DNA of 36,715 nucleotides from a virus. Under the pieces are notes generated by a model. That model ran no database searches. It was given only the letters and a program-made list of their open reading frames with translations, and was not told the DNA's origin. Made by a program: the position numbers and the translations under genes. Positions within the stretch are counted from its first letter, which is position 1; each line of letters begins with the position of its first letter. Positions 1 through 36,715 of this stretch are shown in pieces. The DNA is taken from IMG/VR virus record IMGVR_UViG_3300017749_000041, positions 1-36,715 of that record, one strand, 5' to 3'.

Positions 1-106
1 ATGGTACAACACTATACTAAACATTGGAGGAGAGGACACAGATGAAGAAGATGATATTATCTCTGTTAGTGCTAAGTTCCGTAGCACAAAGCAGTGAGTT
101 AGACAA
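1..106. repeat. 106-bp terminal direct repeat, left copy
   Basis: Bases 1-106 are identical to 36610-36715. The repeat lies inside coding sequence: it spans the 3' end of the exported-protein gene that finishes at 36706 and the start of the gene at 42. It has no promoter or packaging-like structure of its own. The simplest reading is the overlap left when a circular or circularly permuted genome is assembled, giving a unique length of 36,609 bp. A genuine short terminal repeat, as in T7, is possible but less likely at this position within an operon. Confidence 0.95.
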
Positions 107-878
107 CTTAATTAACACCTCCAATGCTATTGTTGACCAGATAGACAGAGGCATTAAGTTAGTCGGTGCGGCACAAGGATACGCTTATACAGGCTCAGGC
201 TTGTCTGATGGTACTGTGTCAAGTACAGCACACATTAGTGCAGAACAACTACAAGCGTACAACAACGCATTGTCTGGTATGTCAACATATCAAGCCTTTG
301 GAGATATACAGGCTGTACTAGAAGAGAAAGCATACACTGAGTTGGACATGATGGATGAAGCCATTGGTGTATTTACTGAAGTAGTCGTTGACATGATTGC
401 TGTACAGGAAGTAGCGGACATGAGTGAGCAAGCCTCTAGTCCTCAAGAGGAAGCCGATGTACAAACCTTTGTAGAAAACAACATTGAAGTGTTGACAATT
501 ACTCAGGAAGAAGTAGAAACGTACAACACCAGTATGGATGACATTGAAACACACGCTAACAACGCTAGTGCATTCCTAGCGGTAGCGGGTAACAAAGAAG
601 CTGTAGAGTTCCTAGAGCAAGGCGTAGAGAACGCTAACACCACAGCCGAGCAGACAAACATTTTTTATGATGCTAATGCTCAATGGGTTACTATGGGGTA
701 CAACACTACTAGAAACCTTACAGCAGTCTATCTTAACGGTCAGAACTTTGGTTTAGATTTATATGTAACTGAAGCTGAAGTATTAGCTGTAGGCAGTGAG
801 TCAGAATACTATTTGACTGGTCCGACTTCACAAAGTTATGATTGCTTTATGTATGAAACAGGTTGTATGGAACTATGA
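42..878 (+). CDS. Exported phage protein of unknown function (signal peptide, C-terminal Cys pair)
   Basis: The protein has 278 residues. It begins with a short Lys-Lys N-region and a hydrophobic stretch (MKKMILSLLVLSSVAQSSE), a typical Sec signal peptide with likely cleavage after about residue 16-19. I start it at ATG 42, preceded by a strong GGAGGAGAGG ribosome site. An upstream in-frame TTG at 24 overlaps that ribosome site and is rejected. The mature part is acidic, largely helical and rich in Ala, Glu, Val and Thr. Two Cys lie close to the C-terminus (YDCFMYETGC) and could form a disulphide in the periplasm. The gene overlaps the preceding exported-protein gene by about 56 bases across the circle join, and its stop overlaps the next start (ATGA). 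Its place among holin candidates and tail genes suggests a late envelope or virion-associated role. I recognise no family. Confidence 0.8.
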   Translation: MKKMILSLLVLSSVAQSSELDNLINTSNAIVDQIDRGIKLVGAAQGYAYTGSGLSDGTVSSTAHISAEQLQAYNNALSGMSTYQAFGDIQAVLEEKAYTELDMMDEAIGVFTEVVVDMIAVQEVADMSEQASSPQEEADVQTFVENNIEVLTITQEEVETYNTSMDDIETHANNASAFLAVAGNKEAVEFLEQGVENANTTAEQTNIFYDANAQWVTMGYNTTRNLTAVYLNGQNFGLDLYVTEAEVLAVGSESEYYLTGPTSQSYDCFMYETGCMEL

Positions 879-1294
879 GTTTAGAAGATACTGAACTAAA
901 AATTGGCGGTACATCCTTTAAAGGTGTATGGATTGCCATAGTTCTTGGTATTGGTTCTACTATCGGTGGTGGCGGATGGACAGCCTCTAGCTTGTACTCA
1001 AGACTAGAAGCAGTAGAGTCTACACAGATACCCGATGTAAGCCCCATACAGCAGAATCTAGCCACTTTAGGTACAAGGCTAGAGACACTATTAAGTCAAC
1101 AAGAGAAGCTGTTAGAACTCAATACAGACGTTTCTGAGTTAGCTAACGAGATAGAGGCTATGAAAGGTACGGTAGCTAAAGCTGAGATAATAATAGAAAA
1201 CATTGGCGATGTTGATGGTAAGATAAAGACATTGACTAAAGAGGTAGAGGATTTGTGGCAGGGTATGGACTACCTCTCAAATCCCCTTAAGTGA
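875..1294 (+). CDS. Single-TM coiled-coil protein of the lysis/tail region
   Basis: The protein has 139 residues from ATG 875, which overlaps the previous stop as ATGA. A TTG four codons upstream is less likely. A hydrophobic Gly-rich segment (about residues 18-38, GVWIAIVLGIGSTIGGGGW) is a probable membrane span. It is followed by about 90 residues of heptad-like Leu/Ile-rich sequence (LATLGTRLETLLSQQEKLLEL), a probable coiled coil. Small membrane-anchored coiled-coil proteins next to holin genes can act in lysis (spanin-like or holin-modulating), but no lipobox or known spanin motif is present. Conserved hypothetical proteins of this shape occur in marine podophages (recollection, not searched). 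Function is inferred from neighbours only. Confidence 0.8.
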   Translation: MSLEDTELKIGGTSFKGVWIAIVLGIGSTIGGGGWTASSLYSRLEAVESTQIPDVSPIQQNLATLGTRLETLLSQQEKLLELNTDVSELANEIEAMKGTVAKAEIIIENIGDVDGKIKTLTKEVEDLWQGMDYLSNPLK

Positions 1295-1301
1295 GGCATT
1301 T

Positions 1302-1700
1302 ATGTTAGAGCAATTAATCGGACCTGTTACAGGACTACTTGACAAATTCATAGAGGATAAAGATAAGACAAATGCCATCGCGTTCCAGATTTCAACAATG
1401 GCTGAGAAACACGCGCAGGAACTTGCGAAAGCGCAACTTGAAGTTAATAAGACAGAAGCGGCACACCGAAGCCTATTTGTGTCAGGTTGGCGACCTGCTG
1501 TTGGTTGGACTTGTTGTATTGGACTTGCGAGTCAGTACATTCTTATCCCAATGGCAAATTTTGCGCTTGCTCTTGCCAATTCTACCGTTGAAATCCCTGT
1601 TTTAGATATGGCTACTATGATGCCAGTACTAATGGGTATGCTTGGCTTAGGTGCTATGCGTACTATAGAGAAGACTAAAAAAGTACAGAGGGATAAATAA
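1302..1700 (+). CDS. Putative holin of the GTA/3-TM holin type
   Basis: The protein has 132 residues. An amphipathic N-terminal helix rich in Lys, Gln and Glu (residues 15-55) leads into the motif SLFVSGWRPAVGWTCCIGLA. Hydrophobic segments follow at about residues 62-80, 83-95 and 104-118, before a basic C-terminus. The run 'AQLEVNKTEAAHRSLFVSGWRP.VGW' is the signature I associate with the GTA_holin_3TM family. Such holins permeabilise the inner membrane at the end of infection. The endolysin candidate is encoded far away at 24223. A second holin-like gene sits at 35928, so which one times lysis cannot be decided here. The stop overlaps the next start at 1700. Confidence 0.7.
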   Translation: MLEQLIGPVTGLLDKFIEDKDKTNAIAFQISTMAEKHAQELAKAQLEVNKTEAAHRSLFVSGWRPAVGWTCCIGLASQYILIPMANFALALANSTVEIPVLDMATMMPVLMGMLGLGAMRTIEKTKKVQRDK

Positions 1701-3796
1701 TGGCAGAACAAGAAGAAGAAACAGTATTGCTTGCCCGTCCTCATCATAGTGATTATATAAAAGGAAAAGCAGACCCGCAATATCATGCTGATTTAGCCGC
1801 TTGGAAAGCACAACAAGCAGGTGAAGAGTACGTTCCTTTAGATGTAACAATAGAAGAACAACTAGCAGAAGACTTAGATTTAAGAGAAAGAAATCAACTT
1901 ATAAATAACATACCTGCCTTAGATGATACAAACAGTTCGATTGGTGGTGCGAGTGAACCGTGGATTTCTGATAACCCTGCGTATCTTCATATCGACAGTC
2001 CTAGTTCTGCTTATGAAACACCATATCAAGGCAGTTCATTATCTGACCCTGAGCAACACAATATAGCAGTAGGAGCGGGCGGTGCTTATGCCCGACAAAT
2101 GCTAGAAGAACAAGACGTTAAAGAAATTAGAGAAGACTATATAGCTGAGGGTGAACGACTCAGCGAATTAACTGATTATCTAAGAGATTCTGAAGATGGT
2201 CGCCCTGAAACTGTTCTTCCTCTTCGTCAACAAAATGTTGATGGGCTGTATGACGCTTATCAAGCAGGACATTATGATATATTTTCAGATGGTTTTAATG
2301 CTTCTACTAGTTCAGATAAGTTAGCTTTATATTATAAGTTCTATGAAGACGGTACTTTAGAGCGCGATAAATATGTAGAAATTGCTACGGCTCAATTGTC
2401 GCTTGATAATCCAGACACTAGGTTTTTTGAACGTGGTGGTGTACTAATGGCTGAACCCTATAGTACATCAAGCAAAACTGAACTAAGAGGTGTGATAACT
2501 TTATTTCCTGAACAAGTAGGCGATGGTGGTTACGCTTCTTTAATGTCTTCACCTGCGGATGGTCGTTTTGGTCCTACTATTGGTTGGGCAGACATAGGAC
2601 AAGCTAATTACGGTTTTGAGCCACATCAGTTAGGCAAAAAATTATCGCAGGATGAATTATTTAATTTTACTATTGGGCTTCCTGAACACGGTACTGGAGA
2701 GCCTTTTTATAATCCTTCAACATGGACAAGCATAGTACGTCCTTTTATTCAAACTGTAGGAAGAGTTGCTTTAGGCGTAGCAACGGGTGGTCAGTCTGAA
2801 GCATGGTATTCGTTATATAAAGTAGCTAATGGAGAAACACTACACGGTTCGGATTATGCTAATTTATTAATATCAGGATTAAAAACAGCAGGAACTATAC
2901 AAGCACCCACATCAACCTCAGCGGGTGTAGGTTTAGGTGCTTTAAGCTACGACCAAACTATTGGTGTAATTAATGCTATAGCTAATGAAGACCCGCTTGA
3001 AGCGTTTTTAGAATACACGGGTACTGATTTTGATTTGCTTGAACACGGATTAAGTGCTATAGGTATTGATGCAGAAACTTTAGGACTAGACCCTAAGAAG
3101 TTTTCAGAAAATCTTGACGAAATTGAATCCGCTATGATTAAAGGTGAAAGCGGTAGAGATGAATTTATTGAAGAGTTTGGTGGAGACGCTATTACCGCAG
3201 TCGCAGGAGAAGTAGGAGATGCTTTTGATGACGTAATTGAAACTATAGGCGATAGTGAAATAGTACAGAATATAGAAGAAGGCGGTAAAGTACTAATAGA
3301 CGCGGTAGAAGAAGGCGCAGGTGTTGTTGGTGATTTACTAGAAGGTCCTGTTGATTTAATAGCGGGTGCTGTTGAACCTTTGATTAATTTAGTAGACGAT
3401 GGACTTGACTATATAGGTGATTCTGCTCCTGTTGAAGCAATAGAAGATGCAGGTAAAGCAGTAGGTGATGCAGTACAAACAGGTATTGATACTGCAAAAG
3501 AGGCAGGGGAATTAGTAGTAGATACGATAGACGAAGGTATTGACTACATAGGTGAAGAATACGTTGACCCCGCTTTACAAGCTATAGATGAAGCGTTACC
3601 ACACGGGACAACACCAGATATAGATTTACCTGATATAGATTTAAACTTAGCTTACACACCTTCTACTCCTACTAAAACAGAAAGTTTATTTGGAGATGAA
3701 ATAAGTAAAATATACAGGACACCCATAGAAACTTACAAGCCCGCGTTTAATCAAGAAGAAATACAGGGAATGTTACAACAGAGATATAGAGGATAA
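1700..3796 (+). CDS. Large acidic virion-associated protein, function unknown
   Basis: The protein has 698 residues and its start overlaps the previous stop. The N-terminal 60 residues are charged and contain a short 'HHSDYIKGKADPQYHADLAAWKA' stretch. The middle is soluble and mixed. From about residue 490 to 630 the sequence becomes a long run of loosely repeated acidic amphipathic helices built on units such as 'DAVEEGAGVVGDLLEG', 'DDGLDYIGDSAPVEAIEDAGKAVGDA' and 'DTIDEGIDYIGEEY'. The C-terminus is Thr/Tyr rich. It sits directly before tail tubular protein A, so a structural or ejection role is likely by position. I see no enzyme motif. Its codons look more A+T-rich than those of the flanking genes. 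Confidence 0.7.
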   Translation: MAEQEEETVLLARPHHSDYIKGKADPQYHADLAAWKAQQAGEEYVPLDVTIEEQLAEDLDLRERNQLINNIPALDDTNSSIGGASEPWISDNPAYLHIDSPSSAYETPYQGSSLSDPEQHNIAVGAGGAYARQMLEEQDVKEIREDYIAEGERLSELTDYLRDSEDGRPETVLPLRQQNVDGLYDAYQAGHYDIFSDGFNASTSSDKLALYYKFYEDGTLERDKYVEIATAQLSLDNPDTRFFERGGVLMAEPYSTSSKTELRGVITLFPEQVGDGGYASLMSSPADGRFGPTIGWADIGQANYGFEPHQLGKKLSQDELFNFTIGLPEHGTGEPFYNPSTWTSIVRPFIQTVGRVALGVATGGQSEAWYSLYKVANGETLHGSDYANLLISGLKTAGTIQAPTSTSAGVGLGALSYDQTIGVINAIANEDPLEAFLEYTGTDFDLLEHGLSAIGIDAETLGLDPKKFSENLDEIESAMIKGESGRDEFIEEFGGDAITAVAGEVGDAFDDVIETIGDSEIVQNIEEGGKVLIDAVEEGAGVVGDLLEGPVDLIAGAVEPLINLVDDGLDYIGDSAPVEAIEDAGKAVGDAVQTGIDTAKEAGELVVDTIDEGIDYIGEEYVDPALQAIDEALPHGTTPDIDLPDIDLNLAYTPSTPTKTESLFGDEISKIYRTPIETYKPAFNQEEIQGMLQQRYRG

Positions 3797-3799
3797 GCA

Positions 3800-4447
3800 A
3801 TGACTTATTTAGATTTAGTAAATAGTGTATTACGTAGAATGCGAGAGAACGAAGTAAGTAGTGTGTCTAGTAATTCTTACTCAAAACTTATTGGAGAGTT
3901 TGTCAACGATGCTAAACACTTTGTTGAAAATGCGTGGGATTGGTCAGCACTTCGTAAAACAATTACCGTCACTACTGTTGACAATGTAGTCAGCTATGAG
4001 TTGACAGGCACTAACAATTCCTTTAGTGTGCTTGATGTCATAAACGATACGTCTAATGTATTTATGCGTAATCAAAGTTCTACTTGGATGAACAATGCTT
4101 ACCTAGTAGCTGAACCTGTTAAAGGTTCTCCTGATTTCTTTTCATACAACGGTGTAAGTTCTACAGGTGAAAGTATTGTAGACTTATACCCTAAGCCTGA
4201 CAAAGCGTACACGTTACGATTTAACATTGTTGATAGAGCAGATAGAATGACATCAGACACTGAGGTTTTATTAGTGCCTAATGCCGCTGTTATACAGTTT
4301 GCTACTGCATTTGCCGCAAGAGAACGTGGCGAACAGGGTGGTACTTCTTCAGCGGAACTGTCAAGTATAGCACAAGCAACACTGGCTGACGCTATTGCTA
4401 TGGATGCGTCACGTTTCCCACATGAAACTATCTGGACGGACTGCTAA
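3800..4447 (+). CDS. Tail tubular protein A (T7 gp11-like)
   Basis: The protein has 215 residues. The N-terminal pattern 'YLDLVNSVLRRMRENEV...Y..LIGEFVNDAKHFVENAWDWSALRKTITV' is typical of podophage tail tubular A/head-to-tail adaptor proteins, including the conserved Ala-x-x-x-Val-Glu-x-x-x-x-Trp helix. The family forms the ring connecting portal and nozzle. T7 gp11 is 196 residues, so the length agrees. The stop overlaps the start of the tail tubular B gene (CTAATGG), the usual A-B order in these phages. It is expressed from the rightward late operon. Confidence 0.85.
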   Translation: MTYLDLVNSVLRRMRENEVSSVSSNSYSKLIGEFVNDAKHFVENAWDWSALRKTITVTTVDNVVSYELTGTNNSFSVLDVINDTSNVFMRNQSSTWMNNAYLVAEPVKGSPDFFSYNGVSSTGESIVDLYPKPDKAYTLRFNIVDRADRMTSDTEVLLVPNAAVIQFATAFAARERGEQGGTSSAELSSIAQATLADAIAMDASRFPHETIWTDC

Positions 4448-5958
4448 TGGCACAACAACTTCAGAACATAACCGTTAAAGCCCCAGGATTTGCGGGTATT
4501 AACACGCAGGATTCACCCATAGGGTTAGATACTTCTTTCGCTAAAGAGGCTGACAACTGCATTATAGACCAGTTTGGGCGTATAGGCGCACGTAAGGGTA
4601 CTGTTGGTATTGTAGCTGATAATCCAGTAAAAGACATTGACTTTGTTTTTGAAGGTACTGATAAAGCAGGTAATGTTTCTATTGTTGCGTCAGATACTAG
4701 TGGTTTATACACAGCAGACAACGGTTATGCACAACAAGGCAGTTTAGTAGGCGGTAACTGGAAGGCTGTAAACTTTAACGACAAAACATATTTGTTTAAA
4801 AGAGGTCAAAATCCTGTAGCGTATGACATTTCAACCTCATCGTTTACTGAAATCACAAGCACAGATATTCCTAAAGCTAACGAAGCTATAGCTGCTTATG
4901 GACGCTTATGGGCTGTAGACACCGACACCGACAACCATACTATACATTGGTCGGACTTGTTAATAGGGGATGCGTGGGACACTCAAGATACTAATTCATC
5001 AGCAGGTACTATTAACCTGTCTACAGTATTTCCTAACGGTCACGATGAAGTAGTAGCACTTGCGGCACACAATGACTTCTTATTTATTTTATGTAAGAAA
5101 TGTATTATTATATACAAAGGTGCTAGTGACCCTACTACTATGTCTTTACAAGATACTGTTATAGGTGTTGGCTGTACGGCTAGAGACTCTGTACAAAACA
5201 CAGGTACTGATGTAATATTCTTATCAGACACAGGCTTACGTTCAATGGGTAGAGTAGTACAAGAAAAATCTTTACCCATGCGAGACATCAGTAAGAACGT
5301 AAGAACTGATTTACTTAATGATGTTATTGGTCATGCTACTAATATATCTTCAGTGTACTCTGCAAAAGAAGCATTCTATCTTTTGTTTTTACCTGAGTTA
5401 AATAAAACATATTGTTTTGACATGAGAACTGCTTTAGAAGATGGTTCACAAAGAGTTACTACTTGGTCAGGTATTAAAATTAAAGATGGTTTTGTTCGTA
5501 GAAACCAAGACATAATACTAGCTACTGACAAAGGTTTGTTTAAGTACACAGGTTTCCTAGACAACGGAGTACCTTATAACTTAAGATACTTTACAAATCC
5601 TATGGACTTTGGTTCTCCATCTAACCTAAAGTTTTTAAGAAAGTTTAATCTTACTGTAATCGGTAACGCTTCTGCAACAACAACTTTAAACTGGGCGTAT
5701 GACTATAGTAAGAACTTTGATATATCTGTATTTCAAAATGACGTAGAGCAATCACCTGTAGCTGAGTACACATCTTCGGGTACTGCTTTTGAATACATTG
5801 AGTCAGAATATGGAATATCTGTAGACATACACCAACCAACAGTCAATGCAAGCGGTAGTGGAACTGTAGCTACTGTAGGCATTGAAACACTTATTAACGA
5901 TGCTTCATATTCAATACAACAAATGGATATACACGCTTTAACTGGGAGACTTATCTAA
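4447..5958 (+). CDS. Tail tubular protein B / nozzle-like protein
   Basis: The protein has 503 residues and is mainly beta-rich, with repeating Gly/Asp/Thr/Tyr strands (for example 'KDIDFVFEGTDKAGNVSIVASDTSGLYTADNG'). It opens with the 'APGFAGINTQDSPIGLDTSFAKEADNCIIDQFGRIGARKG' block often seen in podophage tail stabilisation/nozzle proteins ('...A..a.N..id..G.l..R.G'). It follows tail tubular A without a gap. It is shorter than T7 gp12 (about 790 residues) but in the range of smaller marine podophages. The role is inferred from order plus this N-terminal block. Confidence 0.75.
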   Translation: MAQQLQNITVKAPGFAGINTQDSPIGLDTSFAKEADNCIIDQFGRIGARKGTVGIVADNPVKDIDFVFEGTDKAGNVSIVASDTSGLYTADNGYAQQGSLVGGNWKAVNFNDKTYLFKRGQNPVAYDISTSSFTEITSTDIPKANEAIAAYGRLWAVDTDTDNHTIHWSDLLIGDAWDTQDTNSSAGTINLSTVFPNGHDEVVALAAHNDFLFILCKKCIIIYKGASDPTTMSLQDTVIGVGCTARDSVQNTGTDVIFLSDTGLRSMGRVVQEKSLPMRDISKNVRTDLLNDVIGHATNISSVYSAKEAFYLLFLPELNKTYCFDMRTALEDGSQRVTTWSGIKIKDGFVRRNQDIILATDKGLFKYTGFLDNGVPYNLRYFTNPMDFGSPSNLKFLRKFNLTVIGNASATTTLNWAYDYSKNFDISVFQNDVEQSPVAEYTSSGTAFEYIESEYGISVDIHQPTVNASGSGTVATVGIETLINDASYSIQQMDIHALTGRLI

Positions 5959-6713
5959 TGAGCGATTATACTGTACAGGCTAACTGGAGTGAGAAAGACG
6001 CTCTTACGACAGGCGATACCAACAAACGAGTTAGAGCGTCAGAACACGCAACAGAGTATGCGGCTATTGCTTCAGCGATTGCTAGTAAAGCTGACCAATC
6101 AGATGTAGATTTAAAAGCATCACAAGCATCTTTTAATTCTACAGTAGCTACAGTGTTAGACTTAACAACAAGGGTTGTATCGAATAATGGTCCAAGTACT
6201 TTACAAGGAGGTAGCACTCCTGCACATTTAACCTTTAATGATAATGTTAAAGCAAAGTTTGGTACGTCTGGGGATGGTCTTGAGATATTCCATGATGGTA
6301 CTGATTCTATTTTAAAAGATGCAGGTACAGGAATACTTAAATATACAAGCGCAACTGACGTAGCTTTTGGTTCTGTTTTTCAAATAGAAAACACATCAGC
6401 CACTGCAAACGCAGGAGCATACGTAGCGTTTAAAGGAGATACTGCGGATACTCCTGTTAAAATAGGTTCAGCAGGTTCTAATACATTTCAAATGTTATTG
6501 AATGATGCCGAGTCGCATTCCTTTACGCTAGATAGTTTAAAATTTAAAAACGGAAATCATCTAGCTAACATTGTTGTAGGCACAGGAACTCCAGAAGGAA
6601 ACGTAGGTGCGCCAGTTGGTTCACTCTTTTTAAGAACAGACGGGGGTACAGGTACTAGCCTGTATGTTAAAGAAACAGGCACAAACGGCAACACTGGCTG
6701 GGTTGCTAAATAG
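5958..6713 (+). CDS. Tail fibre-like structural protein
   Basis: The protein has 251 residues. A charged N-terminal helix (AASAIASKADQSDVDLKASQ) is followed by the marine-phage fibre signature 'DNVKAKFGTSGDGLEIFHDGTDSILKDAGTGILKYTSATDVAFGS', then by a C-terminal block 'GTGTPEGNVGAPVGSLFLRTDGGTGTSLYVKETGTNGNTGWVAK'. Both blocks are typical of phage fibre or receptor-binding modules. The start (ATG 5958) directly overlaps the previous stop. The position between nozzle and internal virion genes fits an accessory fibre or the N-terminal anchoring fibre. Host specificity may instead reside in the three fibre genes at 31665-35917. Confidence 0.7.
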   Translation: MSDYTVQANWSEKDALTTGDTNKRVRASEHATEYAAIASAIASKADQSDVDLKASQASFNSTVATVLDLTTRVVSNNGPSTLQGGSTPAHLTFNDNVKAKFGTSGDGLEIFHDGTDSILKDAGTGILKYTSATDVAFGSVFQIENTSATANAGAYVAFKGDTADTPVKIGSAGSNTFQMLLNDAESHSFTLDSLKFKNGNHLANIVVGTGTPEGNVGAPVGSLFLRTDGGTGTSLYVKETGTNGNTGWVAK

Positions 6714-6724
6714 GAGAATATGAA

Positions 6725-7495
6725 ATGGGTATAGATGCACAAGATTTAGTTGAAGGCGCGGCATCAGGCTATATGAGCGAAGAAGCTGTTAAGCGTGTTC
6801 AACAAATGCAAGATGACTTACAGGCAGACGGTAGAACTATAGGACTAGAAGCCGCAGGAATGGCTAATTTCCAACCGTATACAGTTACGTCTACTTTAGG
6901 TGGGGCTACTGTTGGTCCTGATGGTAGTGTTAATCTAACAACAACCGAAGAAGAACGTGCATTATCTGCGGGTTTATTAGGCGGTGCAGGGGGTGCGTTT
7001 AATCGTGCAATGGCTGACCCTGCTGTAGCACAAGAAGAACTGTACAACCAGATGAGAGCCATACAGCAACCAGAAGAACAACGTCAGCGTCTAGCACTAG
7101 AGCAACGTATGTTTAATCAAGGGCGTATGGGCGTAAGTTCAGCGGCATACGGTGGTGCTAATCCTGAAATGTTAGCACAAGAACAAGCCATACAAGAAAA
7201 TATGCTTAAGGCTAACCTCGCGGCTAGGGGACAGTCCATGCAAGAACTAGGACAGTACACCGACATGGGTACATCAATGCTTGCAGGTGCTTATACACCA
7301 CAGGCTCAAGCATTAGGCTTGCTAGGTGCAGGTACAAACGTAGCGCAGATAGCTGACTTAGGTAGACGTACAGGCGCAGGTTTGTTTAGCGACATTAGCC
7401 AGAAATATGTAGACCCGTATACTAAAATGCTTGGTCTTGAATTAGATGCAAAAGCCGCAAGAGACGCAGGTTACTTTAGTTTGTTCTACGGTTAA
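6725..7495 (+). CDS. Internal virion protein (T7 gp14-like position)
   Basis: The protein has 256 residues and is Ala/Gln/Gly rich and helical. It contains 'RQRLALEQRMFNQGRMGVSSAAYGG.NPEMLAQEQAIQENMLKANLAARGQSMQELGQYTDMGTSMLAGAYTPQAQALGLL', which resembles small internal core/ejection proteins of podophages. A ribosome site (TAGGAG) lies about 9 bases before ATG 6725. It is the first of four genes (6725-12873) ordered like the T7 gp14-15-16 ejection proteins. Assignment is from composition and synteny, not from a catalytic motif. Confidence 0.65.
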   Translation: MGIDAQDLVEGAASGYMSEEAVKRVQQMQDDLQADGRTIGLEAAGMANFQPYTVTSTLGGATVGPDGSVNLTTTEEERALSAGLLGGAGGAFNRAMADPAVAQEELYNQMRAIQQPEEQRQRLALEQRMFNQGRMGVSSAAYGGANPEMLAQEQAIQENMLKANLAARGQSMQELGQYTDMGTSMLAGAYTPQAQALGLLGAGTNVAQIADLGRRTGAGLFSDISQKYVDPYTKMLGLELDAKAARDAGYFSLFYG

Positions 7496-7507
7496 TAGGA
7501 GAAAATT

Positions 7508-8266
7508 ATGTCACAAATACCAAAAGGTGATTTAGCGGGATTCTTAACAGGCATACCCTCTCGACCTGCCCCTGTGCAACAGACAGGTTTTGGTTCAGGA
7601 ATGTTAAATCAAATGAATAGAAATGTTGAAAATATGCGTAACGTGGGTTATCGTTTAAGAGGCGAAGAAACCCCTGAAGCTAGACAAGCTAAAGCATTGG
7701 CTTCTTTAGATTTAAACACTGCTGAGGGATTACAAAAACTTGCTCAAGCACAACGAGCAACTGGTGATTTAAAAGGGTCAGTAGTTACTCTGCAAAAAGC
7801 ACAGGCTATTGCACAACAAGAAGCACAAAAAGAAGCAGTAATTAAACTAGCTAGACAACAAGGCAATACAGTTGTTGAAGACTTTGTTTTAAATGGTGGG
7901 TCAGTAACTAAGGCTCAAGAAGTATTGCTAAGAAGTGACCGAGGTACTTCTGTTAAAACATCTAGTTTAACTAAAGGAGAAGTAAAACAATACGACCTTT
8001 ACTTAGATAGCATCAGTGAAAAGCAATTAGAAGACGCAGGTCTGGACACCCCGTTGTTCGGTAAAATAAGAAAGGACGATAAGCTACGTATATACTATAA
8101 TGCTGAAGATTTGTACACTAACTATCCTGAAATAGGCAGAGAAGGCGCGTTACTGGAAGCTGTACGTCAGTATGGTATAGAGCAACAACCAGAGTCAGCA
8201 CAGCAACAAAGCAACTCTAACAGTTCTTCTGGAATGACAGGTGCAAAAATTAATCAAGTAAGGTAG
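7508..8266 (+). CDS. Internal virion protein (ejectosome candidate)
   Basis: The protein has 252 residues, with a well-placed ribosome site (TAGGAG) before ATG 7508. It is hydrophilic and helix-rich: a repeat-like central run 'LASLDLNTAEGLQKLAQAQRATGDLKGSVVTLQKAQAIAQQEAQKEAV' suggests helical hairpins. The tail is Gln/Ser/Asn-rich ('QQPESAQQQSNSNSSSG'), as in many virion ejection proteins. It is transcribed with the 6725 and 8276 genes. I recognise no named domain, and the role is by position. Confidence 0.6.
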   Translation: MSQIPKGDLAGFLTGIPSRPAPVQQTGFGSGMLNQMNRNVENMRNVGYRLRGEETPEARQAKALASLDLNTAEGLQKLAQAQRATGDLKGSVVTLQKAQAIAQQEAQKEAVIKLARQQGNTVVEDFVLNGGSVTKAQEVLLRSDRGTSVKTSSLTKGEVKQYDLYLDSISEKQLEDAGLDTPLFGKIRKDDKLRIYYNAEDLYTNYPEIGREGALLEAVRQYGIEQQPESAQQQSNSNSSSGMTGAKINQVR

Positions 8267-8275
8267 GATTCTAAT

Positions 8276-11221
8276 ATGGCTAGTCCTCGTATGAAACGTG
8301 CTAAAGAACTGGCACAAAAAAGAGAGCAAGAAACAACTGAGTCTGTTCCTACTTCTGAATTTTCAGGTAGACCAATAACGCTTGCAGAAATACAATCAAA
8401 TGAATACTTAATGAAAAACGGTATTCTTTCTGGTGATTTGTGGGACGAAGAAACAGGTGAAATAACTAGAGTGTTTTCTAAACCAGAGGACGCTGTTACA
8501 CAAGGTCGTGTCATTACTCAAGAAGATATTAATAATAATACATACTTACAAGAAAACGATATTAAAGCGGGCGATAGATTCTATGACAATGAGATTTATC
8601 GTGCAAGTACAGATGATGCTTGGGTACAATTTAAGTACGGCTTTAGTGAAGGCAACAGCATTACAGAAAATGCAGGTATCTGGTTAGAAAGTGTTTTACC
8701 TATTGGTGAAATAAACATAGACTTTAGTAAGAACGACTTTAGTGCTATAAGTTATGAGTCTCCTACTGAACTTTACGGTGAAGGGTACACGGAAGCATCT
8801 CCAGAAGAACGTAGAGAAATGATTATTAGAAAGAAAGAACGCGACCTACAGCACGACTATGGTCAGTTCTTTGACCCAAATGAAAACTCAGGTGCGCGTA
8901 CAGTAGGTCAGATTGCAAGTCAAATTGCTGACCCAACTACTGCTATTCCTTTTCTAGGTGGTTACAAAACTATAGCGGCAACAGGTGCTACTATCGCGGG
9001 TGGTAGTACAGCACTTGAACAGTACACGCAAAAGGGCGAAGTAAATCCTACGGACGTAGCAATATCGGCTACGTTTGGTGCTGTGCTTCCTACTGCAATA
9101 GTTAAAGGTGTCAACGTAGTTAAAGATAAAGGTGCTAAAAAACTTGTAGAACAAGCGCAGGGTGTTATTGACAGCCACATGGCTAGAGGCGGTACAACCC
9201 GTGGTATTAACCAAGCACTTACTGACGCAAAGATTAATCCTGTTAAAGTTGAGATAGCGGCTAAAAGAGCAGACACTAAAATAAGAATACCTTTAGATAA
9301 AACACAAGCAGAGAAGGCTATTAACAAAGCTATTACTAGAGACTCAGCGGTGTCCCGTCAGTACAGTAAAGGTCTTGACAAATATCTAGGTGCATTATCT
9401 ACACGTATTGGCAACATATCTCAACCAGTTAAAAACAGATTGCGTAGGTTTGAGTTTAATATACACAGCCGTACAGCCGAGTTGTCTAAAAGAGTTGAGC
9501 CTTTCTTTAAAGGATTTAAAAGTGTACCTCAAGGAATACAGGTGCAGGTTTCTAAACATTTATACAACGGTAACTTTGATGCGGCTGAAGGATTAATGGA
9601 GCAGGTGTCTCCTTCTTTAGCTTCAGCATTTAGAAACAATGTCAAGCCTTTATTAGATGAACTAGGTACAGAGTTGCAAGAATCTGGGCATAGCTTTGAA
9701 AAACTAGCAAACTATTTCCCACGTAATGTCAAGGACTATGATGGACTACGTGCATCTTTGGGTCTTAAAGAGCGAGGCATACTAGATGAACAACTAGAAG
9801 CATACGCTAAAAGTAAAAAGACAAGCGTAAGTAATTTGACTGACGAAGAAAGGTCTAAAGTTTTAGACTTAGCGTTACGTGGTTATCGTCAAACAAAAGA
9901 TGGCTTTAAACCACGCTATGCAAAACAACGTGAGATAGATAAAGTTAATAACTTAAGCATGGATTCCTATGCAAACGCTGATGAATCTTTAGCTATGTAT
10001 ATACGCAACGCAGTACACGACATTGAAAGAAGAAAGTTTTTTGGTCGTTCTGCTATAGACGACAGTGCTAAACAATTTGATACCCAAACATCTATTGGTC
10101 AGCTTACTAGAGACTTAATGGAAGACGGTGGTCTTGACAAAGCTAGACAGCTAGAACTAGAAGAGTTGTTGTCAGCTAGGTTTATTGGTGGTGAGCAAAG
10201 CCCATCAGCAGGTGGTAAACTGGTACGTGACTTAGGCTATATGAGTACTATTGCTAACCCTATCACAGCAATGATACAGCTAGGTGACATCGGTGTTACT
10301 GCTTCTCTAAAAGGATTTAGAAACACAATATCAGCTATGTTCGGTACAAAAGATATTAAGATTGTAGACTTAGGTATTGACGATTTAATTACAAAAGAGT
10401 TAGCATTAGGTGACAACAGAAAGGTTGCAAAACTTCTTGACAAACTAATGGGTGGTGTTGCGTTTAAAGCTATTGATAGATTAAGTAAAGAAACATTAAT
10501 CAATGCTTCGTTGAAACGCGCACGTAACTTAGTTAAGAATCCTAAAGGTGAAGCAAAGCTACGTAGAGAAGTACAGAAAGTTATGGGCGATGAGACTGAT
10601 TCTTTTATTGCTGACATAAAAAGCGGTGACGTTACTGAAAATATTAAACTGTGGGCGTTCAATGAACTATCAGAAGTACAGCCTATATCGCTTATCGAAA
10701 TGCCAGAAGGATACTTGAATGCTAAGAATGGTAGGCTTGCGTATATGCTTAAGTCATTTACCTTGAAGCAGATTGACTTGGTACGTAACAGAGTAGTAGG
10801 TGAGTGGTCTAAAGGTAGTAAAGTACAGGCAAGTAAGAATGCCGCACTGTTAGCAGGATACTTGACAACAGCAAACGTGGGTACTTCCACTGTTAAAGAC
10901 ATACTGCTAGGTCGTGAGGTACGTCCTGAAGATATACCCGACAGAGCGTTGTGGTCTTTGCTAGGCGTATACGGAATGAACGAATACGTATATGATAGAT
11001 ACCTAAAGCAAGGTAAGATAATAGAGGGGGCGGCTATGTATGTAACCCCTGCCGCGCCTTATGTAGAAGCTGTTACTACTCTTGTTAAAGAACCTTTTGA
11101 AGATGACCCTGACTACGGTAAAGCACTTAACGGAATACCTGTAGTTGGTCGTGTACTGTACAACTGGCTTGGCGGTGGTGCTGAAAGATTTAACGAACGT
11201 CTGGATGAGGATGATTTTTAA
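8276..11221 (+). CDS. Large internal virion (DNA-ejection) protein
   Basis: At 981 residues this is the largest protein of the phage. The N-terminus (1-110) is charged. A hydrophobic Ala/Gly/Thr-rich patch around residues 210-275 ('DPTTAIPFLGGYKTIAATGATIAGG', then 'DVAISATFGAVLPTAIVKGV') could insert into membrane. Long Lys/Arg-rich helices follow (310-760). Near the C-terminus the block 'YMLKSFTLKQIDLVRNRVVGEW' matches a motif I associate with large internal proteins of marine podophages. No lytic transglycosylase active site (such as the N-terminal one of T7 gp16) is visible. It probably enters the host with the DNA to form the trans-envelope channel. The stop overlaps the next start at 11221. 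Confidence 0.7.
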   Translation: MASPRMKRAKELAQKREQETTESVPTSEFSGRPITLAEIQSNEYLMKNGILSGDLWDEETGEITRVFSKPEDAVTQGRVITQEDINNNTYLQENDIKAGDRFYDNEIYRASTDDAWVQFKYGFSEGNSITENAGIWLESVLPIGEINIDFSKNDFSAISYESPTELYGEGYTEASPEERREMIIRKKERDLQHDYGQFFDPNENSGARTVGQIASQIADPTTAIPFLGGYKTIAATGATIAGGSTALEQYTQKGEVNPTDVAISATFGAVLPTAIVKGVNVVKDKGAKKLVEQAQGVIDSHMARGGTTRGINQALTDAKINPVKVEIAAKRADTKIRIPLDKTQAEKAINKAITRDSAVSRQYSKGLDKYLGALSTRIGNISQPVKNRLRRFEFNIHSRTAELSKRVEPFFKGFKSVPQGIQVQVSKHLYNGNFDAAEGLMEQVSPSLASAFRNNVKPLLDELGTELQESGHSFEKLANYFPRNVKDYDGLRASLGLKERGILDEQLEAYAKSKKTSVSNLTDEERSKVLDLALRGYRQTKDGFKPRYAKQREIDKVNNLSMDSYANADESLAMYIRNAVHDIERRKFFGRSAIDDSAKQFDTQTSIGQLTRDLMEDGGLDKARQLELEELLSARFIGGEQSPSAGGKLVRDLGYMSTIANPITAMIQLGDIGVTASLKGFRNTISAMFGTKDIKIVDLGIDDLITKELALGDNRKVAKLLDKLMGGVAFKAIDRLSKETLINASLKRARNLVKNPKGEAKLRREVQKVMGDETDSFIADIKSGDVTENIKLWAFNELSEVQPISLIEMPEGYLNAKNGRLAYMLKSFTLKQIDLVRNRVVGEWSKGSKVQASKNAALLAGYLTTANVGTSTVKDILLGREVRPEDIPDRALWSLLGVYGMNEYVYDRYLKQGKIIEGAAMYVTPAAPYVEAVTTLVKEPFEDDPDYGKALNGIPVVGRVLYNWLGGGAERFNERLDEDDF

Positions 11222-12873
11222 TGGCTGAACGTAGAAGAAAGTACAACCCGTCTGTGCGTAGAGAAGCTGACGACCAATTAAAGCAAGCAGGTGAACTGGG
11301 TTACGGTTTACTGAGCGTTGCTCCTTTGACAGGAGAAGCAATAGCGGCTAAAGAAGCAAAGGATTACTTCGAGGAAGGCAGGACTGGCATGGGTATGTTG
11401 TCTGCGTTAGGTGCTATTCCTTTTCTAGGCGCAGGTATACGTCCTATTACTAAAGGTGTGGGTAGCTTAGTAAACAAAATAGCACAGAATACGCCAACAC
11501 ACATCCCTGATTTTTATTCAGGTAATCCTATAAAAAGTATGTATAACTTTGGTAAAGAGTTTGTCAAGTCTACTCCTGCCGCAGTACGTGAGAGTATAGA
11601 CCCACAGGCTGTAGCCAAACGTAGAGTTCAAGGTATCTCTGACAACAAGGTTGACGATTGGATTAGCGATAAGGGACAAGACGCAGACCTAACAGCTATC
11701 TCTATTAATCGTCAGCTACCGAATACCGAGGGCAATGTACTTGAAGAAGGCATTGTTGGTCTTAAGTTTTTAGACTCGCGTATTCCTATGGAAGATACCT
11801 CAAGATTATCTAAAGGTATTGGTCAAGGATTTAGAGAAGGTGACGAGATTCCAGAGTCTATTGTTAATAGAGCAATGAATCATTTGACTAAAGGACCGCA
11901 CATTAAAGACCCTAAAGCTAAGATGGAGTTTCAAATTAAAGACCCGTCAGCTATAAAAAATGCAGGGTATAGAGAAGCCGCAGGGGGTGCGCCAACAAGT
12001 GCGCCTATTAATAGAGCGTTAAATGGCAAGGCAACAGACGATTACTTAAAGGTTCTAAACAAGAATCGTAGCATGGCTAAGAAACCTCCTGTTGAAAAGC
12101 TAGATGGTACTGACATGGTTGAGTTTATGCAGATAGCTTCTACATTAGATACCAGAGCGTATCAGATAATGAAACGTGCAGGTGCAGGGGACTATCAGCC
12201 AAGTGATATGTTGAGTGTACTCTTAGCGGCTAGGGCAAAACAAGCGGCAGGTAGACCAATACAGAAATCACAGAAACAAGTACTCGATACGTTCAATAAG
12301 CTAGTGAACGCAAAAGCAATAAAGATGGCGCGTGTATCTGATGAAGCAGGGAATACCGTCAGTGCTAGAAACATTACAGATATAAAGAAACCTGACGGAT
12401 ACCTTGTTACTCAGCAGTCGTACATTTCTGGTCAGCAGGAACTAGGAGGAATGAACTCTTTTGTTGTGGTTGACCCTAAGAAAGAAGAGATGTATTCTAT
12501 GTTGAGTGACGGTCACGATATGTTTGGACAGAACCCAATAGGGGGTCATGGTCTTATAACAACATCCCCTATTATAAAGAACTCCTACAAAACAAAAACC
12601 AAGTGGGATAGCGAACAAATTAAAACCAGAGCAACAAAAGAAAACGTAGAGAAGGCTTTAAAGAAAACAGAAGATATGACAGACGTTCCTCGTAAGAAAG
12701 GAGAACGACCCGAAGCATACACTAAGAGAGCGTTACGCAATTCCAAACCTGCGGTAACTCAGGCTGACCGAAGAAGAGCATTAGCCGCTAAAAGAAAACT
12801 ACAGGGAACTGCGGTAGTCGGTACTGGTATGCTAGGATATGGTACAGCAGAAGCAATGTCAGATGATGAATAA
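11221..12873 (+). CDS. Internal virion protein, last gene of the late operon
   Basis: The protein has 550 residues, and the start overlaps the preceding stop (TTTTTAATGG). The N-terminus is basic (MAERRRKYNPSVRREAD). Hydrophobic patches lie at about 24-42 (ELGYGLLSVAPLTGEAIAA) and 58-75 (MGMLSALGAIPFLGAGI), a pattern shared with the neighbouring ejection protein. The rest is soluble and Lys-rich, with a basic tail before a final hydrophobic helix (VVGTGMLGYGTAEAM). It is the last rightward gene before the convergent terminator at 12877. A role in the ejectosome is inferred from gene order. No enzyme motif is seen. Confidence 0.65.
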   Translation: MAERRRKYNPSVRREADDQLKQAGELGYGLLSVAPLTGEAIAAKEAKDYFEEGRTGMGMLSALGAIPFLGAGIRPITKGVGSLVNKIAQNTPTHIPDFYSGNPIKSMYNFGKEFVKSTPAAVRESIDPQAVAKRRVQGISDNKVDDWISDKGQDADLTAISINRQLPNTEGNVLEEGIVGLKFLDSRIPMEDTSRLSKGIGQGFREGDEIPESIVNRAMNHLTKGPHIKDPKAKMEFQIKDPSAIKNAGYREAAGGAPTSAPINRALNGKATDDYLKVLNKNRSMAKKPPVEKLDGTDMVEFMQIASTLDTRAYQIMKRAGAGDYQPSDMLSVLLAARAKQAAGRPIQKSQKQVLDTFNKLVNAKAIKMARVSDEAGNTVSARNITDIKKPDGYLVTQQSYISGQQELGGMNSFVVVDPKKEEMYSMLSDGHDMFGQNPIGGHGLITTSPIIKNSYKTKTKWDSEQIKTRATKENVEKALKKTEDMTDVPRKKGERPEAYTKRALRNSKPAVTQADRRRALAAKRKLQGTAVVGTGMLGYGTAEAMSDDE

Positions 12874-12876
12874 CAA

Positions 12877-12897
12877 AAGGGGGCATTGCGCCCCCTT
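12877..12897. terminator. Bidirectional intrinsic terminator between convergent operons
   Basis: A perfect 8-bp G+C-rich stem, AAGGGGGC / GCCCCCTT, has a 5-base loop (ATTGC). It sits 4 bases after the last rightward stop and 9 bases before the leftward ribonucleotide reductase stop. On the plus strand it is followed by AGTTTTACC. On the minus strand it is followed by a short run of T (complement of CAAAA). It can therefore end transcripts from both sides. Confidence 0.85.
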
Positions 12898-12905
12898 AGT
12901 TTTAC

Positions 12906-14783
12906 CTATGTTATTTCACACGCTCCTCCGACACACGCTAGTTCCTGAGAACCTGTGGTGTTGTCCTCCTTCTCAAAGTTCTCTAGGTCATCCCAATCAA
13001 TATCAACTGGCATAGCCGCAAGTAACTCCTCATACTTCTCAGCGGTTATGTCCTCATACGGGGCTTGCTGATACACATGGTCACTAACTGGCAACAAACT
13101 AATACCACTAACCGAATCAAAGTTATCCCATATCCACTGTGCTATTTGCAGGAACTCACTATCTGTATAATAAACAGTGACACTTGGCTTATGTTCGCAC
13201 CAGTAATCTTGGTACTTCTTCCAGACTCTTAGCTGTTCCATAGCACCTACCTGCTTTACTGTGGTACTGCTGTCAGGTGACTTGATTGGAAAGCCAAAGA
13301 CCAATGAAGACTTACTCATTACGTCATCTTCTACAGGGAAACCTGCGGCTGTCATGTACTGAGCAAGCGGGTCTTTCTTGTCTGAACGCACTCTACGAAT
13401 ATAATGCTTAGAAAAACGGGGATGTATGCCACTAGCAGAATCAACAAGCTGAGACACAGTACCGCTTGGCTTAACACAAGTAATAGCTGTAGACTGATTG
13501 ATGCCAAGTTTCTCAGCCCATTCTTTATTAGTTTTAATAGCAACATCTCTCATCTCCGTTAGCCACTTCTCTAGGTCTGGTGAATCTGTACCTAGTAATT
13601 CGTGGTCACATATACCTGTCAAGCTAACACCTAGTAGTGCTTCTTCTTCTGTATTCTTTTTCCATACGTTGCGTAGGTAGCGGAAGTCAGTCAAGGTAGC
13701 CTGTAGAGTTCCGATAATGGAAGCTACTTCAACTTTCTTTTTAAGACTAACGAGGTCATCGTCTGCTCGTATAACGACCTCAGATAGGTTACAGAACTGA
13801 TTACTGCGTAGGATAATCTCAGAGCAAGGGTTAGTTCCAAAGTCCTGCTCAGAGTCTCTCCGTCCGTTCTTAGCGGCTATCTTCTGTGCCGCCACACGAC
13901 TAAAGATACCACGCTCTCCTGCCTTACTGTCGTACATGGTGTGCATCTCAGTAAGGAATGATTCAAAGTCTGGCTTCTCTGTGTACGCTACGCTGTTGTT
14001 AGCTAGTCTGCGTTGTCCTTCATCCATCCACCACTGACCAGACTTAGCCTTAGCCATACGCGGGTCTGATAGGTTTGACAAACTAATCAATGCTGACCTG
14101 CGTACACCACCGACAACTACAATGTCTGCAATCTTACATACAACATCGTGACACTCAATACTAGTTAGCTTGCGTCCTGATGCCTTCTGGAATATACCTA
14201 CACAGAAGTTAAACAAATCCTCAAGAGGTTCTGCACCACTAGCACGACCACCGAATGTCTTAAGTCTAGCACCTGATGGGCGTACCTTGTGCATATCCCA
14301 CTTAGGTATCTTACCTGCATACAGCATAGCAATCAACTCACGGAATGCACTAGCCCATCCAATCTTGCTGTCAGCTACTACGATGGTACTGTCAGTCTCA
14401 TGGAATGACTCAGCGATGACAGGTAGTTTGGTGATGAAGTTACGTTCCACACTAAAGCCTACACCAGTACCACACATAAGGACGTACATAAGTTCATCAA
14501 AGCTACGAGGTGAGTCAATGTGTAGATAGCTACAGTTAAACCCTGCTACGTTGTCCTTGTCTAACGCTTCACCTGCTGTCATCATACAACGCATACTAGG
14601 CATTACGTCTAGGTTATGGATAGCATTGAACAACTGTAGTGCTGTCTTCTCGTTTATCTGACCACGTTCCTTCCAGAAGTCTACGTATCTATTGACTGTC
14701 TCATCCCATCGCTCTCGTCTGCCTTCTTCAGGTAGCCAACGTGCGTATCGGGACTTGTGTATAAACTCTTGGTACTGATTCAT
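12906..14783 (-). CDS. nrdJ: Adenosylcobalamin-dependent (class II) monomeric ribonucleotide reductase
   Basis: The protein has 625 residues. It reduces ribonucleotides (triphosphates in the Lactobacillus enzyme) to deoxynucleotides using a B12-generated thiyl radical. The N-terminus 'SRYARWLPEEGRRERWDETV' matches the monomeric Lactobacillus-type enzyme. Catalytic residues are all present: Cys84 (GFNCSYL), Asn318-Cys320-Glu322 (GTNPCSEI) and Cys331. The 11-residue gap between the thiyl Cys and the second Cys equals that of Lactobacillus (408/419). The C-terminal shuttle pair Cys617/Cys622 (CVGGAC) is also five apart, as in 731/736. The protein is about 110 residues shorter than the Lactobacillus enzyme. 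It is the last gene of the leftward replication operon and overlaps the upstream 47-residue gene (ATGA). No thioredoxin or glutaredoxin gene is nearby, so host reductants are presumably used. No cobalamin riboswitch was seen upstream. Confidence 0.95.
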   Translation of the reverse strand: MNQYQEFIHKSRYARWLPEEGRRERWDETVNRYVDFWKERGQINEKTALQLFNAIHNLDVMPSMRCMMTAGEALDKDNVAGFNCSYLHIDSPRSFDELMYVLMCGTGVGFSVERNFITKLPVIAESFHETDSTIVVADSKIGWASAFRELIAMLYAGKIPKWDMHKVRPSGARLKTFGGRASGAEPLEDLFNFCVGIFQKASGRKLTSIECHDVVCKIADIVVVGGVRRSALISLSNLSDPRMAKAKSGQWWMDEGQRRLANNSVAYTEKPDFESFLTEMHTMYDSKAGERGIFSRVAAQKIAAKNGRRDSEQDFGTNPCSEIILRSNQFCNLSEVVIRADDDLVSLKKKVEVASIIGTLQATLTDFRYLRNVWKKNTEEEALLGVSLTGICDHELLGTDSPDLEKWLTEMRDVAIKTNKEWAEKLGINQSTAITCVKPSGTVSQLVDSASGIHPRFSKHYIRRVRSDKKDPLAQYMTAAGFPVEDDVMSKSSLVFGFPIKSPDSSTTVKQVGAMEQLRVWKKYQDYWCEHKPSVTVYYTDSEFLQIAQWIWDNFDSVSGISLLPVSDHVYQQAPYEDITAEKYEELLAAMPVDIDWDDLENFEKEDNTTGSQELACVGGACEIT

Positions 14784-14923
14784 TTCTTTTCTTCCTTATC
14801 CTTTGGTTTCTGTTCTTTGGGTTTTTGTTTCTTAAAGATAGCATCCCAATTATTTGCAAACTGTTCGGCATCTTTGGTGGGTCTACGTCCTGACCCTTTA
14901 CCGTAATCCGTCTGCCCTTTCAT
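14780..14923 (-). CDS. Small Lys-rich conserved phage protein (47 aa)
   Basis: Sequence starts MKGQTDYGKGSGRRPTKDAEQFANNWDAIFK and ends in a strongly charged Lys/Glu/Pro tail. ATG 14923 follows a good ribosome site (GGAGGTAGACA on the minus strand). The stop TGA overlaps the RNR start in ATGA, implying translational coupling. Short proteins with the opening 'GQTDYGKG...RPT' and a later 'W/F..IF' are frequent next to replication genes of podophages (recollection, not searched). Function unknown. The gene also overlaps the end of the DUF3310-type gene by 26 bases. Confidence 0.75.
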   Translation of the reverse strand: MKGQTDYGKGSGRRPTKDAEQFANNWDAIFKKQKPKEQKPKDKEEKK

Positions 14924-15209
14924 TGTCTACCTCCTTTATAAGTTTGTTCAAGTACCACTGTGCTTTACGCAAATCCTCTAGTCCTTTACCCTTACGCTCG
15001 TATCTCCACAGGTACTTCATAGTATTGCCCTTGAGATAACCTTTGAATGCGTCTGGTGTCATAGACTCTTCTATGGCTTCGATACATTCTATCTTACCGT
15101 AGTTGTAATGTGGTGGACTGTTTACAAAATCCTCATACTTCTTTACTAGTGTCGGGTGTTTGTCCCGTAGTGCATCCCAATCAGCAGGGGTTGCGTCATC
15201 AATACTCAT
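14898..15209 (-). CDS. DUF3310-family protein (T7 gp1.7-like nucleotide kinase family)
   Basis: The protein has 103 residues. The block 'VNSPPHYNYGKIECIEAIEESMTPDAFKGYLKGNTMKYLWRYERKGKGLEDLRKAQWYLNKLI' (about 29-92) is the DUF3310 signature: PxHY, ECI, FxxGNxxKYxWRxxxK, DLxKAxWYL. In T7 this family includes gp1.7, a nucleotide kinase. Other members are uncharacterised, so kinase activity here is a family-based suggestion. It lies between the upstream 58-residue gene (overlap 15199-15209) and the 47-residue gene, just before RNR. That is consistent with a role in nucleotide supply. Confidence 0.85.
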   Translation of the reverse strand: MSIDDATPADWDALRDKHPTLVKKYEDFVNSPPHYNYGKIECIEAIEESMTPDAFKGYLKGNTMKYLWRYERKGKGLEDLRKAQWYLNKLIKEVDNERADGLR

Positions 15210-15375
15210 TGTTTAAACTCCTTAATAGCTTTCTTCTTTTCAGCTTCTCGTATTTCTTTTTCTCAGCTTCAATCTCAGCTACAATATCAGCCATTCCTAT
15301 TATCTCACCATAATGAGGCGAATCAGGATTGTTGTCGTACATATCTCGTTCTTTAATATCGTCATCAATGTTCAT
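15199..15375 (-). CDS. Small charged protein (58 aa), hypothetical
   Basis: The protein begins MNIDDDIKERDMYDNNPDSPHYGEIIGMADIVAEIEAEKKKYEK and ends with a basic helix. A strong ribosome site (CGGAGGACGATT) precedes ATG 15375. Its end overlaps the DUF3310-type start by 11 bases, and its start lies within the end of the amber-interrupted 54-residue reading frame. The acidic N-terminus and Lys/Glu helix resemble many small phage proteins. I assign no function. Confidence 0.7.
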   Translation of the reverse strand: MNIDDDIKERDMYDNNPDSPHYGEIIGMADIVAEIEAEKKKYEKLKRRKLLRSLNNEY

Positions 15376-15529
15376 AATCGTCCTCCGTAAATAAGTCTCT
15401 GTTCCTAATTAATCTATCTTCGAAAGCCTCTAGCAAGTCCTCAACTGAGATGTCTAAAGTCTCAAGAACTAACACTGCATCGTAGTCCCTTGCTACTGCT
15501 TCCTTGAGTTCCTCCTATGTATGTGACAT
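15365..15529 (-). pseudogene. Small early gene interrupted by an in-frame amber codon (codon 5)
   Basis: From ATG 15529, which overlaps the endonuclease I stop as TAATG, the frame reads MSHT, then TAG at 15517-15515, then an intact 49-codon frame (EELKEAVARDYDAVLVLETL ... DISVEDLLEAFEDRLI) to TGA at 15365. The part after TAG looks like a real phage protein: acidic, helical, of the 'D.ISVEDLLEAFEDRL' type that I recall from small podophage proteins. The start is in the usual coupled position, so the stop appears to be a mutation or a recoded codon rather than a wrong frame. The alternatives are a sequencing error, suppression by a host amber suppressor, or a restart at the internal GTG in 'DAVLV'. 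Confidence 0.65.
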
Positions 15530-15918
15530 TATTTTTTTCCTTCAACATATTTAACAAGTTCTTGTGCTGTGCTGAGTGTGTAGTGCTTCATACCTTCCTT
15601 ATCGCACCATTGACCCATTGTAATCTTACCGCCTTTACGTACCTTCTTATGTTCGTTGGACAGTAAGAATACTAATTCCCAACCATCTTCTAATATTGTA
15701 TCACGTATTGACTTATATTTCAAGGTGTCTCCTACACGAAAGAAACCTTTTACTTCCACCATGACTTTCTTTTCTTCGTGTACGAAGTCTGGCATATAAG
15801 TCCTGTGTACTGTGTAAGGTACACCGTATGGTTCATACTTAAATCCCTTACGTTTAACCTCTTTAGAAAACTCCTTCTCTAACGCTGACCTAAACTTACC
15901 ACTCTTTTGTTTACTCAA
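15529..15918 (-). CDS. Endonuclease I-like Holliday junction resolvase (T7 gp3-like)
   Basis: The protein has 129 residues; T7 gp3 has 149. The catalytic pattern is visible: an N-terminal Glu in the helix 'FRSALEKEFSKEVKRKGFKYE', then 'YMPDFVHEEKKVMVEVKGFF', giving Pro-Asp ... Glu-Val-Lys (the PD-ExK of T7 endonuclease I, where Glu20, Asp55, Glu65 and Lys67 act). It resolves branched DNA and in T7 also helps degrade host DNA and clear replication intermediates before packaging. The start overlaps the exonuclease stop by 8 bases. Confidence 0.88.
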   Translation of the reverse strand: MSKQKSGKFRSALEKEFSKEVKRKGFKYEPYGVPYTVHRTYMPDFVHEEKKVMVEVKGFFRVGDTLKYKSIRDTILEDGWELVFLLSNEHKKVRKGGKITMGQWCDKEGMKHYTLSTAQELVKYVEGKK

Positions 15919-16780
15919 TGTCCACCTCCATTACCTTTGGTTCGTTCTCTACTTTTATCAAGAACTTTGGACCGTAGGAATAGGCAAACTTTCTTACCTC
16001 TGGATAGCAATGCTTTTTGTATTGACAGTACGAGCATTTTATACCCAACTTTATATTGCCAGATTTCCCGTCTGGTACAGAGTCTGAGCAAAAGGTTTCT
16101 GGCTCGGACAAACCTACTAGCTTTTTTACATGGCGTATACGCTCTCTAATGTCCCCCTTAATGTACTTGTAGATAGGGGCTTGCGTATCCTCTAGGTCAT
16201 ACTTAAGTACAGCGAGATGACCGTTGGCTTTGTCCATAGCTAACCAACCGAACTCAGTCTCACCACAGGCGTGAGCGTATGCTTTAATCTGGTCAACATA
16301 ACCAAAGGCATCGTCCATTGCTAGTGTACCATCCTTAAACTTCTTGAACCCGAAGGAACTAGCGGACTTAACATCAATAACTATACCGTCAATCTTACAA
16401 TCCATGTGACCTTTGATACCTTCTACTTCGCATACCTTCTGTTCATCAGTTACTGAATGTCCTGCCATTCTAGTTAGGAATAGTAACATCTCTTCAATCA
16501 AGTGACCATACATAAACTTAATGTAAGTAGCAGGTTGTATAGCTTCCTTCTCAGTACCATTGACAACATTCCATAGAACTCTATCGTCTCGACCAATGTT
16601 TGACAGGCGCAAGGTTCGGCTATCTCTAATACGTTTACGTCCAAACTCAGTACGCATTAGAGTCTTCATGTTCTCACCAAACTTCTCAATCTCTGCTTCT
16701 ACATCAACAGATTCTTCTGCCTCTTTTGTCTCCATCAGCCGATAGATGTCATTAACTAATGTGTGTATTGTCTTCTTCAT
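15911..16780 (-). CDS. PD-(D/E)XK exonuclease (Cas4/RecB-like)
   Basis: The protein has 289 residues. The nuclease core contains His (YGHLIEEMLLFL), Asp (IKGHMDCKIDGIVIDVKSASS, giving D...DVK) and the 'FGYVDQIKAYAHACG' helix with Gln-x-x-x-Tyr, as in RecB/lambda-exo/Cas4 nucleases. The C-terminal 'LGIKCSYCQYKKHCYPEV' has Cys at spacings 2 and 5. It resembles the Fe-S or zinc cluster of Cas4-like proteins, although an upstream fourth ligand is not obvious (possibly the Cys of 'ETFCSDS'). It probably takes the place of T7 gp6 exonuclease in nucleotide salvage and recombination. It lies directly after a second putative nuclease gene, which it overlaps by 29 bases. Confidence 0.8.
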   Translation of the reverse strand: MKKTIHTLVNDIYRLMETKEAEESVDVEAEIEKFGENMKTLMRTEFGRKRIRDSRTLRLSNIGRDDRVLWNVVNGTEKEAIQPATYIKFMYGHLIEEMLLFLTRMAGHSVTDEQKVCEVEGIKGHMDCKIDGIVIDVKSASSFGFKKFKDGTLAMDDAFGYVDQIKAYAHACGETEFGWLAMDKANGHLAVLKYDLEDTQAPIYKYIKGDIRERIRHVKKLVGLSEPETFCSDSVPDGKSGNIKLGIKCSYCQYKKHCYPEVRKFAYSYGPKFLIKVENEPKVMEVDIE

Positions 16781-17186
16781 TATCTATCTCCTTGAATGCT
16801 TTGATGACATCGGTTGAGAATAGCTTACGTAGATTGACCAAGTGCATACGGCTTGCGTTGTGGTCACCACCTGATACACTTCTGAACGTATCAAGTTTGT
16901 TTACTATCTTCTTTAATACAGGTGTCTTGAACACTAAGGTACAGTACTCTTCGTCACCAATGCAGAGGTTATGAAACCAGTAGTCCGACTCAGTAGCCTC
17001 GATGCCTGACGGCTTACCCCATGACTCATACTCGATGCAGATGTTGCCTGTCTTCTGCCACAAGTCTTTCTCAGACTTAACCTCTATCTTTTTGTCCTGT
17101 AGCATCTCAGCCACCCTGTCTTCCCTGACTTCTCCATACTGTAAGTCGAGGTCAAACTTCTTTCTATCTTCTTTAGTGGGTTTCAC
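16752..17186 (-). CDS. Putative PD-(D/E)XK endonuclease-like protein
   Basis: The protein has 144 residues with a GTG start at 17186 that overlaps the polymerase stop by 14 bases. The sequence 'LDLQYGEVREDRVAEMLQDKKIEVKSEKDLWQKTGNICIEYESWGKPSGIEATESDYWFHNL' shows the order Glu ... (I)EVK ... GN.CIEYE ... GKPSGI ... DYW. I associate this with small PD-(D/E)XK resolvase-like nucleases of phages. The core fold stops before residue 90, and the rest is a basic helical tail. The exact reaction is unknown. With endonuclease I and the exonuclease downstream, this makes three adjacent nuclease-type genes after the polymerase. Confidence 0.6.
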   Translation of the reverse strand: MKPTKEDRKKFDLDLQYGEVREDRVAEMLQDKKIEVKSEKDLWQKTGNICIEYESWGKPSGIEATESDYWFHNLCIGDEEYCTLVFKTPVLKKIVNKLDTFRSVSGGDHNASRMHLVNLRKLFSTDVIKAFKEIDNEEDNTHIS

Positions 17187-18894
17187 TCCAGTTATCTCCT
17201 ATCTGATATTCGCCCGCAAGTGGGCAGTTAAGATTAAAGTGGTGACCTGATGCTTCCATACAGGAAACAGCAAGCCTACCGAATGTATCTACCTGCTCTT
17301 CTTTAACCTCTGTCTGTATCTCATCATGGATATTACCAACAAACTTGTAGTCAAGACCCCAGATGGTTGCGTACTCGTCAAGCAAACAGAGTACCTTCTT
17401 CATAACTATAGCACCTGCTGACTGTAACAATGTATTTAGTGCCGAGTGTTCTGAGCGTACTGCGACCCTTCGCCCGTCCAGTCCTCGAACATAACCTCTT
17501 CGAGATGCCACGCTAACTCTTTCTCGTAAGTCTCTAAGAGATGGCGTGTTTGTAAGGAACTTCTCCTTAAGTCGCTTACCATCTCTAGCAGTTCCTCCAA
17601 CGATACTTCCGATTTTTGCATCTCCTGCTCCATAGAGGAACGCATAGATGAAAGTCTTTGCTTGACTTCGTGTGTCAACACCACTAGCAAGTTGGTTTGC
17701 TGTATGAATGTCTCCAGTGAGTATTTCATTTGTATATGCCTCATCCTTCATATAGTGTGCAAGCATTCGTAACTCAAGTCCTGATGCGTCCATGCCTACA
17801 ATCTTGTAGCCTTTGGGTGATGTCCAACAGGCTCTACAATCTGTACCATAAGGCGCACTTGAACTAGGTACTTGTGCTAGGTTAGGACTAGAGTGCGTCA
17901 TGCGTCCAGTCACTGCACCATTAGAGTTTACATATCCGTGTACCCTACCATCGTCCTCAACAGCATCCAACCAACTCTGTATCTGAGCAATACGCTTCTG
18001 AACCATTAGGTATTCAGCAATCATAGATGCCTCAGGTATGTCGGTTACTTTTGATAACACTGACTCGTCAACAATAGCTTGACCCTTCTCTGTAAACTTA
18101 TCTGGCTTCCAACCAAAGTACTGTAGGTATCGTCCTATCTGCTGACGAGAACCCAAGTTAAACTCTGGATAATCTATGCGCGAGAACGTCTGTACATAAT
18201 CCCGCCAGTATTCACCCGCGAAGCGTAAGCCGACCACAGATAACGAGCCATCTTTTTTATACTTCGGGGTGACTTGTTTAATATATGTAGGTAGTGGTAT
18301 GAATTTCTCATGTACCATGTCTTCAAGTTCATATTTCTTCTCCTTTAATTTAGCTAATAAAACGAATGCGTGTTCTTGGTCTAGCATCCATCCTGTGTCT
18401 GTTTGATGATTAACAATAGTTTGTACTCTGTGTTCAAGGTCAATGCTTTCGCTTCCAAAGTTAGCCAGTACGGTTTGTAGCGCGTAGTAAACTTTGACAT
18501 TAACCAACACATCTTGCTTACAATACTCCACCATGTCTTGCGAATACGTATCCCAATCATTGTGTTCTCCTTTCGGGAAACCTAAACGCTGTCCCCAGTT
18601 ATCTAATGAGTGACCGCCTTCCCGTGATGGGTCAGTGAGTCGTGACAATACTAATGTATCTGTAATCTTGCAACTGCTAAAGTCTGTGCCTAGTAAGCGT
18701 TCAAGAACTGGTACGTCATAGCCAATGATGTTATGACCGATGACCTCAGCGTCTTTGATATAAGTATTGAAGTCCTGTAACGTATCGCCAGAGAATACAG
18801 TTGTCTCTTGGTTTGATAGGTCACAAGCAACGATTACCCAAACCTTTGTAGGCTTTAGTCCGTTAGCTTCTATATCAAAAACTATCTGCTTCAC
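17173..18894 (-). CDS. Family A DNA polymerase with 3'-5' exonuclease (T7 gp5-like)
   Basis: The protein has 573 residues. The exonuclease DEDD residues are visible: Asp7/Glu9 (FDIEANG), Asp60 (GYDVP) and Asp128 (YCKQDV). Polymerase motifs are A 'GMDASGLELRMLAH' (Asp369), B 'RSQAKTFIYAFLYGAG' (Lys413) and C 'GNIHDEIQTE' (His523/Asp524), very close to T7 gp5. It is about 130 residues shorter than T7 gp5. Most of the loss lies before motif A (369 versus 475 in T7), and A-to-C is also about 24 residues shorter. The roughly 76-residue thioredoxin-binding insertion of T7 therefore seems absent, and processivity must come from elsewhere. The start abuts the primase-helicase stop at 18894. Confidence 0.96.
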   Translation of the reverse strand: MKQIVFDIEANGLKPTKVWVIVACDLSNQETTVFSGDTLQDFNTYIKDAEVIGHNIIGYDVPVLERLLGTDFSSCKITDTLVLSRLTDPSREGGHSLDNWGQRLGFPKGEHNDWDTYSQDMVEYCKQDVLVNVKVYYALQTVLANFGSESIDLEHRVQTIVNHQTDTGWMLDQEHAFVLLAKLKEKKYELEDMVHEKFIPLPTYIKQVTPKYKKDGSLSVVGLRFAGEYWRDYVQTFSRIDYPEFNLGSRQQIGRYLQYFGWKPDKFTEKGQAIVDESVLSKVTDIPEASMIAEYLMVQKRIAQIQSWLDAVEDDGRVHGYVNSNGAVTGRMTHSSPNLAQVPSSSAPYGTDCRACWTSPKGYKIVGMDASGLELRMLAHYMKDEAYTNEILTGDIHTANQLASGVDTRSQAKTFIYAFLYGAGDAKIGSIVGGTARDGKRLKEKFLTNTPSLRDLRERVSVASRRGYVRGLDGRRVAVRSEHSALNTLLQSAGAIVMKKVLCLLDEYATIWGLDYKFVGNIHDEIQTEVKEEQVDTFGRLAVSCMEASGHHFNLNCPLAGEYQIGDNWSETH

Positions 18895-20513
18895 TAGAAC
18901 TCCTGCTTATCGTCAGCAACAGGGCATGATGTTTCAACCATACGTCCTGTATCTTTGTCATAGTATAGGTAACAAGCAGGTCCTGTTAGTCCTGCAAACC
19001 TATTCTTAAGTACACGAACTGTAGTCGTGTTGCGTACCTTTGCGTCTGCGTTCTGTTGGTCACGTTCCAAACCAATCACCATGTCGGATAGCTGTGCGAT
19101 AGATGCCGAGCCACGTAACTCTGCTAGGCTAATCTGTCCACCATCTTCGTGTGCTTTGCCTGATGGTCTGCGTAGGTGTGACACTAAAAACAAACCAACG
19201 CCTGTCTCCTGTACTAACTGTCGTAGCTTAGTCATAATGCCGTCAATGGCTTTACGCTCGTCACCATTCTCTTGGTCACTCACAACAATACTCAAGTGGT
19301 CAAGAATAATCCATTTACAATCAAGACCTTTCGCCATATACCTAATGCGACTTAGTAAGTTATCCTCATTGGTTGAACCCCAATGGTCAAACATAAAGAT
19401 ACGTCCTGTACCTAAGGTCTTGTCCCAAAATATCTTCTTGGTATCCCTGTCGAACTCACGACTCAGGTGTAGAGTTTGGTTAGCCTCGATGCTCATAATA
19501 CCGAGAGCAGTCTTGGGTATGTCCTCCTCCAACGCGAGTATGCCGATGTTGTCATCTGTTGCACCTAGTAAGTAGTGTTCCAACTCTCTGACAATCTGTG
19601 ACTTACCCATACCTGAACCACTAGTGATGGTTACAAGTTCTCGTTCCCTGAATCCGTAGGTCAGGTCGTTAAGACAAGTCCACGGATATGGTATCGACTT
19701 GACTTCTTCCTGTGCCACAATCGACTCCCAAGTATCAAGTCCTGAGATGATGCCATCAGGTTGATACGTCTTTGCATTCCACCACTCCTTGATGAACCCT
19801 TGCACGTTACGTTCCTTCAGCATTTCACCTGCGTCCTTTGCAGGTAACTTTACGTTCTTCGCTTTGTTAGGTGTAAACAAATCCAACACCGAGCGAGATG
19901 CTTCCTGACCCGCTGTGTCACTGTCGAAACAGATGACCACATTCTCAAACGACTCAAGCCATTCCAAGTTTGCCTTGATGTCTTTGACTGCGCCTGATGC
20001 ACCTGACCGAATAGATACGACAGCCCATTTGCCGTCAAACATCTCCGATACTGCTAGTGCGTCAGCTTCTCCTTCTACTACTGTTATGTATTTACCACCA
20101 CCTTTGAATGCTTGCTGACCAAACAGACCTACGTTGTCGAACGTACCACTAGCATAGAATGCTTTGTTCTCTACGATGCGTGACTTGTTCCCTGTCTGTG
20201 CGCCTGTGTCCTTGTCAAAGTATGGGTAGTGGTGCTTGCTTATCTTCCCTGCTGTATCGTACTCAACAGTGACACCGAACTTCTTGCACGTTGCCTCTGA
20301 GATACGTCTGTCTGGGATTGATGCTATAACACCTGTCATCTCTAATGTCCTGTTCGCTTTAGGTTTACTCTCAATAACTTGACCATCACCTCTCTCGTAG
20401 TGGTCACAACCGCCTGTAAAGCAGACGGCATGACCATCGGAGTACCTCGCCAAGTTGTTCTTTGAGCCACACGAAGGGCATGGCTCATGTCTGACAAAGT
20501 GAGAGTCAGTCAT
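18894..20513 (-). CDS. Bifunctional DNA primase-helicase (T7 gp4-like)
   Basis: The protein has 539 residues. The N-terminal zinc-binding site is Cys12, Cys15, Cys31 and Cys36 (CPSC...CFTGGC). The TOPRIM primase core has Glu148 (VVEGEADAL) and Asp197/Asp199 (VICFDSDTAG). The hexameric RecA-type helicase has Walker A GSGMGKS (299-305), Walker B 'WIILDHLSIV' and the downstream 'HLRRPSGK..EDGGQISLAELRGSASIAQLSDMVIGLERD' region, with a conserved 'VLKNRFAGLTGPAC'. It unwinds DNA and primes the lagging strand for the adjacent polymerase. T7 gp4 has 566 residues, so the protein is full length. The stop of the upstream ssDNA-binding gene lies at the same base as this start. Confidence 0.96.
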   Translation of the reverse strand: MTDSHFVRHEPCPSCGSKNNLARYSDGHAVCFTGGCDHYERGDGQVIESKPKANRTLEMTGVIASIPDRRISEATCKKFGVTVEYDTAGKISKHHYPYFDKDTGAQTGNKSRIVENKAFYASGTFDNVGLFGQQAFKGGGKYITVVEGEADALAVSEMFDGKWAVVSIRSGASGAVKDIKANLEWLESFENVVICFDSDTAGQEASRSVLDLFTPNKAKNVKLPAKDAGEMLKERNVQGFIKEWWNAKTYQPDGIISGLDTWESIVAQEEVKSIPYPWTCLNDLTYGFRERELVTITSGSGMGKSQIVRELEHYLLGATDDNIGILALEEDIPKTALGIMSIEANQTLHLSREFDRDTKKIFWDKTLGTGRIFMFDHWGSTNEDNLLSRIRYMAKGLDCKWIILDHLSIVVSDQENGDERKAIDGIMTKLRQLVQETGVGLFLVSHLRRPSGKAHEDGGQISLAELRGSASIAQLSDMVIGLERDQQNADAKVRNTTTVRVLKNRFAGLTGPACYLYYDKDTGRMVETSCPVADDKQEF

Positions 20514-20881
20514 TAGAAATCACCACCACCTTCGGTAGCTTCGGCTAGTTCAATGACCTTGATTGCTGACAGGTAGGTTGACGTACCATGTACGGGGTGA
20601 GGTTTACCCTCTGCGTACTTGACCCGAACCTTTGAGCCTCTGGTCAATCGACCGCTGAACTCATTACCATCTGCATCAAACATCGGCACTTCATACTTAG
20701 TGCTGAACTTACGCTGTGGAGTACCTTCATACTCGCGTAGCTTGACACCCTTGTTGGCTAGTGTATCTGCGTCAGCAGGTTCTAGCGATAGGACTAGGGA
20801 ATACTTCCCAGTTGATTGACCCTGATATTCTTCGTGTTCGTCAAGGTTTGCGAACGCTACATTTCCTTCTAATACTGCCAT
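20513..20881 (-). CDS. Putative ssDNA-binding protein (gp2.5-like role)
   Basis: The protein has 122 residues with a beta-rich OB-fold-like pattern ('GKYSLVLSLEPADADTL', 'FSTKYEVPMFDADGNEF', 'GSKVRVKYAEGKPHP'). It ends in the short acidic/aromatic tail 'EATEGGGDF'. A C-terminal Phe preceded by acidic residues is the contact tail of phage and bacterial SSBs such as T7 gp2.5. It is the first gene downstream of the leftward promoter at 20962-20997 and leads the replication operon. The name is a family-level inference, and no direct SSB signature is complete. Confidence 0.75.
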   Translation of the reverse strand: MAVLEGNVAFANLDEHEEYQGQSTGKYSLVLSLEPADADTLANKGVKLREYEGTPQRKFSTKYEVPMFDADGNEFSGRLTRGSKVRVKYAEGKPHPVHGTSTYLSAIKVIELAEATEGGGDF

Positions 20882-20910
20882 AGTAATTTACCTTATAAAG
20901 TTAAAAAAGA

Positions 20911-20968
20911 TTACTTAAGAATACTTTAGAATTTATCTTTAATGTTAAAAACTAAAGTATCTAAGTAT
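20911..20968. promoter_or_regulatory. Cluster of CTWAAGTAT motifs in the replication-operon leader
   Basis: There are two exact copies, one on each strand (CTAAAGTAT at 20952-20960, ATACTTTAG at 20921-20929). A near-match TTACTTAAG lies at 20911-20919 and TCTAAGTAT, touching the -10 box, at 20960-20968. The same 9-mer occurs near the rightward promoter at 23681 and is approximated at 28769, which suggests a phage-specific operator. The surroundings are very A+T-rich, so some matches may be by chance. Confidence 0.5.
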
Positions 20969-20997
20969 ATTATATCATGTATCACTTGCTGTTGCAA
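20962..20997 (-). promoter_or_regulatory. Leftward sigma70 promoter for the replication operon
   Basis: Read on the minus strand: -35 TTGCAA (20997-20992), 17-base spacer, -10 TATAAT (20974-20969) with an extended TG (TGATATAAT). Predicted start is near 20962, giving an approximately 80-base leader to the SSB-like gene. The region just downstream contains CTAAAGTAT (20952-20960), ATACTTTAG (20921-20929) and a near-match TTACTTAAG (20911-20919), in the position of repressor or activator sites. Confidence 0.75.
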
Positions 20998-21010
20998 CTA
21001 TGTTTATAAA

Positions 21011-21187
21011 TTAATTGTTACTCCTTATTATACCACGTTCATCTGTCGTTGACCAGTTCTCCTCTATCGCCTCGTCAGATGCCGAATGGCAATCTGAACA
21101 TAGGTCGATAAATTCGTCAGTCACTCTGTCTTTCTTGCGTAACTCTGCCTCGGTCAGTATAACGTCACAGGCTTTACATCTACTCAT
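21011..21187 (-). CDS. Small C4 zinc-finger protein (DksA/TraR-like fold candidate)
   Basis: The protein has 58 residues from ATG 21187, preceded by AAGGAG 8 bases away. A TTG two codons upstream is not needed. Four Cys form Cys4-x2-Cys7 ... Cys30-x2-Cys33 (MSRCKACDVIL...DLCSDCHSA), as in zinc-ribbon/DksA-TraR-type small regulators. The loop between the pairs is charged. Early in infection such proteins can modify host transcription. It is the best candidate for a regulator in this genome, but no DNA-binding evidence exists. It overlaps the upstream gene by 8 bases. Confidence 0.7.
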   Translation of the reverse strand: MSRCKACDVILTEAELRKKDRVTDEFIDLCSDCHSASDEAIEENWSTTDERGIIRSNN

Positions 21188-21392
21188 CTTCAATCTCCTT
21201 GTATGGTCTGCCGTATGTAATCACTAGGAATGGTAGCATAATCACCACGCCCTCAAAGGGCATTGTGCTGTGTTCCTCCGTCTCGCTGTTAATTACCCAT
21301 ACTGGTCGACTGTCAACAAATTCTAGGTCGACACCTACTCCGTTGCGTAGTTCGACTGTAAACAGCCTGTTAAATATAGTTGTATTAATCAT
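21180..21392 (-). CDS. Small early protein (70 aa), hypothetical
   Basis: The start is ATG 21392 (MINTTIFNRLFTVELRNGVGVDLEFVDSRPVW), chosen because AGGAGG lies 9-10 bases upstream and the start overlaps the end of the 43-residue gene. An in-frame upstream extension of 13 codons (Thr/Arg-rich) would overlap that gene more and lacks a ribosome site. The protein is beta-rich with a hydrophobic C-terminal strand (FEGVVIMLPFLVITYGRPY). Function unknown. Confidence 0.65.
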   Translation of the reverse strand: MINTTIFNRLFTVELRNGVGVDLEFVDSRPVWVINSETEEHSTMPFEGVVIMLPFLVITYGRPYKEIEDE

Positions 21393-21516
21393 CTTGCTCG
21401 ACCTCCTCGTCGTAGTCTTCGTTGTCGTCATACGGCTTGTAGTATCCTTTCTGCTCTACATAATCGCTGTAGTCATAACTTGGGTCATCATCAACCCTGC
21501 AATATTCTCTACCCAT
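21385..21516 (-). CDS. Very acidic Tyr/Asp-rich small protein (43 aa)
   Basis: The start is ATG 21516, overlapping the upstream stop by 8 bases, and the TAA stop at 21385 overlaps the next ATG. Sequence opens MGREYCRVDDDPSYDYSDYV and continues with Asp/Tyr/Glu-rich residues (YDDNEDYDEEVEQDD). The composition, with almost no basic residues, resembles DNA-mimic or other host-takeover peptides, but that is speculation. The tight overlaps on both sides are the main support for it being a gene. Confidence 0.55.
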   Translation of the reverse strand: MGREYCRVDDDPSYDYSDYVEQKGYYKPYDDNEDYDEEVEQDD

Positions 21517-21727
21517 TTATACTTGCTCCTATAATCTGTGCGTACTCGTACCCGTCCGCAAATCCTCGTTGATATTCCTCGCTCTCGCTTGGGTCACAGT
21601 TGAACCCACTCAACCCATCATACTCGCCTCGCTCGTAGTCTGTCAACTCCTGCCAGTAATCCTGCAAATTATACTGCTTGTCTGCCAGTGTTTCAAGCTG
21701 TGCTTGCTCTTGATAGTCTCTACTCAT
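21509..21727 (-). CDS. Small early protein with RMF-like 'Y.RGF.DGY' motif (72 aa)
   Basis: ATG 21727 follows GAGGTAATAAT. The protein is acidic and Tyr/Gln-rich, with 'DYWQELTDYERGEYDGLSGFNCDPSESEEYQRGFADGYEYAQ'. The element 'EYQRGFADGYEYA' resembles the core of ribosome-modulation-factor-like helices (Y.xGFxDGY), and many phages carry such short proteins. No full RMF fold can be claimed at this length. It is part of the tightly overlapping leftward early cluster. Confidence 0.7.
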   Translation of the reverse strand: MSRDYQEQAQLETLADKQYNLQDYWQELTDYERGEYDGLSGFNCDPSESEEYQRGFADGYEYAQIIGASING

Positions 21728-21736
21728 ATTATTACC

Positions 21737-21895
21737 TCACCAGTTATGAACCACGCCCGCAATAATAAACAGGCACGTTACCAAGTTTAATAATACCACA
21801 GCAGACCGCATAAATGCAACTATATCTGCCTCTCTGTTGTTGTCCCCCAGTTTCTCACCGAGAGACAACGCCCACAATCGCCACAGTTTACGCAT
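21737..21895 (-). CDS. Small single-TM phage protein (52 aa)
   Basis: Sequence starts MRKLWRLWALSLGEKLGDNN, followed by READIVAFMRSAVVLLNLVTCLFIIAGVVHNW. The second half is a clear membrane span (about 31-49) ended by a Trp. Both the amphipathic 'RKLW..W.LGEK' N-terminus and the 'EADIVA..R....L.NLVTC.FIIAGV' span match a small conserved early protein I recall from podophages. ATG 21895 overlaps the upstream stop as TGATG and is preceded by GAGGAGGTAGAGG. Likely acts at the inner membrane; role unknown. Confidence 0.75.
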   Translation of the reverse strand: MRKLWRLWALSLGEKLGDNNREADIVAFMRSAVVLLNLVTCLFIIAGVVHNW

Positions 21896-22035
21896 CAAGC
21901 CTCTACCTCCTCGATGGCTACGTCATCATGTCCAATGTTACGCCAAATCTCCGCTATATCTTCAGCCTCAGCGCGTGTCTTTAGATAGTACCTGTTGACC
22001 TCTAAACCTCCGACCCAAATTGTGTAATATGTCAT
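21895..22035 (-). CDS. Small early protein (46 aa), hypothetical
   Basis: Sequence begins MTYYTIWVGGLEVNRYYLKT and continues RAEAEDIAEIWRNIGHDDVAIEEVEA, a beta-hairpin then helix (beta-beta-alpha-beta) pattern typical of tiny phage proteins with 'V.GGxEVN...L....A...A..w...G.ddv.iE'. ATG 22035 overlaps the preceding stop (ATGA), with GAGGAGGACG upstream. The stop TGA overlaps the next ATG. Function unknown. Confidence 0.7.
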   Translation of the reverse strand: MTYYTIWVGGLEVNRYYLKTRAEAEDIAEIWRNIGHDDVAIEEVEA

Positions 22036-22235
22036 TCGTCCTCCTCGCCCAACCACAGGGCATAATCTTTTATCTCCTCGCGGAGGTTGTCAAGGCGTTG
22101 CTCAAAGTCAAATATATCGTCCTGTAATGACTCATCGCACCGCTTACGTAACTGCTCCAATCTACAAGAGGCATCGAACAAGCTGTCCTCTACGTGCTTG
22201 CCTCTTAATTCGTCTGCTAGTCTCTCGTTGTTCAT
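22032..22235 (-). CDS. Small coiled-coil early protein (67 aa)
   Basis: The protein is almost entirely helical and charged, with heptad spacing in 'RLEQLRKRCDESLQDDIFDFEQRLDNLREEIKDYALWLG'. The start overlaps the upstream stop as ATGA and its own stop overlaps the next gene likewise. It probably dimerises through the coiled coil. No function recognised. Confidence 0.65.
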   Translation of the reverse strand: MNNERLADELRGKHVEDSLFDASCRLEQLRKRCDESLQDDIFDFEQRLDNLREEIKDYALWLGEEDE

Positions 22236-22441
22236 GCTACTGCCTCCATCTCAAAATTTTCACCTACAAAATCTAATGCATATTTTTCCGCACGTTCATT
22301 GCTTTCTGTTAAAATCTGATGAACCATTGCATCTGCGTCGGTATCCCAAAACATAACTCTATAGGCTAGTTTATCGTCACCCTCTGCAATTATTGCTTCC
22401 AAACCAAACTCGCTATTAATGTATTTTTTAAAAACTATCAT
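22232..22441 (-). CDS. Small early protein (69 aa), hypothetical
   Basis: Sequence MIVFKKYINSEFGLEAIIAEGDDKLAYRVMFWDTDADAMV, then a helical 'QILTESNERAEKYALDFVG'. The strand-strand-helix layout with 'F.V.f.D.DA...........AEKYAl..v' resembles small proteins of other phages that I cannot name. A ribosome site (AGGAGGCACAAAGC) precedes ATG 22441. It is the last gene before an 84-base gap containing a 40-bp inverted repeat. Translationally coupled to the next gene by ATGA. Confidence 0.65.
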   Translation of the reverse strand: MIVFKKYINSEFGLEAIIAEGDDKLAYRVMFWDTDADAMVHQILTESNERAEKYALDFVGENFEMEAVA

Positions 22442-22473
22442 GCTTTGTGCCTCCTATAGGCTAGGTTTAATTT

Positions 22474-22513
22474 CAATATAGAAGGGTACTTTAGCAAATA
22501 CCCAACTATATTG
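22474..22513. promoter_or_regulatory. 40-bp imperfect inverted repeat between early genes
   Basis: Arms CAATATAG-AA-GGGTA and TACCC-AA-CTATATTG flank a 10-base loop (CTTTAGCAAA). There are 13 paired bases, with two opposed mismatches in the middle of each arm. It fills the only real gap (22442-22525) in the early cluster. No T-tract follows on either strand, so it is more likely an mRNA processing/stability hairpin or operator than an intrinsic terminator. A weak minus-strand promoter (TTGCAA, 17 bases, TAAAGT) overlaps it. Confidence 0.55.
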
Positions 22514-22525
22514 CAACTCCTCCTA

Positions 22526-22831
22526 TTAATCTACTAAATACCAGTCTCTCGACATCTCGACAACGTCTGACTCTCCCCTGTCTAGTTGCATAAATCCTTT
22601 GCGAGTGTAGACCCTAGACCATTTATCCGCAAGGGTCAACACGGCATTGAGTCTGCTCTGTGTGGTGCGTGTCTGCCAACCTGCATGACTAATAAACAGC
22701 CTGTTTCCTTCGCGCATGGCTATTGGATTGCCGTGTAAATACAACGTGCCTCCTTCGCTGACTGTGTTGTCTTTACGCGCATCTTCACCGCGCACGAATG
22801 CTCCTACTACTTGCTTTTCTATCTGTCTCAT
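22526..22831 (-). CDS. Early protein (101 aa), hypothetical
   Basis: The protein is basic and beta-rich: 'KQVVGAFVRGEDARKDNTVSEGGTLYLHGNPIAMREGNRLFISHAGWQTRTTQSRLNAVL'. The phrase 'LYLHGNPIA...G..l.IS.AGW.T.TT..RLNal' is a pattern I recall in small phage proteins of unknown function, next to early genes. The start overlaps the preceding stop as ATGA. The stop is 12 bases before the gap containing the inverted repeat. Confidence 0.7.
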   Translation of the reverse strand: MRQIEKQVVGAFVRGEDARKDNTVSEGGTLYLHGNPIAMREGNRLFISHAGWQTRTTQSRLNAVLTLADKWSRVYTRKGFMQLDRGESDVVEMSRDWYLVD

Positions 22832-23115
22832 TTTGCTACCTCCAAAAGTGTGTGATATTCATCTTTTTTGTCTAAATATTTCTCTAACAGGTTAACTGTT
22901 TGCTCGTTCAATTTGCCCTTGTAATCTGGCAGAATAGCATTCTGTGCCTTAAAAATACCCATTGCCTCGTTTTCGTCTCGCTCTGCGATTTTGTTGTAGT
23001 CGTCGCGGTCTTGCTCGTTGTCTGCCTTGACTGCCCATATACGCCATCTCAAAGCCTCAATGTCTGTTTTATACTGCTCCTGTTTGAATCTGTTGTATAA
23101 GTCTAGTTTTCTCAT
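22828..23115 (-). CDS. First leftward early gene: helical charged protein (95 aa)
   Basis: I start this at ATG 23115, preceded by CGGAGGCACACGTT. A GTG 14 codons upstream adds a Thr-rich stretch without a better ribosome site. The protein is helical and highly charged: 'YNRFKQEQYKTDIEALRWRIWAVKADNEQDRDDYNKIAERDENEAMG', then a second helix 'VNLLEKYLDKKDEYHTLLE'. It is the promoter-proximal gene of the leftward cluster and lies just left of the unusual control region. Function unknown. Confidence 0.65.
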   Translation of the reverse strand: MRKLDLYNRFKQEQYKTDIEALRWRIWAVKADNEQDRDDYNKIAERDENEAMGIFKAQNAILPDYKGKLNEQTVNLLEKYLDKKDEYHTLLEVAK

Positions 23116-23196
23116 AACGTGTGCCTCCGTTGGCGTTGTCGTTGTTTGATGGTTCACACCTTGCCAAATGCCTCACCAATGTTCCACCAAAACGAG

Positions 23197-23221
23197 TGAC
23201 CAAAATATACAATCGGGTCAC
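23197..23221. repeat. Dyad TGACC-N14-GGTCAC, left copy
   Basis: The inverted repeat AGTGACC / GGTCACT is perfect over 7 bp (23195-23222) around a 14-base A+T-rich centre. A second element with the same arms and exactly the same 14-base spacing lies at 23614-23638, on the other side of the G+C-rich block. A further half-site (GGTGAC) lies at 23230-23235. Confidence 0.7.
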
Positions 23222-23276
23222 TACCGCTTGGTGACTGGTCTACAGCCTAAAATTATTTTTAGACAAATCTGGATTT

Positions 23277-23522
23277 CCTCGCGTGCGCCCGTGTGTGGCT
23301 GTGCGCGTATGTGTGCGTGTGTGTACGTGTGTGTGCGTAGCGTGTGGGTATGCGTGTGTGCGCGTAGGTACGCCTGTGGGTATCCGCATGGACACACACA
23401 CTCGCGCCCGCAGGTATCCGCAGGTGTACGCAGGTACGCGCCCGTATGTGTACGTGTGTACGCGCGAGGGGGCGGGGGGGCGCGTGGGCGCATGACGCGC
23501 TGTGTGGTATCCCCCTGTACAC
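23277..23522. other. G+C-rich alternating purine-pyrimidine block (Z-DNA/G-tract prone)
   Basis: Bases 23281-23520 contain 158 G+C of 240 (66%), far above the surroundings. Bases 23300-23339 are 40 consecutive alternating purine/pyrimidine bases, mainly GT with GC and one AC step. Further uninterrupted alternating tracts lie at about 23347-23365 and 23445-23466. Only 3 A occur in the first 60 plus-strand bases. Toward the right, G-runs of 5 and 7 followed by GGG (23468-23488) could form a G-quadruplex. Such sequence opens easily under supercoiling and is not coding. Confidence 0.85.
23409..23438 (+). repeat. Three tandem 10-bp repeats, CGCAGGTRYV
   Basis: CGCAGGTATC, CGCAGGTGTA and CGCAGGTACG follow one another without gaps inside the G+C-rich block. 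Related GGTATCCGCA strings occur at about 23377 and 23413. Iterons of this size are seen in replication origins, but three degenerate copies are weak evidence. Confidence 0.6.
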
Positions 23523-23591
23523 AAAAAAAGCTAATATTCAATAAAAAGAATTAACCTTAGTTTGTACTCTAAGTTGTTGATTACCTTAAGT

Positions 23592-23620
23592 ATTCTAATG
23601 GCTGGGATATGTATGACCAA
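23592..23620 (-). promoter_or_regulatory. Possible leftward early promoter
   Basis: Read on the minus strand: -35 TTGGTC (23620-23615), 17-base spacer, -10 TAGAAT (23597-23592). The -10 differs from consensus at one base and the -35 at three. The -10 is followed directly by ATACTTAAG, as at the leftward promoter near 20970. If real, the transcript would read about 475 bases of leader, including the G+C-rich block, before the first early gene. It overlaps the right-hand dyad. Confidence 0.35.
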
Positions 23621-23638
23621 TACAATAAAAAAGGTCAC
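23614..23638. repeat. Dyad TGACC-N14-GGTCAC, right copy
   Basis: Same arms and same 14-base A+T-rich spacing as the copy at 23197-23221. The two spacers share ATACAAT at different offsets, so the arms rather than the centre are conserved. Together the two elements bracket the G+C-rich block at a distance of 417 bp. Confidence 0.7.
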
Positions 23639-23680
23639 GGAAGGGGAACTAAAAAGTTGACTGCGGGTCTAATAAATAAC

Positions 23681-23723
23681 TTGACATTCAGACTAAAGTA
23701 TGCTATAATATGTTTATAGTATA
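23681..23723 (+). promoter_or_regulatory. Strong rightward sigma70 promoter with operator-like dyad (late promoter 1)
   Basis: -35 TTGACA (23681-23686), 17-base spacer, extended -10 TGCTATAAT (TATAAT 23704-23709): a perfect consensus. An inverted repeat TATGCTATAA ... TTATAGTATA (9 of 10 paired) covers the -10 and start site (23700-23723). CTAAAGTAT lies in the spacer. A near-identical arrangement occurs at 28769. It drives the terminase-to-capsid genes with host RNA polymerase. Confidence 0.9.
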
Positions 23724-23737
23724 GAATAATTTAAAGC

Positions 23738-23753
23738 CTTAAGTATACTTAAG
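23738..23753. promoter_or_regulatory. Perfect 16-bp palindrome CTTAAGTATACTTAAG
   Basis: Two head-to-head copies of the CTTAAGTAT motif form a perfect palindrome about 20 bases downstream of the predicted start of late promoter 1. Further copies lie at 23585-23593 and 23804-23812 (the latter just before the ribosome site of the first late gene). This is a classic form for a dimeric repressor site or an early-late switch element. Confidence 0.7.
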
Positions 23754-23831
23754 TAGTGTTTAGTTATTAATCATTAATGTTAAATATAAACGCTATCCTA
23801 AGGATACTTAAGATAACTTAAGGAGAGTCCA

Positions 23832-24230
23832 TTGACTATCGAAACGAATCCTCCGAAAAGGAGGGGGCGACCAAAGAAATCAGACATGGTGTCAAGAAAG
23901 AAAGGTGCTACTGGTTTGTCAAGAGGTAGACCGAAAGGTGATGCCGCTATTATCAACGAGTACAAAGGCAGGATGTTGTCATCCCCTAAGTCTCGTAAAG
24001 TATTAGAATCAATATTCGATGCGGCACTTAACGATGACCATAAGAATCAAGCCGCGGCATGGAAGTTAGTCATGGATAGAATATTACCTACAGCGGTATT
24101 TGAGAATGATGTTGTTAAGGGTGCAGGGAAGTCAGCAATACAGATTAACATTACTGGAGTTGGTGGGGAAACCACGGTGGTGTCAAATAATGAAGATGTC
24201 ATTGACGATGGGGAAATCATAGATGGCTAA
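23832..24230 (+). CDS. Small terminase-like protein with AT-hook motifs
   Basis: The protein has 132 residues. The TTG start at 23832 lies 7 bases after AAGGAGAG. The first in-frame ATG (codon 19) would remove the first AT-hook. Two AT-hook-like motifs, RRGRPKK (about 9-15) and RGRPKGD (about 32-38), suggest DNA minor-groove binding. The middle 'SPKSRKVLESIFDAALNDDHKNQAAAWKLVMDRILP' is helical, as in small terminases. The C-terminus is acidic. It directly precedes endolysin and large terminase genes, so it likely recognises the packaging site. It has no sequence signature strong enough to exclude another DNA-binding role. Confidence 0.65.
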   Translation: MTIETNPPKRRGRPKKSDMVSRKKGATGLSRGRPKGDAAIINEYKGRMLSSPKSRKVLESIFDAALNDDHKNQAAAWKLVMDRILPTAVFENDVVKGAGKSAIQINITGVGGETTVVSNNEDVIDDGEIIDG

Positions 24231-24579
24231 GTATTTTACTGAAGAAGAGTTTGCCTGTCAGTACACGGGCAATAACGAAATAAGTCCTAAGTTGATTGAA
24301 AGATTAGATGAACTTAGAGAGGCTTGCGGTTTCCCATTTATAATCACATCAGGATACAGAGATAAAACACACCCAATCGAAGCCAAAAAAACTAAAGCAG
24401 GAACTCATGCACAAGGCATTGCCGCAGATATTAAAGTCAACAACGGTCTACAGCGTTTCAAAATCGTTGAGGAGGCTATCAAGTTGGGTTTCACGGGAAT
24501 CGGAGTTGCTCGTAGTTTTGTTCATGTTGACATCCGCAATCCTGACGATACAACCCCTTATGTAATGTGGACTTACTAA
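24223..24579 (+). CDS. Peptidase M15-type endolysin
   Basis: The protein has 118 residues. The zinc-site motif HxxGxAxD (GTHAQGIAADIKV) and the second His-x-Asp (RSFVHVDIRN) mark the M15 D-Ala-D-Ala carboxypeptidase / L-Ala-D-Glu endopeptidase family. 'LDELREACGFPFIITSGYRD' is the usual preceding block. It cuts peptidoglycan cross-bridges or peptide stems. No signal peptide, so a holin is needed for release. ATG 24223 overlaps the small terminase stop (ATGGCTAA). Its place between the two terminase genes is unusual compared with T7. Confidence 0.9.
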   Translation: MAKYFTEEEFACQYTGNNEISPKLIERLDELREACGFPFIITSGYRDKTHPIEAKKTKAGTHAQGIAADIKVNNGLQRFKIVEEAIKLGFTGIGVARSFVHVDIRNPDDTTPYVMWTY

Positions 24580-25833
24580 GTGACGGAACTTAATGTTTCG
24601 TTGCTACCGTGGCAACAAGAAGTATTTGAAGATGAAACTAGATTCAAGGTCATAGCCGCAGGTAGACGTACAGGTAAGTCAAGGTTAGCCGCCTGGATGC
24701 TAATCATCAGGGCTTTACAGACTGAACGTGGTCATGTCTTCTACGTTGCCCCTACACAGGGTCAGGCTAGGGACATTATGTGGCAAGTCTTGATGGAGAT
24801 AGGCAACCCCGTCATAGCCTCTAGTCATGTTAATAACTTACAAATAAAGCTAGTCAACGGTGCAACCATAGCACTCAAGGGTGCGGACAGACCAGAAACC
24901 ATGCGTGGTGTCAGTCTTAAGTTCCTAGTTATGGATGAGTACGCTGACATGAAGCCAGAGGTCTGGGAACAAATCCTACGTCCTGCGCTGGCTGACCAAA
25001 AGGGTGATGCGTTGTTCATTGGTACGCCAATGGGACGTAATCACTTTTATGATTTATATACGTATGCTTGTGTTGCAGAAGATGAAACCTTTGTAGGTTA
25101 TCACTTTACAAGTTACGACAATCCATTGCTAGACCCTGAAGAGATTGAAGCGGCTAAGAAGTCTATGTCTGCATTCAGTTTCCGACAGGAGTTCATGGCA
25201 TCATTCGAGGCGCAAGGTAGTGAATTATTCAAAGAAGATTATGTCAGATTTAGTGAAGACGAACCTGAAGAAGGTCAGTACTATATTGCAGTCGACTTGG
25301 CGGGCTTTGCTGATGTGGCTAATGCAACGACTAAAACAAAACGCCTTGACCAGACTGCCATCTCGGTTGTCAAAGTTAGCCAAGAAGGTTGGTGGGTCGC
25401 TGAGATTATTCATGGCAGATGGGGTGTTGAAGCCACTGCAAGAAAAATCTTTGAAGCTGTCCGAGACTATAAACCAGTGGCGGTTGGAATTGAAAAAGGA
25501 GCGTTAAAGAACGCTGTGTTACCCTACATATCAGACCAAATGAAAGCCAACAACAGATTTTTTAGAATAGATGAATTAACACACGGTAATAAAAAGAAGA
25601 CAGACAGAATTGTCTGGGCGTTACAAGGTAGATTTGAACACGGTAAGATAACACTTAACAAAGGTGACTGGAATACAGAGTTCCTTGACGAACTATTTCA
25701 GTTTCCAAACAAACTTGTACATGATGATTTAATTGATTCATTAGCTTATATAGACCAACTAGCTAATGTATCCTATATGTCTTCCTACCAAGAAGATGAC
25801 TTTGAATTTTTAGACGATTACGCAGGGTACTAA
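24580..25833 (+). CDS. terL: Large terminase (ATPase-nuclease packaging motor)
   Basis: The protein has 417 residues with a GTG start immediately after the endolysin stop. The ATPase has Walker A 'AAGRRTGKS' (26-34) and Walker B 'LKFLVMDEYADM' (about 113-124, catalytic Glu120). The RNase H-type nuclease has Asp238 (YYIAVDLAG), an Asp in 'KRLDQTAISVV' (about 256) and the C-terminal 'VHDDLIDSLAY'. It cuts concatemers and pumps DNA through the portal. The length is short for the family but all motifs are present. It is followed by the portal after one base. Confidence 0.95.
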   Translation: MTELNVSLLPWQQEVFEDETRFKVIAAGRRTGKSRLAAWMLIIRALQTERGHVFYVAPTQGQARDIMWQVLMEIGNPVIASSHVNNLQIKLVNGATIALKGADRPETMRGVSLKFLVMDEYADMKPEVWEQILRPALADQKGDALFIGTPMGRNHFYDLYTYACVAEDETFVGYHFTSYDNPLLDPEEIEAAKKSMSAFSFRQEFMASFEAQGSELFKEDYVRFSEDEPEEGQYYIAVDLAGFADVANATTKTKRLDQTAISVVKVSQEGWWVAEIIHGRWGVEATARKIFEAVRDYKPVAVGIEKGALKNAVLPYISDQMKANNRFFRIDELTHGNKKKTDRIVWALQGRFEHGKITLNKGDWNTEFLDELFQFPNKLVHDDLIDSLAYIDQLANVSYMSSYQEDDFEFLDDYAGY

Positions 25834-25834
25834 T

Positions 25835-27916
25835 ATGATAGAGGGAAATGAAGACTTTACGCTAGAGCAAAGCCTAGAAGAATGGGTCAATGATAAATGT
25901 CAAGGTTGGCGTAATCATTTTGATTCTAACTATTCCGAACAATTTGACGAATATTATCGTTTGTGGCGCGGGCAATGGGCGGCAGAAGACAAGACTAGAG
26001 AGTCTGAACGCTCTAAGATTATATCCCCTGCCCTACAACAAGCAGTTGAGTCTTCCGTTGCGGAACTAGAAGAAGCAACCTTTGGTCGTGGTAAATGGTT
26101 TGACATCGAGGATGACGTTACAGACCAAGAGAAACGCGATATAGCTGTTTTAAGAGAGACTTTATACAAAGACTTTAAGAAAAATAAAGTCCGTAAAGGA
26201 GTAGCCGAGTGTCTTATTAACGCGGCAGTCTTTGGTACAGGCGTTGCTGAAGTAGTATTAGCCGAAGAAAAAGAGTTTCAACCTGCTACACAGCCTGTTA
26301 TGGGTGGTGAACTAACAGCAGTTGGTGTCAACATTGTAGATAAGACCTGCGTTAAGCTACGACCAGTAATGCCACAAAACTTTTTGATTGACCCACTAGC
26401 TACATCTATAGAAGATGCTTTGGGTTGTGCGATAGATGAGTTTGTTTCTTCACATCAAATAGAACAACTACAAGAACAGGGTGTTTATCAAGATGTTGAA
26501 GTAGGTATAGCCGCTTCTGACTTTGATATTGAACCTGATAAAGATTTATCCGTTTATGAAGATGATAAAGTACGCCTGACTAAGTATTATGGTCTTGTGC
26601 CTCGTCATTTATTAGACTCTGCTAGTACAACTAGTGAAGAAGAAGAAATGGAAAGTTTAGGTTTAGACGAGGAATCTGATAGTTACTACGTAGAAGCTGT
26701 AGTAGTTATAGCTAATGAAGGTACTCTTCTTAAAGCAGAAGCTAATCCTTATATGATGGCTGATAGACCTGTCGTTGCATTCCCGTGGGATGTAGTTCCT
26801 AGCCGTTTCTGGGGTAGAGGAGTATGTGAGAAAGGGTATAACTCTCAAAAGGCGTTAGACGCAGAACTACGCGCTCGTATTGATGCTCTTGCTTTGACTA
26901 TACACCCTATGATGGCTATGGATGCTACTCGTATGCCTAGAGGTGCTAAACCTACTGTACGTGCGGGTAAGACTATCCTAACTAATGGCAACCCTAGTGA
27001 AGTATTACAGCCAATTAACTTTGGTAATGTAAGTCAAATGACCTTCGGACAAGCCGCTGAGTTACAAAAGATGGTACAAACGGCTACAGGTGCTATTGAT
27101 TCAGCAGGTATTGCAGGTTCTATCAATGGTGAGTCAACTGCCGCAGGTGTATCTATGAGCCTCGGTGCTATTATTAAGCGTCACAAGCGTACCCTGATTA
27201 ATTTCCAAGAGTCATTCCTAATTCCTTTTGTAACTAAAGCCGCACACCGTTATATGCAGTTTAACCCTGAGCGTTATCCTGTTGCAGACTACAAGTTCCA
27301 TACTTCAAGTAGCTTAGGTATCATTGCCCGTGAGTATGAAGTTACACAACTCGTACAATTACTACAGACTATGCAACCAGATAGTCCTATGTACTCGCAG
27401 TTGATTATGTCAATCGTTGATAACATGAACTTAGCTAATCGTGAAGAATTAGTAGCGGCTTTACAGCAAGCTAATCAACCAGACGAGCAAGCACAGCAAG
27501 CACAACAACAGGCTCAACAAGCACAGTTGGCATTCCAAGCATCACAGACTGCGGCATTACAAGGTCAAGCTACAGAATCGCAAGCTAGAGCGCAGAAACT
27601 TGCGGCAGAAGCTAGTGTTGTTCCACAAGAACTTGAGATTGACCGTATCAAGGCTGTTACAACTAATTTACAAGCAGGAGATGCTGATGACAAAGAGTTC
27701 CAGAAGCGTCTTAAAATATCAGAGCAGTTACTAAAAGAACGTGAAGTAGCTGTTAAAGAACAAGGACAAACAAATGATAACAACCCGCCAATTCCAAGAC
27801 GCAATGGAGCAGGTCAACAAGGCGTTCGACAAGACATTCGAGAAACTGGAGGAATTGGAAGCAGAGGTCCAAGAACTCAAGCAACGCCCGTTGAAATCCC
27901 CAGAGGTGAAATCTAA
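25835..27916 (+). CDS. Portal (head-tail connector) protein
   Basis: The protein has 693 residues. N-terminal 'WVNDKCQGWRNHFDSNYSEQFDEYYRLWRGQW...ERSKIISPALQQAVESSVAELEEATFGRGKWFDI' is the typical start of podovirus portals, and the order terL-portal supports it. The C-terminal region from about residue 540 is a Gln/Ala-rich helix (QQAQQQAQQAQLAFQ) followed by a Lys/Glu helix. This fits the barrel/helical extension of P22-like portals. The last about 47 codons (Pro/Arg/Gly rich: 'RRNGAGQQGVRQDIRETGG') are overprinted by a second gene in the +1 frame (27774-27947). Confidence 0.85.
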   Translation: MIEGNEDFTLEQSLEEWVNDKCQGWRNHFDSNYSEQFDEYYRLWRGQWAAEDKTRESERSKIISPALQQAVESSVAELEEATFGRGKWFDIEDDVTDQEKRDIAVLRETLYKDFKKNKVRKGVAECLINAAVFGTGVAEVVLAEEKEFQPATQPVMGGELTAVGVNIVDKTCVKLRPVMPQNFLIDPLATSIEDALGCAIDEFVSSHQIEQLQEQGVYQDVEVGIAASDFDIEPDKDLSVYEDDKVRLTKYYGLVPRHLLDSASTTSEEEEMESLGLDEESDSYYVEAVVVIANEGTLLKAEANPYMMADRPVVAFPWDVVPSRFWGRGVCEKGYNSQKALDAELRARIDALALTIHPMMAMDATRMPRGAKPTVRAGKTILTNGNPSEVLQPINFGNVSQMTFGQAAELQKMVQTATGAIDSAGIAGSINGESTAAGVSMSLGAIIKRHKRTLINFQESFLIPFVTKAAHRYMQFNPERYPVADYKFHTSSSLGIIAREYEVTQLVQLLQTMQPDSPMYSQLIMSIVDNMNLANREELVAALQQANQPDEQAQQAQQQAQQAQLAFQASQTAALQGQATESQARAQKLAAEASVVPQELEIDRIKAVTTNLQAGDADDKEFQKRLKISEQLLKEREVAVKEQGQTNDNNPPIPRRNGAGQQGVRQDIRETGGIGSRGPRTQATPVEIPRGEI

Positions 27917-27947
27917 TGCCCGCAAAAAAAGACCCAAGACTAGCTAG
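27774..27947 (+). CDS. Small coiled-coil protein overprinted on the portal gene end (57 aa)
   Basis: The gene lies in the +1 frame relative to the portal, with ATG 27774 preceded by AAGGA 8 bases away. Sequence opens MITTRQFQDAMEQVNKAFDK and continues TFEKLEELEAEVQELKQRPL, then a basic tail (KSNARKKRPKTS) to TAG 27947. Hydrophobic heptads over about residues 7-37 make a strong coiled coil. Short proteins of exactly this plan (helical 'F..AME.IN.aF....E.le.LEa.v.eL' then basic tail) are known to me next to portal genes in other marine podophages. It overlaps the portal by 143 bases and the next basic gene by 32. Possibly an assembly or connector helper. Existence is supported by frame quality and ribosome site, not by a search. 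Confidence 0.65.
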   Translation: MITTRQFQDAMEQVNKAFDKTFEKLEELEAEVQELKQRPLKSPEVKSNARKKRPKTS

Positions 27948-28200
27948 AGCAGGAGTCTCTGGCTATAACAAACCTAAGCGTACACCTAATCATGCTACTA
28001 AGTCTCACGTAGTTGTAGCTAAAGAAGGTGACAAGGTTAAGACTATACGCTATGGACAACAGGGAGTTTCAGGTGCAGGTAAGAATCCTAAGACTGCATC
28101 TGAAAAAGCAAGACGTAAATCTTTTAAAGCAAGACACGCCAAGAATATAGCCAAAGGCAAAATGTCTGCGGCTTACTGGGCGAATAAATCAAAATGGTAA
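27916..28200 (+). CDS. Small highly basic protein 1 (94 aa)
   Basis: The start overlaps the portal stop (TAATG). The protein is rich in Lys, Arg, Ala and Gly ('KNPKTASEKARRKSFKARHAKNIAKGKMSAAYWANKSKW'). The C-terminal 'SFKARHAKNI..G.MS.AYWANK.KW' is a conserved block I recall near portal genes of marine phages. The first of four consecutive small basic proteins, which suggests a DNA- or scaffold-associated role, but none is demonstrated. Confidence 0.8.
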   Translation: MPAKKDPRLARAGVSGYNKPKRTPNHATKSHVVVAKEGDKVKTIRYGQQGVSGAGKNPKTASEKARRKSFKARHAKNIAKGKMSAAYWANKSKW

Positions 28201-28212
28201 GGAGAAACTATT

Positions 28213-28326
28213 ATGCCAATGGTAGGAAAAAAGAAGTACCCATACACTAAAGCAGGTAAGACTGCCGCTAAGAAAGCCGCGGCAAAGTCAGGTAAGAAAG
28301 TAAAGAAAGTTAAAGGCAAGTACTAA
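28213..28326 (+). CDS. Small highly basic protein 2 (37 aa)
   Basis: A 37-residue peptide MPMVGKKKYPYTKAGKTAAK followed by KAAAKSGKKVKKVKGKY. Lys makes up 14 residues, with a histone-H1-tail-like KAAAK/AAKK pattern. AAGGAGAAACT lies upstream of ATG 28213, and the stop overlaps the next start (TAATG). The opening 'MPMVGKKKYPYT.AG...A' recurs in short phage head-region proteins in my recollection. Too small for a fold claim. Confidence 0.7.
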   Translation: MPMVGKKKYPYTKAGKTAAKKAAAKSGKKVKKVKGKY

Positions 28327-28511
28327 TGCCTACGGCTAAAAAGAAATCCACAGTAAACAAAGCGGGTAACTACACTAAGCCTACTATGCGTAAGAACTTA
28401 TTTAATAGAATTAAAGCAGGTTCTAAGGGTGGTAAGGCAGGACAGTGGTCTGCTAGAAAAGCACAGATGCTCGCTAAAGAGTACAAAGCTAAAGGTGGAG
28501 GATACAGGTAA
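28326..28511 (+). CDS. Small highly basic protein 3 (61 aa)
   Basis: Starts on the last base of the previous stop. Sequence ends with 'KAGSKGGKAGQWSARKAQMLAKEYKAKGGGYR', a conserved block I recall in small phage proteins ('AGSKGGKPGQWSARKAQLLA..YK..GGGY'). Strongly cationic. The stop overlaps the next start in the same TAATG style, so all four basic genes are translationally coupled. Confidence 0.8.
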   Translation: MPTAKKKSTVNKAGNYTKPTMRKNLFNRIKAGSKGGKAGQWSARKAQMLAKEYKAKGGGYR

Positions 28512-28765
28512 TGCCACTAAAGAAGTCACAGAAAAGCCTCAAGAAGTGGACTAAAGAAGAATGGGGTACTAAGTCTGGTAAACCAAGCACTCAAGGTAAG
28601 AAAGCAACAGGCGAACGCTATCTACCTAAGAAGGCTCGTCAGGCTTTGACTAAGAAAGAGTATGCCGCTACGACACGTAAGAAACGTGCTGACACTAAAG
28701 CAGGTAAACAGGTTAGTAAACAACCTAAAAAGATTGCTAAGAAAACAGCCAGACACCGTAAATAA
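28511..28765 (+). CDS. Small highly basic protein 4 (84 aa), DUF5872-like
   Basis: The block 'SLKKWTKEEWGTKSGKPSTQGKKATGERYLPKKARQALTKKEYAATTRKKRADTKAGKQVSKQPKKIAKKTARHR' carries the 'KWT..EW.TKSGKPS......GERYLP..A...L...EYA.TT..KR' pattern that I associate with a small conserved domain (DUF5872, from memory). It is found in phages and large viruses, with function unknown. It is the last of the four basic genes, and the second late promoter starts 4 bases after its stop. Confidence 0.8.
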   Translation: MPLKKSQKSLKKWTKEEWGTKSGKPSTQGKKATGERYLPKKARQALTKKEYAATTRKKRADTKAGKQVSKQPKKIAKKTARHRK

Positions 28766-28768
28766 TGC

Positions 28769-28811
28769 TTGACATATCACCAAAAGTATGCTATAATATT
28801 CCTATAGTATA
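28769..28811 (+). promoter_or_regulatory. Strong rightward sigma70 promoter with operator-like dyad (late promoter 2)
   Basis: -35 TTGACA (28769-28774), 17-base spacer, extended -10 TGCTATAAT (TATAAT 28792-28797). TATAGTATA follows exactly 5 bases after the -10, as at 23681. The dyad TATGCTATA ... TATAGTATA is nearly perfect. Near-matches to the CTWAAGTAT motif lie at 28781-28789 and 28813-28821. It drives scaffold and capsid, giving extra capsid message. Confidence 0.88.
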
Positions 28812-28865
28812 CATTAAGTATATTATATAAATTAATTAAAACTGTCCATTAAGGAGAAACAGTTA

Positions 28866-29117
28866 ATGACCAATCAAGAACTTGAGAAATACTATCGCTC
28901 TTTAGAAACTATGTTCCGTTCAAAAGGATGGAAGAACTTTAAAGACGATATGTTAAAAAGTGCTAACGAGATTAATTCAGTTGAAGCCTGTAAAGATGAC
29001 AAAGACCTTTATTTCCGCAAAGGACAACTTGTAGTCATGGCTAATGTGCTGAACCTTGAAGCAATGATAGAACAAGCTAAAGAACAACAAGCTGAAGCTG
29101 ATGAGACTAATACATAG
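28866..29117 (+). CDS. Small helical head-region protein (83 aa)
   Basis: The first gene after late promoter 2, with AAGGAGAAACAGTT before ATG 28866. The protein is all-helical and charged ('LEKYYRSLETMFRSKGWKNFKDDMLKSANEINSVEACKDDKDLYFRKGQLVVMANVLNLEAMIEQA'). The 'L..MF.S.GWK.F..D...........E...D...L.FRKGQL.V....L.LE' pattern is one I recall from conserved small phage head-region proteins. Likely an assembly helper, function unproven. Overlaps the next gene by 17 bases. Confidence 0.75.
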   Translation: MTNQELEKYYRSLETMFRSKGWKNFKDDMLKSANEINSVEACKDDKDLYFRKGQLVVMANVLNLEAMIEQAKEQQAEADETNT

Positions 29118-29328
29118 CTTCTCTTGTGACGCAGGACATACTACAGAAAAGTTTGTAGATTCAGAAACTTATGAAATAGAATGTCCTGTTTGTCAAGCAA
29201 TAGCAAAAAGAATAGTTACACCAGTTAAAATCAAACGAGATGTGAACTCTGCCGCGGGCAAAGAAAGATGGGCTAAACAGCGGGAGAAACAAATCAAGTA
29301 TGAAAAGAAACATGGCGTAACACTATAA
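29101..29328 (+). CDS. Zinc-ribbon protein (FmdB-like, 75 aa)
   Basis: Potential metal ligands are Cys9/His13 (SFSCDAGHTTE) and Cys29/Cys32 (IECPVCQAIAKRI). This gives the 'C..GH..E........C..C....KRI' zinc-ribbon pattern of FmdB-type small proteins that phages often carry between portal and capsid genes. The C-terminus is a Lys/Arg helix. ATG 29101 lies inside the end of the previous gene. Role unknown. Confidence 0.75.
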   Translation: MRLIHSFSCDAGHTTEKFVDSETYEIECPVCQAIAKRIVTPVKIKRDVNSAAGKERWAKQREKQIKYEKKHGVTL

Positions 29329-29404
29329 CGTAAGGACAACTCCTGACCATAGAACCCTTACACTTAATACACCTCCATAATGATATGAATCACGGAGTTT
29401 AATA

Positions 29405-30211
29405 ATGGCAAGACTATTAGAAGAGCGTCAAGAAGACGACAACAAAACATACGACACCTTAGAGCAAGCCCCTCAAGAAGAGGAAAACCTTGAACCAGAA
29501 CAGTCTCAGGAAGAGCAACAAGAAGAACAGGAAGAAGTACCTGAAAAATATAAAGGGAAATCCACAGCAGAAATTGTAAGGATGCACCAAGAAGCTGAAA
29601 AACTTTTAGGTAAACAAAGTTCTGAAGTTGGTGATTTACGTAAAGTTGTTGACGACTACATAACGACACAACTCTCAACACAAGAAACACAAGCAACACA
29701 GCCTGACGAAGAAGTAGACTTTTTTAGCGACCCAGACAAGGCAGTCGCACGGGCTATTGAGAATCATCCTAAGATTAAGGAAGCTGAGAAAATCAGCAAC
29801 CAATATCGACAGTCTACAGCACTTAGCAAACTGCAAAGCAAACACCCTGATATGCAGGACATTTTGCAGAATGAAAAGTTTGTAAACTGGATTAAGGATT
29901 CAAAGATTCGTCAACAGCTATTTGCTCAAGCAGATACGCAGTATGATTATGATGCCGCTGATGAACTATTTTCCCTTTGGAAAGAACGTCAGCAAGTTGT
30001 AGCACAGACTGCTAAGAATGAGCAGAAAGAAAGGAAACGTGCTGTTAAATCCGCATCAACTGGTAATGCTAGAGGTAGCGGTGAGCAACGTGCTAAAAAG
30101 GTTTATAGACGCGCAGACATTATTAAACTAATGCGTACTGACCCTGATAGATACCAAGCATTATCCGATGAGATTATGCAAGCATATTCTGAAGGGAGGG
30201 TACGAAACTAA
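29405..30211 (+). CDS. Scaffold protein
   Basis: The protein has 268 residues directly before the major capsid gene. Its N-terminal 70 residues are extremely acidic with Gln/Glu runs ('EEENLEPEQSQEEQQEEQEEVPEKYKGKSTAEIVRMHQEAEKLLGKQSSEVGDLRKVVDDYI'), then a coiled coil. The C-terminal half is helical and basic at the end ('RKRAVKSASTGNARGSGEQRAKKVYRRADIIKLMRTDPDRYQALSDEIMQAYSEGRV'). The 'YKGKS..EI...H.EAEK.LG.QS.EVG.LR' motif is common in podophage scaffolds. It guides procapsid assembly and is absent from mature virions. Confidence 0.88.
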   Translation: MARLLEERQEDDNKTYDTLEQAPQEEENLEPEQSQEEQQEEQEEVPEKYKGKSTAEIVRMHQEAEKLLGKQSSEVGDLRKVVDDYITTQLSTQETQATQPDEEVDFFSDPDKAVARAIENHPKIKEAEKISNQYRQSTALSKLQSKHPDMQDILQNEKFVNWIKDSKIRQQLFAQADTQYDYDAADELFSLWKERQQVVAQTAKNEQKERKRAVKSASTGNARGSGEQRAKKVYRRADIIKLMRTDPDRYQALSDEIMQAYSEGRVRN

Positions 30212-30232
30212 TATTATTTTGGAGAATTAAAA

Positions 30233-31186
30233 ATGACTGATTCAACTTATCCCGCAATGGAAGGCGCAGTAAACAACACTAGCGCGGCAACTTTTATCCC
30301 AGAGATTTGGAGTGACGAGGTTATTGCCTCTTATCAAAAAAATCTTGTACTAGCTAACTTAGTTAAAAAACTATCCATGACTGGCAAGAAAGGTGATACT
30401 CTTCACATTCCTAAGCCTACTCGTGGTGATGCACACGTTAAAGCCGCAAATACAGCAGTAACTATTCAGGCAGATACAGAGTCAGAAGTACTAGTAACAA
30501 TCGACAAGCACTTCGAGTACTCGCGTCTAATCGAAGACATTACTGAAGCACAAGCACTAGCTTCTCTTCGTCAGTTCTACACTGGTGATGCAGGTTATGC
30601 TTTAGCTAGACAAGTTGATAGCGACTTGTTTCAACTAGGTAAGAAGTTTGGCGACTCTGCTAATGATGACTTTATTCACAGCAACTCTTATAACTTCTCA
30701 GGCAGTAGTGGTGTTGAGGCTTATGCCGCTGACTCTGTTGCTTCAACTGATGTATTCAACGATGCAGGTTTCCGTGAGTTAATTCAAAAAATGGATGACG
30801 CTGATGTACCTATGGATGGTCGTTGCTTAGTAGTTCCGCCTTCAATCCGTAATGCTATCATGGGAATTGACCGCTACTCTTCAAGTGACTTTGTAGATGG
30901 TCGTGTTGTAAACAATGGTCAAATCGGTAACTTATACGGTATTGACATTTATGTTTCTTCTAACTGTCCTGAAATCGAAGCCGCGGGAGACAATAGCGCA
31001 GGTGGTGCTGTTAAAGCAGGTATGTTGTTCCACAAGGACGCTATGGTTCTTGCAGAGCAACAAGGCGTTCGCTCACAAACCCAGTACAAGCAAGACTTCC
31101 TTGCTACTTTGTATACTGCTGATACTTTGTACGGCACACAAGTAGTACGTCCTGAGTCTGGCTTTGTACTAGCAGTCAACGCTTAG
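30233..31186 (+). CDS. Major capsid protein
   Basis: The protein has 317 residues. 'AATFIPEIWSDEVIASYQKNLVLANLVKKLSMTGKKGDTLHIPKPTRGDAHVK' and 'ALARQVDSDLFQLGKKFG' are typical of podophage HK97-fold major capsid proteins ('fiPe.ws.ev...y..n.v.a.lv....GdTv.ip'). It follows the scaffold after 21 bases with a GGAG ribosome site and is followed by an intrinsic terminator, as is usual for the most highly expressed gene. Confidence 0.92.
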   Translation: MTDSTYPAMEGAVNNTSAATFIPEIWSDEVIASYQKNLVLANLVKKLSMTGKKGDTLHIPKPTRGDAHVKAANTAVTIQADTESEVLVTIDKHFEYSRLIEDITEAQALASLRQFYTGDAGYALARQVDSDLFQLGKKFGDSANDDFIHSNSYNFSGSSGVEAYAADSVASTDVFNDAGFRELIQKMDDADVPMDGRCLVVPPSIRNAIMGIDRYSSSDFVDGRVVNNGQIGNLYGIDIYVSSNCPEIEAAGDNSAGGAVKAGMLFHKDAMVLAEQQGVRSQTQYKQDFLATLYTADTLYGTQVVRPESGFVLAVNA

Positions 31187-31201
31187 TAGTTGTACTATCT
31201 A

Positions 31202-31241
31202 GGGGATTCCTTCGGGAGTCCCCTTTCCCTTTCTTTTTTTT
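31202..31241 (+). terminator. Strong intrinsic terminator after the major capsid gene
   Basis: A 9-bp stem GGGGATTCC / GGAGTCCCC (one T-G wobble) with the extra-stable cUUCGg tetraloop (31211-31214) is followed by a T-rich tract TTTCCCTTTCTTTTTTTT. It separates capsid from tail fibre genes. No clear promoter is visible between it and 31258. Confidence 0.93.
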
Positions 31242-31257
31242 ATCTAGGAGTTTTGTT

Positions 31258-31653
31258 ATGGGTTTATATCGTGGTATTGGTACAGTTGGTGATGCGTCAG
31301 ATAACGCTTTAATACAAGACGTTACGTCACAAGCAACTGCCGCACAATCAGCCGCAACCCAAGCACAATCCTCCGCAACATCTGCACAACAATCTGCAAA
31401 CTCTATTAAAACATTAACAGCCGCTACAGGTTTAGCGGGTTCAACAGCTACCTATAATAGCGAGACAGGTGTGCTGACCATTCCTAGAGGCAACACAGGC
31501 GAGTCAGGAGCAGACTTAACACCTGAAGTATTAAGAGAAAAAATAAAACAAGTTGATGGTGTAGATAGTAATTTAGATGCAGATAAACTAGATGGGAAAA
31601 ACAGTACACACTTTTTAAATATTAACAGTGCCTTAATAGGCGGGTTTTTTTAG
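31258..31653 (+). CDS. Tail protein with collagen-like/fibre attachment motifs (131 aa)
   Basis: ATG 31258 has TAGGAG 7 bases before it. Starts MGLYRGIGTVGDASDNALIQ, continues with an Ala/Gln/Ser coiled-coil run (ATAAQSAATQAQSSATSAQQSAN), then a 'IPRGNTGESGAD' turn and 'LDADKLDGKNSTHFLNINSALIGG', the 'L.AD.LDG..s..F' signature of many phage fibre C-termini. Probably a short fibre or an adaptor linking later fibres to the tail. First gene after the terminator. Confidence 0.7.
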   Translation: MGLYRGIGTVGDASDNALIQDVTSQATAAQSAATQAQSSATSAQQSANSIKTLTAATGLAGSTATYNSETGVLTIPRGNTGESGADLTPEVLREKIKQVDGVDSNLDADKLDGKNSTHFLNINSALIGGFF

Positions 31654-31664
31654 AGGATTAAATA

Positions 31665-33695
31665 ATGTCACAAACTATTCAAATTAAAAGAAGTGCTAGT
31701 AGTAACGTACCCTCTTCTACTCTTGCCGAAGGGGAACTAGCATACGGACACGAAGGTACTGATGCAGGTAAACTTGTAATTGGTAGACCTTTAGATTCAA
31801 ACGAAACTGCGTCAAACGATGTTATCGGTGGTAAGTTTTTTGTTGATACAATTAACAACGCAACCGCTAACAATACAGCAAGTAAACTTGTAAAACGAAA
31901 CGGCTCAGGTAACTTTAGCGCAGGTACGATTACTGCGGCTTTAACTGGTAATGTTACAGGCAACGTAACAGGTAACGTCACAGGTAATGTTACAGGTAAC
32001 TCTGCTACTGCAACAACTCTTGCAACTGCTCGTAATTTTACAGTAGGAAATACAGACCACGAATTTAGCGGTTCAGCAGATGTAGACCTTACTTCCGCAA
32101 TAAATACTCTTATTTCAGGCAATGCTAATGTTAGTGAAGTAAGTAATGCTACTTCCGCAGGAACTGCTAATACTATTGTAAAACGTAATGGTACTGGTGG
32201 TGCATATTTTGGAAATGGTATACTTTACGCGGGCGCGTTTCATGGGCTACACGTGGGTCATGTTGTTGGAGATATTAAAGCTACAAACGGTACTTCAGTA
32301 GTACTAGACAACGGTAGTGATGGAACTGATGCTACTTTTACTGGCTCGGTTACTGGTGATGTAACTGGTAATGTTAGCGGCTCTTCAGGTAGTTGTACTG
32401 GTAATGCCGCGACTGCTACTGCTTTAGCGTCAAATATTACAATTAACAGTAATACAGTAAACGGTGGTAGCAGTATTACATTAGATGCTGATGATATTTC
32501 TGAGGCTTCTTCTAATCCTAGCAACTTATACTTTACGGACACAAGAGCATATACTGCTATTAAAGCGGCTTTAGGGTCTGCTACTCATACAGACGTATCT
32601 GTTGGTTTTGATGATGCTAATGAAACTATTGCATTAACAGGTACAGCCAGTGTATCTGCGGGTACTGGTGTTGAGGTAGATAGTAATGAAGTAAGTATTG
32701 GTCAAGCTGTAGCGACTACTGATGATGTTCAATTTAATAAAGTAGGCATAGGTACAGTACCAAGTAGTTACAAATTAGACGTAAATGGTAGTTTACAGGC
32801 TAATAATTTTAGATTTAACAACAGTGGTGCTAGTGCTTACTTTGCGGCAGGTTTTGAGATAGGTACAACTGGTGGTCAAAATCCTGTTAATGCAAATACT
32901 GTTATAAAAATCATATCTGATGCATCATCAGGACTTCAGTTTGAAAACCGTGACCCATCAAACAACAGTTCAACTGTTTCTGTATTTGGTTTTGGTAGTA
33001 CTGGTACAGATTTTGTTTTAACTGGTAATAGCAACGTATTTACTACTGACTATACTAATTCTACTTTAGGTGTTGGCGGTGCAAACGTAAGCGATAAACA
33101 ACTTAAAGTACACGGTGATACGGAAATAGTAGGTGGTTTAAGAATAGAACAATCTACGTCAAATACTAGCGATAGTATTACATTTGGTAGTACCTCCGCG
33201 CAATCGCCCGATAGTTTTACTTTTAGAAATAATGAATCATCCGATACATTTACTATAGAAGATGATACCTTCCCAGTAATTACTATACCTCAAAATAACA
33301 ACCAAGTTACTGAGAATATTACGTTTCATAGAAATGTAGATTTCTCGCAGGATGTGAATGTAACAGGTACTCTTACTGTTTCAGGAGGCACTACAACTAT
33401 TACCTCAACTACACTAGCTGTTGGTGATAATTTAATTACTTTAAACAACGACCACACTGACGATACAGCGGCAGATGAAGATTGTGGTATTGAAGTTAAG
33501 CGTGGTGAGGTTTCTCCTGATACTGGTAATACAAGAGCAAAAGCTGAACTTGTGTTTGATGCAAGCGAACTTGAGTGGGTAGTTAAAACACCTGCTGACG
33601 CAAACTCAGTAACTCAAAACGCTTCTACACCAATTTTAACAGTGGACAATATTAACAGTAAAACATTTACTATTGATGGCGGGACTTTTAATTAA
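31665..33695 (+). CDS. Repeat-rich tail fibre protein (676 aa)
   Basis: N-terminus 'MSQTIQIKRSASSNVPSSTLAEGELAYGHEGTDAGKLVIGR' is a fibre attachment module ('I.IKRS.......L..GELAY.......LyIG'). The body is beta-rich, Ser/Thr/Asn/Gly-rich, with TGNV repeats (about residues 94-113). Later 'VGIGTVPSSYKLDVNGSLQANN' and 'TFHRNVDFSQDVNVTGTLTVSGGTTTITSTTLAVGDNLITLNNDHTD' are standard fibre modules. It likely forms a trimer and contributes to host recognition. No C-terminal chaperone is visible. Confidence 0.82.
   Translation: MSQTIQIKRSASSNVPSSTLAEGELAYGHEGTDAGKLVIGRPLDSNETASNDVIGGKFFVDTINNATANNTASKLVKRNGSGNFSAGTITAALTGNVTGNVTGNVTGNVTGNSATATTLATARNFTVGNTDHEFSGSADVDLTSAINTLISGNANVSEVSNATSAGTANTIVKRNGTGGAYFGNGILYAGAFHGLHVGHVVGDIKATNGTSVVLDNGSDGTDATFTGSVTGDVTGNVSGSSGSCTGNAATATALASNITINSNTVNGGSSITLDADDISEASSNPSNLYFTDTRAYTAIKAALGSATHTDVSVGFDDANETIALTGTASVSAGTGVEVDSNEVSIGQAVATTDDVQFNKVGIGTVPSSYKLDVNGSLQANNFRFNNSGASAYFAAGFEIGTTGGQNPVNANTVIKIISDASSGLQFENRDPSNNSSTVSVFGFGSTGTDFVLTGNSNVFTTDYTNSTLGVGGANVSDKQLKVHGDTEIVGGLRIEQSTSNTSDSITFGSTSAQSPDSFTFRNNESSDTFTIEDDTFPVITIPQNNNQVTENITFHRNVDFSQDVNVTGTLTVSGGTTTITSTTLAVGDNLITLNNDHTDDTAADEDCGIEVKRGEVSPDTGNTRAKAELVFDASELEWVVKTPADANSVTQNASTPILTVDNINSKTFTIDGGTFN
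31944..32003 (+). repeat. Five tandem 12-bp units encoding TGN(V/S)
   Basis: Units ACTGGTAATGTT, ACAGGCAACGTA, ACAGGTAACGTC, ACAGGTAATGTT and ACAGGTAACTCT encode four TGNV plus one TGNS. The DNA has diverged mainly at third positions, so the protein repeat is under selection. Unit number may vary between strains and could change fibre length. Confidence 0.85.
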
Positions 33696-33741
33696 ACTAA
33701 AAACACTCCGCGTACATACGCATTAATAAGAGGACATATAT

Positions 33742-34878
33742 ATGTCAGAGCAAACAATTAAACTGAAAAGGTCAAATCAAACAGGCAAAGAGCCTACTGA
33801 AGGACAATTAGAACTAGGTGAAGTAGCTATCAATACTAAAGATGGCAAGATGTTTATTAAGAAAAGTGATGAGGCAGACCCAACACCTAATGAAGAAATT
33901 GTAGAAGTAGGTAAGATAGCAAAAGGTTTAGATGCACCTACGGACGAAGTTATTACACTAGGGGACAATAACGAATTAAGTATCTCTGTTGCAGATAGTG
34001 GTGGGACTATTAATTCTACTATTTCTGAAACAGGAAATGGTAGTTTATTAATTAAAGGTACTCATCTTGGTTTAACTAGCCCTTCAAATGAACTGTATTT
34101 AATGGCTTCTGAAAATCAGGAAGTTGGTCTTTATTATGATGGTAATTTAAAACTAACCACTTCTGCTACTGGTATTAATGTTAACGATAAAATAGTTGCT
34201 GATGAGTTGGTAGTTAGTGAAAGTATTAACGTAGCCTCTGGTAAACTATTTGTATCTAACTCAGGAAGTGCAAACAGTAAGTATTATACAAAGATGGGTG
34301 ACTACGGAGAAGGTAACTTCTTCGGTAAGCACGGTTCTGTTAATGGCGCACAGTACACTCTTGGTGTCGGAAGTGGTGGTAAGATTGTTGAAGACCAACA
34401 CATTAAAACATTTAGACTGCGTGGTGATGACTTTAAAAACCTTAACACAGCCCCTAAGACATTAATTCCTGCCGAGTCAGGCAAGGCTCATATTATACAT
34501 GAAGTTGTTTTTTATGTAGATGCAGGAACATATAAAGGAACAGCCGCAGGAGGTTTTGATACTGTAAACAGACCTTGCTATGGAGTTGGTATTTTCTCTA
34601 TTGCTGATACTTATAATAGCGTGTTTTACTCATACGCAGGGCTACCTCGTAATATTCTTATAGCTGAGTCTGGTAGCTTTTTGTGGGCAGGAGAACCTGA
34701 TTCTGATTATAGGGTACTTGCTAATAGAGATATTCATTTACGCTCAAGTGCTGAACATGAAATTACTAATAGTACTAAAGTTCCAAATGGTGACCACTAC
34801 GTTAAGATACGATATTCTACTCTTAGCTTAGACGCTGACTTTGCAACTATAGACGGCTTAGTAACAACTTATTCATAA
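33742..34878 (+). CDS. Tail fibre protein (378 aa) with KLKRS N-terminal module
   Basis: The N-terminus 'SEQTIKLKRSNQTGKEPTEGQLELGEVAINTKDGKMFIKK' is the fibre attachment module shared with the 31665 protein. Beta-rich repeats follow, for example 'LMASENQEVGLYYDGNLKLTTSATGINVNDKIVADELVVSESINVASGKL'. The C-terminal about 150 residues are less repetitive and may be the receptor-binding head ('HIIHEVVFYVDAGTYKGTAAGGFDTVNRPCYGVGIFSIADTYNSVFYSYAG'). A ribosome site AGAGGAC precedes ATG 33742. Confidence 0.78.
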   Translation: MSEQTIKLKRSNQTGKEPTEGQLELGEVAINTKDGKMFIKKSDEADPTPNEEIVEVGKIAKGLDAPTDEVITLGDNNELSISVADSGGTINSTISETGNGSLLIKGTHLGLTSPSNELYLMASENQEVGLYYDGNLKLTTSATGINVNDKIVADELVVSESINVASGKLFVSNSGSANSKYYTKMGDYGEGNFFGKHGSVNGAQYTLGVGSGGKIVEDQHIKTFRLRGDDFKNLNTAPKTLIPAESGKAHIIHEVVFYVDAGTYKGTAAGGFDTVNRPCYGVGIFSIADTYNSVFYSYAGLPRNILIAESGSFLWAGEPDSDYRVLANRDIHLRSSAEHEITNSTKVPNGDHYVKIRYSTLSLDADFATIDGLVTTYS

Positions 34879-34891
34879 CAGGGTCTATACT

Positions 34892-35917
34892 ATGGCACAA
34901 GAAGAACCAATACACGTAAAGCAATCCTCAGCACACACTGTAGCAGATTCCAGAGCAGGAGGTCTTATTATTGAAAACGGAGGTAGTGTTCGTTTTCAAA
35001 CAGGACTGAGCATTTTAAGCCATGAACTATCTAGTGGTAATATATTCTTTGGTGATAGGTTAAACCCTAAAGCAGGTCAGATAAAGTATAGCCATTACAC
35101 AGATAAAATGTACATTGCTACAGGTGGTATAAACAGGGCTACGTTTGCTCCTAGCGGTTTAACAGTAAACGGACAGCTTACCTGTACTAGTATATCTACA
35201 TCAGCTAATACAAACTTTAACAGTACTGTCAACTTTGGCTCAAAGGCAACTTTTGACAACAACTCTTCTACAGTAGAGAACATTAACTTAGATGTACCAT
35301 CAGGCACAACAGTTAAGAACATATTAACTATTAGTCAGAACAATGTACATCAAGGTGGGTTACATTTCTACTACGGAGACTATGGTGCATCGGGCATGAT
35401 TTCGTTAATGAATGAACGCTTTGGTATAAAACTTAAAAGCCTTTCAATTAATGACCACGCAATAGAACCTACTACTACTGGCGGTTTAAACAAAGACAAC
35501 GCTGTAGATTTAGGTAGAAGTAACAACCGCTTTGATGACATCTATGCTACTAATGGTTCTATTCAAACGTCCGATAGTAATGAAAAGCGAGACATACGTT
35601 CTTTACAAGAAGCAGAAGAAAGAGTTGCAGTTGCTTGTAAAGGATTGTTAAAAGCGTTTAGATGGAGAGACGCTGTAGAAGATAAAGGAACAGAAGCACG
35701 TACTCACTTTGGTATTATTGCTCAAGAGTTGCAAGCGGCTTTTGAAGCAGAAGGTTTAGATGCAAGTGACTATGGTATGTTTACTAGTAATACTTGGTGG
35801 GAACATAACGGAACAATTTACGAAGTACAAGCTAATGCTCCTGAAGGTGCAACAGAACACACACGATTAGGAGTTAGATATTCAGAACTCCTAGCATTTA
35901 TAATAGCGGGTATATAA
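34892..35917 (+). CDS. Tail fibre with C-terminal S74 self-cleaving chaperone domain
   Basis: The protein has 341 residues. Residues 1-220 are a beta-rich fibre part. About 225-341 match the intramolecular chaperone (Peptidase_S74 / endosialidase chaperone). 'TSDSNEKRDIRSL' has Ser227 and Lys232 in the catalytic Ser-x4-Lys spacing, then 'HFGIIAQELQAAFEAEGLD' and 'LGVRYSELLAFIIAGI'. The domain helps the trimeric fibre fold and then cleaves itself off before the Ser. Located just before the holin candidate at 35928. Confidence 0.9.
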   Translation: MAQEEPIHVKQSSAHTVADSRAGGLIIENGGSVRFQTGLSILSHELSSGNIFFGDRLNPKAGQIKYSHYTDKMYIATGGINRATFAPSGLTVNGQLTCTSISTSANTNFNSTVNFGSKATFDNNSSTVENINLDVPSGTTVKNILTISQNNVHQGGLHFYYGDYGASGMISLMNERFGIKLKSLSINDHAIEPTTTGGLNKDNAVDLGRSNNRFDDIYATNGSIQTSDSNEKRDIRSLQEAEERVAVACKGLLKAFRWRDAVEDKGTEARTHFGIIAQELQAAFEAEGLDASDYGMFTSNTWWEHNGTIYEVQANAPEGATEHTRLGVRYSELLAFIIAGI

Positions 35918-35927
35918 GGAACTAGCT

Positions 35928-36089
35928 ATGACTCAAGAAGGGAAACAAGTTTTAGATTTAGCCGCGGCATCAACTGGTGTAATGTCTCTTGCGGCTTGGC
36001 TACCGCCTATAGCTAGTTTATTTACGATTGTGTGGTTAGGCATTCGTATTTGGGAATCAGACACAGTACAGAACTTACGTAAGTGGTGA
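35928..36089 (+). CDS. Small class II-like holin candidate (53 aa)
   Basis: Sequence MTQEGKQVLDLAAASTGVMS followed by LAAWLPPIASLFTIVWLGIRIWESDTVQNLRKW. There are two short hydrophobic stretches, about residues 10-24 and 26-43, before a basic C-terminus. The 'LAAWLPP.AS..TI.W...RI.E' pattern resembles small holins of T7/P60-type podophages in the same position after the fibres (T7 gp17.5, 67 residues). AAGGA precedes ATG 35928. Its stop overlaps the GTG of the next gene. Confidence 0.75.
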   Translation: MTQEGKQVLDLAAASTGVMSLAAWLPPIASLFTIVWLGIRIWESDTVQNLRKW

Positions 36090-36706
36090 GACTATTTTGT
36101 TTACTAATGATGTTGTCAGTAGCTACTTGGGGCAACAACACGCAGGAAGGAAGTCTTAATACTTTCCACGGTGATAATAGTACAACAAATAGCAATAACA
36201 ATACAACGGATACATCAACAAGTAACACATACAATGGTGCAGGAAGTAGTAGTGAAATACCAGTAGGTTCTGCTATCACACCTAGCTATATGTCCAACGG
36301 TATGGACACTTGTCTTAAAGGAACAGGCGGTTCTTTGCAGACAGTAGGAATAGGGTTGTCAAGCGGTAGTTACGAGGTAGACCCTAACTGTGACCGTAGA
36401 CGAGACGCTAAGTTGTTGTCGGACTTAGGAATGAAGGTAGCCGCAGTAGCCCGTATGTGTGAAGCAGTAGAAGTATGGAAGAGTATGTTTTTGTCAGGGA
36501 CACCTTGCCCTATATTGAGTAACGGTAAGTTAGTTGTTGGTAAACGTGCAGTATTAATAATGAAGAGACAACCTGAAATATACATACCTGACTATAAAGA
36601 CAACACCGAATGGTACAACACTATACTAAACATTGGAGGAGAGGACACAGATGAAGAAGATGATATTATCTCTGTTAGTGCTAAGTTCCGTAGCACAAAG
36701 CAGTGA
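36086..36706 (+). CDS. Exported Cys-containing phage protein (206 aa)
   Basis: GTG 36086 overlaps the holin stop (GTGA). The GTG one codon earlier is also possible. Signal peptide 'MRLFCLLMMLSVATWG' then a Ser/Asn/Thr-rich linker (NSTTNSNNNTTDTSTSNTYNGAG). A conserved-looking domain with paired Cys follows: 'MDTCLKG...VDPNCDRRRDAKLLSDLGMKVAAVARMCEAVEVWKSMFLSGTPCPI'. The 'NPxC-R....L...GMK.AAVA.MC....V...M...GTPCP' block occurs in marine phage proteins I recall without function. The acidic C-terminus overlaps the next exported-protein gene across the circle join. Probably acts in the periplasm or on the virion. Confidence 0.78.
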   Translation: MRLFCLLMMLSVATWGNNTQEGSLNTFHGDNSTTNSNNNTTDTSTSNTYNGAGSSSEIPVGSAITPSYMSNGMDTCLKGTGGSLQTVGIGLSSGSYEVDPNCDRRRDAKLLSDLGMKVAAVARMCEAVEVWKSMFLSGTPCPILSNGKLVVGKRAVLIMKRQPEIYIPDYKDNTEWYNTILNIGGEDTDEEDDIISVSAKFRSTKQ

Positions 36707-36715
36707 GTTAGACAA
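36610..36715. repeat. 106-bp terminal direct repeat, right copy
   Basis: Exact copy of bases 1-106. Joining the two ends restores a continuous late operon: the exported-protein gene ending at 36706 overlaps the next gene, whose start at base 42 corresponds to 36651 here. Confidence 0.95.

Follow-up and report, generated by a model that had tools for sequence, protein, structure and literature searches.

A 674-bp intergenic region (23158-23831) separates two divergent gene arms in the window, the term used here for the whole analysed stretch of viral DNA, a record of 36,715 bases ( Table 1 ). The remaining gaps between plausible genes, judged by eye from the ORF list, measure ~170 bp or less, in agreement with the first-pass annotation, which had described this as the only long non-coding region. 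The left arm encodes T7-like replication functions (gp2.5-like SSB, primase-helicase, PolA, Cas4-type exonuclease, endonuclease I and RNR), and the right arm encodes a putative terminase small subunit (TerS), an M15 peptidase, TerL and the portal. No RNA polymerase gene was recognised in the part of the window's proteins that was scanned. An identical 106-bp repeat occurs at both ends of the record (1-106 and 36610-36715). All of the relatives examined (80/80) run contiguously across the junction of these ends, which rules out that they are physical genome ends and marks them as an assembly cut; the record represents a circular assembly that was opened within genes.

TerL and PolA match named phages only at <60% identity, and the capsid protein gives only a distant match. 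The putative TerS has no family match, and a comparison with 50,697 phage records gave none either. Among uncultured contigs, many carry a TerL or a TerS that is up to 94% identical. Also, four contigs with TerL relatives of 67-71% identity (L244-L247) occur in MAGs labelled Sphingobacteriales, Verrucomicrobiales and Flavobacteriales. These are possibly co-binned free phage and the MAGs belong to different phyla, so that host assignment from GTDB was dropped.

Table 1. Features of the intergenic region and its flanking genes (window coordinates).
Feature	Position	Strand	Basis or remark
First gene of leftward (replication) arm	22828..23157	-	No PHROG match
G+C-rich, GT-rich, Z-prone block	23277..23522	no strand	65.9% G+C
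Alternating purine-pyrimidine run, 40 bp	23300..23339	+	Computed
Further alternating purine-pyrimidine run, 19 bp	23348..23366		
Box b, GGTATCCGCATGGACAC	23379..23395	+	Relatives' consensus GGTATCC-N4-GCATACTCAC
Three 10-bp repeats; GCAGGT at 23410, 23420, 23430	23408..23436	+	
Further alternating purine-pyrimidine run, 24 bp	23443..23466		
Conserved G-run GGGGGCGGGGGGG	23468..23480	+	Mean pairwise identity 0.89; G4 motif extends to 23488
Spacer from G-run to TATAC, length fixed, sequence variable	23481..23517	+	Spacing scan, identities
Box c, GGTATCCCCCTGTACACAAAAAAAG, ends in A-run, overlaps 3' part of spacer	23506..23530	+	Identity 0.77
Least stable 300-bp window of genome; candidate unwinding region	23522..23821	no strand	Nearest-neighbour profile
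Perfect sigma-70-type promoter TTGACA-17-TATAAT for right arm	23681..23709	+	Sequence match
Putative terminase small subunit (TerS) gene	23832..24230	+	Name inferred from position before TerL

The intergenic region holds a block whose base composition (A 11, C 26, G 40, T 23%) sets it apart from the rest of the genome, where the mean G+C content is 41.5% (sd 4.2) and the richest 246-bp window reaches 52.4%. Its 40-bp run is a long alternating tract rich in CG/TG steps, as looked for in a Z-DNA-forming element. The longest alternating run elsewhere in the genome is 15 bases, the maximum in 100 dinucleotide shuffles of the genome is 21, and shuffling the block itself yields a run of 40 in only 0.1% of cases. 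The compositional outlier, the three alternating tracts, the three 10-bp repeats and the G-quadruplex-capable run, all listed in the first-pass annotation, were thus recovered by computation, the last (23468-23488) being the only G-quadruplex motif in the entire window. Open reading frames in the block are mechanical only and are not credible genes, because the distance between its boxes b and c does not keep the frame among related GT-rich loci (139 bp in the window versus 147 bp in a relative; 135 and 126 bp in others). No known RNA family or tRNA was found.

Other repeats flank it. An inverted repeat, AGTGACC...GGTCACT, occurs at 23195-23222, left of the block and near the start of the leftward gene, and similar GTGAC/GTCAC pairs are present in relatives. 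In the TerS leader, CTTAAG-containing palindromes are repeated at 23584-23828 (e.g. CCTTAAGTATACTTAAGTA and TACTTAAGATAACTTAAGG); relatives have them too, and they are possible operators.

Comparison with dozens of uncultured relatives revealed a common order of landmarks, namely box b (GGTATCC...GCATACTCAC), the G-run, box c (GTAYCC...GTATACAAAAAAG) and then A+T-rich DNA. The core consists of the G-run GGGG(G)NCGGGGGGG, ~37 variable bases and the box ending in GTATACAAAAAAG. When the whole collection was scanned with the pattern GGGGACGGGGG-N(20-50)-ATACAAAAAAG, which allows 31 spacings, 34 contigs matched, related ones whose matches are not independent, and the gap (from match lengths) was 40 in 33 of the 34 and 39 in the other. 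Across 81 elements the A-run box lies mostly 36-39 bases downstream of the G-run. In the 45 elements whose distance is 37, pairwise identity averages 0.89 in the G-run, falls to 0.44 over the first 21 spacer bases and rises to 0.77 in box c. This fixed spacing across a diverged spacer points to a core that acts as a single rigid functional unit. The G-run is on the + strand in nearly all elements; it is missing or on the other strand in L079, L070, L031 and L118, and in L079 (613-632) a C-run occupies the same place on the + strand. Boxes b and c are similar to each other and near-palindromic. Box c was also considered as a leftward sigma-70 -10 element and rejected, no consistent -35 having been found by eye.

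Immediately upstream of this core, the relatives differ in a slot of exchangeable content. A DnaA box with at most one mismatch lies within 20 bp upstream of the G-run in 30 of 77 distinct elements. These boxes are often arrayed in 11-bp steps, 11-16 bp from the G-run, and in whole genomes they cluster at this region and are nearly absent elsewhere. A -35-like sequence, located 26-40 bp upstream and pointing into the G-run, was counted in 19/77 elements, most of them with the form TTGACA-N14-TGN-TARANR; the -35 search pattern was chosen after the sequences were seen, which makes the count descriptive only. Of the exact TTGACA hits on the + strand of the region, 16/19 fall 71-90 bp before box c. 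The two modules never occur together (0/77), an exclusion supported by a Fisher test (2e-5) in which the elements are treated as unrelated, and 28/77 have neither. On the TerS tree, a weak one built from a short protein, the upstream module label needs at least 26 changes; independently of that tree, phages with identical TerS carry different upstream modules.

The window has neither an exact DnaA box in the region nor a TTGACA in the slot, which is filled instead by GC-rich/GT-rich alternating DNA. Such DNA fills the slot throughout its class, consisting of the window, L002, L093, L107, L163, L014 and L251, in which alternation is 0.67-0.85 versus about 0.50 in shuffled sequence, and several members carry GCAGGT repeats at 10-bp intervals. 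On the left side of the core, the window is 83-89% identical to L160-L163 versus 33-45% to other close relatives, and the A+T-rich right side is 76-82% identical in all of them, a contrast that marks the left half of the region as a swapped haplotype. Similar blocks occur on contigs from other metagenomes (L002, the same as L160; L093, the same as L161; L107, the same as L162; L163; and also L014, L095 and L251), which rules out an assembly chimera or insertion and absence from relatives, the two outcomes under which the block would have been dismissed. The Z-prone block is real and recurrent. Composition and alternation are kept where sequence has diverged: in L014 the GT part is 50% identical to that of the window and its alternation is 0.83. 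Outside the class the block is poorly conserved (31-50% identity in L086, L092, L083 and L101).

The core also lies at a step in duplex stability: in the nearest-neighbour profile, the genome's most stable 50 bp, starting at 23453, abut its least stable 300 bp. Cumulative GC skew reaches its minimum near 23.25 kb, a position confounded with the change of gene direction there, and is no more than compatible with an origin.

Taken together, we consider it somewhat better than an even chance (roughly 0.55) that the block is the upstream half of a replication origin, made of a G-run/A-run core with interchangeable openers. This reading is favored by the rigid spacing found in an open scan despite the diverged spacer, by the position of the core between divergent replication and packaging arms, by the clustering and phasing of DnaA boxes beside the G-run, by the mutually exclusive DnaA box and promoter in one slot, swapped at identical TerS, by the stability step, and by T7-like replication genes accompanied by no recognised RNA polymerase. 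Against it, the slot of the window contains no exact DnaA box and no TTGACA, about a third of the elements (28/77) have neither module, the G-run is missing or reversed in some relatives, DnaA-trios are absent, and TGTGGATAA arrays likewise occur near genome ends of T7-like phages. Such arrays were seen near a packaging gene of Escherichia phage P483 (L248:1500-1630), at the start of Klebsiella phage Kp7 (L249:60-225) and next to a microvirus replication gene (L250:495-560), so a DnaA box alone is no proof of an origin. Of the four roles proposed in the first-pass annotation, unwinding element of an origin is the best supported, although the conserved part is the G-run/A-run core and not the Z-prone DNA. 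A role as structured early-RNA leader finds no support, given the leftward promoter-like sequences seen by eye left of the block in relatives and the perfect rightward promoter ~160 bp to its right, and a plain transcription or supercoiling barrier would leave the DnaA boxes or promoter in the same slot of relatives unexplained.

In the proposed mechanism, the upstream slot would open or prime the core. Rightward transcription of the G-run would leave the new RNA paired with the C-rich strand as an R-loop, possibly stabilised by a G-quadruplex, and the 3' end of this RNA near the A-run could then be extended by the phage family-A polymerase. With the promoter in this orientation, the G-run falls on the non-template strand, a requirement of R-loops. 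Since no RNA polymerase gene was recognised in the window, host RNA polymerase would have to supply transcription at the core. In members with DnaA boxes, host DnaA may open the region; in the window class, an initiator may bind the repeats of the block, or a supercoil-driven B-to-Z transition may ease opening. The block could thus act through topology (Z-DNA), through initiator binding at its repeats, or have no role. The more specific proposal, a family of origins with a constant core and swapped openers in which the window class uses GT-rich Z-prone DNA in place of host DnaA or host RNA polymerase, by topological opening or by a new initiator on the 10-bp repeats, is advanced as a doubtful extension.

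Several other explanations bear on the same observations. The GT-rich block itself might be functionless, a product of slippage and expansion of short alternating sequences beside a functional core. Short alternating runs are common at this region among relatives and could expand, and the block is poorly conserved outside the class (31-50%, as above); however, alternation and composition persist in L014 while sequence diverges, and the block occupies the slot held elsewhere by DnaA boxes or a promoter. We regard this as somewhat unlikely; a functionless block would be compatible with a core that is still an origin. Alternatively, the region may be a regulatory hub, with boxes b and c as operators of a phage regulator, DnaA boxes or promoter controlling transcription, and the G-run acting on RNA polymerase through pausing at the start or through 5' RNA structure. 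The divergent arrangement, the similar and near-palindromic boxes and the TTGACA-type sequences aimed into the G-run (19/77, a descriptive count) all fit a hub. Yet the perfect promoter at 23681 already serves the right arm, and neither the replacement of a promoter by DnaA boxes in one slot nor the adjoining stability step is easily explained, which makes the hub account unlikely.

A packaging or terminal signal, with the core at or near a pac site or terminal-repeat boundary read by the adjacent terminase and the arrays being counterparts of the short repeats arrayed close to the ends of T7-like genomes, would agree with the adjoining terminase genes and with the TGTGGATAA arrays near genome ends or a packaging gene in the Autographiviridae Kp7 and P483. 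Nevertheless, contig ends do not clearly accumulate here (a weak argument), no role in packaging is obvious for the DnaA-box and promoter modules, and the modules vary at identical TerS, which would be odd for a TerS recognition site, although the core itself is constant. We consider this account quite improbable.

If the origin reading is correct, these phages would provide a natural series of origins with one core and a swapped opening mechanism (DnaA boxes, promoter or GT-rich block), the opener being exchanged at times between phages that share one packaging protein. Two questions would then become open to experiment: how replication begins in lytic-type phages that have T7-like replication genes but in which no RNA polymerase is recognised, and whether an initiator site can be replaced by Z-prone DNA. 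Also, G-run priming would reach beyond the plasmid and the mitochondria from which it is known, to a widespread group of uncultured phages.

Literature searches on DnaA boxes in podoviruses, on G-quadruplexes at phage-genome origins and on Z-DNA at phage origins yielded no relevant report. Comparison was made with characterised systems. Phage T7 initiates with its own RNA polymerase and is not known to have a G-run core. Its primary origin has an A+T-rich segment (PMC12839067). Like T7, the window encodes a T7-like polymerase, primase-helicase, SSB and endonuclease I and has an A+T-rich segment at the candidate origin; unlike T7, it has no recognised RNA polymerase gene and does not classify as a T7-type primary origin. 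Many relatives share with the basal unwinding system of bacterial oriC phased TGTGGATAA arrays beside a G+C-rich stretch. In contrast to oriC, DnaA-trios, taken as at least three trios within 16 nt of the box (PMC8287927) and sought on the downstream side on either strand, are absent from all 28 loci in which a box adjoins the G-run; the window, lacking a DnaA box, does not classify with oriC. P483 and Kp7 have the same 9-mer arrayed near packaging genes or the genome end, but no G-run/A-run core at this spacing was seen by eye in those two regions.

In ColE1, R-loop formation and initiation both require a G-rich stretch that lies upstream of the origin (PMC6317783), and in both ColE1 and mitochondrial OriH such a stretch retains an R-loop from which the primer is processed, the G-quadruplex-stabilised R-loop of OriH priming a family-A polymerase (PMC6317783, PMC4357710). 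Unlike ColE1, the phages have no RNA II/RNA I-like genes, and in other members the promoter gives way to DnaA boxes or GT-rich DNA; unlike OriH/CSB II, no POLRMT-like polymerase was recognised in the phage, and the R-loop is a candidate one. As is sought in an R-loop origin, a conserved G-rich stretch (identity 0.89, + strand nearly throughout) lies on the non-template strand. A TTGACA-type -35 placed so that transcription would cross it occurs in 19/77 elements, the window not among them (descriptive count). Next to the G-rich stretch of ColE1 stands, in the phages, a G-run set at a fixed distance ahead of an A-run box, and one class has a promoter-like sequence upstream of it; as in OriH/CSB II, the G-run is interrupted by one base. 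In its logic, the core would resemble those of ColE1 and mitochondrial OriH.
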